Below, one piece after another: positions 1 through 64,000 of a stretch of 64,000 nucleotides of DNA; the first letter of the stretch is position 1; every line of letters begins with the position of its first letter. The stretch comes from Carettochelys insculpta. Taxonomy: Eukaryota; Chordata; Testudines; Carettochelyidae. The stretch lies in contig NC_134158.1 in assembly GCF_033958435.1 (NCBI RefSeq), positions 9,364,337-9,428,336 of the forward strand. The letters run 5' to 3'. The translations under genes were made by a program, and so were the position numbers. The notes below the pieces were generated by a model. It ran no database searches, was not told the DNA's origin, and saw nothing but the letters and a program-made list of their open reading frames with translations.

Positions 1-59
1 CAGGGGAGAGAGATTTCCCCATCCATGTGTTGCCACAGTTTTTTGGTAGTGTAATGTTG

Positions 60-290
60 GATTGTGTCAGCCAGTGGTTTTAAAGCGAGGGGGCAATTTA
101 AGAGCAGCACCCGCTCTCATTTTCCCCCAGCCAAATGTGGAATAAATTTTGTTACATACACCAAGCCATGTGTGCTGGGCACCACTTGTAGAAACACACA
201 CTGCCGGCTGGCTGCTCTGGTAATCATCTGGGTGGCGCCCGAATCTCTCCTGAGTACTCAGCTCCCAGGGGACACGATGTGGAGGGTCAG
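60..290 (-). repeat. Dispersed repeat family A (hAT-like MITE), degraded copy
   Basis: The stretch reads as the reverse complement of copies near 28.9 kb and 33.3 kb: a 'aataaattttgttac' block, then 'gaaacacacactgcc', then a short GC-rich end. Family A recurs at least seven times in the window. The better copies end in a CAG(G/C)GTTCCC-type terminus, as hAT elements do. No target duplication was found here. Confidence 0.5.
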
Positions 291-663
291 CAAGCCCATT
301 TCACCTTCGGAAAGGGGGGCAGCCGCCTGGCACGGTCGCCAGCCACTGGGCTAGTCGTTGCATGGTAAATGGGACGGCTTCTGCTCTCCATCAGCTGGGA
401 AGCCAGGAAGCTCTGGCTGTCTCCCCAGTAGGACATGGAGAAGGTCTGCTGAGATTCAAGGAGAACATCCGGGGTTCTCCTGGGGTCAGCTAGAAGTTTT
501 GTTCCAAGTGGAATAGATTTGTAGATGACCTGTGCTCCACTCAGGCTACAAGGAAGGAAGGAAGCTAGCGAGCTAGCTCCCCCAGAACGCCCATTGTATC
601 AGCCTTTCTCTCCCCCAGAGCTAAAGGTCAGCCGGTGCTGAGCAGGGGACTTGTTTTTTCTGG

Positions 664-789
664 GGCCAGTGACCTTCGAGGAGGTGGCTGTGTATTTCAC
701 TCCGGGGCAGGGGGCGCTGCTGGGCCCCACTCAGAGAGCCCTCTACAGGGCCGTCATGCAGGAGAACTACCAGACGGTGACCTTGCCGG
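664..789 (+). CDS. KRAB-A box exon of zinc-finger gene 1
   Basis: Translation gives VTFEEVAVYFTPGQGALL followed by QRALYRAVMQENYQTV, a near-complete KRAB-A box. In this family the A box recruits TRIM28/KAP1 for heterochromatin silencing. The exon ends with a good donor (CCGG|GTAAGG, GT at 790-791) and leaves one base of a codon (phase 1), which matches the zinc-finger exon at 2387. The left boundary is uncertain; the AG at 668-669 or one slightly upstream is possible. There is no ATG in this exon, so the start codon must lie in an upstream exon, perhaps outside the window. Confidence 0.8.
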
Positions 790-867
790 GTAAGGGATAC
801 CCATCCCCTAGGTTATTAGAAGCTCTTCTCAGGGTGTCCCCTGAACTCTGCAGTGTCAGGCCTTGGT

Positions 868-945
868 GCACATAAAAACTTAACTCCACGCGTGGATGGA
901 AAAAAAATCCGTGCGTGTGTGGATAAGATTAGAGGGAATTAGCTG
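868..945 (+). repeat. Dispersed repeat family A fragment
   Basis: Contains the family-A signature: 'ggtgcacataaaaactt', a 'gatggaaaaaaaatcc' run and 'gattagagggaattagctg'. Closely similar stretches occur near 9.1, 10.95, 13.85 and 29.0 kb. It lies in the intron after the KRAB-A exon. Confidence 0.45.
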
Positions 946-1094
946 TAACCCTCAAGCTTTGGCCTCTGATGTTGAATACTGAGCTTCCACTCTGGCCTCA
1001 GGACCCAGCAAATCCAACCCATCTCTGACAACCCCATTAAAATGGGCTCAGGACCCCCTTCAAGATCCTAACCCAGAGTTTGAGAACTGCTGGG

Positions 1095-1355
1095 GCCTGC
1101 CCTGAGTTAAGGGGGCTGGACTAGATGACCTCTTGAGGTCCTTTCTGTCCCTATTGTCTGGTCCAGTTCTATCCTGTTCTGGGCACCACATTTCAGGACA
1201 GATGCAGACAAATTGATGACGGTCCAGAGAAGAGCAACAAAAAATGATGAAAACACTAGAAAACATGAGCTCTGAGGGAAGACTGAAATAATTGGGTTTG
1301 TCTGGAAGAAGACTGAGGGGACATGACAACAGCTTTCAAATATCTAATTCCCAAT
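1095..1355 (+). repeat. CR1/LINE ORF2 relic with tail, intronic
   Basis: The first part (about 1105-1140) is the 'ggctggactagatgacctc' tail shared by CR1-related LINEs and Cry-like SINEs. The second part, from about 1150, resembles the C-terminal CR1 ORF2 region found intact at 41.9 kb (lead-in to [12 protein letters not shown]), with frame breaks. It ends shortly before the KRAB-B candidate exon. Confidence 0.55.
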
Positions 1356-1393
1356 CAGCTCTACCCAAACATTTCTCTGCCTCATGTCTACAG

Positions 1394-1558
1394 GAGCCTG
1401 GCTTTTCGTCCAACCAAGTAATTCTGTCTATTTACTGAGTTTCAATCCCCGTGTTCCCTTTCCCAAGCTAAGCCTGATCAGATCCCCCCAGTTGGAGGGA
1501 TGCGAAAAGCTGCAGGTCTCCGATCTCCAGCGCTTTAGGGGAAGGAAGATAACGAGAG
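1394..1558 (+). CDS. KRAB-B box exon candidate of zinc-finger gene 1
   Basis: The frame reads PRVPFPKLSLIRSPQLEGCE then LQVSDLQ, matching the KRAB-B pattern (PVPKPELISQLEQGEE...VPDLQ) seen in reptile KRAB zinc-finger genes. With the AG at 1392-1393 and the donor at 1559-1560 the exon is phase 1 at both ends, so it joins in frame to both the KRAB-A exon and the finger exon. The B-box homology begins about 51 bp inside this exon, however, and its ancestral acceptor position is not AG. The exon may be extended or skipped; KRAB-A splicing directly to the finger exon would also be in frame. Confidence 0.5.
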
Positions 1559-1910
1559 GTGTGCAGACAGGCGAGGACTCAAGGAAACAGATCCAGAAGC
1601 CATCAGAGAGGGAAGAGAAAAACGGGGACGCTCACAAAGAGGTTGTGAAGGAATACCTCCATTCCTGGCTCATCTCACTTGTATCAGGGCTGTGGCCAGC
1701 AAAGGACATGATGGGACCTTGAGAGGATGGGGCATGCCCTCCCGCCACAACACACCATCTCCCCCTTTCAGGACCAGCTTCCAGCCCAACCGCTCCCACT
1801 ATGCTGGGATGATGTGGAGAAGTTACCCTGTTGCAATGGATCACAGAACTGGTGCCCACTTTAGAGAAGACACGATTAGAGATGGGTCCATAAATGATGA
1901 CTTACTTGAT

Positions 1911-2195
1911 TTAAACCCTTGTCTTCCCAGTAGAGCATAGGTCATCTGCAAATCTCCTCAACTTCAGGCTGTCTTGGGACAAAACTTCTAGCTGGCTCCA
2001 GGAGGACCCCAGTCGTTGTCCTTCAGTCTCAGTAGATCTTCTCCACGTTGTCTGAGGTCTTCCTCTTTTGCGTTTTCCTTGCGGGTTCCGTGGCAGAGTT
2101 TGACAGACAATGCTGGATGGTGGTTTTCTGAGACCATGGCCTAGCCATCCCCAAAAGTTACAGAAACGTCTACAAAGAAACCCACATCTCCACAA
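1911..2195 (-). repeat. LINE fragment: C-terminal end of a non-CR1 reverse transcriptase
   Basis: The minus strand encodes WGWLGHGLRKPPSSI, then PQGKRKRGRPQTTWRRS and a final SLKLRRFADDLCSTG. This is the basic GKRKRGRPxTTWRR tail of a LINE family different from CR1. The same tail is present at 58.05-58.28 kb. The open stretch ends at TGA/TAG and has no endonuclease or active-site region. It lies inside the intron between KRAB-B and the finger exon. Confidence 0.6.
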
Positions 2196-2386
2196 GTCTT
2201 GGGAGGCGTTGGAAATCTGCGCGGTTCGGGTATGAAGCGTGGAAGGGAAAGCCGAAGTCAGTCAATGATACCTTTCTCCATTTCCCTAACACTTATTGTA
2301 TTACGTTCCTCTTCGCTTTTCCTCATTCTTTCACCCAAGCCTGGGGAACGATCCAAGTCTGATTTTTTTTCTCTTTTCTCCACCAG

Positions 2387-3417
2387 GTGATGGGATGGGG
2401 AATCATAACAAGGAGGAGAATCCACAGAGAGAAGGGCCTGAGCAGGTGGCATCTCAGGGGACCCTCTCGGAAAGACGCAAGGGGAACGTTTCCCAGGTTT
2501 GTGAAGAGGAAAAAGTCTGGCAGAAGCAGCACAAGTCAAAGATGCGGCTGGGCAACCCACCCAAGAAAAGGGCAGGTCAGGCTCTTAATAGTGAGGAAGG
2601 CCAAAAAGGCGTGAAGGAAAGCTCAGCCCAGAAGAGAGGCCACATTGACAAGAAAAAGAATACATGTAGCGAGTGTGGGAAGTCCTTTAATCGGAGCTCC
2701 AATCTGATTTCCCACCGGCGAACCCACACGGGAGAGAAACCTTACAAATGTACAGAGTGTGGGAAGCAGTTCAGTCAGACCTCTAATCTGATTTCCCACC
2801 GGAGAATCCACACAGGAGAGAGGCCCTATAAATGCGCAGAGTGCGGGAAGAGCTTTAACCAGAGCTCCAACCTTATCACTCATCAAAGACTCCACACGGG
2901 AGACCGACCCTACAAATGTCCCGACTGCGGGGAAAACTTCAATCAGAGCTCTGATCTCATCACGCATCAACGGCTCCACACGGGAGAGAGACCCTACACC
3001 TGCGCGGCCTGTGGGAAAAATTTCATTTGCCGCTCCAACCTCATTTCGCACCAGCGAATCCACACGAGAGAGAGACCCTACAAATGCTTGGACTGTGGAG
3101 AAAGTTTTGACTGGAGCTCGCAGCTGATTAAACATCAGATATCCCACACGGGAGAGAAACCCTACAAGTGCTTGGACTGTGGGAAAAGCTTCAGCGACAG
3201 CTCCACCCTTATTTCCCACCGGCGAATCCACACTGGGGAGAGACCTTACAAATGCCTGGACTGTGGGAAAAGTTTCCATCAGAACTCAACCTTAATTCGG
3301 CACAGAAGGACTCACACCGGAGAGAAGCCCTACAAATGCCTCGACTGCGGGAAATGTTTCAACCAGAGCTCCAACCTTACCACGCATCAGAGGCTTCACA
3401 TGGCCCAGAGGCCTTGA
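2387..3417 (+). CDS. C2H2 zinc-finger exon of KRAB zinc-finger gene 1 (9 fingers)
   Basis: Terminal coding exon of a KRAB-C2H2 transcription factor, expected to act in the nucleus as a sequence-specific repressor. The acceptor is strong: a T-rich tract then CCACCAG|GTGATGG. Its phase-1 start matches the upstream KRAB exon. After an acidic spacer ([12 protein letters not shown]...) of the kind conserved in reptile KRAB zinc-finger genes come nine consecutive C2H2 fingers, from [10 protein letters not shown] to [14 protein letters not shown]. Linkers are mostly TGE(K/R)P; one is TRERP and one TGDRP. All nine fingers keep both Cys and both His. The stop TGA is at 3415-3417. No orthologue can be named from sequence alone. 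Confidence 0.9.
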
Positions 3418-4424
3418 AGGTGGGAGAATCGACAGCTCTGGGGCTGACTGTGCCGGCCGTCGGCAAAGCCGTACAAGGAAGATGCCACTTAAATATCCTG
3501 AGAGCGAAGAGGGACTTTAATGGACTTGACCGTGCTGAAGAGACTTGGCCGTTACTTCTCCGTTGGCAGTCTCCTGGTGAAGATGCAGCGTTGGCCAAGA
3601 GACGGGGACCGGCTGAAGTGTCTGAGCCACCTCCTGGAAGGGCATTTGATAAGCGTGCAAACTCACTCGCTGTTGCTTCTTCACAGGTTGCCCCCAACAT
3701 AGCTGTGCTGGAATCTGTTTTTTAATGTAGACTAAACGCTCAGAGATGCCTCCCCACAGCGGGGAAGTTCTCTCAGGGCCCTGACTAGGGCTGGCGGTGG
3801 TGACAACCCCGTTCCCTCCTCCCCACACGCCTCCGGAGCATTGGGCTCCTAAGGACCCAGCTGCCCGTGGCTGGGGTGAGGATCCGGCAGCAGCTGGTCA
3901 GGGTCCCTCTGGCTCTGCCGGGGCTGAGCAAACCCCAGGCTGAGGAGGAGATGCCCCCATGAGTCCCTTGTCCTGGTTGCGGAGCTGATGGACCACAGAT
4001 GAGGGGAGGGAGAGAAACTCCTCCAGAGGTTCCTTCTTCCTGGCTCAAGATTCCCCCCTCTCCCTTCCCAGCCAGGATGCCCCTGCTGTGGAGATGGAGG
4101 GGGCCATTCCTTCACGCCAGACACCTGTCCTGAGCGGGGCTCCCCCACTCACCTGGGAGCTGTTCTCTGCAGAGGGCGTGTCCCTGGGGCTCAGAACTCT
4201 TCCCCTCCCAGAATCCCCCAAGGTGCTGAGCTCAGGGGGAGTCGAACGTTAAGGCACCAGGAGACGGGGCCGTGAAGGTTTGGGGCTTCTGTAGCTGAGC
4301 GCCAGAAGGGGCTGTGGGCTGGCGCTAGCTAATGCTCGGGATCCTGGAGTGAAAGGGATGGGCTCAGAGAGATGCCGCCCTGTGTGGTTTGCCCCATGAA
4401 TCTGTCCCCCTCCAAGTTAAGTCA
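3418..4424. other. 3' flank of zinc-finger gene 1, no recognised feature
   Basis: Presumed 3'UTR and downstream DNA. No convincing coding exon, RNA gene or repeat was recognised. Open frames here are short and lack domain similarity. Confidence 0.4.
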
Positions 4425-4692
4425 TTGACAGGGGATGGAGAGAGGCAGAACAAGGAGCAATGGTCTGAAGTTACAGAGGGGGAGGAGTAGGTTGGCTGTT
4501 AGGAAAAACTCTTTCCCCAGGAGGGTGGTGAAGCACCTACAGGGGTGGTGGAATCTCCATCCCTGGAGGTTGTTAAGTCCCAGCTTGACCAAGCCCTGGC
4601 TGGGGCGATTTAGTGGGGTTGGTCCTGCTTTGGGCAGAGGGCTTGACTGGATGACCTCCTGAGCTCCCTTCCAGCCTTAGGCTTCTATGACA
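4425..4692 (+). repeat. CR1-related LINE 3' end
   Basis: The plus frame reads [20 protein letters not shown] then KHLQGWWNLHPWRLL, the end of a CR1-type ORF2 (same motif as on the minus strand at 35.6-36.0 kb). The 3'UTR tail with 'ggatgacctcctgag' and a terminal 'ttctatgac' follows. The element is 5'-truncated. Confidence 0.75.
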
Positions 4693-5378
4693 GGAACTCG
4701 TTTCCATATGGCCATTTCCCACCCACCAGCAAACAGCTGATTGGTGGGTGCTGAGTACTCCTATTTTTTTCCCCGTGGCCAGGCCTGTGCTCACACGGCC
4801 TGGAGATGAAAGTGTCACTGACCCAGGAGAGGAGCGTAGCTGGGATACTCCTGAATTGAAATCCTGGTTTTGCTTCTGTTGGTAAAGCGACTTGTGGGCG
4901 TTTTTCCTTGCCTAGTCTGGACGGTTTGCCGATGGGGTTGGGGCGGTTTTTGTTTTTGCAGCGATGGTGCGAATGTTTTGTAAATAATACAACTAATGAG
5001 GCCCCAGGTGAAGTAGGGGTGGACAATTTGAAAAGAACTTGAGCCAGTTGAGTCTGCTAGGTTTGAGTCAAAGGCAACATGCTGCTGGATTTCAGCTGAG
5101 AGGAACTTGAATCTGTATTTTCATCCCTCCGGCTCTGGGGTTTGTCTCTTTCCTGCAGCCATTTGGATCATGTACTTGCACATTTGTTTTGCTGGGTTAA
5201 ATGGATGGTGCGTTTCTTGGATACTTACCTCTGACAACCGAGCATTTGCCAGAATGGTCCTTGTTTGTTTCTTCCTGGTTCCCCTCCCTTTGCTCGGCGA
5301 CTCGAGCGTTGTTTGAACATAGAAATTTGTTATATATTTAAGAGTGTTTGTCTGCCTGTTGGCTCAGGAACTTCTCGT

Positions 5379-5625
5379 ACAGGCAGAGCTAGAGCCACCA
5401 AATTCAGTGCAAGCTGGACCTCTATAATCTGGCACTCAGTCAGCCAGGAACTTCCGTAATCCGGCATGACGTTAGTTCACAGGATGACCACTTCTCATGG
5501 GTGTGGCCAAGTTTCCATCAAGTTAGTTTTCAGCCACCTGCCCTGGCTCTCAGTGTTCTGTGCTGTTCTTTAGCCTCAGTTTACCCCTGAACGCCTTTTA
5601 AGAGCCCAGTGAGAAGTGCTGGTGA
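5379..5625 (+). repeat. Dispersed repeat family B (MITE), partial copy
   Basis: Shares 'acttctcatgggtgtgg', 'caagtttcc' and 'cagtgttctgtgctgtt' in the same order with the copy at 32.68-33.00 kb, and in reverse with the copies at 15.2 and 48.7 kb. Complete copies end in inverted GGTTGAACCTCTCTAATC-like termini, so this is a non-autonomous DNA transposon family. Confidence 0.6.
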
Positions 5626-5954
5626 CGTTGCTGGATGACGGAGTGTGGGATTGGAGTTCAACCTGTAGAATTTAGTTTCTCCAACTCCTGGCCTCCTCGG
5701 TCTTGTTTTCTGAGTCAAAACAGCCTTAGAGAGAGACAGAGGCTGTCTTGGAAGCCTCTTTGAGGTGCACGTTCCCCACCAAAGCAACAGAGGTGTGTGC
5801 AGTGATCTTTCTCGCAGCCACATCTCCAGGCTTCACCCAGGCCCAGGGCCCTGTTGTGCTCAGTGGTACATCCACAGCACGAGAGACATGAGAACATTGC
5901 CCTGCTAAATAGGAAGAAACCCCAGGAAAGTGGCAGCCCTGGCCTCTGCCAGAG

Positions 5955-6015
5955 GCTGGCAATGGGGTGTGGGGGATGGATCACTCGAGTCCTCGTTCTA
6001 TTCATTCCCTCTGGC
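5955..6015 (+). repeat. CR1 3' fragment
   Basis: A short stretch ('gatggatcac ... ttctattcattccctctgg') matches, in plus orientation, the CR1 3' region seen at 55.66 kb. The rest of 5.6-6.7 kb is GC-rich with no gene recognised. Confidence 0.4.
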
Positions 6016-6699
6016 AGGGGGGTGAGTTCCTCTGAGCCCCTGGTGCCCGGGCTCCTGGGTCCCTCCCCCACCACCGCCTCCTGCTCCATGCACCGCCCCC
6101 AGGGCGTCCCCCGGTCCCACCTGCTGCAAGCAGCTTCCTGCCCCATGCACTGCTTGTTACACAGCCCTGCGGCCCCTGGACAGGGCGGGGGAGGGAGGCT
6201 GTCTCCATGTGTCGCACCTGTCCGGAGAGCCCCTGCGACCAATGGGAGCTGCAGGGGCGGTGCTGGTGGGCAGCAGGGTGCGGAGACCCTCTGCCTACGG
6301 GGTCGCTTACAGGTTCATCCCAGGTAAGCACCATGCCCCCTCACTTCTACACTCCCGCCCCTGCAGCCCAATCACCTGTGCCAGCCCAGATCCTGCATCC
6401 GACCTCTCCCCCAGCGCTCACACCCCTCTCCCATCCAAACTGCCTCCCAGTGCCTAGGGAGAGGGTGATCCTGTTTGGGATACTCTACACACTTGTCCTT
6501 CTCCGCCTGCCTCCTCTTGGTCTTCACTGTCCGCTTAGCCTCTGCCAGGAGAAGGCCCTTCCCTCCCCTGCGATCTGCCCCCTTTTCAGCCATTGAGGGC
6601 TGCAGCGTGTGCAGGCGTTAGGGGCTGGGCTTCGTGTCTAAGGAAAGCCGTTTGGGGGACGAAGGCATTTTTTCACATCCGTAAATGAAGCTGCAAGTG

Positions 6700-7390
6700 C
6701 AGAGGTGCCGGGCTCTGAACTGCCAGCCCAGGAAGTGCTGGGCTCTGACTGCCTGGGCCCAGCAGCCCGGTGGCTATGACCTGCGTCCCCCAGAGGTGCC
6801 GGGCACTCACCACCTGGGCCCAGCAGTACAGTGGCTATGACCTGCGTCCCCCAGAGGTGCCGGGCACTCACCACCTGGGCCCAGCAGTACAGTGGCTATG
6901 ACCTGCGTCCCCCAGAGGCGCCGGGCATTCACCGTCTGGGCCCCGCACTACAGTGGCTATGACCTGCATCCCCCAGAGGTGCCGGGCACTCACCACCTGG
7001 GCCCAGCACTACAGTGGCTATGACCTGCGTCCCCCAGAGGTGCCGGGCACTCGCCGTCTGGCCTCAGCAGTACAGTGGCTATGACCTGCATCCCCCAGAG
7101 GGGCCGGGCATTCACCGTCTGGGCCCCGCACTACAGTGGCTATGACCTGCATCCCCCAGAGGTGCCGGGCACTCACCACCTGGGCCCAGCACTACAGTGG
7201 CTATGACCTGCGTCCCCCAGAGGTGCCGGGCACTCGCCGTCTGGCCTCAGCAGTACAGTGGCTATGACCTGCGTCCCCCAGAGGTGCCGGGCACTCACCG
7301 TCTGGCCTCAGCAGTACAGTGGCTATGACCTGCGTCCCCCAGAGGGGCCGGGCATTCACCGTCTGGGCCCTGCACTACAGTGGCTAGGAC
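6700..7390 (+). repeat. 61-bp minisatellite
   Basis: The marker 'gtggctatgacctg' begins at 6770, 6831, 6892, 6953, 7014, 7075, 7136, 7197, 7258 and 7319, with a variant at 7380. That is ten consecutive 61-bp periods with no indel. A diverged leading unit covers about 6700-6769. Units differ by scattered substitutions (for example cac/cgc and ccacc/ccgtc). The array ends at the edge of the CpG island. Open frames across it reflect the repeat and are not treated as genes. Confidence 0.95.
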
Positions 7391-7399
7391 CTCCCTGCC

Positions 7400-7850
7400 C
7401 CAGCCGTCCCAGGCTCGGACCTGCTGCCGGAGCTGGGGCTACCAGCCCCGGCACAACCCCCACACCCGCTCTCCGTTTCGCTGCCGCGGGTTCGGTTCCC
7501 CCCGCGCCCAGGCCCGCAGTCGCTGCACGGGAACCGGCGGGCGCTAGGACCCAGACGGGCGCGGGGCTGCCCGTGGAGGAGGGTTACGCCGCAGCCGGGA
7601 GCGCAGGACGCGCCGGGCGCTCGCCGCCCTTTAACTCTTTGTGGCTCGGGCGGGCGGGTTCCTGCCTCGTCCCTGCGCACGCCCCCCCCCCCCCCCCACC
7701 GCCGCCTCCGGGGCTCGGGCTGCACCGGCCGCGGCCCCCCAGCAGATCCCGCCGAGCAGCGCCCCGCAGAGCGCAGCCCTGGGGAAGGAGGTAAGAGGGG
7801 GACCCCCCCCGGCGCCCCCCCCCGCTGGGTGACACCTCCCCTGTGCAGCC
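7400..7850 (+). promoter_or_regulatory. CpG island, candidate promoter of zinc-finger gene 2
   Basis: Dense CpG ('gcgcgggg', 'gacgcgccgggcgctcgccg', 'gcgggcgggttcc') contrasts with the flanks, and there are several GC boxes. It precedes a strong splice donor at 7791. CpG-island promoters followed by a short untranslated exon are usual for KRAB zinc-finger genes, and the next plus-strand gene is the finger exon at 11.5 kb. The transcription start cannot be placed exactly. Confidence 0.65.
7640..7790 (+). other. Probable 5' untranslated exon of zinc-finger gene 2
   Basis: The exon end is set by a consensus donor, GGGAAGGAG|GTAAGAGG, with GT at 7791-7792, at the 3' edge of the CpG island. The left end is arbitrary. 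No start codon frame can be tied to it. Assignment to the finger exon at 11.5 kb is by position and strand only. Confidence 0.5.
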
Positions 7851-8306
7851 AGCTAGTTCTGGGGACCCCTGGGCTGGCGGGGGGTGTGATTCGTGCCGGG
7901 GGGGGGCTGGGACAGTTTGTAGCTAATGGAGCCCCCCCACTGCACCCCGAGATCCCTAGGGCATGGTTCTGCCCCCCCCCACTTTCTGCCAGTGGCACTT
8001 GGATTTCCAGGGGGATCAGAGCAAAGTGGGTGTAAATTACCCCCCCACACACAGCTGTGCCCTCTGCTCCTGTCCCGCCTGGAGGTCAGAGGATAGAGGG
8101 GTCACCCGCCAGCTGGAATCTGGCCCCCCCGAATCCAGGGCAGTGATAGCCCATCCGCACCAGCCGGGGATCAGGCCTCCCCAGCTTAAACTGGGTGCGG
8201 GAGGTCGGCTTGAAAAGGTGGTGTGAACCCACAGGGCCTGTGTTGGCAATCAGCCTGGCTTGAGGTCCCTGCAGATCACAGACCCCTGAGGCGGGGACAA
8301 GCCTAG

Positions 8307-8450
8307 TCGTAAGACCATAAGAACGACCAGACTGGGTCAGACCAAAGGTCCATCCAGCCCAGTAGCCCGTCTGCCAACAGTGGCCGGTACCAGGTGCCCC
8401 CGAGGGGGTGGACTGAAGACCGTGATCAAGCCAAGCGGAATCTCTCCCTA
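8307..8450 (-). repeat. CR1 3' end fragment
   Basis: Reads 'gaccataagaacgacc' then 'ctgggtcagaccaaaggtcc', the reverse complement of the CR1 3' terminus, as at 41.3 kb. The rest of the 3'UTR follows with divergence. Confidence 0.8.
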
Positions 8451-8649
8451 TCCGCACTGCTGTGCCCGTTTTAGGGGGCTCAGTTTGTCTTCTGTGTCCC
8501 CACCCCCACCCCCAGGTTTCACTTCACCGTAAAACCACTTGCTTAGAAAATCAGGCCTAGAAATGGGAGTGGCAGGGGCCCTAGTGCTGGAAAATGGCTT
8601 GAGTGCTCCGTTTTACCGTATCCTCCTCAAATACGTTGAGGAAAAGATA

Positions 8650-8862
8650 AATATTGGCCTTATCTATCTCACAGAGCTGGAAGGGACCTTCACAGATCGT
8701 GGAGTCTAGTCATCTGCATTCGCAGCAGGGCTTCGCCCCATCCCTGGCTGATTTTTTAAAAAAATCTGTTTGCCCCGAAGTGACCCCCTCACGGATTGCG
8801 CTCACAGCCCTGGTTTTAGCAGGCCAACGCTCAAACCACTGAGCGATCCCTCCTGCCACATT
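8650..8862 (-). repeat. tRNA-Lys-type (Cry-like) SINE
   Basis: On the minus strand a tRNA-like head (GATCGCTCAGTGGTTTGAGC with GCCTGCTAAAACCAG) is followed by a B-box-like stretch and a body, then by the tail 'gaagggaccttcacag' in reverse. This is the structure of cryptodire tRNA-Lys SINEs, whose tail is shared with CR1-related LINEs. Confidence 0.75.
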
Positions 8863-9059
8863 TCCGTGTTTAGCCTGCGTCTGTCTGACATTTCAGTTTG
8901 TGTTAACGTCCCTCGCGCTTTTCATGTAGCCTGTTGTAAGCTAGGCAAGTCGCTAGGTGAGTTCACCTGTCCACTTCTGCGTTCCTGTAAGCTGGGCGCT
9001 CCAGCGGCCAACCGGGAGAGATTGTAATGCCGAGCAGCTGGTTAGCAAAGTGCCCACAG

Positions 9060-9165
9060 CCGGCAGAGTGGGTGTCTAGGGAGGGTGCATGTCTTTCATG
9101 CCGCTGCGCACAGAATAAAATTTATTCTGTACCTGGATGGGAAAAAATTAGAGGGAACGTTTCCC
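9060..9165 (+). repeat. Dispersed repeat family A fragment
   Basis: Contains 'aataaaatttattctg' and 'gggaaaaaattagaggg' as in other family A copies. Confidence 0.45.
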
Positions 9166-9273
9166 CTAGGATGTGTGTCTCCCTGGTTGAGAACCACTGA
9201 TCTAGTTTAGCCAGTTCTGAACATCCTGAACCAGAGTACGAATGGTTTTGCCAGCCCTTCTCAAGTGTTTGAA

Positions 9274-9626
9274 TAGGGTGACCGTATCTCCCCTGCACAA
9301 ATATGGGAGAATGATGCCGTCCCGGCCAAAACGGGACAGAGGGTCACCCTGCCTGGGAGTCAGGAGGTGGCTGCCCTGTGGGGGGCTTCCACCAGCTGGG
9401 GGGCCATCATGCTAACAAGGCCGAGGGAAGCTGGGAGGGGAGACAAAGCATGGGCCCAGCTTCCCCAGCAGGAGAAGTTGAAGGGCAGCCATGCCCCAGT
9501 GGAAGCTGGGAGGCAGCCGCCTGAAAGTATGGGGCAGCGAGCCCCTTTGACAACATAAATTGGGACACCATCCTGGTGTCCCAAATACAGGACTGTCCTG
9601 CGAAACCGGGACGGATGGTCACCCTG
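9274..9626. mobile_element. hAT-type MITE with perfect 8-bp target duplication
   Basis: The element runs from TAGGGTGACC to GGTCACCCTG (inverted termini, one mismatch) and is flanked on both sides by TGTTTGAA (9266-9273 and 9627-9634), an exact 8-bp duplication typical of hAT insertions. It is 353 bp with no transposase. A second internal GGTCACCCTG at about 9342-9351 mimics a terminus, so the element may be composite. Confidence 0.85.
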
Positions 9627-10049
9627 TGTTTGAAGGACTAGTCTGTGGTCCGGAGGTTGGACGCTACTGTAGCTAGCGATGAATTTTTCCATCATCTTCG
9701 CCTCCTGAGGGAGTAAGAAAGAACTCAGGAGGGCCAAGGTCTGGTCACTCCAGAGGAAATCCACGCCCCTTGCCCACACTAAGCTGTCAGGAGGAGATTT
9801 TTGCTTCCCTTGGGGCGTGATGGATTGTACGCAGCACTCCTTCGTAGCTGAGTTCTTGGGTGACCACCCAGGAGAGAATCAGCTCCCACCGAGTCATGCT
9901 GCCCCAGGTATAACCCACCTCGGAAGGGAAAGATCTGCTTTCTCCCGGGGAAAAAATTCACTGGATAGTCAGAGGACCGTGCTGCCGGCTAACCCATGGC
10001 TCAGGAGGGAGAGAGACATGAGTCCGCAGCCAAGAAAGGGAGGAGGGAG

Positions 10050-10235
10050 AATTCAGTTGTTAGTGTATTGACCTTGTAAACTTGCGATTGTGAGCTCAAT
10101 CCACGAGGGGGCTCTTTTAAGGGCCTGGGGCAGGTTAGATTTTAAAAAACATGTCGGGGATGGTGATCAGTCCTGCCAGGAGGGCAGGGAACTGGACATG
10201 ACCTTGTGAGGTCCCTTCCAGTTCTGTGAGATAGA
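10050..10235 (+). repeat. tRNA-Lys-type (Cry-like) SINE
   Basis: Contains 'gattgtgagctcaatcc' (B-box region), 'gagggggctcttttaaggg' and the tail 'gaggtcccttccagttctg'. The tRNA head is diverged. Confidence 0.7.
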
Positions 10236-10697
10236 AATAGCTCCACGTTTCAAACTTTACCGAGAAAGCAAGTTAGAGCCTTGGTTGGATCCCGGTCGAC
10301 CCAGGGGAAGTTGCTCTGAACCATGCAAATCCCTAGGCCTGAAAAAATCTAGAGATAGTGGGTGAGGTTATGTCTTTTATTGGCCCCACTTCTGCAGGGG
10401 AGAGAGACCACCTTGTGGTACCTGAGAGGTCTTCTGTGGGGCTGGGTTCTGGGTGAGTTCTGAGTACGCCTCTCCTGGGAGCAGGGGCAGAGCTAGGAAA
10501 ATTTCCACCCTGCCCATGGGGACAAGGTTGGATTGGCTCCTCTGGTCCTGCTGCTTTCCAGCACGTGAGCCACAGTCGCTAGGAGGATTTAAAAGTCTCT
10601 GGCTATGTCTCCACTGTGGGGTTTTGTCAACCCGCAGAGCATCCAGATTCCCAAGGTGTTCTGTGGACAGAAAATCGGCAGAACGCTGGACTTCTGT

Positions 10698-10825
10698 CAA
10701 GTATCAGAGAGGTAACTGTGTTAGTCTGTGTCTTCAAGAACAAGAAGTCCTGTGGCACCTTATAGACTAACAGATATTTTGGAGCATCAGCTTTCGTGGG
10801 CAAAACCCGCTTCATCAGATGAAGG
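10698..10825 (-). repeat. Penelope-tail-related short repeat with hammerhead-like core
   Basis: On the minus strand: CTGATGA (10818-10812), a 16-nt segment able to form a short stem (GGG...CCC), GAAA (10795-10792), then GC-TGAT-GC and TC. This is the order of a type I hammerhead ribozyme core. It is followed by a GTTAGTCTATAAGG tail that resembles the 3' end of the Penelope-like copies at 52.1 and 62.7 kb, and by ACAGACTAACACAG. There is an extra A before stem II and no convincing stem I, so activity is doubtful. Confidence 0.65.
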
Positions 10826-10919
10826 GCGTCCCGGCCTCTTGGGGATTAGCAGCTGCGGGGTCTGTGATGTACCAGCTCAGTTTCTTCTCAGGGTCCTCCC
10901 TGGTCAGGGGAATAGGCTC

Positions 10920-11012
10920 CATGCACACAGGCCTCGGTGCGCACTGGAAAAAATTATGCCGCACGTGGCCGGAAAAAATCCATGCACGTGTGGAAAAGAT
11001 TAGAGGTAATTA
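10920..11012 (+). repeat. Dispersed repeat family A fragment
   Basis: Repeats the 'ggaaaaaattatgccgcac' and 'gaaaagattagaggtaatta' blocks of family A. Confidence 0.45.
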
Positions 11013-11530
11013 GCTGAAACCCCGCCAGTGCATGGCTCTGAGGCACACTGAGCCCCACTTCGAGGCATGCCAGTGTGCCACGGCACACCAGTTGTAGAGA
11101 AGGGGAGAACAGAGCAAGGAGAGCCCATTTAACATAACAACTTCTTTGGAGGAGGGCTACAGAGTTAACAAACTCAGCGAGAGTTTTACCAGTCCTCAAG
11201 GTCTCTGTTGCAGCTGGTGTCTCATCGCAGTCAAACCTGTCGTCTTTCGGGCCCAGCACGGCAATGAACACACTTTGCCTTAACAGTGTATAAATGTGAA
11301 TACACAGACATAAAAACAGTCACAGTTTTCAGCCTTTTTAACGAGACAAATGAGCCTGAGACCCAGCAGCTTACCCCTGTGCTAGATCACGGAGCAGCAG
11401 GCCGAGTGGCCACTTCAGAGAAGGAAAAATTGTAGAGGGATTAATAAATTTTTCCTTTCTCGGTTTTCTCAACAGTTCTGTTGCGTTTCCCACACCTGGC
11501 TGGACTCTCTGTCTCGCTTTGTTCCGACTG

Positions 11531-12756
11531 GTGAAGATACAACGAGGGAGATCGAGGAGGAGAACCTTCTGCAGCAAAGTTCTGACCCACGAGATCCTCC
11601 TGGGACTTTATCAGGAAGGTCCGAAGAGAGTTTTTCCCAGAGTGCCGAGCAGGGAAAAGTCTGGGGGAATCCGCCCGAGTCAGAGAGGCCGCCGGGAAAG
11701 CACAAAGGGAAAGAAATGGGCAAAGACGTGAATTGCAAGAGAAGATGCCGTATTCCCGAGGAAACCGCGGCCCGAGAGAAAATCCAGGCGGAAGAGAGAA
11801 AATACACATGCACAGAATGCTGGAAAAGTTTCAGCCGGAGCTCAAACCTCATTGCCCATCAGCGAATCCACACAGGGGAGAGGCCCTTCAAATGTACCGA
11901 GTGCGGGAAAAGCTTCATTCAGCGGGTGAACCTCATTTCTCACCAGCGAATTCACACAGGCGAGAGACCCTACCAATGTCCCCAGTGTAGGAGAAGCTTC
12001 AGTAAGCGGTCGCACCTGAACACGCACATGATAATCCACACGGGGGAGAGACCCTTTAAATGCACGGAGTGCGGGAAAAGTTTCGGGCAGCGCTCCCAGC
12101 TGAACACGCACAAAATCACCCACGCCGGAGACCCTTCTGCTATCACTCACGCCGGACAGAAACACTATACGTGCTTGGACTGCGGGGAGAACTTGAAGTG
12201 GAGCTCAGAGCTTGCGACCCATCAGAAACTCCATACGGGAGAGATCCCCTATAAATGCTTCGACTGCGGAAAGAGTTTCGTGCGGAGTTCCACCCTGATC
12301 TTACACCAGCGAATTCACACGCGGGAGACGCCCTACCAGTGCCCCAGCTGCGGGGAACGGTTCCGATGGAGCACGCAGCTGGTCAAACATCAGATGCTCC
12401 ATACGGGAGACAGACCCTATAAATGCCCCGACTGCGGGAAAAGCTACAGCGACAGCTCATCCCTCATTTCCCACCAGCGCACCCACACGGGAGAGAAGCC
12501 CTATACCTGCGCGGCCTGCGGGAAAAGCTTCAATCAGAACTCCACCCTCAACAGACACAAACGGCTCCACACGGGAGAGAAACCCTACAAATGTCCTGAG
12601 TGCGGGAAGAGTTTCAGCCAGCGCTCCAACCTCAGCGTGCACCAGCGACTCCACACGGGAGAAAAGCCGTACAAATGCCCCGTCTGCGGGAAGAGTTTCA
12701 ACCGGCGATCCAACCTGAACGTGCACAGGAAACTCCACCCAGGAGAGAAACCTTGA
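11531..12756 (+). CDS. C2H2 zinc-finger exon of gene 2 (11 fingers, KRAB not found)
   Basis: Encodes eleven C2H2 fingers, from YTCTECWKSF to FNRRSNLNVHRKLH, ending at TGA 12754-12756. The upstream spacer (TGEDTTREIEEENLLQQ ... GTLSGRSEESFSQS) is homologous to that of gene 1, so this is a paralogue. The homologous exon boundary is 11531, in the same phase, but the two preceding bases are TG instead of AG. The first in-frame ATG is 11716, giving a 346-residue protein of fingers only. The AG at 11474-11475 is followed by open frame but in a different phase. Finger 5 has L where the core F is usual (CGENLKWSS), and the linker before it carries nine extra residues. It is probably a nuclear DNA-binding factor; it may lack KRAB repression or be decaying. 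Confidence 0.85.
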
Positions 12757-12894
12757 GCGTGGGAGATGCCTCAGTGGGTGCACTCTGATTTCAGCACATC
12801 TGTTTGGGGATGAGCCCTCTTAAACATTTGCAGAGTGCTTCAAGCACTGGGGATGATCTTGTCAGCGCTACGCAGCTTTGGCTAGGAGAATTCA

Positions 12895-13045
12895 AGACAA
12901 AGGAGGGAGAAGGAGGATTGTACTGGGTGGATCCCAGCTTGACACGGTCCTGGCTGGATGACTTAGATGGGGTTGATCCTGCTTGGAGCAGGGGCTGGAG
13001 TAGATGACCTCCTGAGGTCCTGTCCAGCCCTGGGATTCTATGACG
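12895..13045 (+). repeat. LINE/SINE 3' tail (CR1/Cry type)
   Basis: Contains 'ttgatcctgcttggagcagg' and 'gatgacctcctgaggtcc', ending in 'attctatgac', the shared CR1/Cry 3' tail, in the 3' flank of gene 2. Confidence 0.7.
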
Positions 13046-13831
13046 GCTTCTAGTTTCTGTGCTGACCAATCTGTTCTCTGCTGCGTCCCTGTCGCCTCCT
13101 AACACTTCTGTTCTCCCTGCTGGATGAGAGTCACGTCTGGCTGTGGGGGGCAGGGCCTGGGGACCCCCACACTCCAGAAAACACATAAAGGGCCAGTGAA
13201 GCGAGGGGCAAGCTGACTGGACACAACATCATGAGAGCCGCCCACTCCCTCTGCAGCCCATCCCATCCCATCCCAGCACTGCTACGGTTCAGTCGGTGCA
13301 GGCCACAGATTCTACGGACACCGGTGCAGTGGGCAAAACTCCCCTGTCCCAGAGACCGGCTTGTTTATAACCATCTTGCGGCCCACTGAGACGAAGGAGG
13401 GCGTCTAGGTTGCCCGTCGCTGGTCTCGAGTGAAAACCACCCATGTACTTTGACCCATGTGTGGACGAGACACGAGCATGGGCCGTTACAAAGCACAAAC
13501 CTTGGCCATGGAAAAGACCAAGTGGAGTTAACACAAACACCTTGTTAACACAGGGTCTGGCAGCGCGAGAAAGAGGACAAAGCCACCAGACTTCCGGACC
13601 AGACCAGAAACAACCCTCTGGTTGGAGGTGTGAAGATCTCATAGTGGGTTTGGCTCGCCCTGTACCCTCCCTCTCCTGCCCCCGGTGTGGTGCCAGTACA
13701 AACACAGCTGAAGCACCCTGAAAATCCCCTACCCCAGCCAGCTCCCTTCCCCATCCTGCAAGGGATGAGACATTCAGTGGTGGCCCAGCCTATGAGCTGA
13801 GCACCCACAGCCTGTGTGGTTATGGGTGGTG

Positions 13832-13912
13832 CACACCGACAGGTCCCTTGGTGCACATAACAACCTGTATTCCACCCTCGGATGGAAAAGCATTAGAGGG
13901 AACGCTGCTGGT
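13832..13912 (+). repeat. Dispersed repeat family A fragment
   Basis: Contains 'ttggtgcacataacaacc' and 'gatggaaaagcattagaggg'. No gene was recognised from 13.05 to 15.2 kb otherwise. Confidence 0.45.
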
Positions 13913-14822
13913 TGGTGACTTTCCCTGTCGCCTCCCAGATCATTCCCCAACCAGGTGGGGGCCCTGCAGAGTGATGCTTTAAATCGTGTGAAGACAATAA
14001 GCAGCCCGTGGGCCAAATCCAGGTACTTCTGAATGGCTTGTGAAAGCGTTTTATTCACTTATCATTGTGATTTGCCAGCGGCAGATTACCCCACAGGCTA
14101 ATAGGGCCTGGGCCCAGGGTTCCTGGAAAATAATGCCCCCCCCACCCCAGCACGGTTCTGTGGGTGAAGGATTCTTCCCACCCTGGGGCTGCAGAGGGGA
14201 GAAGAAAACAAAAGGGGGTGGGGCTATGGGAAAAGGGGGGGGGCTGAGTGGGCTGTGGGTGGGGCCACAGGGAAAAGGGGTGGAGTCTGGAAAAATCTCT
14301 TGCCCAACCCAGGGCCTGCCTCACTCCCACCCGGGGCTCTGCCCAGGGCTCCGAGGTGGTTCAGCCAGTTTCTCATGGCCTGGTCCCTCTGTCCTCCAGA
14401 GTCCTCCTAGATCCTGCTCCCTGGCCAGGCTAGAAGCCACAGCTGGGACTGCCCCCCTGCACCCCGCTAATGCACTATGGGAGGTCTGAGACTCTCCAGC
14501 TGCCTGGGACAGTGGGTCCCAGGGGGAGGGCAGGGAAACAGGCCAGGGGCTAACCTCGGGCAGGCCAGGCCCCTGCCAGGGCAGGCGGGGAAGGAATGGG
14601 GCGGGCAGCCTAGCCCCCCTGAAGGGGGGTGCTGGGTGTCACCTTCTGCCCATGTTTCAAACTGAGGGTGGGAACAGCAGGGCCAATCGAAGCCAAAAGG
14701 GGTGGTGAGTTCCTACAACGACCACAAGGTGGCAGCAGAATGCAAGAACCAGGAAGTGGGAGGCCCCCTATGGGCTTTCCCGGGTGACTGTCCAACTAAC
14801 AAAAACTAATAATCAAGCGATT

Positions 14823-14841
14823 AAAAAAAAAAAAAAAAAAA
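14823..14841 (+). repeat. Poly(A) homopolymer run
   Basis: A run of about 18 A, possibly the end of an old retroposed sequence, though no parent was recognised. Confidence 0.6.
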
Positions 14842-15189
14842 GTTATTTCCAAGAATTGGCACTTCCCTCGCCCGCTGACCCAATACTAGAATCCAGGCAC
14901 AGCCACTCCATGGTTTGGAGCACGTGGCTGGTCGTTGGCTGAAGAACGCCGCCCAGGAGGTAGGCCCACCGCATTCCGTCTCCAGCTTCCGCTGAGCGTA
15001 ACGTACCACCGGGTCAAGGTTTGGGTGTGCCAGGCAAGCGGGAGTGCAGCGGTGGGCCCAGCTCGTCCGGCTGAAGAGACGTTCTTGAGCAACCAGGCAA
15101 ACTCTCAAAGGCAGCGTAGCTTCAACGGCCGACTCAAAAACGCACACGCAGTAGCTGCAGGTTGACCCGGTTTCGTCTGGCACCCTTGG

Positions 15190-15476
15190 GACCTGACTGG
15201 GGCTGGACGAACAAATGTGCTGGACCACAGGAGGTCGATAGCGTCTAGCAGCATTACGAACATGTCCGCCGCTTACTAGGCTCTGCGAAGCCACAGAGGG
15301 TGAAATCACAGCTACCGAACAGCACAGAGCGCTGAGAGCCAGGACTGTGGCTGGAAACGCAGTCCATGTCAGGAAACCGCCATGCCCATGAGACGTGGCC
15401 GGCCGGCGATCCCAGATCGTGCCGGCTTACAGCCGTGGCTGGCCAAGAGCATTCCAGATTAGAGAGGCTTCACCTG
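15190..15476 (-). repeat. Dispersed repeat family B (MITE) copy
   Basis: Shares 'gctggaccacaggaggtcga', 'gtctagcagcatta' and 'agagccaggactgtggctgg' with the 48.7 kb copy, and ends in AGATTAGAGAGGCTTCACCTGG, the family B terminus. Orientation is as in the 48.7 kb copy. Confidence 0.65.
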
Positions 15477-16084
15477 GAGTGGGGAAGCTGGTGCCTATGT
15501 TGCAATCCAGCCGGTGAAAGCGGATGTGGCATATGAATGGTTGGCATGTAAATAGCTCATGTGCCCGAAAGGGGAGAGTAAATGCTCTCAGCTTGTCTGC
15601 TGCCCTACGGCTTGGGCAGCTCCTCCCCTGGGGTGTTGTGGGTGTGGGGAACCTACATGCCAAGGGGTGACTGGAGGTCTGCACTCGTGAAAAGGTTGGG
15701 CGGGGGGGCCCGCTGCCCGACTCAGTGAAAGAGAGGCAAGAAAACAAGTTGCAAAACTTTATCAAATGCCAAAAGAACTTGAACGAGGGTCTGTGTTCGA
15801 GGGGGCCCCCCCCCACTTTGAGCCAAAGGGCTCCCCTGGCACTGACGCTGATTGGCTCTGGAGCAGACCGAGGAATTCAGTGGTCTTTGCCTCTTCCCCC
15901 GTGTAAACAAAAAACGCCTGTTATGACTCATCGCAGCCGTTGGAGAACGTGGTTTGCAGCAAATGATTTAGACACGAACAGGCTCTGGCTTTGAGGTAGC
16001 ACGTTTCCTTCCAAGCGGTTGTGTAGTTACCCTCGCAGCGTGTTTGTGAGCTAGGAGAGGTCTTATGAGATTGTTAGGACTCCT

Positions 16085-16260
16085 GGGTCCTACGCCCAGC
16101 TCTGGGAAGGAGTATGGTCTAGTGGTTAGAGCATGGGAGGGCTGGGAGTCCAGACTCCGGCGTTCTATGCCCAGCTCTGGGGGAGTGGTTAGAGCAGGGC
16201 AGGGCCTGGCAGTCTGGACTTCTGGGTTCTGGCCCCTGTCAGGAGTGGAGGGTGCTGTAA
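16085..16260 (+). repeat. tRNA-derived SINE-like (MIR/CORE type) duplicated fragment
   Basis: Two successive copies of a 'tagtggttagagcatggg' A-box-like motif followed by 'ttctatgcccagctctggg' or a related form. This is the head of old CORE-type SINEs. The motif is also the seed of the array at 29.95-30.44 kb (there reversed). Confidence 0.5.
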
Positions 16261-16614
16261 GTAGCTGTGAATCAGGCCTGCTGGCTATTTCCCTTCCTTT
16301 TATTTGGCCACTTCAGTTTTGGAAACCTTGAGATGTTCCCATGACCAACCCCATAGTGCCAAGGAGCCACCAGTCCTGTGGGGACAAGTTTCAAGACCTC
16401 TCTCTGAGGCTCCCTAACTTCCTGATGTTTGCACTTAAACAGCACGAGGCTAATGGCTCTTCCACCCACGGCTGCAGGTTTGAAGGCAATCAAACGTACG
16501 GACCCCAGGCTCTGAAGCCAAGGGGGCTGGAGATGAGGATGATCAGGAATTGCCAGTGGAAGGACAGGCGTGTGCTGGGGACCCGGCCGGTCCTGAGGAG
16601 AGTTGCTTCGGACG

Positions 16615-16735
16615 TTCATAGAATGATAGAATCCTAGGGCTCGAAGGGACCTCAGGAGGTCGAGTCCGGCCCCCTGCCTAAAGCAGGACCAACCCTAACC
16701 AGGGCCAAGCCAATTCCACCCTCGCAGGAATCAGA
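16615..16735 (-). repeat. CR1/Cry-type 3' tail
   Basis: 'catagaatgatagaatccta' followed by 'gaagggacctcaggaggtcg' and 'ctaaagcaggaccaacc' is the reversed tail of CR1/Cry elements. It lies just beyond the putative MGAT1 polyadenylation site. Confidence 0.75.
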
Positions 16736-16767
16736 GAGGCAGCGAACCAAAAAGATCTGGTTTTTCT

Positions 16768-16773
16768 TTTATT
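16768..16773 (-). terminator. MGAT1: Candidate MGAT1 polyadenylation signal
   Basis: TTTATT on the plus strand is AATAAA on the gene strand, about 2.4 kb after the MGAT1 stop. Another AATAAA lies near 16.30 kb. The choice between them is inference. Confidence 0.35.
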
Positions 16774-19137
16774 CTGGAAAATAGTTTCTGCACCTTAAAG
16801 TTTTCTCTTGCAGAAGGACATTTGGACATAAAAACAGCATCTCCCTCCCCCCACCCCCAAGCTCTTCCACTGGGCAATGGCTTTAACACCGGTCCAGGCA
16901 TATGGTTCCCTCTCTTGCCACCCCCTTCGCTGGGAAGAGAGGACCGTCACCGATTAATCCCAGGTCCCACGACAGAGGGAGCAACTGCTGGGGAAAGGAA
17001 ACAGGTTTGAACCAACTTCGTTGAACGAAGGGTTGGGTTTCCAACCCAACTCTCCCCTGCAAGGTCCAGGGTGGAAGGGTGCAGCTGGCTTCCCAAACTC
17101 CCTCGGCATGCAGGGCTGGGGGGAGGGAACGAGCATCTCAGGCAGGCAAGAGTGACCCCTCTTGCAAACCCTTCACCGCAACCTCTCTCCCCCACGCATC
17201 TGCCAAGCTGGGAAGGGAAGACGCCGACGCCTTCCCCTGCTGGAGCAGAGAGGGCTGGCAAGGAGACCTCCATGGGGCACAGGGGAGTCTTCCTTTCACT
17301 GGGTCATCTTCCTTGCTTTGAAGTCAGAGTCGGAGCTACACGCATTGAGGGCAGCACCACCCAGAGCCAACTGAACTGAGTTAGACTTGCTCCTGGTTCC
17401 CGCCAAGAACGGCAGGGATGGGACCCCACCTACTCTGACACTAGAGTAGACACTCCTAGAGAGTCCTCCTTCAGACAGATTTCTCCCATCCTGGCCCAAG
17501 AAGGGCAGGGACATGGAGACGCTGACACCCCCCTACTCTGAGGACGCCCCCGTGCTCTGGCTAGAGTTTACGGGAGCTGGTGATTTGGGGACAAGACCTT
17601 CTCAGACCTCCACGCGTTCCTGGAATGACGCCTCCTCTTTGGCTGTTGCCCTGGGAGCTCCTCTCTGCTGGACGTCCCCAACGGCGGCTGGAGGGCGGGG
17701 AAATTTCTGCACCTGCTCATCCCTTGCCACCCTCGCCTTAGGGCACCCAGCAATTTCAAGGGTGATTACAACGATGGGGCGGTTTGGTCTCCCTCCTCCC
17801 TACAGCTCACCTCTTGGGTGGGGCTGGGGGAACATATAAGGGGCTTTAAAACAAAAATGAAATCCACCGAAATAATGCATTGGGAAGTTACCCTTTGGTG
17901 TGGTCTACGATTTGGCCAAATGAGGTCTGAACCGTAACGCCCCCCTCCCCAAACTGGCTCTTGGATAGCTCAGCAGCACCTATGTGAGAGGAGATAGGAT
18001 CTAACCCCATTGATAAGGCAGTACTCGTTGTCAGGAAGCCTCGCCAGCCCTGGCGTTCCTCTGGGGTGACATCTCACGCCTGGCCCAGCGCTGCAGCGAC
18101 GGGCTTCATGCCCTCGGCGGCAGAGGAACCAGCCACCATTGGGTGACTGAGCCAACTTTGAACCAAACTTCAACCAGGGGAAGGATGGAGGCTCCTGCTG
18201 AAGATTAAGGCAGAGCTCTGGTCTCTCCCGCCCTTGCCAGGGAGAGAGACAAGCCAGGCTGCAGAGGCCAGGCTCCATCACGTGCTGGCTCCGCACACAC
18301 CGTCAAAGAGCAGCGATAAAGGATAAAGGGCAGGGACCTGGAGGCAGAGGAACATTGGCTGGGGGTGGGAGAAAACACTGCGAGCTAAAGAGATGCAAAA
18401 ATGACTCCTCACTCGCAACCCGGCTGCCCAGAACCAGGGCCGTCTGGAGGAGATCAGAGGGCAAAAAGGGTCTGAGGCTCCAGCCATGCTAAAGATGGAC
18501 CGAGGGAGACACCTAAGAGATCATCACGGACGTAGAGTTCCTGCCCCCATGTAAGTCCCTTATGGCTGATGATGGACCCTGGAGGACAATCCAGGGCATC
18601 CCACCACCTCCAAACGCACCCTCCCGGCTATGGCTGCTGGCGACCCCCAACTAAGGATGGCAAGGTGGGACTTGCCAAACGTCATAAAGCAGATCCTGGG
18701 ACTCCTTCCCAGGGAGCTCAGAGTCTGGGAACGTAGCCGCTGGTGGGACAGTTTGGTTCAGGGTTGGCTCCGACCCCACCCACCCGCCATGGAGAAACCA
18801 CCGGGGACAGGGTAAAGGGAAGATCACGATGTCAGGCAGCGGGTAGGCACTGGTGGGGGAGATGGATAGGGCAGCGGGAAAAGACTCAGCATACCCCATC
18901 CCAATGCCCCACCCTCCATCAGAGCATCAGAACAGTCCCACCCCTTGCCCCAGTATTAAACAAACACACACGCACACGCGCACACGCCCTGCCCCACCCC
19001 TCCCCGGAATGCACTCGAGAAACAAAAAATACAAGGTCGGAGCCCTCCCTGCCCGGCCCGCCTCACACATCCCACCCGCACCGTGATCTCGGTAGGTCCG
19101 CCATGCTCAGAAGGTCAAAGTCCAGAGAGAGACGGCG
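16774..19137 (-). other. MGAT1: Putative MGAT1 3' untranslated region
   Basis: Follows the MGAT1 stop codon with no competing gene. A (CA)n-like microsatellite sits at about 18960-18990. No recognised transposon lies inside, unlike the flanks, which is compatible with a conserved 3'UTR. The extent depends on the AATAAA at 16768-16773. Confidence 0.4.
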
Positions 19138-20499
19138 CTAACTCCAGCTGGGGTCGTAGCCCGTCCAGTCCGAAGGGGGCGCCAGGTAAACCCGGCGGCC
19201 GCGGTAGAGGAAACTGACGATGCCGTGGTACCCGGCGCGGGGCACCCCCGACTTGAGATCATCCATCACGCCCAAGGCCTTGGCGAAGGCCTTGAAGGAG
19301 TCACGGCTGGTGTACTGCACGCGGACGGTGCCCAGCTCCCGGTGCTGGTTGCCCTGCAGCTCCTCCACCCGCAGCTGGGGGGCGCTGTAGACGGCGGACA
19401 GGAACGAGCGCTCGTACTCCTCCTTCTTGAGGTAGGAGAGGTCCATCTGGGTGAAAGGCACGAAGCGGTCGTTGAGCTTGATGAACTTCAGATACTGGTC
19501 GAAGAACTGCCCATGGCTGACCCCCTTGCGGCCGAAGGTCATGGTGCGGGACACCTCGGGCCGGATGCAGGAGCGGCCCCGCCGCTGCTCCGGCTGCCTC
19601 ATCCAGTCGTCCCAGAAAGCCCTGGGCCACTTGGGCTCCAGCTCGTCCCACAGCTCCGACAGCAGCAGCCAGCCCAGGCCGGGGAAGAAGTCCGTGCGGT
19701 AGAGCAGCTCCGGCCGGTTGGCCTCCACCATCTGCTCCTTGCCGTTGTCGTTCCAGGCCGAGACACACCAGAGGCTGGAGTCGGCCAGCAGGAGCGGGAA
19801 GGCCGCTTGGAAATACTCGAAAAAGTCAGGAGCCACTTCCAGGTCGTCCTCTACCACGATGGCGGCCTGATACTGGAAGGTGCGGAAAACCTGGCTGAGG
19901 GCCCAGCGATAGTGCCGGGCGATCTTGTAATAGCCCTGGAACTTGCGGTGGTCCGGGGGCACCGGGATGTCGCTCAGATCCGGCTGCTGGATGTGCATCA
20001 CGGCCTCGCCGTAGGAGGCGATGACCCGGGCCGTCTCCTTGTGCCCGCAGTCCTGGCTGACGATGATGGGGAAGCGCTCCCGGGACGGCCGGTAGAGCAG
20101 CAGCTTGTCCAGGCACCGGCGCACGGTGCTGCGGTCGCAGGCGATCACCACCACGGGCAGGACCGCGTTTGGGGAGGCCTGGAGCCGGTGTGGGACGGCC
20201 TCCGTGGCGGGCAAAGCCCCAGGGTTAGAGGCGGCGGCGGCAGCGGCGGCCGGGGGGAGCCGCTGCCCCGCCTCCGCCTTCCTCCTCCAGAGGGCGCTGT
20301 AGCGGTGGATCTGCCGCAGCAGGTCCTTCTGGTGCTCCAGCTCCAGCTCGGCGTCCTGGGCCAGCCGGATGACCTCCTCGGTCAAGCGGCTGTGGTCGTC
20401 GACGGCCGGGGGCCGGCTCCACAGGAAGAGGAGGAGCAGGGCGTTCCAGCCCACAAACAGCGCCACGCCCCAGAGAACCAGGCTGCTCTTCTTCAGCAT
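19138..20499 (-). CDS. MGAT1: Alpha-1,3-mannosyl-glycoprotein 2-beta-N-acetylglucosaminyltransferase (GnT-I)
   Basis: A 453-residue single-exon reading frame from ATG (20499) to TAG. It adds GlcNAc from UDP-GlcNAc to the alpha-1,3 arm of Man5GlcNAc2 in the medial Golgi, the step that opens hybrid and complex N-glycan synthesis. A type II membrane layout is visible: cytoplasmic MLKK, a transmembrane anchor at about residues 7-27 (LVLWGVALFVGWNALLLLFL), a stem with a poly-Ala tract at 84-90, then the catalytic domain of the GT13 family. Motifs include VIACDRSTVRRCLDKLL (118-134), the metal-binding EDD at 217-219 in VVEDDLEVAPDFFEYF, FFPGLGWLL, FWDDWMR, FGRKGVSHGQFFDQ and the C-terminal YDPSW. 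The length is close to human MGAT1 (445 residues), where coding is also in one exon. The frame is intact. An antisense open frame spans it and is a shadow. Confidence 0.98.
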   Translation of the reverse strand: MLKKSSLVLWGVALFVGWNALLLLFLWSRPPAVDDHSRLTEEVIRLAQDAELELEHQKDLLRQIHRYSALWRRKAEAGQRLPPAAAAAAASNPGALPATEAVPHRLQASPNAVLPVVVIACDRSTVRRCLDKLLLYRPSRERFPIIVSQDCGHKETARVIASYGEAVMHIQQPDLSDIPVPPDHRKFQGYYKIARHYRWALSQVFRTFQYQAAIVVEDDLEVAPDFFEYFQAAFPLLLADSSLWCVSAWNDNGKEQMVEANRPELLYRTDFFPGLGWLLLSELWDELEPKWPRAFWDDWMRQPEQRRGRSCIRPEVSRTMTFGRKGVSHGQFFDQYLKFIKLNDRFVPFTQMDLSYLKKEEYERSFLSAVYSAPQLRVEELQGNQHRELGTVRVQYTSRDSFKAFAKALGVMDDLKSGVPRAGYHGIVSFLYRGRRVYLAPPSDWTGYDPSWS

Positions 20500-20557
20500 C
20501 CTTCACGGGCAGAGGCCTCCCTGGCGAGCCCTCGGGCGTCACTCCGCAGCCATGGAC
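20500..20557 (-). other. MGAT1: MGAT1 5'UTR part of the coding exon, with acceptor
   Basis: On the gene strand a consensus acceptor, CTTTGTCCCGCAG|GTCCATGG, places the 5' edge of the coding exon at 20557. This leaves 58 bp of 5'UTR before the ATG. An upstream ATG (GTCCATGG) in this leader starts a short frame that terminates quickly at TGA (CGGAGTGACG) and could dampen translation. Confidence 0.7.
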
Positions 20558-20929
20558 CTGCGGGACAAAGCGGGGGGACGGGGAGTCAGTGGCGTACGAG
20601 CGAATACTGGCAACGGGTCACGACCGCCTGCTGAGCAAGCCCCGCCCGGGGCCCAGGGATGGGCTGCTCCCTCCAGACCGTCCCCTAGGCCTCCGGCCCA
20701 GGAAGGGGCTATACCGGCCCCTCCAGCTTCTTCCCTAGTGAGACGGATGAGCTCCAGCCAGGAGCTGGGGGGCGGGGAGAGGCTGCAGCTGGGACCACTG
20801 CGCACTGAACCCGGGGTGCGGGGGGTGTCCAGACAGGCCCACTGAGCAAGGAACTAGGGGTGGGGCTCTGGCAAGGCCCACTGCACAAGAGCCAGGGGGA
20901 GCGACTGGGGGGAGGGCTCACTCTGGCCA

Positions 20930-21310
20930 GACCCACTGCGGAGCAAGCTGGGGGGGCCTCCAGCCAGACCCACTGCACAGCAAGCCGGGGGCGGGGGGGG
21001 ACCTCCAGCCAGGCCCACTGCACAGCGAGCCGGGGGCGGGGGGGACCTCCAGCCAGGCCCACTGCACAGCGAGCTGGGGGCGGGGGGGACCTCCAGCCAG
21101 GCCCACTGCACAGTGAGCCGGGGGCAGGGACCTCCAGCCAGACCCACTGCACAGCGAGCTGGGGGCGGGGGGGGACCTCCAGCCAGGCCCACTGCACAGC
21201 GAGCTGGGGGCGGGGGGGAGGGACCTCCAGCCAGACCCACTGCACAGTGAGCTGGGGGCGGGGGGGGCAGGACCTCCAGCCAGGCCCACTGAGCAGCGAG
21301 CCAGAGGGAC
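20930..21310 (+). repeat. G-rich minisatellite (41-49 bp unit) in MGAT1 5' intron
   Basis: 'cctccagcca' recurs at about 20957, 21002, 21046, 21090, 21131, 21176, 21224 and 21273. Unit length varies with G-run length ('gggggcgggggggg'). The plus strand (template for MGAT1) has clustered G runs that could form G-quadruplexes. Open frames on both strands through the array are repeat artefacts. Confidence 0.92.
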
Positions 21311-24055
21311 AGCCCTCAGGCCGGTCCCATCCACTACAACCTATTCTCTGGGGCTCCCTCCATTCCTGGTTTTTCAAGTCCCTGGCAAAGGAGGCCTCAG
21401 TCCACTGCGTCTCCCCACTGGGACGCTCTTGACTCTGATTCGCCCTCCCATCACCCCATCCTCCCCAGTGATACCCCAAGGCCCTTCTCTCCCCTGCCTA
21501 CGCTTCAGCTCAGCAATGGGCAACTTCAACCAGGGAGCAGGCCCCACGAGTGGCCCTCCTTCCCCGCAGCAGCCGCGAGCTTGTCGCGACCAAGCCGGTC
21601 TCCCGGGACAGAGCAATTTCGCTAACCACACCCGTGCGCCTCGATTTCGTGGGGGCGCGCCGGTAGCATGCGGCTCCTGCCCTGTGTAATCAGCACATCC
21701 CTCGCCTCCCCTGGCTTCGGGGGGGTGGCGCTTCCGTAACACCAAGAGGGAAAAAGACTCTGCGGGTGGGGACCGGCAGAATCCGGCCACCCTGCGTGTG
21801 GGCAACAAAATGTCTTACACGTAGAACGCTGATTGACTGCAGGTTGCACGCCCCTGCAATTATCTGCAGGAGTCCTGCTTGGTAGCCAGTAGCTAAGCCA
21901 GGAGTCTGCAGCCTGCCGCTCTTGGAGGAGTTCTTTGGGGCTCTCAGCCCTATAACTGCAAAGTGAAAAAACCCCTCCTGATGATTTTCGATCAACGGTG
22001 AACATCTACAACCCCCCCAATGAACAACTGAGATCTAAATCGCCAATGATACGGGATCTCGAAACTCTGGGTAACTCCCCCAGCCTCCTCCAGAGACAGA
22101 AGATTCGGCAGCCAAAGCCAGGACGGCAGCAGCAGAACGGCACACGGAAAGCGCAAGGAAATAGGAGACGTAAGGACAGTTTGATCTCTTTAATTAAGGA
22201 CCCTCTCATATTCGTGTGCAGTGCGGCTCTTGAATGAGTGAGTTTTTTTGGCTCTTCTTGCTGGTTTGGTTGCTGACCCCGAGCTAGGCTGACTCACCGT
22301 CAGCTCGGCTGTCTGGAGATGCAGAGGCTAACGCCCCTCCCTGCATACCCCCGACTCCAGGAACTGGCTGTCTTACAGTGTAGGGATAGGGGGTCCTTAG
22401 CCGAGCAGCAGAAACATGCCCCATCAGTGGAACAGGGGAGGCCCATGGAGGGGAGGAGCTGGGAACCCCTGGAGGGAGAAGAGATGTGGATATCCTCTCT
22501 CATCCACCTCTCCCCCATGGCTGGCTGGGAACTGCTCAGGCAGGTACTAACCTCAGCTTGGACCCCGTTGGTCCCACCGGTGTTAGCCGTGCGCGGCACC
22601 GTTCTAAGCCCCTAATCCCACCCTTGTTTAGTGGCTGCATCAGGAGCTTTATTAATCCCCCCGGCCCTATATTTAACACGACAGGCGCATGTGTAATCAT
22701 GGACAGGGCTCAGCTGTGTTCACACACCACCAAGCTGGGGCAAAGCAAATTGGGGAGGGTGTCAGAGGGTGACCTTAAGGCCCTTGAGCCCCTCTCTGGA
22801 CCCCCTGCTCCAGGGCTGTTCTGGCAGCATGTGGCTGCAACAAAACTCTTCGAGGATGCAGCCACCTCTGGGGTGGGGCATGGCAGGTACCAGCTGTGCA
22901 CCAGTCACCCAGCACTGAAATGCAGCCACCTCTGGAGCAGGGCAGCGGGGTAACAATCTCAGAGCAACACTGCATGGGGGTGACTCCTCCGGCACTGACA
23001 TGCAGCCACCTCTGGGGCGGGGCACAGCCCTCCTTTAACAGCTGCCCAGCAACAGTTTGGGATGGGACGTGAAGGAGACCCCACCCCAGCTCTGGAACCC
23101 CCACCTGTGCCACACCCCCTGCTTCCACCCTCCCTGCTCCTCTCCTCAACCAGCCTGGCCGGGGATGACCTGGGGCACAGTGCGGCAGGTGGCAGCAGCC
23201 GGGGGTCACCTCACCTTGGTCCCCCACCCCTCCCGCGCTCACCACAGGGTGTGAGTGGCAGCTTGCTCCGCTCTGCCACAGCCTCCCGGCCCGCTGAGCC
23301 CCACTCCTCCGTGACCTCCCCTGCCAGCCCCCCACGGAGAAGGGGGCTCAGTGGGCTGGCGGACAGAGCAGTGGGGAGCCCCAGAGAGCATGAAGACGGG
23401 GGCCAGTAGCATGACGAGCAAACTGGGGAACGTCCCAGGGTGTCATCTGTGACCGCACCCCCGTCCAATGCCTCTCCACCCCATCTCAGCCCCTTCTTTG
23501 CCCGGACAGAGGAGGAAAGGACCCTCTAGTGCCAGGGCGAGGTTATGGTGGGCAGCTCAGAGGGTCCCCCGTGATCAGGCTTCAGAGGAATGCACCAGAG
23601 CAGCTCCCCCACTCCAGCCGCACAGCGCTCCCTTCTGGGCAGGCCGTGTTACGCAAGGCTGGTCCCAGGTCCTATCACCCCGCCCCTGGTTCATTGCTTT
23701 GCGGGGCTGGGGTTGTTTGTACAGGAGCTAAAAAGTCTCACGGAGAATTTGGCACCCGGCAAGAGGAGCTCAGCAGAATGGGCTGTGGCTTGGGGACCAG
23801 AGCTGGGGGGAAGGAGAGCTGTGCCTGGTGCGTACAGAGCCTGGCTCACTCCAGCTGCTGTTTCACAACCTGAAGAGGCAGCCAGGGCCCCTTGGCCCTG
23901 CTGGGCTTAGAATTTTAACTCTCTCTCTGGTCACGGGAGACATCCCGTTGGCCACCCACCACAGATAGGGAACGAAGGGAGAGGCAAAGGGAGTTCCGAA
24001 TACAGGAGACCCCCCCGACTTCCACAATTTCTACTTACTCGCATTTCTTGCAATG
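21311..24055. other. Presumed MGAT1 intron/upstream DNA, no gene recognised
   Basis: No coding exon was recognised. At 22855-23010 a short motif, 'tgcagccacctctgg', occurs three times, and it recurs near 24.77 kb (variant) and 31.25 kb, marking a low-copy dispersed repeat. Confidence 0.4.
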
Positions 24056-24455
24056 ACGTGCAATGCCTCTCTGCTGGTAGGAGCTGGGAAGCTGACCAGC
24101 GCTGCCCTGCCTGGCTCTCAGCTGCCTGCCATTCCCAGGAGCCAGGAAACTGACCCCTGCAACAGTGCTGATCAGTTTCCCGGCTCCTGCAAGCTGAGGG
24201 GGGCCAGAAGCCAGGCTGCCATCTGGTTCCCCACTCGCCACCACTCCCAAGAGGCAGGAAACTGACCAGCACTGCTGCACCTGGCTCTGGGCTCCCCCCT
24301 GCTCATGGGAGTGGGGAGCCAGGCACGGCCAGAACCAGGGGACCTGAAGGCGGCAGGGCCCCTCCCACACCCAGTCCCGACTTACATGAAATTTGACTTA
24401 CACGTGGTCATCCAGGAAAGCAACCGACGCATAAGTCAGGGGTCTACTGTAGTTC
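24056..24455 (+). repeat. Dispersed repeat with internal reiterated motif
   Basis: 'gctgggaagctgaccagcgc', 'caggaaactgacccctgc' and 'caggaaactgaccagcactg' repeat imperfectly. They are followed by 'ccgacttacatgaaatttga' and 'gcataagtcaggggtctac', a terminus I associate with turtle dispersed repeats. The class is not known to me. Confidence 0.45.
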
Positions 24456-25794
24456 ACTGCAGCCACTCAGCAGCAGATCCTTTGCCTGGTAGGTCTGATT
24501 GCGTCTGTTTCTTGTGACCCCTCCCACAGTTCGCCGGGATCCAGCCCAGCTAGTTTCAAAACATGGATCAGGAGGTGAGCGCTTAAGGACTCTGGCCAAA
24601 CCAGTCTGTCTGAACACAGGACCGAGGCAAGAGGTGGCAGAGACGGCAAGTGGGCAGGCCCGGCTGTTTCTTTGTCAACTTTCCTGGCCCCAAAGTGGGG
24701 CTCCAGCCCCCTCGGTGAAGAGCCCTGCCAGCCACCTTGAGGTGTGTCAAATCATCTGCCCACTGAAATGCGGCGGCCTCTGGGGAGGAACGTGGCTACG
24801 GCATGACACCGGTCCCTAGCCGAGGACAGGAAGGGAATGGAGAACAACTGCAAGCGGGGCAGAGTTTCGCAATCCCAAATTTCCCTCCCCCGGCTGGGAT
24901 TTGGCCAAGCCTCGGGGATCTCCTGAGGTCCCAGCCAGCCCTAGGAGTCGATAATCTGGGCCCTAACGCTAGGGGAAATGCCTCAGGAGACACATGACCA
25001 CCTCAGCCCATCAGAATGTCCGTTCTAAGCCTCAGCAGAAGTCAGGGCGTTTGGGTGGAGCTGCCCCTCTGGTCTTCCTGTGGCTTCTCTCACTTCCCCT
25101 CCCGACGCCTCCACATCCCACTCCAGATGACACATCTGGGAGTCCCCCAGCCTAGGGAGACTCCTGCTCCATCCCACATGCCTTAGCATGCTCTGCACAT
25201 AATCCCAAAAACGCCCCCCCCCACCCCGTACCACTTTCCTGCCTCTCCCCCTTCTGGGACCTGGCCCCCGCCCGCGATATCATATCCTCTCCAGCAGGCA
25301 CTCAAAGGGTTAAGGGGGCAATGCATCCTCAAGGGCTGATTGTCAAGGCTGGTCGCTTAGAGGCCTGATGGGAAGCGAAATTAAAGCCACGTTGATTAAC
25401 TGGCCCTGGGTCAAAAATAACACGCTCCCCCTCTGCCGTTTATGCAAAACCACTGCAGAGCCAGGAAAGGGAACGGCGGCTTAGGCAAACCAGAGCCAAG
25501 GTTGCAAGGGCAGGGCTTTCCTATGAGCCCTCTGCAGCAGGGTCTCCGACTCCCCTGGCTGTCCAGACCCCTCTGCGGCCTCTTGTCTTCCACGCAAGCT
25601 GGTTGCTCTTTGAGGCGGGGGCTGCCCTTGTGCTCTGACTGTAAAGAACCCGGGCGCACGCCCAGGGCTCTTAGATGGGCCGACCCAAGTGCATAACCGG
25701 GGTATCGTGGTAGGGCACGGAGGTGCTAACAGTGAGGGGACCCCCCCCGCCACTCGCGCTAGGAGCTGTACATACAGAGTGAGACAGTCCTTTT

Positions 25795-25905
25795 TTGGGC
25801 AGGGAACTCTCCCCTCCTCTTACAAATGGGGAAACTGAGGCACACTGACTTGCCAACGGTCAGAGAGAGAGCTGGGAACAAACCCCAGATCTCCTGAGCC
25901 TCCAG
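25795..25905 (+). repeat. MIR/CORE-SINE 3' fragment
   Basis: 'aaatggggaaactgaggcac', then 'agagctgggaacaaacccca' and 'gatctcctgagcctcc' match the classic MIR-type SINE region in plus orientation. Confidence 0.75.
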
Positions 25906-25957
25906 CTGGTTTGTGGCCAATTCCTGGGCCAATTCTGGGGTTGTCCGTCTCTTCTCC

Positions 25958-26065
25958 AAAAAACAAGGAGTCCTGGGGCAGCTTAAGACTAACAGATTTA
26001 TTTGGGCTTAAACTGGGGTGCGCAAAACCCCACCGCCACCAGGTGCTGACAAAGCTCACGACAGC
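25958..26065 (-). repeat. Penelope-tail-related short repeat, degraded
   Basis: 'acaaggagtcctggggcagc' then 'ttaagactaacagatttatt' is the reverse of the GTTAGTCT...CCACAGGACT tail seen at 10.7 and 39.8 kb. The hammerhead-like core is not preserved. Confidence 0.65.
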
Positions 26066-26737
26066 GGATGGCTCAATAAATCTGTTCGCCTTTACGGTTC
26101 CACGAGGATCCTCGTTTTTCAAGATACCGACAAACCTGGCTGCCCCTCCGAGACTTGCCTCTCCTCAGCAGCGTTACCCTTTCGTGGATGGTGCCCATAC
26201 ACCTCAAAGCCTCCAGGTCCACAAAGCTGAAACCTCCCAGGCCGTACTAGGCCAGGCTACCAAGACAGGGCAGCCCCCACACCTCTGGGGGGTAAGTGCC
26301 AAGATTCTGCCTCTAACTAGCTTAAAGCAGCAAGTGAGGTGGTGTCTGAAACTAGGCTGGAAACCAGCCCCACCCGGAAAGTAAATCAGAAACCCACTAA
26401 GCTGACGGAAAAGCAACTCCAGACTTCAGGGGTTTTGCACCAGCGCCGGGGTTGCTTCCCTGCAAGTGGTCGCGTTAATGCAGCTGGCCTGGAACCCCGA
26501 GGAGAACCTCTCCCCGTCCTTGGACGGCAGGGTCCATTCTGGTCAGCTCGGCGGATGGCCAGCATAACACGAATCTCACCCAGGGACTGATGCTCCTTGG
26601 GCTCTGCCCGGCTTTAGCTTCCTCAGCCGCTTGCTACAGAAGAGGCACACGCCACGCAGCAGCCACAGACCCAGAGCATCAGAACAGCCACAGGGGGTGA
26701 GATCAAAGATCCTGTCTGCCGACAGCTGCCAAGGCCG

Positions 26738-26890
26738 GGTGCACCAGAGGGGGTGAACAGAATAGGGAATCATTCAGTGATCTGTCCCGTCACCTCTTCC
26801 CAGCTTCTGGCAGGCTGGGGACACCCTCCCTGCCCGTCCTGGTTAACAGCCATTGACGGACCGAGGCTCCATGAAATGAATCTATCATGG
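26738..26890 (-). repeat. CR1 3' region fragment
   Basis: Contains 'ggtgaacagaatagggaatc', 'cccagcttctggcaggctgg' and 'aacagccattgacggacc', the CR1 3'UTR in reverse, without the terminal repeat. Confidence 0.65.
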
Positions 26891-27252
26891 GCAGTGCAGA
26901 CAGAGCCATGCTGCAGCCGTGGGACTCAGCACAACTAATATCAGGGGCCTCCTATCAGAGTCAGGAGTGCTGTTTGAAAGGCACTTCATCCTGCCACAGC
27001 TCAACACAAAGTCACGTCTCAACCATGTTGTCACCGGGGCCTCCACATCCAGCTGCTTCTCCCAGCCTGCCTGGGAGGTTTTCCAGGTTCTCCTCACTCA
27101 GTCAAACCCTCCTGGGATGGAACAGAAGCACCGGCCACGACAGGAAGGAAAACGAACACACGAAATATTCTCAATCCCGGGAAAGCATACAGAAGATATA
27201 ATTCTGTGCTCTGCCTTCCAGCTTGTCCATTTGGATTAGAAACCCCTCTGGG

Positions 27253-27520
27253 CAGGGCCTGTTTCTTGCTGTGTGTCTGTGCAGCACCCGGCACAACGGG
27301 GCCCTGATCTCAGCTGGGGCAGGGCCTGTTTCTTGCTGTGTGTCTGTGCAGCACCCGGCACAACGGGGCCCTGATCTCAGCTGGGGCAGGGACCGTCTCT
27401 TGCTGTGTGTCTGTGCAGCGCCCGGCCCGATGGGGCCCCGATTTCAGGTGAGGCAGGGACTGTCTGTCCCTGTGTGTCTGTGCAGTGCCTGCGGGGACCC
27501 TAATCTCAGCTCCGGCACTA
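27253..27520 (+). repeat. 67-bp tandem repeat derived from an old SINE/LINE tail
   Basis: 'cagggcctgt' or 'cagggac' starts at 27253, 27320, 27387 and 27454, four units of exactly 67 bp. Each unit contains 'tgtgtgtctgtgcag' and a 'ggggccc(t/c)gat' block. It resembles the widespread L2/CORE-SINE tail ('gggcagggactg...'). Confidence 0.85.
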
Positions 27521-28899
27521 GTTAATTGTAATACATTTAATTAACAACACCCCGGAGACACAATCACACAGAAGCAGATGCTCTCACATTACACCTCACA
27601 GCTTACACAAGGGCACCAGCTCTTCAGAAACCTCTCTTTGTTCCCCTTCCCTGGAAAGGAGAGAAGTTTTAGCCATAAAAAGTTCCCCTCCTACCATTAG
27701 CTTGCCAAGTGCGGGGTGGGGTGGGGTGGGCGCTTCCTCACATACCCGTCTCTCCGGGTAACAAGCCAGGCAGATGTCTGGGCTCCAGATGCGTCAGTTT
27801 CACATTCGCCCGCCCTGGGTTCTCAGCTGAATGTCAGTGGTGGCTTGCAGACTTCAGCTCAGGGGACCGTCTCCCCTCTGTTCGGGCGTGTGTCCTGACA
27901 GCCGCCTGGGACCTGCTTTGGCTGTGTACCCTCTGTAGCCAGCCCCCACCTCTTGCCTCGCTCTGTGCCAGTCACCCTTCAACAAGGCAAGTGACCCACG
28001 TCCAGCCTTACCAGCTCACCCCTGTCTTTCTCTCTGTGCTGGGGGTGGGGTGGAGAAGCCACAGAGATCAGGACCACTCTGTGCTGGGGAGAGGAGTTAA
28101 CACCACCCGGAACGGCAGCAGCCTGTCCTGATGAAGTTTTAAGCACAGCAGTCTGGGCAGGGTCCTCTGCCAGTTTCACTTAGTCAGTTTCACTCCAATC
28201 AGCAGCACCAGGAAACTGTGGCTCTCCCAGGCAGGGGAGGAAGGAAGACAGGGTCAGAGGTTGCTATGGGGCGGCCCTCTACCAGGAAATCAGGGGCCCC
28301 CCAAGTCTGAAAGGGAGGGAAAGTTTAACCCTCGCACACCTGGGCGAGACAACGGCTGACAGGATCTTTGCCAAGAGGGAACAGGAAGAGAAAGATGAAG
28401 TGGCTGGACTCTGATTTCCATTAGCTCTGGGGAAGGAGGCAGACCAGGACCTGATCTCACTTACCCCTGCCTGATTGAGAGCCAGTAGGGGCCGCCTTTT
28501 ACAAAAGCCGAATCTGGCCCACAGAGGAGCCGGACTGTGGGTTCCAAGCCGAGGATCACACTTTGCTGACGAAGCTTTGGGGCCAGCCTTTTCCTGGAGC
28601 TGATTAGCGGGAAACCGGACAGCCCTAATCTCTAATGCCACGTTTGCTTAGAGAGGGGAGTTAACCATTCACAGCTCCCCTGGCAGCCACTCCCCTTGAA
28701 CACGGAGCTAGCAGGGGAGGCAGAGGTAAACAGGGCCTTTCACCGGTCGAGGCTGAGCCCAGGTTGGGGAGCAGAGAGAAAACAGGGGCACCAGCTCTGA
28801 TTCAGCCCCAGGGTGGAGGAGACCTTCCCCTTCTTGGGGTTGGCTTGGAGGATGAATGTCTAGCTCGGGGCAAGGGGAGAGTCAGGAAACTGGTCTTAC

Positions 28900-29091
28900 C
28901 AGCAGTGTCTCCTGTAAGGTGAGTGCTTGGGCAGCCGCCCAGGAGAAATTGGGGTGCTGCGCAGCTGATTAACAGAGCACCCACGGCCGGCAGCCTGTGT
29001 TTCTACTGGTGGTGCACATCCAACATGCACTGGTGCATACAACAAAATTTACTCCACCCATGGCTGGAAAAAAAAGTTAGAGGGAACCCTG
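28900..29091 (+). mobile_element. Family A element, near complete
   Basis: Runs from CAGCAGTGTCTCC to GAGGGAACCCTG. It includes 'gggcagccgcccaggag', 'gtgtttctactggtggtgca' and 'aacaaaatttactcc'. The termini are loosely inverted, as in hAT elements. No clear 8-bp target duplication was found. Confidence 0.55.
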
Positions 29092-29954
29092 CTTACAAGT
29101 ACTGAAACGTACTATCTTCGTCCACCCAGCCCCAGCCTTTGAAAGCAGCCAGAATATCCAGTCATGCTGTGTCCTCTCCTCACCTCACCCTCCCACCAGG
29201 AGGCTGGAGGAATGACCACGGCGTTCAAACACCAGCCAGGGATCTGGGCAAACGCACGTGCTTCGGCCACAACCCTGGGGTCTTCCCAGGCCGAGCCGGC
29301 TCTGCAGCGCCGGAGGAAAAGCCCGGGCGAGGCGGTTACAGTCCCAAAGAGGGCACACGACCTGAAAATGACAGGTGCCGCTCCCCCATTTAGTAACAGG
29401 CAAGGGCTTGGTACAGCTGTGCCACCTCGGAGCCGAGACTGGCAGCAAACAGGGGGCAGACCTCCAGGGAAACCTATGGACTCCAGAGCGGTAGGGGCAA
29501 GGGTCTCTGTGGGAGCCCCCCTCCTTTCTTGGGAGCCTCTGACCCACTCAGATGCAGCAGGAGGGCTCTTTCTTTCACCCAAGGTGGTACGAGCAGGCCC
29601 CGCTCCTTGCGAGTAGATAAGCCACCAGCACACCAATCAAGCTGCTCCCTCCCTCCTGTCCAGCTGTTCCATAGGGGAGCTGGCTGGTGGTCTGGGTGGG
29701 ACTGGGGGTGTGTGCGCGTGGCAGCAGGCTGGAGGTGGGCAGGGTGCAGGAGCAGGGTGAGCATGCTGTGTCTGGGGGGACGGGGGTGGGGGAGTGGGAC
29801 ACACCCCACTTGCAGCTCCCCTGCCACTCTCAAGCACCGCCCCCTACTTCCCTGTTTGGCTGAAATTCTGTCCAATCAGAATGGCAGGAGAACCAGCTGG
29901 GGAGGGGGCACCCAGAGCCACTTCCTGCCCCCCCCCCCCCGTCCCCAAGTCTGG

Positions 29955-30436
29955 GGGGAGGGAGCTGGATGGAACCCAGGAGTCCTGGCTCCCAACCTCC
30001 CGCCCTGCTAACCACTAGACAGAACCTGGGACTCCGGGCTCCTAGCCCCCTCCCAGGGCTGGAACAGAAGCCAAGAGTGCTGGCTCCCAACTCCCTGCGC
30101 TAACCACTAGGTTAACTCCCACCCGTCTCCCTGGGGCAGGTGATAGAACCCAGGAGTGCTGGCTCCCAGGCCCCTAACCACTAGACTAGACTTCCCCCAA
30201 TGGGCTAGAACCCAGGTGTCCTGGCTCCCAGCCTCCCTCCCCTCTAACCAGGAGACCCCACTCCCCTCCTGGTGCTGGGATAGACATCCACCTGCTCCCA
30301 GGATGGGGGACTGTAACCCAGGAGTCCTGGCTCCCAGCCTCCCTCCGCTCTAACCAATAGACTCCCAGCACCTCAAGCCAGGGATAGGATCAGGGACTCC
30401 TGACCCTCAGCTGCCTGCTCTAACCACTAGGCTAGA
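29955..30436 (+). repeat. Imperfect tandem array seeded by a MIR-type SINE tail
   Basis: About seven units of 'aacccaggagtcctggctcc' followed by 'ctaaccactaga', spaced 60-80 bp. The motif is the end of a MIR/CORE SINE ('gaacccaggagtcctgg...'), so a single SINE tail seems to have expanded into a minisatellite-like block. Confidence 0.75.
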
Positions 30437-31389
30437 CAGGCAAACAGCAGGCTGCTTCCGAAACAGCTCTTCCAATGCCCCACAACCCCGATCTGCAGCC
30501 TCCTGCTGCCCCATCCCTTGGCTAACCCCAGGCTCTGTCAGCCCCTTCCATGCTGACCCCCCAGCCATCCCAGCCTAATCATGCCCCCCAGCCCCCGCCA
30601 CACCACAAAACCCTTTGCCACTAGAACCACCCATAGAACCAGGAACTGCCCACACATCGACCCCGGCTCTGGCTTCCCATTCAAGATCTAATTCAGATGC
30701 ATGGCACTGGAGAGGGGAGCCCGGAGCTGGTGGGGGGACCCAAGAGTCAGGACTGAGGGGGGCCCCAGTACAGCAGCGGGTAAAGGGAGGCCAGAGCTAG
30801 AACAGAGGGAGCAGGAGGGAGACACAGAGCAGCTGACCTAGTCCCTGTCCTCCCTTCCGATAGCCTCCATCTCTTCCCTGCCTTTTCCCACGGTTCTCCC
30901 ACTCTGTCTACAAGGTCCCTCTGCAGTTCCCACCCTCTGGCAGAGCCTCCCCTAACTCTCTCCATCTCGCTGACTCCACTGATTACCCCCCCTCAGCTGA
31001 GAGCCTCTCCCTCTTAAATAACATATGGAGACACACTAACTCCCTCCAAAGCTAATTGTCCTTGCTGCCTGATAACGCTAAGTGTGTTTAGCATCTAACT
31101 GACAACACGATTGGAGAGGACCTGAAACATTCCAGCCCAGAGAAACAGAGTCCATTAGGCCAAACAATCACATGGCCCTTTTTACGATAAGGCTGTGGGC
31201 TGGGACACACATTACTGACTCTGAGCCCAAAACACGTTCCACCCCGAGCGGAAATGCAGCCACCTCTAGGGCGTGGCACGGCTGCTCACGGCTCAGCACA
31301 ACACAAAATACAATCGCTAGCCACAGTAGTTTCTATTTCTGGAGTACCTAGCAGCCTCAGGCCCGGATCAAGGCTCCGTCGTGCTAGGG

Positions 31390-31966
31390 CAGGGATCGGC
31401 AATCAAAACAGGAAGAGCAGCCATTTTTTTCCAAGTTTGCTGACTTCAAGAGCCGCAATGCACGTGAATAGGAGACTGTCCTTCGTAACTTTTTGTGACC
31501 TCTATTTCAGGAGCAGAGCCCACGCACTGATTTCTAATATGATACGTGTTTACTGCAGGATGTTCACAAACCGTTTACATAGTCCATTTCCTCACACTTT
31601 GCATGTGTGTTTGTACCACTCTCCTCCTGACTTTCACCCCCAAACTCACTTTAATTACACCTGTTTTTTTACTTCACACTTCATTTCCATTTTCTCTCTT
31701 AAAATGCACGTTGCCCTTCCCAGCAGGAGAGACACAGGCTCCCTTTTCCTTTGCAAAATCACAACTTCATGAGCAACACAATCAAACCGCAGATCCAGTT
31801 TCATATCCCACAATGCACTGCACACATTAAAGTGGGGGACGGTATCCAAGAGCGCCTATGAGCTGCTCGTTGTTGAGCTTTTAGACGTTCACCGTTTAAT
31901 CAAGGAGCCACAAAGAAGTCCTTAAAAGTCGCATGCGGTTCCGGAGCTGCAGGTTGCAGACCCCTA
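31390..31966. mobile_element. Non-autonomous hAT element with perfect 8-bp target duplication
   Basis: Termini CAGGGATCGGCAATC and GGTTGCAGACCCCTA are inverted copies (11 of 15 positions), as in hAT elements with CAGGGGTCGGCAACC-type ends. Flanks are TGCTAGGG at 31382-31389 and at 31967-31974, an exact duplication. The 577-bp interior has no transposase frame. Confidence 0.9.
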
Positions 31967-32682
31967 TGCTAGGGGCTGTATAAATACAGAACAAAAACAT
32001 AGGGAAATGAATCCAGGGGCAGACTGGGTTTTTAGGGAGCAATGAAGAAATCGCTGACATAAGCCAGGTCTGCAAGAGACCTTAAAGTCAACTGTAGCTA
32101 TGCAATTTCAGCTGGAATCAACTTATCTGCGATCAACTTACCTGGCCATCCTCACCGAGAAACTCTCCTGTCTACCTCCCTTAGTCTTCCCGAGACTGAG
32201 GAATATAGTAGCCGACTGTCCATCCCTGATGGCTTGGCTTTTGATTGTTCCCCACTAGACCTGCAAAATTTTACCCCAAAAAATTAACCCTGACTGGGTC
32301 TACCTTCCAGGTGCTGAAGACATATCCTTACAAACAGTCTAGGCCTGTCACTTCTTTACAGTGAAATTCACCCAACTTGTTCTTCCACCGCATTTTAGCT
32401 TTATGCGGTCTGACACGGCCACTGCGTTCTGATCTGCCCACCTCCTTTTACAAGGCACCTGAGCACGTCTACACTGCCATGATGGGATGCGACTGCAGCT
32501 CCCGTGGATGTGTCTGGCTTTAGCTCACGCAGGGCACCAGAGAGGTACAAGCCAGGCTGGAATCCTGGGTAGTTACTTGTGGGGTTAGCTCATGCTGCTG
32601 CAACAATACCACTCTGGGAGCTGAGCTAGTTAGATACAGGCTCGCTGAAGTCTGTCTGCTCCACCCCTGATGACCACAGGTT

Positions 32683-33001
32683 CACCCTCTCTAATCCGGC
32701 GCACTCTCATCTGGCAAACTCCGTAATCCAGCATGATTGGAGTTAGCCTGATGACCACTTCTCATGGGTGTGGGCAAGTTTCCCACGGCCCCATCAAGTT
32801 TGTTTCCAGCCACTAGTCCTGGCTTTCAGTGTTCTGTGCTGTTACTGAGCTGAAATTTACCCCAAAACATCTTCTAAGAGCCCAGTAAGCCATGCAAGCG
32901 TTGGTAATAGGCTATAGACAATATTGACCTCCTGCGGTCCAGCAAACACTCTCCCAGCACCTGTCAGGTCCCGAGGGTGCTGGATGAGAGAGGTTCGGCC
33001 T
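32683..33001 (+). mobile_element. Family B MITE, near complete
   Basis: Starts 'ttcaccctctctaatccggc' and ends 'gctggatgagagaggttcgg', inverted termini of the TTGAACCTCTCTAATCCGGC type. Internal blocks are shared with the copies at 5.4, 15.2 and 48.7 kb. There is no coding capacity. Confidence 0.7.
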
Positions 33002-33331
33002 ATACTTTGATCCAGACTCACTGAAGTTTGCTCCGCCCCCTACGACCCTTACCAATTTGCTTAGGACAAAGATACGAGCAGTAGTGTCAACACTGAAGAA
33101 ACATATCGTCACAAAGGAAAACAGGCCCCCTGTTCCAAACCACCCCAAGACGGGAGACAGTGACTTCCTTTGCAGATGCAAAGAGCACCTTCAGCACCTG
33201 TCAGATCGCAGGGCTCTGGAGCCAGTAGAGGCGAGGAGGAGGGGCAGAGTCGAACGGGAGAGCAAAGGCCATATTGAATTAGCACCGTAAAGAGAAATGC
33301 TGTCGCTGTCTCACGGAAGATGGGCTGGGTT

Positions 33332-33496
33332 CAGCGTTCCCGCTAGTTTCTTCTGCCCATGGATGGAATAAAGTTTGTTCCGTGCACCAAATCATGTAGG
33401 CCACCAATAGAAACACACGCCGACAGCTAATCAGCCGGGCAGCCCCTGAATCTCTTCTGAGCGGCCGCTCCAGCACTCAGCTTACGAGGAATGCTG
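33332..33496 (-). mobile_element. Family A element, reverse orientation
   Basis: CAGCGTTCCCGCTAG at the left and GAGGAATGCTG at the right. The interior includes 'gatggaataaagtttgttcc' and 'caccaatagaaacacac', shared with copies at 0.1 and 28.9 kb. Flanking 8-mers match at only 5 of 8 positions. Confidence 0.55.
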
Positions 33497-33715
33497 GTTG
33501 CCTTCAAATGTGGAGTCCAGAACAAACAAAACTCTGCTGGGTTTTTTTCTGATACTTGGAAGAGATAGGACACTGGGGTATACACACATTCTTAATGACT
33601 GCAAATGCCTATCAACTCCAGGCCTTCCTACCAGTGATCGTCGTCTCAGAATCAGGAAAGCAAGACTGGTAGCAGAGCTCCAGAGCCTGCAGCCGCTGCT
33701 CCTCCCAAAGTCTCC

Positions 33716-33810
33716 AGTGTGCCTCAGTTTCCCCAATTGTAAATCAGGGACTAATGATGCAGCCCTCCTTAATAAAGCAGTGGGATCGCCTGATGACAAT
33801 GGCTAAAATA
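33716..33810 (-). repeat. MIR-type SINE fragment
   Basis: 'gtgcctcagtttccccaatt' is the reverse complement of the MIR 'ggggaaactgaggca' block, with the usual flanking sequence. Confidence 0.7.
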
Positions 33811-35139
33811 AACGCCGTTTCCCTTCTCCCCACAGAAGTTGGGCCAATAAAAATTATAACCTCAACTTTGCCTCTCATACAGGTCACGTATCCTTATCCT
33901 GAGGTGGTAGGAGTTTGGGGAACAGGATGTAGGGATCTTGTCCTCTAGGAAGAGCTGGTTCCAACCACACCACAGCTCAGGAGCCCCAGGTGGTGCAGAG
34001 GGGACAAGGGGTCAGCTATTGGGCTTTTCCCTTGTGGGGCATCATTCCTACTGAAAATCATTCTCAGCCGACCTGCAGCGGCCTGTGCGTAGAACAGGGA
34101 CTGGCTGAAACTCTGAAATCCTGGATCCTCTCATCTGGCAGGATCATGGATCTTCCAGCACCAAAGAGTCCCTGGACTGGGAGGGAGAGGGAGCAGCTAC
34201 ACGAGCCACCAGAGCCCATGGTAGGGCAACCACAGTGGGCTGGCAGCAAAGTATCCAGGCTGTGAGCTTGCCTTGCCTTGAAGCAGTGGCCAGGGCTGAG
34301 AAACCAGCAGCCCAGGCCAGAAAGTGACAGCTCCTGGCTGGGGCCAGGCAAGAAGGTGAGACCCAGAGAAGCCACAGCTGGCGGGGCCCGGGAAACGGCT
34401 CAGCCACAGCTGGGGAGCCTGCAGGGGTTAGGCAACAGGTAGAAGGGAAGCCCTGGAGCTGGGGCTGGAGCGTCAGCAGAAGGGTACTGACCTCCCTTTG
34501 TCCGGGACAGCTGAGGTCCCGAGGGTGCCAAACCAGCGTGGCTCAGCCTGTGTGTAGGTTAGCAGCGGAGTACCAAGCAGGCCTTCGAATGTCAGAGGAG
34601 AGCCATTCTCAGTGCAAAAAGGAGGCTAAGAACTGAAAGCGCCACATGTAACTCCCCTTTGAGCACTAGAGACCAGCCAGGGAGAAGGTGGGAGTGGGAG
34701 GGGCTCTGCTAGCCGCAGCCCCACCCCCTCAGGAGAACAGGTGCCCCTCAGTCCTGCACAAAATACACCTGACCTAGTGAGTCTTCCATCCTGCAGTCGC
34801 ACAGCTGCTGGATTCTCTGGGGATGTGCTGCTGCAAGGCACCCAGTTACACACGAAGCCTATGAAGTACAGGCGGGAGCCGGCGGCCACTGTTAGAAGAC
34901 AAGGAACCGGAACCAGGGCTCCATGAGGGGACAGCCAGGTGGCAGGTTCATCAGCGATCAAGCACATAGCAATTGGATGCCCCCGCTGGGTTCACTCAGG
35001 CTCTGCTCGCCTCCTCTTCTCCACTCCATCCTACCCCACCAGAGCGAGCCCTTGGACCCATCTCACTCAACACTCCCACACCAGTTCAGACCCCAGGGCT
35101 TGTGTACTCCAGCAATTCACCAACTCCCATCCCAGTTTT
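33811..35139. other. No gene recognised
   Basis: Open frames are short and without domain similarity. No well-defined repeat was recognised. Confidence 0.35.
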
Positions 35140-35285
35140 GCAACTGGCCACCAGAGTTCAAATAATTTCACCACTCTGTGCCTCAGTCTCCCCATCAGGA
35201 AAATGGGCACAGCGACCCAGCTGTCCTTTGTAAAGTGTTTTGAGCTCTACGGATGAAATCTGCTAGGTAAGAGGTGCATGTTACT
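35140..35285 (-). repeat. MIR-type SINE fragment
   Basis: 'ctgtgcctcagtctccccat' plus 'gtaaagtgttttgagctcta' is the reverse complement of a MIR core and tail. Confidence 0.75.
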
Positions 35286-35504
35286 GTATTTTCTTATCCA
35301 CGATCTCCACCCCACCCACCAAAAGCTTATCCAGCATCCCAGGCCCCTTCTGTAGCAGCTCGATGGAACTATCTTTAAGCAAACAGAAGCACTCTTCCAC
35401 TGACAACAACCAACCAACACAAGATGATCCAAAGGCATCAAATATACACACATCTCTGATCACACGGTGGGCATGGAAACTTGTAGCTAACCCCAGGTAT
35501 TGCT

Positions 35505-36185
35505 CATGGAATCACAGAACACTAGGGCTGGAAGGGACCTCGAGAGGCCATCGAGTCCAGCCCCCTGCCCTCATGGCAGGACCAAGTACTGTCTAAAGCA
35601 TCCCTGATAGACATCCATCTAACCTGGTCTTAAATATCTCCAGCGATGGAGATTCCACAACCTCCCTTGCCAAGTTATTCCACTGTTTGACCACCCTGAC
35701 AGGAACTTTTTCCTAATGTCCAACCTAAACCTCCCTTGCTGCAGTTTAAGCCCATTGCTTCTTGTTCTATCCTCAGAGGCCAAGAAGAACAAGTTTTCTC
35801 CCTCCTCCTTATGACAACCTTTTAGATACTTGAAAACCACTATCATGTCTCCCCTCAATCTCCTCTTTTCTAAACTAAGCAAGCCCAATTCTTTCAGCCT
35901 TTCTTCGTAGGTCACATTCTCTAGAACTTTAATCATTCTTGTTGCTCTTTTCTGGACCCTCTCTAATTTCTCCACATCCTTCCTGAACTGCCGTGCCCAG
36001 AACTGGACACAATACTCCAGCTGAAGCCTAACCAGCGCAGAGTAGAGCGGGAGAATGACTTCTCATGTCTTGTTCACAACACACCTGTTAACGCATCTCA
36101 GAATCATGTTCTGTTTTTTTGCAACAGCACCACACTGTTGACTCATATTTAGCTTGTGGTCCACTATAACCCTGAGATCCCACTG
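35505..36185 (-). repeat. CR1 element, 5'-truncated
   Basis: The minus strand carries a C-terminal ORF2 piece ([38 protein letters not shown], then [20 protein letters not shown]) and a 3'UTR ending in 'attctatg'-like terminal sequence near 35505. It belongs to a subfamily distinct from the full-length copy at 41.3 kb (different 3'UTR). Confidence 0.9.
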
Positions 36186-37849
36186 ACACCCCAACCCCCT
36201 GCAAGAACCATCACTGTTGTAGCTGTATCCCAGGGACGCGCCCTCATTTCCAAGCTGGCGGCCTCATCCCGAACTCTCTCAAAATCCTGCTCCAGTAAGT
36301 TCCACTGATTAACCACAGTTTCCTTACCCTTCGTCATGCATTCGCTTTCTCCCGCCACTCCCTCTGCAGGATGGAAGCAAGGCGGAAGGAAACTGTCCTC
36401 CAGTGGCCAAGAGGAACAAGAGGACAATGGGAAGAGTGGCAGAAAAGCTTAGCTTCTCTCCCAGTTTTGAGAGGCGCATCATTAACAAGTCTCACCTGAT
36501 CCGTGCTGGCTCAGTGTTGCTGGTGGACACCAGGCTGCTGGTCCTCTCCTGGGGGAGGGGAGGGCCTCCAGGCTCCCCCCTCCCCCTTCCAGGAGCCCAC
36601 TCAAGGACTCAGTGCGGAAGGAGAGCAGGAGAGGGCCTCTCTGTCTCCTGCATGGCTCACACAGCTCCCCGCTATCCCAGTTCAGAGCCACTAACAATGA
36701 CCCACGCTGACAGGAGCGGGCAAGTTCGGTACTGGTCTCCCCCAGTCTTGAGATAATTCCCTCTCTCTCTTCAAGTGTCCTTCAAGATTCCCAGGGGAAA
36801 CCAACCATTACAGCCCCTCAGCTCCCCGGGTAGGAGAGCAGTAGCATACACAAGAGTCTGGCTTTCACTCCTCCCGCTCAACGCTGCTGTAGGTCACATC
36901 ACCTTGTTGCTGTTATCAGCTGGCTGCTCATCCCAGGGCACCTGCGTCTCCTGGTGAGCCCTCACTCTCCAGATTCGAGCCGGCGTGCCATCAGTTTCCG
37001 GAGCAAGCCAAAGTCCTGGCAGCCCATTCTTAAACTCTTGCTGGATCCCAGCCAGCTGGTCACATCTCCAGGAGGTAGCTACTGAGGGCCATCCTCATCT
37101 CCTCTCAATCCCTCCTTGGGTCTGTGTAACAGAAACCAAACTGTATTAGACACCAGCTTCCACCCCTGACGCTACTCTTGAGCATTCGTCCCCATGCTCT
37201 GTTGCTACAGACGGATGTTACCTCTCTTGCAGCGGAGCCACCCAATAAATCATCTCCCCCCTTAACATCTTCACCTCCTTTTGTGCGAGGCTTGCCCAAT
37301 TTTTCCCTCACCCCCACACCGCTCCCATGGTACATTCTCTTCCCCTACCCCCAGTCCTACATCTGACCAATGTCCCACCTCCTACCCCACCACGTATGTA
37401 CTCAGGAAGCCCCTTCCCCTCTTCACCTGTGGGATTTCCATGGGGTCTCAACTCCTGTCACCTCAACGGTACCTTCACCCAAGAGTTTCCTCATCACTCT
37501 GGCCCTGCGCGGCTCCCTCACTTTGCTCCCATAGGACTTTCATTCCAACAGCCCTACCAGTGCCATGGGACATCTGCCCTAACACAAAGCTCTGACCCAA
37601 GGGTGGCAGGGAGAGAGGGAAGGAGCTGCACCCGCCCCCCATCACCCTATAGGGAACCTCTCTCTTCCTTCCACAAAGGAGATATTTATCTATTCTTGAG
37701 TTCCCCAGTTCATCCACCCCTCCTCTGTCTGGGTGGACTGGCACAGCCACCCCCCTTCCACTCATGGGAGTGTCCTCAGATCACCTGCCACGGCTGTTCC
37801 TATCCACCTGTCCATCTGCGCCCTCTGCTCAGAAATGGGGAGGCGCAGC
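36186..37849. other. No gene recognised
   Basis: No coding exon, RNA gene or clear repeat was identified. CT-rich towards the right. Confidence 0.35.
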
Positions 37850-38380
37850 TCCTCCCCCAGCTGGAGATATAGGGAGCAACTCTTCTCCCCCTTCCCCCTA
37901 TCTGGAGACATGGGGCACAGCTCCTCTTGCCTGACCTGGTGATATGGAGGCTCAGCTCCCCTCCAGCTGGAGACATAAGGGGCAATTCCTTCCCCCTCCC
38001 CCCACCTGGAGACATAGGGGGCAATTCCTGCCCCCCCCCCACCTGGAGATACAGGGGGCAATTCCTTCCCCCTCCCCCCACCTGGAGACATAGGGGGCAA
38101 TTCCTGCCCCCTCCCCCCCACCTGGAGATACAGGGGGCACCTTTTCTCCCCTCCCCCCCACCTGGATATGGGGCACAGCTCCTCTCCCCTCACCAGGCGA
38201 TATGGGGGTGCAGCTCCCCCCACATGGAGATATGGGGGGCAACTCCTTCCCTCTCCCGCCACCTGGAGTCATGGGGGGCAGCCCCTCCCCTCACCCGGAG
38301 ACAGGGGGGGCAATTTCCCCCCCTCCCCCACCTGCAGATATGGGGGGCCAGCTCCTCCCCCCAGCTGGAGACATGGGGGC
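37850..38380 (+). repeat. Minisatellite of 31-41 bp units (about 15 copies)
   Basis: 'ctggagacat' or 'ctggagatat' variants recur at about 37861, 37902, 37936, 37967, 38005, 38043, 38082, 38122, 38162, 38193, 38224, 38262, 38295, 38332 and 38364, separated by C-rich runs. Long open frames on both strands here arise from the repeat. Confidence 0.93.
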
Positions 38381-38384
38381 TCCC

Positions 38385-38740
38385 GAGGCGGCTCCTGCCC
38401 CTCCCCCCCCGTTTCCCCACTGACCCAGAAGCCGCCTCAGCAACAGCCACCAGGGTTTCCAGCCACTTCCGCCTGCCAGCGCCGGAAGCGAACCCATGGC
38501 AACCGCTCGGCCCGCCCCACGTGGCTGGCGCCCCGGGAGCCACGCCCCCCGACGGGAACGCCCCGCCCCTGCCTCCTCCCCGAACGGCACGGAGCTGCCC
38601 GTTGGAACGTTGGCCACGCCCACACTGGGAACTCCGCCCGCCTCCGCTCCTTTCTCCACCCAACGGCTCGAGCTCGACCACGGAACAAACCATTCGGGTC
38701 GCACGGGGAAGGGCGGGACAAAAGCCCATTGTCTTCAAAA
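38385..38740. promoter_or_regulatory. CpG island, candidate (bidirectional) promoter
   Basis: Dense CpG with ETS-like sites ('gcgccggaagcg' and 'cacttccgcc'), an E-box in 'ccccacgtggc', GC boxes ('ccccgcccc') and several 'ccacgcc' motifs. It has the look of a housekeeping promoter. On the minus strand the nearest gene is MGAT1, whose coding exon has an upstream acceptor and so needs a distant first exon. No first-exon donor could be fixed with confidence. Confidence 0.55.
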
Positions 38741-39254
38741 TCCCTCCCGCGGCTTGACGCTTAGTCCTCTAACGCCCCTCCCTTTCCTCCCTATGGGAGT
38801 CACTCCACATACTTCTTTCTCAGGGGGATTTAATGCACATATCACTTTCCCCCCTCTGGGCGGAGTGGACGCGCCCAACTCGCCGCAGAGAAAGGGGCCT
38901 GGAAGAGTCCAATCCGACAGGTCTAGGGGAAGTTTGCACACCCTCTCCTTTGCTGCCTTGTTACAACACCTCCGCCTCCGTGGCTTTTCGGTTGGTGTCA
39001 CCAGTTGGTCGAAACGGTGAAAGTTGTTTTTTTCTCTCCTGATCCCCCGTTATTCCCCTCCTGATCCCCCCCTTTACTGGGGACAGTGGTACGGCCCGAA
39101 AGGGGGCTGTGTGGAGAGAGCCCTCTCTGTTGGGCAGCGGGAGGGGAGAAACCAAACCAGGCGCCAAGGGGGGTGGTGCGTGTTGGATTGTGCCACCGAA
39201 CCACACTGCCAACCTGGACTGAACAATGGTTCCTTCCCTGTCCTTAGGCCTCCT

Positions 39255-39525
39255 GCTCGGAACTTCCTTAGCCCCGCCCCGGTTTTTGGCCCCGCCCCCT
39301 CCCCTCCTTGGCCCTGCCCCTTAGCCCCTCCCCTGTTTCTGGCTCTTCCCACTGCTTCTAACCCCGCCCCTTTTGGCTTATTGCTTCCCGCTGCCTTAGC
39401 CCCACCCCTAATTCCTCTCCCCTTGGCTCCTCCCCATTGCTCCCGCCTCCTGCTTCTGGCCCCGCCCCTGCCTCTAGCCCCGCCCCTTTGGCTCCTCCCC
39501 CCTGCCTCCACCCGATCCACCCCTT
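39255..39525 (+). repeat. GC-box-rich imperfect tandem repeat
   Basis: 'agccccgcccc' and 'tggctcctcccc' alternate about a dozen times. Each carries a potential Sp1/KLF site. It lies about 0.5 kb from the CpG island. Confidence 0.75.
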
Positions 39526-39699
39526 CCCCGTTATTTCCCCTGGATCTGCCCAGATGCACCTGCCTCTGCTGCAGTGCAGCATAACACCTGCATATACTCA
39601 TGCCTGAGCCTTGCATGCGCATGTCCACATGTATGTGACTTCTGGTGGGAGCCAATCCCAACCCTGCCTATCACTTGCTGGCTTAAAAAGGGTTAAGAT

Positions 39700-39935
39700 T
39701 TTTTACCAATACAAACCATGAGGAACCCTAGGGCCCTTTACTGACTACCAGACTTACTGGGGCATCAGCTTTCACCCCTTAAAAACCTCTTGGCCGGATG
39801 CACATCCGATGTGGTTGTTCCGCACAAAAGCTGATGCCCTAAGAAATCTGTTAGTCTTTAAAAGGCCACAGGATTCCTCCTTTTTTACAGCGACAGCCTA
39901 ACACGGTGACCCCGTGAGACTTTTTTTGCCCATGT
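39700..39935 (+). repeat. Penelope-tail-related short repeat, degraded, duplicated end
   Basis: 'aaatctgttagtctttaaaa' and 'ggccacaggattcctcc', then 'cagcctaacacggtgacc' match the family at 10.7 kb. 'ggggcatcagctttcac' upstream reads as a reversed partial copy, suggesting two fragments head to head. Confidence 0.65.
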
Positions 39936-41306
39936 TAATTTCACTGCGTGTACGCAGCTCCACAAAAATATATCCAGGCGTAATTGTCAACATTTTCAGA
40001 CAGGCAAAGTAAGAGAAACAGAGCTGGAGAATTTATTCAGCTTTGGCATAAGGATATTGATATATTGCTATATTTTGACATGTGAGGTTGACAATGTGTT
40101 TGAACCTTTATAAAGCTTTAACTTCTGAAAATCTCAGTGCCAATGAACTCGCGAAATAATTATTGTCTGACCCGCCCTCTTCCTTGCTGACCCCCAACCC
40201 CTAATTTCCACACACGCAACCGCTTACAGTGATAAAATGTAAAAATGCTTAGAATCAGGATGTCATGGGGTTCGGGGTCCCCAAGCTCTGCACCTCATCT
40301 GCAGGCAGGAGTGACGCTCACTCAGCCGGGGAACAGCGGGTTTATTAGCCTACAGGGCACAGCGTCGTACAGAAGAGTCAATACAGCAGGCAGGGACAGT
40401 CAGTCCAATCCATGTTGGGGAGATGAGGCCCCGAGGGGCCCCTGGAGCTGGGGCCTTGCCCCCTCCTTTGTCTCTCTCTCTCCCAACCCAGACTAACTGC
40501 TTTCCGACTCCCAGTTCTAATGCAAACCCCTCAGGCTCCACCTCCCCCTTACTCTGCAGTACAGAGGTGTCACCTGGTTGCCAGGTTACCCTCAGCAGGA
40601 GCCCCCCACCCTCTGTGAGCCCCTCACGTACACATACATATCCCCCGCTCCATCACACGGGACTGATATTAGCCATAGAAATGATAAAAACATACAACTT
40701 GAAATCTGCCAGGCCTAATTATATACCCATTAAACTGAAGGGATAAAGACGGTCTCGCCAGCTGCTCGCCTCTGCTGGTTCTGCATCTCGTTGTTTCACT
40801 CACTCTGTCTGCCCATTAAGGCTCTGTGATTTATTTTCGGGTCACCATTGTTCTGTTACCATCTTTATTTTGTTATAATTCATTGCTTTGTATTTAATTA
40901 CTTACACACGCATAAGGGTGAGGGGGCGTTGACTTCCGTCAGTGAGGATGGCCAGGTAAGTCGATCGTAGATACGTCGATTCTAGCTACACAATTGCTGT
41001 AGCTGGAATTGCGTTATCTACAACTGACTTTAAGGATGAGCGTCGACCCGCCTTCGGATACCCGTGTTGCCCAATTTCCTCCAGACAGAGCCAGCTTTGT
41101 TCACGGACAGGGCGGAGGAAGGACCCAGTAGGGTGCCCAAAATATCCGACAGGCCTTGACATGCTCTTCTGTCTTCTGGGACTCACAGTGAGCCACCTCG
41201 GGTTTCCCAGCACCGTGTGTACACGTGGAAAAAGAGATTCAAATGCAGGTCTTCTGGATGGGAAAGGCTCCATGTCCCATTGTTGGCCTCTCCCTGGCCA
41301 GATCGG
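39936..41306. other. No gene recognised
   Basis: AT-rich then mixed sequence without recognised coding potential or a well-defined repeat. Confidence 0.35.
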
Positions 41307-41507
41307 ATATAAGAACATAAGAACATAAGAACATAAGAATGGCCATACTGGGTCAGACCAAAGGTCCATCAAGCCCAGCATCCCATCTGCCGACGGTGGC
41401 CAATGCCAGGCGCCCCAGAGAAGGAGAACAGAAGACAAGTGATTTATCTCCTGCCATCCATCTCCTGCCCTTGTTATGAAGGCTAGGGCACCATACTTTA
41501 TCCCTGG

Positions 41508-44500
41508 CTAATAGCCATTTATGGACCTGACCTGCAAAAATTTATCAAGCTCTTTTTTAAACCCTAATAGAGTCCTGGCCTTCACAGCCGCCTCGGGCAA
41601 GGAGTTCCACAGGTTGACTGTGCGCTGTGTGAAGAAAAATTTCCTTTTATTAGTTTTGAACCCACTACCCATCAATTTCATTTGGTGTCCCCTAGTTCTT
41701 GTATTATGGGAAAAGGTAAATAATTTTTCTATATTCACTTTCTCCACACCATTCATGATTTTATATACCTCTATCATATCGCCCCTCAATCGCCTCTTTT
41801 CCAAACTGAAAAGTCCCAGTCTCTCTAGCCTCTCCCCATATGGGACCCTTTCCAAGCCCCTAATCATCTTAGTCGCCCTTTTCTGAACCTTTTCTAATGC
41901 CAATATATCTTTTTTGAGGTGAGGAGACCACATCTGCACGCAGTACTCGAGATGTGGGCGTACCATAGTTTTATATAGGGGAAGTATGATATCTTTTGTC
42001 TTATTATCGATCCCTTTTTTAATAATTCCTAACATCCTATTTGCCTTACTAACTGCCGCTGCACACTGCATGGATGTCTTCAGAGAACTATCCACTATAA
42101 CTCCAAGATCCCTTTCCTGATCTGTCGTAGCTAAATTTGACCCCATCATGTAGTACGTGTAATTTGGGTTATTTTTTCCAACATGCATTACCTTACACTT
42201 ACCCACATTAAATTTCATTTGCCATTTTGCTGCCCAATCACTCAGTTTGCTGAGATCTTTTTGTAGTTCTTCACAATCCCTTTTGGTTTTGACTGTCCTG
42301 AACAACTTGGTGTCATCTGCAAACTTTGCCACCTCACTGCTTACCTCATTTTCCAGATCATTGATGAACAAGTTGAACAGGATCGGTCCCAGGACTGAGC
42401 CCTGGGGAACACCACTAGTTACCCCCCTCCATTGTGAAAATTTACCATTTATTCCCACCCTTTGTTTTCTGTCTTTTAACCAATTCCCGATCCATGAAAG
42501 GACCTTTCCTCCTATCCCATGACCACCTAATTTACATAAAAGCCTTTGGTGTGGGACCGTGTCAAAGGCTTTCTGGAAATCTAGGTATATTATGTCCACT
42601 GGGTGCCCCTTGTCCGCATGTTTATTAACCCCTTCAAAGAATTCTAATAGATTAGACAGACACGACTTCCCTCTGCAGAAACCATGCTGACTTTTGCCCA
42701 ACAATTCGTGCTCTTCTATGTGCCTTGCAATTTTACTCTTTACTAGTGTTTCTACTAATTTGCCTGGTACTGATGTTAAACTTATCGGTCTATAATTGCC
42801 AGGATCTCCTCTAGAGCCTTTTTTAAATATTGGTGTTATATTGGCCGTCTTCCAGTCATTTGGTACCAAAGTGGATTTAAAGGATAGGTTACAAACCACT
42901 GTTAATAACTCTGCAATTTCACATTTGAGTTCTTTCAGAACCCTTGGGTGAATGCCATCTGGTCCTGGAGACTTGTTACTATTCAGCTTATCAATTAATT
43001 CCAAAACCTCCTCTAATGTCACTTCAATCTGAGTGAGTTCCTCAGATTTGTCGCCTAAAAAGGCTGGCTCAGATTTAGGAACCTCTGTAACATCTTCAGC
43101 CGTGAAGACTGAAGCAAAGAAATCATTTAATCGCTCCGCAATGGCACTGTCTTCCTTGATCGCTCCTTTTATATCTTTATCATCCAAGGGCCCCACTGCT
43201 TTTTTAGCAGGCTTCCTGCTTCTAATGTATTTAAAAAACATTTTACTATTGTTTTTTGAATTTTTGGCTAGCTGTTCCTCAAACTCTTTTTTGGCTTTTC
43301 TTACTACATTATGACAGTTAATTTGGGAGTGTTTATGTTCCTTTCTATTTTCCTCACTAGGATTTGACTTCCACTTTTTAAAAGCTGCCCTTTTCTCTCT
43401 CACTGCCTTTTTAACATGGCTGTTTAGCCATGGTGGTTCTTTGTTAGGTCTCTTACTGTGTTTTTTTATTTGGGGTATACATTTAAGTTGGGCCTCTAGT
43501 ATGGTGTCTTTAAACAGTTTCCATGCAGCTTCCAGGGATTTTAGTTTAATTACTCTACCTTTTAGTTTCTGTTTAACTAGCTTCCTCATTTTAGTGTAAT
43601 TCCCCTTTTTGAAATTAAATGCCAGAGTGTTTGACCGCTGCGGTGTTCTTCCCAACACAGGAATATTAAAAGTTATTATATTGTGGTCACTATTTCCAAG
43701 CGGTCCAGTAACAGTTACCTCTTGGACCAGATCCTGCGTTCCAGTCAAGACTAGATCGAGAATCGACTCTCCCCTTGTGGGTTCCTGTACTAGCTGCTCC
43801 AAGAAGCAGTCATTTAAGGCATCAAGAAATTTAATCTCTGAATCCCGTCCTGAGGTGACATGCACCCAATCAATATGGGGATAATTGAAATCTCCTATTA
43901 TTACTGTGTTTTTTATTTTGATAGCCTCTCTAATCTCCCTCATCATTTCAGCATCACTATCACTGTCCTGGTTAGGTGGTCGGTAATATATTCCTAATGC
44001 CATATTCATATTAGAGGAATGAATTGTTATCCATAATGATTCTATGGAACATTTTGATTCCTTTAGGATTTTTACTTCATTTGATTCTATATTATCCTTC
44101 ACATATAGTACCACTCCGCCACCCGCACGACCTGTTCTGTCTTTCCGATATAATTTATATCCCGGTATGATAGTGTCCCACTGATTGTCCTCATTCCACC
44201 AGGTTTCTGAGATGCCTATTATGTCAACTTCCTCCTTTGATATGAGGTACTCCAGTTCACCCATCTTATTAGACAGACTCCTAGCATTAGTGTAAAAGCA
44301 TGTTAGAAAACTACCACTATTTATATGTCCGCCTTTCACAGACGTGGTGGATTTTTTTATGCACGATTGTTTCACATCTGATCTTGCCCATATATTATTT
44401 CCCACGTTCCCTATCTGACTAACTTCTAGGGAATCCCTGTCTATGGAGCCTCGTGTAAGAGAAGTCTCCGTCCGATCCAGGTGCTCCCCCGCACCAATCG

Positions 44501-44519
44501 GCTTTCCCCCACCTCTTAG
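41508..44519 (-). CDS. CR1 ORF2: endonuclease and reverse transcriptase
   Basis: The frame from 44405 (a GTG, not ATG) encodes 965 residues and is open further upstream to the ORF1 end. An APE-type endonuclease is at the N-terminus: [40 protein letters not shown] and the SDHNI histidine motif. The reverse transcriptase follows: [63 protein letters not shown] and the active site KFADDTKLF. The C-terminal region has [16 protein letters not shown]. It nicks target DNA and copies the element RNA (target-primed reverse transcription). The first in-frame ATG is inside the endonuclease domain, after its first catalytic motif, so normal AUG initiation would give a damaged enzyme; see the frameshift finding. 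Confidence 0.93.
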
Positions 44520-45436
44520 TTTAAAAACTGCTCTATGTCCTTTTTAATGTTTAATGCCAGCAGTCTGGATCCACCTTGATTTAGGTGGAGCCCATCCTTC
44601 CTGTATAGGCTCCCCCTACCCCAAAAGTGTCCCCAGTTCCTAATAAATCTAAACCCCTCTTCCCTACACCATCGTCTCATCCACGCATTGAGACTCTGAA
44701 GTTCTGCCTGTCTATCTGGCCCTGCGCGTGGAACTGGAAGCATTTCAGAGAATGCCACCAAAGATGTTCTGGATTTCAGTCTCCTTCCTAGTAACCTAAA
44801 TTTGGCCTCCAGAACATCTCTTCTACCCTTCCCTATGTCATTGGTACCAACATGTACCACGACGACCGGCTCCTCCCCAGCACTGCCCATAAGTCTGTCT
44901 AGATGCCTCGAGAGATCCGCAACCTTCGCACCAGGCAGGCAAGTCACCATACGGTTCTCCCGGTCATCACAAACCCAACTATCTATATTTCTAATGATGG
45001 AATCCCCCACTACTAAAACCTGCTTCTTCCTAACAGCTGGCGCTCCCTCCCCCGGAGAAGTATCCTCGGCACGAGAGGATACATCACCCTCTGGAAGGAG
45101 GGTCCCAACTACGGGATGGTTTCCCTCTGCTCCCATTGACTGCTCTCCTTCCCTGAGCCTTTCATCCTCCGTAACAGCCTCAGGACTGTCAGATTGGAGG
45201 TGGGACAGCCCTACTATGTCCCGGAAAGTCTCATCCACAAACACCTCTGCCTTCCTTAGCTCCTCCAGTTCAGCCACCCTGGCCTCCAAAGCACGCACTC
45301 GGTCTCTGAGGGCCAGGAGCTCCTTGCATCGAGCGCACACATACGCCACCCGCCCACAGGGTAGGTAGTCATACATACTGCACTCGACACAATAAACAGG
45401 ATAGCCCCCACTCTGCTGCTGGGCTTCTGCCTCCAT
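44516..45436 (-). CDS. CR1 ORF1: zinc-binding, coiled-coil and SGNH-esterase protein
   Basis: 306 residues from an ATG at 45436 to TAA at 44518-44516. The N-terminus has paired cysteines (YCVEC ... [11 protein letters not shown]) resembling the zinc-finger-like motif described for turtle CR1 ORF1. A leucine-rich coiled coil follows ([20 protein letters not shown], about residues 40-60), then an acidic linker. The C-terminal SGNH-hydrolase (esterase) domain has VGDSIIRN with the catalytic Ser, [11 protein letters not shown], and KDGLHLN carrying the Asp and His. ORF1 proteins bind element RNA and assemble the particle; the role of the esterase is unclear. The last codons are TTT TTA AAC TAA, which form a slippery site. 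Confidence 0.93.
44519..44525 (-). promoter_or_regulatory. Candidate -1 ribosomal frameshift site (T TTA AAC) in CR1
   Basis: On the element strand the ORF1 codons TTA and AAC, preceded by T, form U UUA AAC in the correct phase, with the UAA stop next. A -1 slip enters a frame with no stop that runs 38 codons into the 965-codon ORF2 frame. Downstream, CCGAT...ATCGG enclosing GGTGC...GCACC can fold into a stable hairpin, about 17 nt after the heptamer, and TAAGAG can pair with CTCTTA around it. Confidence 0.6.
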
Positions 45437-45979
45437 TTCCTACTCTAGTTATATACGAGGGTTAATTAAATGTTTCAGATAGAGGTTGTTATAAAGGATT
45501 TAGTTTAAGGGCAACAGAAGTAAGTCACTGGCTCCCTCCAAGCTCCCCCTCTAAACTCCCCTCTCCAAACTCCCTCCTGTTAGCACGCACCCTGGTTGCC
45601 AGCACCCGGTCGCAAAGCTCCCTGGTCGCTTACTAGCAGGTTTTAAGTGCTCGGCCTCCCTGATAGCTCCTCCCTCTGCCTACAGCTCAGCCAATCAGCA
45701 CACGGTGTTTCAATTCAAACCTAATCAGCTTCCAACTGCCTGCCTGCCTGCCTGCCTGAGCACACGGCCTTTCAAACAAACAAACACACACTCAGCTCAG
45801 CACTCCAAACAAACAAACTCCAAACTCCAAACAAACACACAAGCCCAAAACCTCCAAATATAAGCAGCCACTTACCCCAAGGTGCTTTAGTTTGCTCCTT
45901 CCTTCTCCTCCTCCAGGAGAGCCTCTCCAAACTCCCTCCTGTTAGCACGCACCCTGTTTGCCAGCACCCGGTCGCAAAG
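45437..45979 (-). promoter_or_regulatory. CR1 5'UTR/promoter region with duplicated module
   Basis: A 57-bp segment at 45561-45617 is repeated at 45923-45979 with a single mismatch, 362 bp apart. The interior contains (TGCC)n near 45737-45757 and 'aaac' repeats. A tandem promoter-monomer arrangement, as in mouse L1, is one explanation. Confidence 0.7.
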
Positions 45980-46026
45980 ATATACTACCTCTCCCTAGCC
46001 AGCCAGTCCTAACTCATTTTTCTGGC

Positions 46027-47007
46027 TCATATTTTCTTACCCCAGTATAGGCTCCTCAGCACTCTCCTTAGCGCCCTGTGCACATCCTTGTTCCTCAGTG
46101 TGTAAATCAGGGAGTTAAGCATGGGGGCGATGATGCCGTAGAAGAGGGAAACCATCTTGCCCCGGTCCAGAGAATGGTTGGATGGCGGCTGAAGATATAT
46201 GAAAATGGCCGTCCCATAGAAGAGAGCCACCACAGCCAGGTGGGAGGCGCAGGTGTTGAAGGCCTTGAGCCTGCCCTTGGCCGACTGCATCCTCAGCACA
46301 GCGGTGACGATGTAGCTGTAGGAGACGAGGATGAGGCCCAGGGGTACCAGCAGGAAGATCACGCTGACAGCAAACGCCTCAGCCTCGTTCGCCGAGGTGT
46401 CGACGCAGGCCAGCCTGAGCAGGGCCGGCACCTCGCAGAAGAAGTGGTCAATGCGGTTCCGCCCGCATCGGGGCAGCCGCACCGTCAGGATGGTCTGCAC
46501 CATGGAGTTGCCGAAACCGCTCAACCAGACGGCAGCCGCCATCTGCAGGCAGAGGCGTTGGTTCATGACTATGGTGTAGCGCAGCGGCCGGCAGATGGCC
46601 ACGTAGCGGTCGTAGGCCATGACGACCAGCAAGAGGCACTCGGTGCAGCCCAGCGAGAGGAAAACGTACAGCTGGACCACGCAGCCGGCCCAGGTGATGG
46701 ACTTGTGGGTACTCTGGAAGTTCACCAGCATCTGAGGAATGGTGCTGGTGGTGTAGCAAAGGTCCAGGAAGGAGAGGTTGCTGAGGAAGAAATACATAGG
46801 GGTGTGCAGACTGGGTTCCCGCCACAAGACCGCAATGATGGCCAGGTTCCCCACCAGGTTCACAACATACAGGATCAGGAAGACCACGAAAAGCAGCTTC
46901 TCCAAATGCGGTTGGTCAGAGACCCCCAGTAAGATAAACTCCCACTCGGAGGTTCCATTCCCTCTTTCCTCCTGTGGGAAGAAGGGACAAAAATAAGGAG
47001 GAAACAA
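46027..47007 (-). CDS. Olfactory receptor (class II, family 2-like), start codon not in this exon
   Basis: A seven-transmembrane odorant receptor coupled to G-olf in olfactory neurons. Landmarks are all present: an N-glycosylation site in RGNGTSEWEFILLG, NLVGNLAI in TM1, HTPMYFFLSNLSFLDL in TM2, MAYDRYVAICRPLRY at the end of TM3, SYSYIVTAVL in TM5, KAFNTCASHLAVV in TM6, and PMLNSLIYTLRNKDV in TM7. The C-terminus is short and the stop TGA is at 46029-46027. No frameshift or internal stop. The open frame begins at a TTG (47007) with no in-frame ATG before TM1. A good acceptor, CCTTCTTCCCACAG|GAGGAAAGAGG (exon edge 46971), suggests that the Met is supplied by an upstream exon; alternatively the start is lost. 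Similarity to mammalian OR2 genes near MGAT1 is inference. Confidence 0.9.
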   Translation of the reverse strand: MFPPYFCPFFPQEERGNGTSEWEFILLGVSDQPHLEKLLFVVFLILYVVNLVGNLAIIAVLWREPSLHTPMYFFLSNLSFLDLCYTTSTIPQMLVNFQSTHKSITWAGCVVQLYVFLSLGCTECLLLVVMAYDRYVAICRPLRYTIVMNQRLCLQMAAAVWLSGFGNSMVQTILTVRLPRCGRNRIDHFFCEVPALLRLACVDTSANEAEAFAVSVIFLLVPLGLILVSYSYIVTAVLRMQSAKGRLKAFNTCASHLAVVALFYGTAIFIYLQPPSNHSLDRGKMVSLFYGIIAPMLNSLIYTLRNKDVHRALRRVLRSLYWGKKI

Positions 47008-47211
47008 GCTTCAATAGCCACACGCAGGAGGGACACATTCAAGGGCCATCCCATGTGCTCTGAATGGACCTTGCCGACTTGTGACTTGGGTGGCAGAAAA
47101 TCTGGCCTAGTTGGGTGGCAGGTGGGATCTTTCTGACACAGAAGAGTGGCGCTTAATGTTGAAAAAGAGTCCATATATCTTGGAATTAAAGTGTTATAGA
47201 TCAGCATTTCT

Positions 47212-47513
47212 AAAACTTTTGGAGACCATGAAACACCAAAGAGTAATATTTTTTATGGAGAACACCTATGAAAATTTTCTTCAAAAACTTTGTCGTCAGA
47301 CCAAAAGAAAAAAAAAAACAGAGACACATACAGCAAAACCAAAATGAAGTAATTTAATCAGTATCATAGCAGTGACGATGTAATGTCGTACCTGGTTATC
47401 ACTGGAAAATTGTTATTTATTTTAAAACTTTTATTTTCCCAAACATTCCCGGCACACTTATGAGATCTTCAAGGAACCCCAGTGTTAGGCAGAACATAGT
47501 TTAAGAAACACTG
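47212..47513. mobile_element. hAT-type MITE
   Basis: Termini CAGCATTTCTAAAACTT and TAGTTTAAGAAACACTG are inverted versions of the CAGTGTTTCTCAAACT-type hAT end. Flanking 8-mers (ttatagat/tcctggat) agree at 5 of 8 positions. The interior is AT-rich with no coding capacity. Confidence 0.65.
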
Positions 47514-47917
47514 TCCTGGATAACTGGACCAGTGCCATTTGGAGGGAGAAATAAGATACTGATGTCAAGAAATGGATAGGAGGGAAAAATGGATGCTTAG
47601 ATTACAAGCTTGTGGGGACAAAGGTCATTTTTAAAATTCTGTATTTGTAGCTATCCTGGTCATAACTGGAGCTCTTATAACTCCAGTTGTATTCTAAGCT
47701 ATGATAATAATAATACCAAGATAGTAAATCAGAGAGGAGTGGATCTGTGACAATTGGTAGCAACTATAGGGTATTGTACCAGGATCTCTCAAATTCCAAG
47801 AATCCCTTCATGGCCAGGGCTGGGTCTATGGTTGCTGGCCTCCCTTTCTCCTCCTTAGGACGCCTTAAGAAACCACACATCTTTCTTGTCGCTAACACCA
47901 GCTGGGCGCTGAAGTCA

Positions 47918-48162
47918 TAGAATCATAGAGCGCTAGAAACGAAGAGGACTTTGAGAGGTCGTCAAGTCCAGTCCTCAGCACTCACAGCAGGACCAAGCAC
48001 TGTCTAGATCATCCGTGACAAATATTTATCGTACCTGCCCTTAAATATCTCCAACGATGGAGATTCCACAATCTCTGTTGGCAATTTATTCCAGTGTTTA
48101 ACCACTCTGACAATTAGGAAGTTTTTCCTAATGTCCAACCTAAACCTCCCTTGCTTCAAGTA
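47918..48162 (-). repeat. CR1 3' end, minus orientation
   Basis: Starts 'tcatagaatcatagagcgct' (terminal repeat) and continues through the 3'UTR to 'gtccaacctaaacctccctt', the end of ORF2 in reverse. It abuts an inverted copy at about 48163. Confidence 0.8.
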
Positions 48163-48355
48163 CCTAAAAAGGTGTTACAAGGAGGAGGGAGGAAATTTAT
48201 TCTCCCTAACCTCTCCCATGGCATGGCAAGAAGCAATGGGCTTAAATTCCAGCAAGGTATTTTTAGGTTCAGCTCTAGGAAGAGCTTCCTAACGGCCAGG
48301 TGGTCAAACCATGGAATAAATTGCCCAGGGAGGTTGTGAAATCTCCATCACTTTC
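48163..48355 (+). repeat. CR1 ORF2 end, plus orientation
   Basis: 'gtacctaaaaaggtgttaca' then 'aagaagcaatgggcttaaat' and 'ttgtgaaatctccatcac' is the sense C-terminal ORF2 region of the same subfamily as the adjacent minus piece. The two overlap in content, so two insertions or a duplication are needed. Confidence 0.75.
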
Positions 48356-48718
48356 ATGATGTTGTTCTAAGATGCTCTCCTGTCATTTTAGTCATTCCAC
48401 CCATGAAGAGGTGGTGGCTACGCCAGTAAGAGAGGTTCTGCCATCAACATAGCACTGTCTATGCTGGCTCGTCACTGAGGTGTTTGGATCATTCACATCC
48501 CTGAGGGATTTAGTTGTGCCGAAGTAATTCAGTCATGTAAAGCAGGGATTACTCAAAGGGTCGTTAAACATTGGAACAGGTTATGTAAGGATCTTGTGAA
48601 ATTTCCATCTGTTTGACAGAATGCACCCCTGTATTCACACCCTACAAGGATATCTCTGGAGGTAGCATTTGAAATCTAATCACTCACTGGTCCATAATGT
48701 CATGGTGAACTACACGAA

Positions 48719-49043
48719 AAGGTTAAAGCTCTTTAATCCAGCACCCTCACAACCTGACCAGCACCGGATAAGACAATTTACTGGACCACAGGAGGTTGAT
48801 ATTATCTAGCAGCATTGCCAACACTTCCACTACTTACTTGGCTCTTAGGAGACATTGATGGGTAAATCACAGGTTGATAATTGTACAGAACACAGAGGGC
48901 CAGGACCGGTGGCTGGAAACAACCTTTATGGGACCACAGAAACTTGGCCACACCCATGACAAGCGATTGTTCAGCTAACTAAAATCATGCCAGATTATGG
49001 ATGTTGCCTGATGAGAGTTCCAGATTAGAGGGGTTCAACCTGC
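48719..49043 (-). mobile_element. Family B MITE, complete
   Basis: Inverted termini AGGTTAAAGCTCTTTAATCC and AGATTAGAGGGGTTCAACCT. The interior has 'tactggaccacaggaggttg' and 'aacttggccacacccatgac' as in the other copies. About 325 bp, non-coding. Confidence 0.75.
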
Positions 49044-49239
49044 AGCAATGTTCTTTGTCGAGGGATAAACATAAGACGAGTTTCGGTCTGAGAAGTGTTA
49101 ATTAGATAAACCTGCGTTAACCAGTTTTTTAAGCACAAAGGAGACTATTTGATGCTATCAAAGCCAATCAAGTGGGCCAGTCTTTGGCAAGGAAAGGGGA
49201 CAAAAGCGAACAGATGTACATTTAAGCAAACAGCAGTGA

Positions 49240-49640
49240 GACAGCTCATTCACCATGGGACTTATTGCCTCCTTCCTTGCAGGAATTAACCTTATCAAGA
49301 CATAACTCGTGCATAAAATGCATATCAAAAGAGAACTGGACTATAAAAGCCAGGGGCAAAGACACCTGCAGGTATCTGTCCTTATCTCTCTCTCTTTCCC
49401 CTAAGACAGCAAAAGACTTTGGACTTTGGAGAAGTTCCTGGTCTGAGAATTTGCTCAGCTGTGTTGTTGGGAGTAGGTGGGAAGGATTACACCTTGAGCC
49501 AAACGTAGCTGGTTGAGTTTTAATGCTAGGAAGTGTTTTACTTTTACTTCTCCTGTAACCATTTCTGACTGTAATGCCTTACATGTGTACTCAGTTGAAA
49601 CCTATCTCTTTGTGGTTAAAGGAACGTGTTTTCTTCCGTA
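49240..49640 (+). other. Possible LTR-like or TATA-containing repeat
   Basis: A TATA box, 'ggactataaaagccagggg' (TATAAAAG at 49342-49349), is followed by a C/T-rich tract. It resembles the promoter part of a long terminal repeat, but no paired LTR, primer site or internal coding region was seen. Confidence 0.3.
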
Positions 49641-49813
49641 ATCCAAACTACTCCACTATGGAAAAGGACCCTCTTATCCAGGTCACTGCCTGGGTCAGTT
49701 ACTTGCCCCTTTCCCCCAGTAGCTGGGTCTTGCAATGGGTCTCTGTTGTAGGGAGCCCCGGGTCTCCCTCCCCTGCTGTTTCTGAAGCCAGTATGGCTCA
49801 CTCTCAGGCTAAT

Positions 49814-50168
49814 GCTGCACTCACCCGTAGTGCTGGCAGCTTGATGCAAATGACCAGTCTCAAAAATACGAAATGACTGCTCATTTGCATATTTGAGTGG
49901 CTTATTTGCTTATTCATTGCAGAAAACAAGCAGTGAAGAAGTGGTTCTGTCAGCAAAACCCCCCTTTTACGGCAACCCCTTATCCCTGATTTTTCACAGG
50001 CCTAAAGGGCTGGCGTCAGGGGCTTTTGATGGCAGAACCACATCATCACTGCTTGTTTTCTGCTGCGAATATGCAAATGAGTCACTCAGAAATGCAAATG
50101 AATGGGCATTTTGCATTTTCGAGACTTCTCATTTGCATCAAGCTGCCAGCCCTAGGGGTGAGTGTAGC
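49814..50168. mobile_element. Foldback MITE with long inverted arms and octamer motifs
   Basis: The left arm (GCTGCACTCACCC...GGCAGCTTGATGCAAATGA) and the reverse complement of the right arm (GCTACACTCACCC...) match over about 150 bp each, leaving a short central loop near 49970-50010. The arms contain at least five ATGCAAAT/ATTTGCAT octamers. There is no coding region. Confidence 0.85.
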
Positions 50169-50693
50169 AAACTTTCGCTCTCTCTTTCTCCTACACCTCT
50201 ACTCCTGGTCTCTACTCTTCCGCCACCTCCCAGCCAGGGAGGCTTTAAAGGCCTTCAGCAAGTTAGCAGTGGAGTCAACCAGCCCCAATCTGCCTGAGCC
50301 GGCTCCATCCCAGCTGCTTCAAATTACCCTGCTGCCCTCTGCTTCCACGGAGCATGGCTTTTTGCCTTTGCGGGCTGCCTTTCTTCCACTCTGTGGGAAC
50401 ACCCTGCCACAGCTCCTTTAAACTGAATTGGACGGGAAACTCCATTTGAAGCGGCAAACAGTTGGCTGTTGACCCCTGTTAGACAGGCAACGGACCTAAA
50501 ATAACTGAGCTGTCCTGGAGAGGATCAGGCAGTGCAGAAGACACATCTTGAGCGGGGAATTTGGGAGTGGGATTTTGTTGTGGTCACCCTGCAAGAGGTG
50601 ACCAAGGCTGGTAGAAGTCAGATTATGGTTGGGGTTCGAGGATAGGTTGCTGCGGTCAAGACCAGGGCTGTGGCTACATGTAGACGCTCAAGA

Positions 50694-51082
50694 GCCACGT
50701 CTACACAAGAAGCATCAGTCAACAGGTGTCACTGTCAGAAGAGATGTCCCAGCAGAACCTCTGTTGGCAGATGGCATCTACACGTAAAGGCGGCTGGAAA
50801 GAGCAAGCCGCTATGTTGACAGAGAACAACCAGATTGCCCAGCCCTTTCTCAGCCCCATGGCTGACCAGGAGCTCTCCAAACAGGGCAGACCGGGAACCG
50901 GAAGCACTGTTTGCCAGCAAAAGGGTCCTTGGAGCGTCTACATGGCTGTTTTCTCAGCAGAACGGTGTTGAGAGAGACGTGATATCTGAACGGGGAGAGG
51001 TATAACGCAGCCGGCGGAGGTGCCCGGTGTCGTCGACAAAAGCCCAGTTTTGCCAGAAAAAGCCTCCTGTGCAGACGTGGCC
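50694..51082. mobile_element. MITE with GCCACGTCTACAC-type inverted termini
   Basis: Left GCCACGTCTACACAAG and right reverse complement GCCACGTCTGCACAGG match at 14 of 16 positions. The terminus is related to that of the element at 60.12-60.52 kb and to the GTGTAGACGTAGCC end at 58.62 kb. Confidence 0.65.
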
Positions 51083-51214
51083 AAGGGGGTGCAGGCTGCT
51101 TGGGATTGACTCATATTGGCGGCTACAGTAGCTTAAGGTTGTGACACAGCCAAGGTTGCAGGGCAGAGGTGACACAAACCCTCGTTAGTCTGGATTGCAC
51201 TCCAGACTATCCTG

Positions 51215-51358
51215 GCAGGTTTTTAAGAACAAGGTTGGACAAATACTGGTCAAGTATGGGCCAGGTAATCTTATTCCTGCCTCAGTAGGGGGGTATGGCC
51301 CAGACGACATCTAGAGGCACCCTTTAGCCCTACATGTCTAGGATTTTGTCATTCTACT
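51215..51358 (+). repeat. LINE (CR1-related) 3' end
   Basis: 'gcaggtttttaagaacaagg' and 'ttggacaaatactgg' then 'agccctacatgtctagg' match the ORF2 end and tail of a CR1-related LINE in plus orientation. Confidence 0.6.
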
Positions 51359-51364
51359 TAAGAA

Positions 51365-52127
51365 CTTACCTAGGGACAACCTCCCAACCTTATGAGCATT
51401 CTAACCAATAGCTGCAGTCTACACCACAGGAATACCGGTCCTGGCACTTTTCCTTGCAACAAAGCCTGCTGCCAGCTTTGTCCACGTATCTATTCTAAAG
51501 ATACCATCACTGGACCTAACCAGGTTACTTACAAAATCACGGGCACATTCTCATGCTCCTCAAATAACATCATATATGCTACCATGTGCCAACAATGCCC
51601 AGATGCTTTGTATAATGGACAGACTTCAAACTCTCTCAGACAAAGAGTTAATGGGCACAAAACAGACATCAAAACATTCCTGATCCACAAACCAGTTAGT
51701 CTACATTTTACTGGAGTGGGCCATCCTGTTAATGACTAAAGAGTCTGCATTTTATTGAAGAACAATATCCAGTCTGCTTTACAAAGAGAAGCTGCTGAAC
51801 TCTCTTTCATATTCAAATTTGACACATTAACGTGGTTTGAACCAGGATGTAAACTTTCTGGGACATTAAAAGGGCTTTTTTGCATTCTTGGCTTAATCTA
51901 ATTCTTGACTGCACCCTCCACCCGTCTACTTTCTGATTTGCTCACCTTGATAATCTTTTTTCTGATTCGTCAGCCTTGATTATTATTTTTGGTTCTCTGT
52001 GCCTTAAATATTGGGTCTGCTCTGGTGTGGCTATGGTCTGAAGAAGTGGGTCTGCCCCACAGAAGCTCATCACCTAATAAATTTATTTTGTTAGTCTTTA
52101 AAGTGCTACTTGCTGCTTTTTTGTTTT
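51365..52127 (+). mobile_element. Penelope-like element 3' end (GIY-YIG domain and 3' tail)
   Basis: An open frame at 51392-51739 ends the Penelope-like protein: paired cysteines (FPCNKACCQLCP), then SCSSNNIIYATMCQQCP, ALYNGQTSNSLRQRVNGHK, the GIY-YIG-type endonuclease pattern of Penelope elements. A TAA at 51737-51739 interrupts it; homology continues as REAAELSFIFKFDTL. The 3' tail contains CTGAAGA at 52038-52044, a GTGGG...CCCAC hairpin, and 'ttagtctttaaagtgctac'. The element lacks the reverse transcriptase region and is defective. Confidence 0.85.
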
Positions 52128-52297
52128 TACCTAGGGCAGTTGTGGAATCTCCATCGCTGGAGATGTTTAAAAGAGGGTGAAACAGACATCTATCAGGGAT
52201 GGTTTAGACAGTGTTGGGTCCTGCTGGGAGGGCAGGGGACTGGACTCAATGACCTCCCGAGGTCCCTTCCAGTTCTAGTGTTCTATGAGTCTATGAA
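52128..52297 (+). repeat. CR1 3' end
   Basis: 'gttgtggaatctccatcgct', 'ggagatgtttaaaagagggt' and 'gacctcccgaggtcccttcc', ending in 'tctatgagtctatga', is the ORF2 end and 3'UTR of a CR1 subfamily. Confidence 0.85.
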
Positions 52298-53222
52298 TGG
52301 CCATACTGGATGGGACCTAAGGTCCATCTAGCTCAGTATCCTGTCTTCTGACAGTGGCCAATGCCAGGTGCCCTCAAGGGAGCGAACAGAACAGGTAATC
52401 ATCAAGTGACCCATCCCTGATTGTCCATTCCTGGCTTCTGACAGAGGCTAGGGACTCCGTCCCTGCTTGTCCTGGCTCATAGCCATTGATGGACCGTGAA
52501 CTTGTCTAGTTCTTTGTTGAACCCTTTTATAGACTTGTCCTTCACAACCTCCTCGAGCAGGGAATTCCACTGGGTGTTGCGTGAAAAAAAAACAAACAAA
52601 AATCACCTTCTTTTTTTTTAAACCCGCTGCCAATTAATTTGACTGGGTGACCCCCTAGTTCTTGCGTTATGAGAAGGAGTAAATAACACACCCACATTGA
52701 CTTTCTCTGCACCAGTCATGGTTTTATAGACCTCTGCGGTATTCCCCTCCGTCGTCTCTTTTCTAGGCTAAAATGTCCCAGTCTTAAGAATCCCTCCTCG
52801 AACAGAAGCCGTTGCAAACCCCTAATCATTTTGGTTGCCCTGTTCCAATTCTAATCTGTCTTTTTTGAGATGGAGCAACCACATCTGCATGCCATATTCA
52901 ATATACGGGATTATCATGGACATTCCTGCTTTGAGGGCAGGGGGCTGGACTTGATGACCTCTCGAGGTCCCTTCCAGTCCTAGTATTCTATGATTCTACA
53001 GAGCCAACGTGACATTTTCTGTGGATGTATTCAGAGAACTATCCACAATGACTCCACGATCTCTACTTTGAGTGTTGACAGATGATTTAACTCCAATTAC
53101 TTTAGATGCAGAGTTGGGATTATGTGTTCCGTTGTGCAGCCCTTTGCATTTAACCTTGAATTTCATCTGCTGTCTTATGCCCGGTTACCCAGTTCTGAGA
53201 GAGCCTTTTGTATCTCTCATTC
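52296..53222 (-). repeat. CR1 element interrupted by a nested tail
   Basis: A minus-strand CR1 3' end ('gaatggccatactggatggg' onward) runs to about 52928. At 52929-53000 a plus-oriented tail ('ggggctggacttgatgacct ... attctatgattc') intervenes. CR1 homology then resumes at about 53002 ('agagaactatccacaatgac') to about 53222. Compared with 41.31-42.27 kb it is diverged, with several indels. Confidence 0.8.
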
Positions 53223-54404
53223 GTAAGTACTTCTCTGTGCGACCGAGAGGGACCACAGCGTACACACTCAGCGGGTGAATCAAATCATCCCCACACTGCT
53301 AATAATGATGTAGACCCCGATCCTGTGAAAAGTTGCAGCTGAGGTTTCCCAAGCGGTTTTATGGAATGCTTCAGCCAAATCCCGCTGATTTTGAGGGGGA
53401 TTATGGGGCCAGAATTTCAAAGGTATTTAGGCACCTAAATACGGAGGTAAGCACCAAATAGGACTTTCCAAAGAATTTCTAACTCTTGTTGGTCCTGATA
53501 GGAGCAAGGCACACAGCACCCACAGGCACCTTTGTAAAGGGGAACCATGCTCCTGAGTTCCCTTCATCTCCTTTGCCCACACTGCATCAGGGGCACAGCC
53601 TACAGGCATAAGCTAAGTACGTGGGTAAGTTTTGACAGGGTCAGGGCTTCTCCAAGCAGAGTGGGTTCACATGGCACTCCAGAAACACAGGGTCCAATCC
53701 TGAAGATGGTGATTACTACTCACACATGCAAAGTTAGTCCTTTCTCTCTTTGCGGGCTAGGGACCCTGGACAAGACAGATTCCAACCCAATCTCCTTGTC
53801 TATGGCACTTCTCTGCTCCACAGCACCACAGAAGCTGAGCACATAACAATTGCGAATGACTTTATCCTCCTACTGCCCCAGAGAGATAGGGCCACTTTAT
53901 CAGACCCTTCAGAAAGAGCTAGTAGAGCTAGCCCTCTCACATGCTGTCCATCTCCTGGACCCTCCCTGGAAATTAGCGCAGGGATCATGAACAAGAGGAG
54001 AAAAAAAGAATCAGACTCACCTCCATTTGCCTCCAGCTCTTCTCTTCACCTCCTGCCTGAAGACCTCTAGGAGGTTCAGACATTCCAAAGCCAGGGCAGA
54101 GTATGGACTCCCTAGGATGAGACAGCCCTGAGCTGGGGAGTTGAATGTCTCAGGGACTCAGGGATGTGGGAAACCAGCTAATTCTGACACCTCTGCATTT
54201 GACTCTGAAAGGCCAGAGAATGCAGGTGTCTCCTTGTCGTCCTGCTGGGGCCCTTTGGATGGGTCTCAAAAGGAGGGGAATGGGGCAAAATGGATGCTCA
54301 GAGCCAGCCATTTGGTACCCAAGCTAGCTAGTGTGTGTATGAAATACTCTGAACCTATCTCAGCTGGCAGGGCCTCCTGAAAGTCCAGAGACCCTTGGGC
54401 TGGA
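53223..54404. other. No gene recognised
   Basis: No coding exon or clear repeat was identified. Confidence 0.35.
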
Positions 54405-54760
54405 ATGACTGAAAGCCCAGAGATGGGGAAGGGAGTGAGGGATGACCCAAGGGAAAGGGATGGAGAGAGATTGTGGGTGGGCTGCTGGCCCTGGCCAGCT
54501 GGATATAGAGAAGGGGAGTTTGAAAGAGGAGTGGCCGGAGGAGGGAGACAGGGAGAGAGGCGAGGTGTCAGGGCAGAAAGAAAGACACAGAAGGATAGAT
54601 AAAAAGAACAAGAAAGGGAGGTCTACAAGAGCCAAGAGGTGGATGAGGAGCAGGATGGTAGAGCGGGGAGGAAGCAGAGGCAGGGAAAGAGGAATGGACA
54701 AGCAGAAGGACGGTGAGTGGGGGAGAGAGACCCGGAGAGCTGGAGAGAAGTGCAGTGGGT
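54405..54760 (+). repeat. Purine-rich (GA) low-complexity tract
   Basis: The plus strand is mostly A/G over about 350 bp ('ggagggagacagggagagag' and similar), which produces open frames on both strands. No tandem period is obvious. Confidence 0.7.
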
Positions 54761-55659
54761 GGCAGGAGCTAGAACGCCCATCGTGTGTCCTTGCTCCCTG
54801 ACCGACCCCAGCCCAGGCACATGAGAATGGTATTGCCCTGTGCCCGGGTTGCCCCAGCTCCACAGCACAGCAGAGGAGGTCCCTGTGTCTCTGTGACGGG
54901 GGGAGGCTTCTCTTTGTGCAGCTCCTGATGGCTGTCCCTGGTGAAGGAGGGAGAGAGCAGTCAGGGCTCTTCTGGGTGTTTGAGCTGGGGCGGGGGGTGG
55001 ATGATGACTCACTGAAGCCTCTCCCGGGACTTGGCTAGTGAGGCTTGCAGAGCTCGGGGACCCCACGCGCCAAGGGGGCCGTGAACTCTTGCAGCAAAGC
55101 CGTCTGGAGAGAGGGCGTGTTATCTGCGGAAGAGCGGCCCAAAGCCTTGGTTCTGCCCCAGGATCAGATCTGCAGTCCCTGTTCTAGCCACAGCCTGGCC
55201 TGCCCCCCACCTTCCCAAATCTTATTTCCCATTCTTCAGCCCTATCGCTGGCACTGTGACACTGGCATGAGCCACGGAGCCTGGATGGACCTTGTCATTT
55301 GAGGGGTGCGTGGTGGAGGCAGATAATTGTTCTGGTGGGGGCAGCTACACCCAAGGAAAGGGGGTTCGAAAGGGACTGGGGTGGTGATTCTGCCAAACCA
55401 CTGGTGTCCTGGGTGAGTTCCCCAGCGGCGGTTTTGGTTTGGTACCTGTGAATCCTGGGGAGATTGGGGAAGTTGGCGATTCGGGGCTCAGATGCACGTA
55501 GAGAAACGGTTCCGAGAGAGGCTGGCACAGTGGTTTTGTGAGCACTACCAAAAGAATTAGAGAACTCCATGGTGGATGGGTCCATCAATGGCTGTTAGCC
55601 GGGATGGGCAGGTCTGGCGTCCCTCACCTCTGTTTGTCAAAAGCTGGCAATGAGCAATG

Positions 55660-55797
55660 GGGAGGGATCACTTTGGTGATTCCTGTTCTGTTCATTCCCT
55701 CTGGGGCACCCGTCATTGGCCACTGTCGAAAGACAGGACACTGAGCTGGATGAAGGCTTCGGTCTGACGCTGTAGGGCTGTTCTGAAGTTCTTATCA
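55660..55797 (+). repeat. CR1 3' end fragment
   Basis: 'gttctgttcattccctctgg', 'attggccactgtcgaaagac' and 'gacactgagctggatg' match the CR1 3'UTR in sense orientation, ending in 'gttcttat'. Confidence 0.8.
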
Positions 55798-55966
55798 TTG
55801 GCATTCCAGTAGGTGTTCACCAGAAGCTAATACCAACTCGAACCAGGGCATAGTTCAGTATATTCCAAATCTGTGCATGGACATGACCCCCAGGAGCCCT
55901 ACCTGGATCAGGCCAGATGAGGTGATATGAGATAGGTCCCTGCACTGAGAGTGGATTTGGAACAGA

Positions 55967-56012
55967 AGACCATAAGAATGGCCATTCTGAGTCAGACCAA
56001 AGGTCTACCTAG
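55967..56012 (-). repeat. CR1 3' terminal fragment
   Basis: 'accataagaatggccattct' and 'gagtcagaccaaaggtct' is the reversed CR1 terminus, truncated at once. Confidence 0.75.
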
Positions 56013-58049
56013 TGTTTTTATTAACTATAAAAAGGTAGGATTTAATCAATTATAAGTGAAAATGGACAGATTAAAGTAAGTGACTATGCAAAAATAAACA
56101 AAACAGGCCAGCGAAACATAGTACATGAAGAGATGTTGCTACAAATCATATTTCTCACCCCAATTCTTATCTCAGGTGTAGTTCTTCACAAGTCAGAGCT
56201 GATCTTTTTCTCTGACCTTACACAATAATGCTCCTCCACCTCTCTTGTTACAGTTCTTCCCTTTTCCACGTGTCCTTGTGTATCCTCTTGCAAGGGGCAG
56301 TTTCAAAAGCCAGCTGAAGACCATCCCCATTTGCTCACCTCCTTTAAACAGAATTTCCCAGGGGAGGGAATCTTTTGTTGAATTCTTCTCCTTGACTGAA
56401 AAAAATACCAAATTCAGGATGGATTCCAGCACCAGGTGGCATGGTCCTACCCCTTGTAGGACCAACCACAGTCTGGGCTTACAAGAAAAAACTAAAACCA
56501 TTAACACATCATTGTCCTGAGCACCAGGACATTAATGATGAAGGATAGATTACTTGCCCCCTTTTGCACAAAGTATGTTCAAGTTATGCATCCGCATATT
56601 CAAACACATCTTTCCATAAAAATATGGGGATGAAGTGTCACACCAAGCCCTGGGGTTCTGACCCCATCATAGGGAGGGCTGTGGGGAGTTCAGTGAGATG
56701 AAGCAGTTGGAAACCTGGACACCTGGATTCCATCCCCATCAGTGGGAGGGGAGGGAGGCCCTGTGCGTATATGCAAAGAAGAAGTTGAGCCGTGCATGGA
56801 GACTCCTGGTATCTCATCGTTGCTCTTGATCCCGGTCGGTCTTTCACAGTAGCGTGTCTTGTTGGGACCTTCCCTTCACAACCCAGAGAGGGGAACTAAG
56901 AGGACTGATGCCAAGTGTCTGAAACCCACCAGCCTTCCCAGCAAAGTGGGAGAGGAAGGTGTTATGGGAATCCCTGGAAAGTGTGAAAACCGAGCCACCA
57001 GATGGCATTCAGGGGGCATCTCCCGCCATTGGGCAGCGTAGCCTACTGGGCAGAGAGTCCGGCGGGAGATCATGGCTCTGTTCCTGGCCCCCCACTCGAC
57101 CCACAGATGTCACTCCGCCTTCTTTGTACAGCACTCAAGCATCAGCCACAGGGAAGCACAATGACCACCCGTTGTTAGAGGACCTGGGGGCTTGGGGATT
57201 TATAGGACGAATGGGGGAGATGGATGGGATGCTGGAGTACATAGACCCAGGGTCTGAGCCGGTATGGGAGGAGACAGGACATGGATTGGATCATCAGTGT
57301 CCCAGTGACCACCTGGCCAGCGATCTGCAGCAGACGTACTGAATGTGCAGGTGGGAAGGCCACACCCGGCCCCGAAAAGGCTCTTGTCTCAGTCCAGGGC
57401 AGGCATCTCTCTCCCTCCAGCCCGCCCCGCTCAGGAGAGCCCTGGACTCTCTGCTCTATCCTCTCCAGGGGCGCCGGGGTGGTTCAGGGCAGAGGGAGCC
57501 ATCCCCTGCCCGCGCCAGAGGAAAGATCAGGACTGACTGGGCGCCAAGCTTCCCCTGTGGACACAGACCCTGGGCAGGGAGTGTTGGCATCCCGGAGCTC
57601 CTGGTTAGGTGCCCGCGCTGGGCATCGTTAGTGTCTCGGATGCTGTTCCCGACCAGCGGGGGGCACAGGGCGGTGGTGGTGAACCTCCCTCTCATGGAAG
57701 ACACTTGCTAATGAGCCCTGCAGTGGGCCCAGAAGGGCCATTAAAAACATTTCTGTCACGCAATGGGTTCTGGAGCCCATGGGGATGGCTCTGCTGGCCG
57801 CCGGGGTGCCCAGGTGGCTGGCTCTGGGGCCTGGGGGGAATGAGATTCAGACCTCTCCCTGGGAAGGGGCGCTTACTCCGAGCCGGCCCCAGGTTGCAGG
57901 GGTGGCAGCCAGGGATGGACATGAGGGTCTTTCCCCTCTTGAGGGGTGTCGGCTCAGCTCATGTCTCAGAGTGGTTGGCTCAGGGGGGAAGGGGATGTGA
58001 GATGAGGCCTTTCCTTGCTAACAAGACAGACTATTGTATTTGTTAGTTA
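56013..58049. other. No gene recognised
   Basis: AT-rich to 56.6 kb, then GC-rich. Open frames are short or lack domain similarity. No RNA gene seen. Confidence 0.35.
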
Positions 58050-59045
58050 GTTAAAGCCTGTTACACCCGCTGCCATGTAGGGCAGCCCCGAAGGCCCTCC
58101 ACTTCTGTCTGTCTTTGGCCATTTTCTCCAGCGTGTCCCAAGCGTGGTTCATTCTCTTCACATCTGCCTCAACAGCACGCCACCATGTTGTCTTGGGCCT
58201 CCCACGTCTCCGTCGTCCTTCAGGTGGCTGGAGAAGTGCTATCTTTACTATGGCGTCTGCCTCCCTTCTGGTCACGTGCCCTATCCATCTCCACGGTGAT
58301 AGCGGTCACGTCCTTCTGGTGGCATCACAGGAGCAGGTCTTGGATGGAGACGGTCTTTGGCCAAAAGATGTGAAGTATCTTGTGAAGGCTGGTGGTGTGA
58401 AAGGACCAGAGCTTGGCAAGGTCACACTTTGTCATCCGCCAGCACTCTGAGCTGATAGGTATAGGGGATTTTGAAGTTGGCAAGGTCTTTTCAGAAAGGA
58501 CCCTGGTGTGGATGAGTCGGGCAGCATGCTAATGAGTCGCTGAATATGCATTTCAGTGCCTCATTAGTGTTTTTCGATATGGCCGTTAGCATAGCCATTT
58601 CAAAGGTTTGTCTTAGTGTAGACGTAGCCCATACGTTGTTCTTACTCCTGAGGACATTTCTGGCCTTGCTTAGTCTGCTCTGGATGTCGTTCTTAGATGC
58701 TCCTGCCTATGTAAAGCTGTCTGTGCTGGGTAAGTCTGCATCATCTCTCTCGGTGTTTTTTGGCTAACTCTTAGTCCAAACTGGTGTCCAAAGGTGCATC
58801 AGCATTGTGTCTTTTCCTGATGAGTGTGGGAAAGCAATGCAAGGTCATCCACAAAGTCAAGGTCTTCCAGGGTGGAAAAGGGTGGCCATCTTACACCCCT
58901 GGCTGTTGTTCTCCGCATCACCTAGTTGATCATCATGTTGAAGAGCTGTGCAGACATGATGCACCCCTGTCCGACCCCAGTCTTGACTTCGAAAGGCAGA
59001 GCTCAGAACCCCCCGCTGCATGTGAAGTTGGTGTAAAAACTCTAT
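58050..59045 (-). repeat. LINE fragment, non-CR1 reverse transcriptase
   Basis: On the minus strand, pieces read VKTGVGQGCIMSAQLFNMMI, then LEDLDFVDDLALLSHTHQE (the active-site FADD-type motif), later LAKLWSFHTTSLHKILHIFW, and finally PEGRRRRGRPKTTWW and MAKDRQKWRAFGAALHGSG. The order is that of a LINE reverse transcriptase with its C-terminal basic tail. Frames are broken by stops and shifts. The tail matches the fragment at 1.9-2.2 kb. The clade is not certain. Confidence 0.8.
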
Positions 59046-59049
59046 CTTA

Positions 59050-59215
59050 TTGCTGCTGTATAAGTCCACGGTACACCCTCATCTGGAAAGCGATGTGCCA
59101 CTGTGGTCACCCCATCCCAAAAAAGATAACCTCAGCGTGGGAAAAGGTGCAGAAAAGGGCCACAGAAATGATTACGGGTATGGAAAGACTTCTGTACGAG
59201 GCAAGATTGTCCTAA
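59050..59215 (+). repeat. CR1 ORF2 relic
   Basis: 'ctgctgtataagtccacggt' and the frame YKSTVHPHLESDVPLWSPH match the [19 protein letters not shown] region of CR1 ORF2, with later frame breaks. Confidence 0.7.
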
Positions 59216-59227
59216 ATAATAATATGG

Positions 59228-59422
59228 AGATAAATATTTGATGGAGCTGGAAGGGACCTTGGTAGGTCATCAAGTTCAGTTCCCTACCCTCTTGGCAGGA
59301 CCAAGCACCATCCCTCTTTTTCTTTTTCTCCTAGGTCCCTAAATGGCCCCCTCAAGGATTAAACTCACAGCCCTGGGCTTAGCAGGCCAGTGCTCAAACC
59401 ACTGCGTGATCCTTCCCCAAAA
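59228..59422 (-). repeat. tRNA-Lys-type (Cry-like) SINE
   Basis: 'tggagctggaagggaccttg' at the left (tail) and 'cttagcaggccagtgctcaa' with 'accactgcgtgatcc' at the right (tRNA-like head, reversed). Confidence 0.8.
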
Positions 59423-59653
59423 GGGATTGGCTCTTTCTGCCTGGTTTCAGGCCAGGAACTTTTTCACGTGTTGGGCAAACATCATAACCACTACACTACA
59501 GAAACCTAAACAGCCTTAGCCACCAGCCAAATGTAACCAAAACATTTCCAAGGGAGACTAAGGCGGGGGATATGATAGCGGTCTATAAAATTATGTGTAT
59601 GTAATGAGCACCACCTTGGCAGGTGTCTGGCAGGACTGACTGGGGAACCTCCA

Positions 59654-60108
59654 TGCATAAGAACATAAGAATGGCCATACTGGGTCAAACCAAAGGCCCA
59701 TCTAAGCCAATGATCTGTCTTCAGAGGTCAGAGGTCAATGTCTGATGCCCCAGAGGGACTGAACAGAACAGGGGATCATCCCCTATCGTCCATTTGCAGC
59801 TTCTGATAAACAGAGTCTCGGGACCCCATCCCTGCCCATCCTCCATGAATGTCTGGTTCTTTTCTGAGCCGTGTTAATGGCCTGGTCTTCACAACCTCCT
59901 CTGGCCAAGAGTTCCACAGGTCAACTGCGTGTTGTGTGAAGAAAAACTTTTCTTTGTTTTAAACCTGCCACCTGTTTGTTTCCATGATAAATTTCATTTC
60001 CTAGCTCTTGAGTTCTGCGAGCAGGTCAATAACTTTTCCTTATTTACTTTCTCCACACCACGCATAATTCCATAGATCTGTATCCTATCCGCCTCCTAGT
60101 CACCTCTT
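59654..60108 (-). repeat. CR1 3' end
   Basis: 'gcataagaacataagaatgg' and 'ccatactgggtcaaaccaaa' begin it; it extends through 'ttccacaggtcaactgcgtg' into the reversed ORF2 end. Confidence 0.85.
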
Positions 60109-60116
60109 GTCTGTAT

Positions 60117-60520
60117 GGCTATGTCTATACGATATTCCCCTGCCAGAAGAGGAATGCAAATGAGGAAAGTGAAAATGCAAATGAAGTGCTGATTTGCAAA
60201 TCGAGTGCCCTATTTGCATAATCTCGCATGATCGCATTTCCAGAAGAGACTTTTTTTTTTATAAATAGCAGCATAGACGGGGGTCTTTCGAAAAAAATAC
60301 ATTTTTAAAAGAACCCTACTTCCTCCTTTGTTTCAGGAAGAAGGGTTCTTTTGAAAACTGGATTTTTTTCTCCAGGAAAACCCCACCTACACTGCAGAAA
60401 CGCGATCACGTGATATTATGCAAATGAGGCATGAGATTAGTAAATCAGCACTTCATTTGCGTTTTCAATTCCTCCAGTCGCACACTTCTTCCGAAAGGGG
60501 AATGTAGTGTAGACGTAGCC
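60117..60520. mobile_element. MITE with inverted termini and octamer motifs
   Basis: Left GGCTATGTCTATACGATATTCCCC, reverse complement of the right end GGCTACGTCTACACTACATTCCCC. Contains 'aatgcaaatgagg', 'atgcaaatgaag' and 'tatgcaaatgaggc', like the foldback at 49.8 kb. About 404 bp and non-coding. Confidence 0.75.
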
Positions 60521-60773
60521 TATTACCTGTTTTGTTAAAGGCAGGAAAGGGAGCCAATATTCCTAGCTACCAACTGAAGCTAATCTTGTTCTTTCACAGT
60601 ACAGGGGGTGTGTGGACAAAAGAAAAGGTTCTACAGAGCTCTCCTGTCTGGAAAAAGCCCCTGGAAAAGTTCTGGTTACGTCTGGGTCACATCACCAGCC
60701 ATTGGCAAATTCAAATTCACGTAGGTCTTGAGTTGAGATGCTGAAATGCTTTGCTTTTTATCTGATTCCACAC

Positions 60774-60984
60774 CTGAGGCGGAAAAAGTACCCAAAAAGT
60801 TACATGAGTAAAAGTGCAGCTGCTTTCACTTCCGGGTACTTGAGTACAATCAAGATGTGACGTGTGTGCTTTTACCCAAGTAGTTTTCCCAAGGGATACC
60901 AGGGACTTGTACTTAAGTACAGCCCCCGCATAGCAGCTGTACTTTTCACTCCAGTAATGTTTGGGTTACTTTTTTCCACCTCTG
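60774..60984. mobile_element. hAT MITE (CAGAGGTGG family), copy 1
   Basis: Termini CTGAGGCGGAAAAAGTACCC and the inverse of CAGAGGTGGAAAAAAGTAAC. Flanks TTCCACAC (60766-60773) and TTCCATAC (60985-60992), 7 of 8 identical, fit an hAT target duplication. Confidence 0.8.
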
Positions 60985-61124
60985 TTCCATACAGTTCCAA
61001 CCTTGGCATGAATTTTCACAGAACCCCCAGGGTGTTGCAAGGTGTCTATGAAAAAAAAGTAAAAGCTAAATAAAGAGGATCATAGCAAATATGCTGGAGA
61101 TAAATTGCAAAGTTGATTTGATTG

Positions 61125-61312
61125 GAGACATGCATCTCCTAGAACTGGAAGGGACCTTACGAGATCATTTAGTCCAATCCCCTGCCCTCTTGGTAGGACC
61201 TAGGACCAAGCACCAGCCCTGACATCTATTTGCCCCAATCCTTAAATGGCTTCTTCAAGGATTGAACTTACAACCCTGGGTTTAGCAGGCCAACTGAGCA
61301 ATCCCTCCCCTC
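61125..61312 (-). repeat. tRNA-Lys-type (Cry-like) SINE
   Basis: 'tagaactggaagggacctta' and 'gtttagcaggccaactgagc' with 'aatccctcccc' mark the tail and the reversed tRNA-like head. Confidence 0.8.
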
Positions 61313-62027
61313 AGTCAAGGGTTACTTTAAAATGACAGCTCTTCCAATCCTGGCTGAAGATATGCTGTGGTTGCCTTTTTCACTGAATGCCGGATACATG
61401 CCTTTGGAACTGGCTTTCATGGGGGCCCGTGAACGGTTTTGGGGGTCTGCGCTAGAGAAAAGATTGGGAACTGCTGATCTGGCGTTTTACCCAGAGGAGT
61501 GAACCGAGGTTTCAGTTCTCAAAACCCCAAAACTCGTTTGCCTGCTGAGCGTTGAACAAGCCAGAGGAGCCTCTGGGTCCCCTTATGCCACTGAGATTAA
61601 TACACGAGCTCTCCCGCTGCCTCTGTGACTCGTTCAAGTTTGGCTCCCGCGGGGCTCACTCAGGTTTACTTCTGCAGCAGGGACAGAAAACTTTTTAATG
61701 GTCCCACCTGGGGGCTCATCAAAGGCCCTGTCACAAACAGGAGGGGTTTTTAACAACACCCAGAGCTCCACTTGCCGCATGCCCCAGCTGAAATGCTAAC
61801 AACGCCCAGGGCTAATACTAATGCAGAGCCCTGGGAATGTGGTGCCTCAGGGCATGGACTTGGCAAGGGGCAGCTGCCACCGAGCCAGTCCCAGACTTTC
61901 CCCTGTCACAGACAGGGGCTTCATCTCCCAGATCTATGGCCCCCAGACCAGTACCCCAGGTCAGTGTTCTGTCACTCCAATGCCCCAAACCCTTCTGTAT
62001 CAGGGCATCGTCTGGGTAGTTTAGCAC

Positions 62028-62247
62028 CAGAGGTGGGAAAAGTACCCCCAAAGTTACATGAGTAAAAGCGCAGCTGCTTGGAGGGGGTGTACTTGAGCAC
62101 AAGTCTCCAGAGTCCCGCGGGGAAACTACTTGAGTAAAAGTACACACATCCCCGCCCCCTCACGTCTTGATTGTACTCAAGTACCCAGAAGTTAAAGCAG
62201 CTGCATTTTTATGTGAATAACTGTTTTGGGTACTTTCCCCACCTCTG
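62028..62247. mobile_element. hAT MITE (CAGAGGTGG family), copy 2
   Basis: Termini CAGAGGTGGGAAAAGTACCC and the inverse of CAGAGGTGGGGAAAGTACCC (1 mismatch in 20). Flanks TTTAGCAC (62020-62027) and TCTAGCAC (62248-62255), 7 of 8. 220 bp, non-coding. Confidence 0.88.
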
Positions 62248-62424
62248 TCTAGCACTCCTTCGGATAAGACAAGAATCAAGGTTACCTGATGAAATCAATA
62301 GGCAGCAGGCTGGAAACAAGCAAAGGGCCAAACTTCCCCACTCGAGCTGAGGGACTCCCTGCCAAGGGATGTGGTGACAGAAAAATGTGAAAATAATTAG
62401 ATGCATTCCTGGAGGAAATGTCCA

Positions 62425-62560
62425 CACACTTTCTCAGACCCACGAAAGCTCATCACTGAACAAATCAAATCATTTGGTTAGTCTTTGAAGTGCTACGTTT
62501 CTGCTGCTTTGTTTTGTTGGAGTACAGACTAACACAGCCACCTCTCTGTTACTACTGCAG
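62425..62560 (+). repeat. Penelope-tail-related short repeat
   Basis: 'cagacccacgaaagctcatc' then 'ttggttagtctttgaagtgc' and 'gagtacagactaacacagcc'. The GAAA box is kept but the CTGANGA box is not recognisable. Confidence 0.7.
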
Positions 62561-62696
62561 AAGGTGATACAACAGAAGTTACAGAAGTTCGGGTATGAAT
62601 GAACAACAAACGAAAAACCAAGCCCCACTGGTATTCGGCATAACGGACGGCTCAAATAGGAGAAGCAGACCCCACAGAGAATGGGGGGATGATCTA

Positions 62697-63165
62697 GTAA
62701 ATTGGCAAAACAAAAAAAATCAATAAAGTAGCGTTTTAAAAACTAACAAAATAATTTATTAGGTGAGCTTTTGTGGGACAGACCCACTTCTTCAGCCCAG
62801 AGCCAGACCAGAACAGACTCAATATTTAAGGCACAGAGAACCAAAAATAGTAATCCAGGTTGACAAATCAGAAAAAAAATGATCAAGGTGAGCAAATCAG
62901 AGAGTAGAGGGGCGGAGGGGGCCAGTCAAGAATTAGATTAAGCCGTGTGTGCAAAAGAGCCCCTTTAATGACCAGTTCAAACCATGTGTTAATGTGTCGA
63001 ATTTAAATATAAAAGGGAGTTCAACAGCCTCTCTTTCCAGACTGCTGTGAAAATTCCTCTGCAGTAAGATGTAGACTTTTAAGTCATCAACGGAATGGCC
63101 CACTCCATTAAAATGTTGGCTGACCGGTTTGTGGATCAGGAGTGTTTTTATGTCTGTTTTTGGTA
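62697..63165 (-). mobile_element. Penelope-like element 3' end, minus orientation
   Basis: The minus strand encodes PVSQHFNGVGHSVDDLKVYI, REAVELPFIFKFDTLTHG and LKGLFC, homologous to the plus copy at 51.7-51.9 kb. The 3' tail has CTGAAGA and GTGGG...CCCAC followed by CAAAA, so the GAAA box is lost. Confidence 0.85.
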
Positions 63166-63249
63166 CATTGGCGTGGAGCTAGTCTACAGAACTAAGCCGC
63201 TCCACACTAGACAAGGAAAGATGGAAGGAAATAGTGAGAGATGCATCAG

Positions 63250-63735
63250 ACACCAGAGGGCACTGAGCTCATTGCTATTGTTGTTGTTGGAGAGTATGCT
63301 GATCGAGTTTGCAAATGATACCAAGCTGGGACAGGATGCAATTCAGTTTCACACACACAGAGTGGGAAGGGACTCCCTCGGAGGGAGCACAGCAGAAAGG
63401 GATCTCGGGTCAGAGTGGACCACAAGCTGAGTATGAGTCAGCAATGTGACGCTGTTGCAAAAAAATCAAACCAGATTCTGGGAGGCATTAACAGGAGAGT
63501 TGTGAGCAAGACATGAGAAGTCATTCTTCTGCTCTACTCTGCGCTGATTAGACTTCAGTTATGTCCAGTTTTGGGCCCTACATTTCAAGAAAGATGTGGA
63601 GAAATTGTAGATGGTCCAAAGAAGAGCAATGTAAAGGATGAAAGATCGAGAAAACATGACTTATGAGGGAAGATTGAAAGAACTGGATTGGTTTAGTATA
63701 GAAAAGAGCCAACTGCGAGGAGACATGAATAGTAC
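63250..63735 (+). repeat. CR1 ORF2 relic
   Basis: Plus-strand pieces LIEFANDTKLG (RT active-site region, ADD changed to AND) and later 'tttgggccctacatttcaag' with ERLKEL-like 'ggaagattgaaagaactgga' follow CR1 ORF2 order, with many frame breaks. Confidence 0.75.
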
Positions 63736-64000
63736 ACTCTTTCATATCCAGCAGCCCCAGGACTGGGAGGTTGCTGGATATTCAAATATTCTGGATAATA
63801 AAGAGGTAGACCTAGCAATGCATAACGCTATGCATAACGCTAAAGAAAACCAAGATTAAATATTAAGAAACAAATAAAAATATCTGCAGAGTACTTTATT
63901 TACCAGCAATAGTTGTATTATACCCTGTAATCTTATACCATATTTGCTATATTTATTTCACTATACTGTGCTTATGGAAACCGTAACTAAATTTACTTAA

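Follow-up and report, generated by a model that had tools for sequence, protein, structure and literature searches.

CR1 is a major LINE in turtles, crocodilians and birds. The manner in which the second ORF of a LINE is translated is known for few elements, and for LINE-1 and SART1 the relevant passages of PMC2881922 and PMC5972666 describe termination–reinitiation on a bicistronic RNA, with ORF2 made downstream of ORF1 from an AUG that follows or overlaps the ORF1 stop. A different solution is used in retroviral gag-pol and in coronaviruses and arteriviruses, where passages of PMC5009743 and PMC11818727 describe a −1 shift at an X_XXY_YYZ heptamer, such as U_UUA_AAC or G_GGA_AAC, which is in the upstream phase near the stop and leads into a polymerase ORF in −1; both of these heptamers are listed in PMC5009743 among the most shift-prone sites for mammalian ribosomes. 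Among non-LTR elements, a passage of the same source reports frameshifting for HeT-A, which has no reverse transcriptase and needs the shift for gag, whereas TART pol is presumed to begin at its own codon. The LINEs of the CR1 clade have an esterase ORF1 and an APE-type endonuclease and reverse transcriptase (RT) in ORF2 (passages of PMC4120745, PMC3905857 and PMC4316615). The mode of ORF2 translation is not stated in those passages, and the word "frameshift" is absent from the main text of all three papers; the CR1 literature of 1997–2003 lies outside this scope and priority is uncertain.

Here we describe a young CR1 LINE from a 64,000-nucleotide stretch of Carettochelys insculpta DNA (hereafter the window) which, judged from its sequence, appears to express ORF2 by programmed −1 ribosomal frameshifting, a reading to which we give a probability of about 0.86. 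The initial annotation of this DNA had proposed the same, and its proposal was supported and came through the tests it had set itself, namely whether other intact copies lack the heptamer or the open −1 frame and whether an AUG precedes the complete endonuclease in the family.

The CR1 element and its ORF1–ORF2 junction

The element spans approximately 41309–45979 on the minus strand, on which all of the features given below are located. ORF1 (44516..45436; 306 codons plus TAA) has a Cys-rich N-terminus followed by an SGNH/GDSL esterase (Pfam Lipase_GDSL_2, 5e-13) and is matched by a Pelodiscus protein with 84% identity, while the ORF2 frame (41508..44543; 1011 codons from stop to stop) is in −1 relative to ORF1 and covers an APE-type endonuclease (Exo_endo_phos_2, 3e-14) and a reverse transcriptase (RVT_1, 4e-35); a profile of the ORF2 alignment A3 matched LINE-1 ORF2p (6e-55). 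The 5′ UTR (45437..45979) contains a 58-bp piece twice, 362 bp apart, with an additional upstream match in 6 of 30 other copies, and the 3′ UTR (41309..41507) ends in 8-bp repeats, with three full units of TTCTTATG and an incomplete fourth (octamer repeats are known at CR1 3′ ends, according to a passage of PMC2612034). An esterase-type ORF1, an endonuclease–RT ORF2 related to vertebrate CR1, and an 8-bp-repeat 3′ end instead of poly(A) are the features by which we place the element in the CR1 clade.

ORF1 ends with CAG TTT TTA AAC TAA (44530–44516), just as had been claimed, and the slippery heptamer U_UUA_AAC (44519..44525) is in ORF1 phase and abuts the ORF1 stop TAA (44516..44518). The open −1 frame and the missing ORF2 AUG of the initial annotation were likewise found: the frame is free of stops from 44543 to 41508, with an in-frame GTG (44405) 38 codons on, and the first in-frame ATG (44262..44264) lies within the endonuclease (NKMGELEYL), after the Asn of NARS (44286–44288). 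In an alignment with human LINE-1 endonuclease this Asn, which we take to be a catalytic residue, falls on the first conserved Asn region. The locus combines an in-phase canonical heptamer with an overlapping downstream ORF in −1 that has no AUG before the endonuclease, in contrast to the LINE-1 and SART1 arrangement. Between heptamer and endonuclease, the linker as read in −1 (44289..44518) has neither stop nor AUG; this 72-codon linker is open in the ORF2 frame only, the other two frames having 8 and 4 stops, and was open in 27 of 3000 dinucleotide shuffles. Given the codons of ORF1 itself, a canonical heptamer would end at its stop or one codon short of it with a probability of 0.0026, and TTTAAAC occurs just once within the coding part of the element. 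It should be noted that other canonical heptamers are found in phase, one in ORF1 (GGGAAAC) and eight in ORF2, and heptamers in themselves are therefore not rare.

In such a slip, the Leu and Asn tRNAs on U_UUA_AAC would shift their pairing to UUU and AAA. The majority of ribosomes would stop at the following codon and release ORF1p (306 aa), and a minority would continue at CUA to produce a single fusion of about 1309 aa with the order esterase–linker–endonuclease–RT, thereby fixing the ORF2p:ORF1p ratio at a low value as in retroviral gag-pol frameshifting. The adjoining stop codon and, in the window family, a stem-loop 6 nt downstream may assist. Apart from CR1 being a non-LTR retrotransposon, it differs from the viral cases in that the stop directly abuts the heptamer, that no structure common to the CR1 families was found (pseudoknots being outside the folding used), and that no protease is known for a CR1 fusion.

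Conservation within the family and among CR1 subfamilies

The junction is 100% identical over 401 bp in 40 genomic copies (the best 40 of 1870 candidates, selected on the junction region), which makes the heptamer junction the family state and rules out a private mutation of the window copy. Of 30 copies inspected, each picked because its junction was identical, 29 keep the −1 frame open to the end of the available stretch and 20 have an ORF1 frame of 306–308 codons. A search with the Eretmochelys ORF2 protein P0121 found an ORF2 frame of 1011 codons, as in the window, in 48 of the 63 copies listed (63 of 114,103 candidates scored). In one genomic copy the T-run is longer by one base and the frame stays open for 1311 codons, as might be expected if slippage on this run, during transcription or reverse transcription, yielded fused RNAs or copies. 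We regard slippage as very improbable, since the frame is fused in only this one of the 63 listed copies and the runs in the sampled subfamilies are limited to three Ts and three As, which is probably too short for efficient polymerase slippage.

Two older related copies (L202 and L203) retain the heptamer, with TGT instead of TTT as the preceding codon, though L203 is decayed and has two stops in the linker. The refuting condition of a heptamer or open −1 frame absent from other intact copies did not hold for the young family, in which heptamer, phase and open −1 frame are all the family state. Over the 63 nt that follow the heptamer, the differences between the window family and these older copies number 4/63, versus 33/138 in the remaining linker (a cut chosen post hoc). 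They fall on the three ORF2 codon positions 11, 11 and 15 times, a near-even spread which gives no support for protein-level selection on the linker. The older copies also bear on a non-AUG start of ORF2. GTG 44405 is in frame, upstream of the endonuclease and in good context (AAC GTG G), and the window linker has six CTG/GTG/ACG codons, each of three subfamily I linkers having six or seven CTG/GTG/TTG codons, but the GTG site is AAG in L202 and AAT beside an inserted base in L203, so we rejected it as an ancestral start; as such a start would also give no account of the conserved heptamer, we consider it highly unlikely. We also rejected a conserved AUG at the start position of P0121, since the window family and L202 lack an in-frame ATG at this point and the L203 frame is broken here by an inserted base.

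In other CR1 subfamilies of the same genome, TTTAAAC was in phase at 54 of 60 sampled ORF1 3′ ends and TAG directly followed the heptamer position in 56 of the 60 (the third to the 62nd match, the first two ending short of the ORF1 end). Within these 60 ends, conservation of the heptamer was not clearly above that of its ORF1 neighbours.

The hairpins described in the initial annotation do exist, and the 63 nt from 44512 fold with −25.2 kcal/mol (z −3.2, with 0/200 shuffles as good), but the TAAGAG/CTCTTA helix begins at the stop codon with no spacer and could hardly persist with a ribosome on the heptamer. The computed helix begins 6 nt 3′ of the heptamer, making 44455..44512 a candidate stimulatory stem-loop, although a 127-nt fold was unremarkable (z −1.1). 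For a stimulatory structure at a distance of about 5–9 nt, values of z were −3.2 to −3.5 for the window family, 0 to −2.7 depending on the piece folded for L122 (a LINE locus described below), and −1.5 to −1.8 at best for subfamily III; no folding better than that of shuffles was seen in subfamilies I and II (two copies of each), nor in the LINE loci L125 and L143. The hairpin is not conserved across subfamilies, and we rejected a universal stimulatory hairpin, no downstream structure being common to all families.

ORF1 ends and junctions in other LINEs

Relatives of ORF1 were found in turtles, lizards, fishes, sharks and frogs, and of the 95 that were usable 87 have a Leu–Asn C-terminus (25 of 120 matches were dropped, 17 without a DGLHL-type motif, four with over-long tails and four with short tails). 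Among the dropped matches, P0003 and P0036 end in LN and P0006 in LLK. The residue preceding Leu–Asn varies (13 kinds), yet a U-ending codon is possible in 85/87. Residues without a U-ending codon precede Leu–Asn in 2 of 61 distinct tails versus 24.4% at nine upstream positions (P 8e-6), a background which is not position-specific, since such residues are scarce at the hydrophobic positions −6, −7 and −9 as well (3, 6 and 7 of 87). In birds, the ORF2 frame of six stork gene models (protein models only) reads FKLD and KGEGD, consistent with a −1 reading of TTTAAACTAGA.

Eight LINE loci were found in five prokaryote assemblies and are probably animal contaminants (six of 13 loci from one search, L129–L134, had no readable ORF1/ORF2 junction, and of the eight loci read from the 12 matches of another, L162 and L164 had no usable junction). 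ORF2 was in −1 at three of the eight, with U_UUU_UUA in L122, G_GGA_AAC in L125 and the non-canonical G_GAA_AAC in L143; the first two heptamers lie no more than one codon from the ORF1 stop (chance 0.9% and 0.4%, respectively). At the other five ORF2 was in ORF1's frame behind one UGA, with CUA next in three (L127, L128 and L147), and at none of the eight was it in +1. Over the copies and loci described here, heptamer and frame are conserved in independent copies and families, with other canonical heptamers in L122 and L125. If the Leu–Asn end served ORF1p as a C-terminal peptide motif, with the heptamer as its by-product, retention of Leu–Asn–stop in the 87 tails would be expected, but where DNA was seen the codons are TTA AAC with T before, despite there being six Leu codons, and L122 and L125 end otherwise (FLV and GNF) yet have shift-prone heptamers at the same place and in the same frame; we give this explanation very little credence.

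Termination–reinitiation, in which ribosomes finish at the ORF1 stop and resume at a downstream AUG, is the mechanism described for LINE-1 and SART1, and the claim that no in-frame AUG precedes the complete endonuclease needs qualification here. It stands for the window family and three readable subfamily I copies, but linker AUGs are in frame in subfamilies II and III, bird CR1 and L122 (L265 and L269, unreadable across the linker, were left out of the subfamily reading, and two of three subfamily II copies, which are decayed, have a stop in the linker). Four LINEs of a different appearance, L165–L168, resemble L1 on visual inspection and carry an ATG not many codons upstream of the endonuclease. 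No AUG was found before the endonuclease motif in L125, L143 (where the motif was placed by eye), L127, L128, L147 or L148, and linker AUG positions vary from family to family. Reinitiation also leaves the heptamer, its phase and the absence of ORF2 from +1 (0/8 loci) unexplained, and we judge it unlikely, if less so than the other alternatives.

Wider searches added little. Viral contigs scanned with ORF1, the alignments A1, A2 and A3, and L127 ORF2 gave one weak match (L121), and contigs matching a 14-base junction pattern were set aside as presumed chance matches. Nothing useful was found in genome contigs searched with ORF1, in phages, or in the PDB with the endonuclease alone, and plasmids gave one 23%-identical match.

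Possible recoding in CR1-group LINEs

We lean slightly towards the broader view that recoding is the regular route to ORF2p in CR1-group LINEs. This would comprise a −1 shift (U_UUA_AAC, U_UUU_UUA or G_GGA_AAC) in CR1 proper, from sharks to birds, and in some invertebrate relatives, UGA readthrough in sponge-associated relatives (UGA CUA in three families and UGA CUC in a fourth), and simple fusion of the ORFs in others. With at least 40 identical junctions in a young turtle family, the question can be tested in cells. If the conserved CR1 frameshift signal is real, CR1 would produce its reverse transcriptase fused to ORF1p, at a ratio that is low and fixed, and non-LTR elements would share the logic of retroviral gag-pol, which is opposite to the LINE-1 model.

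The ORF1–ORF2 junction of the window copy

The minus strand of the window carries a CR1 LINE (~41309–45979) in which ORF1 (44516–45436, minus; 306 aa) encodes an SGNH/GDSL esterase according to Pfam, and the ORF2 frame (41508–44543, minus; 1011 codons from stop to stop) has the domains of an endonuclease of the APE type and of a reverse transcriptase (open frame and Pfam), with UTRs on either side. A profile of this ORF2 and eleven relatives matched LINE-1 ORF2p of solved structures; the endonuclease alone gave no match to solved structures at E 0.01. The element has three copies of TTCTTATG and part of a fourth at its 3' end, and repeated pieces 362 bp apart in its 5' UTR (45437–45979), with a further upstream match to the 5' UTR repeat in six of 30 other copies fetched from the same genome (L171–L200). 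The stop of an open olfactory receptor reading frame (46027–47010, minus; Pfam 7tm_4, 1.5e-54) lies ~50 bp from the CR1 5' end.

ORF1 ends in CAG TTT TTA AAC TAA, with the heptamer T TTA AAC at 44525–44519 (minus) in phase before the stop, as the initial annotation had it, and ORF2 lies in the -1 frame relative to ORF1 with an overlap of 28 bases. The chance of a canonical heptamer this near the ORF1 stop is 0.0026. The 72-codon linker is stop-free in the ORF2 frame only (open in 27 of 3000 shuffles), and the claim that no AUG lies ahead of the complete endonuclease was borne out in this copy, as the first in-frame ORF2 ATG, at 44264, is 3' of the Asn of NARS, which corresponds in the alignment to the first conserved Asn region in LINE-1 endonuclease.

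In the genome (2.18 Gb, 134 contigs), at least 40 copies match the 401-bp junction at 100% identity; they are the best 40 of 1870 candidates, selected by similarity to the junction itself, and they rule out a private mutation of the window copy as its source. The ORF2 frame has the same length of 1011 codons in 48 of the 63 copies listed in a search with the Eretmochelys ORF2 protein P0121 (63 of 114,103 candidates scored), and both the heptamer and the open -1 frame recur in other copies; a single copy among the 63 has a 1311-codon frame and one extra base in its T-run. The 30 copies fetched show 98.7–99.9% identity over 1.9–3.2 kb; together with the 5' UTR repeats, this points to very recent activity of this turtle CR1 family. 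Two older relatives, L202 and L203, have CAG TGT TTA AAC TAA, in which the preceding codon is altered and the heptamer kept; the L202 linker is open, and that of L203 is disrupted by insertions and contains two stops.

Other subfamilies and ORF1 tails

A search with P0061, the ORF1 of another turtle CR1 family (107 of 10,426 candidates scored; 3' ends of rows 3–62 taken), gave 60 ORF1 ends, a sample biased toward copies with an aligning end, with in-phase TTTAAAC in 54, TTTAAAT in two and other letters in four (one of these displaced by one base). TAG was the next codon in 56, and we take at least four different downstream sequences to show that several subfamilies are included. Nine of 11 longer pieces were legible across the linker, three copies each from subfamilies I, II and III. 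Subfamily I has neither ATG nor stop between heptamer and endonuclease, subfamily II has ATGs and, in two of three copies, one stop each, and subfamily III has ATGs and is stop-free. FKLG opens all nine linkers, with GEGD next in five of the six from subfamilies I and II (GGGD in L272), and six stork gene models have FKLD and KGEGD at the corresponding place.

The absence of an AUG before the complete endonuclease holds for the window family and subfamily I, and does not extend to subfamilies II and III. The model given for LINE-1 and SART1 in the available parts of two sources (PMC2881922, PMC5972666), in which ribosomes reinitiate at an AUG, could not yield a complete endonuclease in the former two, but could serve ORF2 where linker AUGs exist, perhaps beside frameshifting.

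Among 120 listed ORF1 relatives (361 found), 95 had usable natural ends, with Leu-Asn at the terminus in 87. The preceding residue is highly variable, yet one without a U-ending codon (Glu) occurs in only 2 of 61 distinct tails, compared with 24.4% at nine upstream positions (P 8e-6, against a background that is not position-specific); such residues are likewise scarce at the hydrophobic positions -6, -7 and -9 (3, 6 and 7 of 87). Two of the eight tails lacking Leu-Asn end in Gln-Gly-Asn, which, as seen in the protein alone, would fit G_GGA_AAC.

Junctions of LINEs in prokaryote assemblies

LINEs in prokaryote assemblies, probably from contaminating animals, were read as an independent comparison. 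Seven of 13 loci in the first set were legible at the junction and six were not, with ORF2 in -1 in L122 and L125, in the same frame in L123 and L124, L127 and L128, and L126 consisting of one single frame. Of all eight endonuclease-bearing loci of assemblies G001–G005 (including L143, L147 and L148), three have ORF2 in -1, five have it in frame with ORF1 after a single UGA, and none has it in +1. The -1 junctions carry T TTT TTA (L122), G GGA AAC (L125) and the non-canonical G GAA AAC (L143).

UGA CUA is a strong readthrough context, and occurs as the single stop in L127 (1523–1531), L128 (1438–1446) and L147 (1088–1096), with UGA CUC in L148 (1228–1236). These four LINEs, from assemblies of Poribacteria (G001, G002), which we take to be sponge symbionts, are 38–51% identical in ORF2, have no ATG before the endonuclease, and are candidates for programmed stop-codon readthrough. 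The fifth same-frame family, on two nearly identical contigs (L123:353–355 and L124:1230–1232; 99.6% identity), has UGA CAA, and ATGs right at the endonuclease start. The tree placed same-frame L123 beside -1 L122 with moderate support, and the two modes may therefore have interconverted during evolution.

Six further assemblies gave twelve matches, of which eight were read. A useful contrast is offered by L165–L168 (by eye L1-like), where an ATG precedes the endonuclease by a few codons; in L159 and in L160 (the contig of L126) a single frame holds the endonuclease and PHD-like fingers (by eye), and no usable junction was found in L162 and L164. 2A-like NPGP motifs lie near the open-frame N-terminus of the related LINEs L126 (26–1100), L159 and L131 (3476–3620), and in the first two the open frame also joins PHD-like fingers (by eye) to the endonuclease; 2A motifs are already known in trypanosome and sea urchin LINEs, according to the available part of PMC5972666. 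CR1-type proteins also appear in plant and bacterium entries (P0053, named Tanacetum cinerariifolium, and P0145, named Carnobacterium maltaromaticum), probably as contamination.

Downstream structure and proposed mechanism

The downstream hairpin proposed in the initial annotation was recovered in the window family, where a stem-loop starts 6 nt 3' of the heptamer (z -3.2 and -3.5; pseudoknots are outside the model), and was not general, as folds in subfamilies I and II (two copies each), L125 and L143 were no better than shuffles. Subfamily III reached z -1.5 and -1.8 at best, and L122 has a strong local hairpin with z from 0 to -2.7 depending on the piece folded. Over the 63 nt that follow the heptamer, the window family differs from L202 and L203 by four fixed differences, compared with 33 over the 138 nt after that (P 0.003, which is too good as the cut was placed post hoc). 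L148 is the only readthrough candidate folding well behind the UGA (z -4.2), and no strong fold was found there in L127, L128, L147 or the L123 family. The stop codon adjoining the heptamer may contribute to the shift, by analogy with one plant virus in which, in the part of PMC5009743 available, a stop located 3 nt downstream has a strong effect.

Among the open-access papers listed by the searches, no title, opening of an abstract or available passage describes a frameshift or readthrough event linking CR1 ORF1 to ORF2; the original CR1 papers lie outside this coverage, so the overlap may well have been noticed before. As known here from sequence, the anatomy of the CR1 junction is that of gag–pol frameshifting, in which case the majority of ribosomes would terminate after ORF1p and a minority would slip to produce an ORF1p–ORF2p fusion of ~1309 aa.
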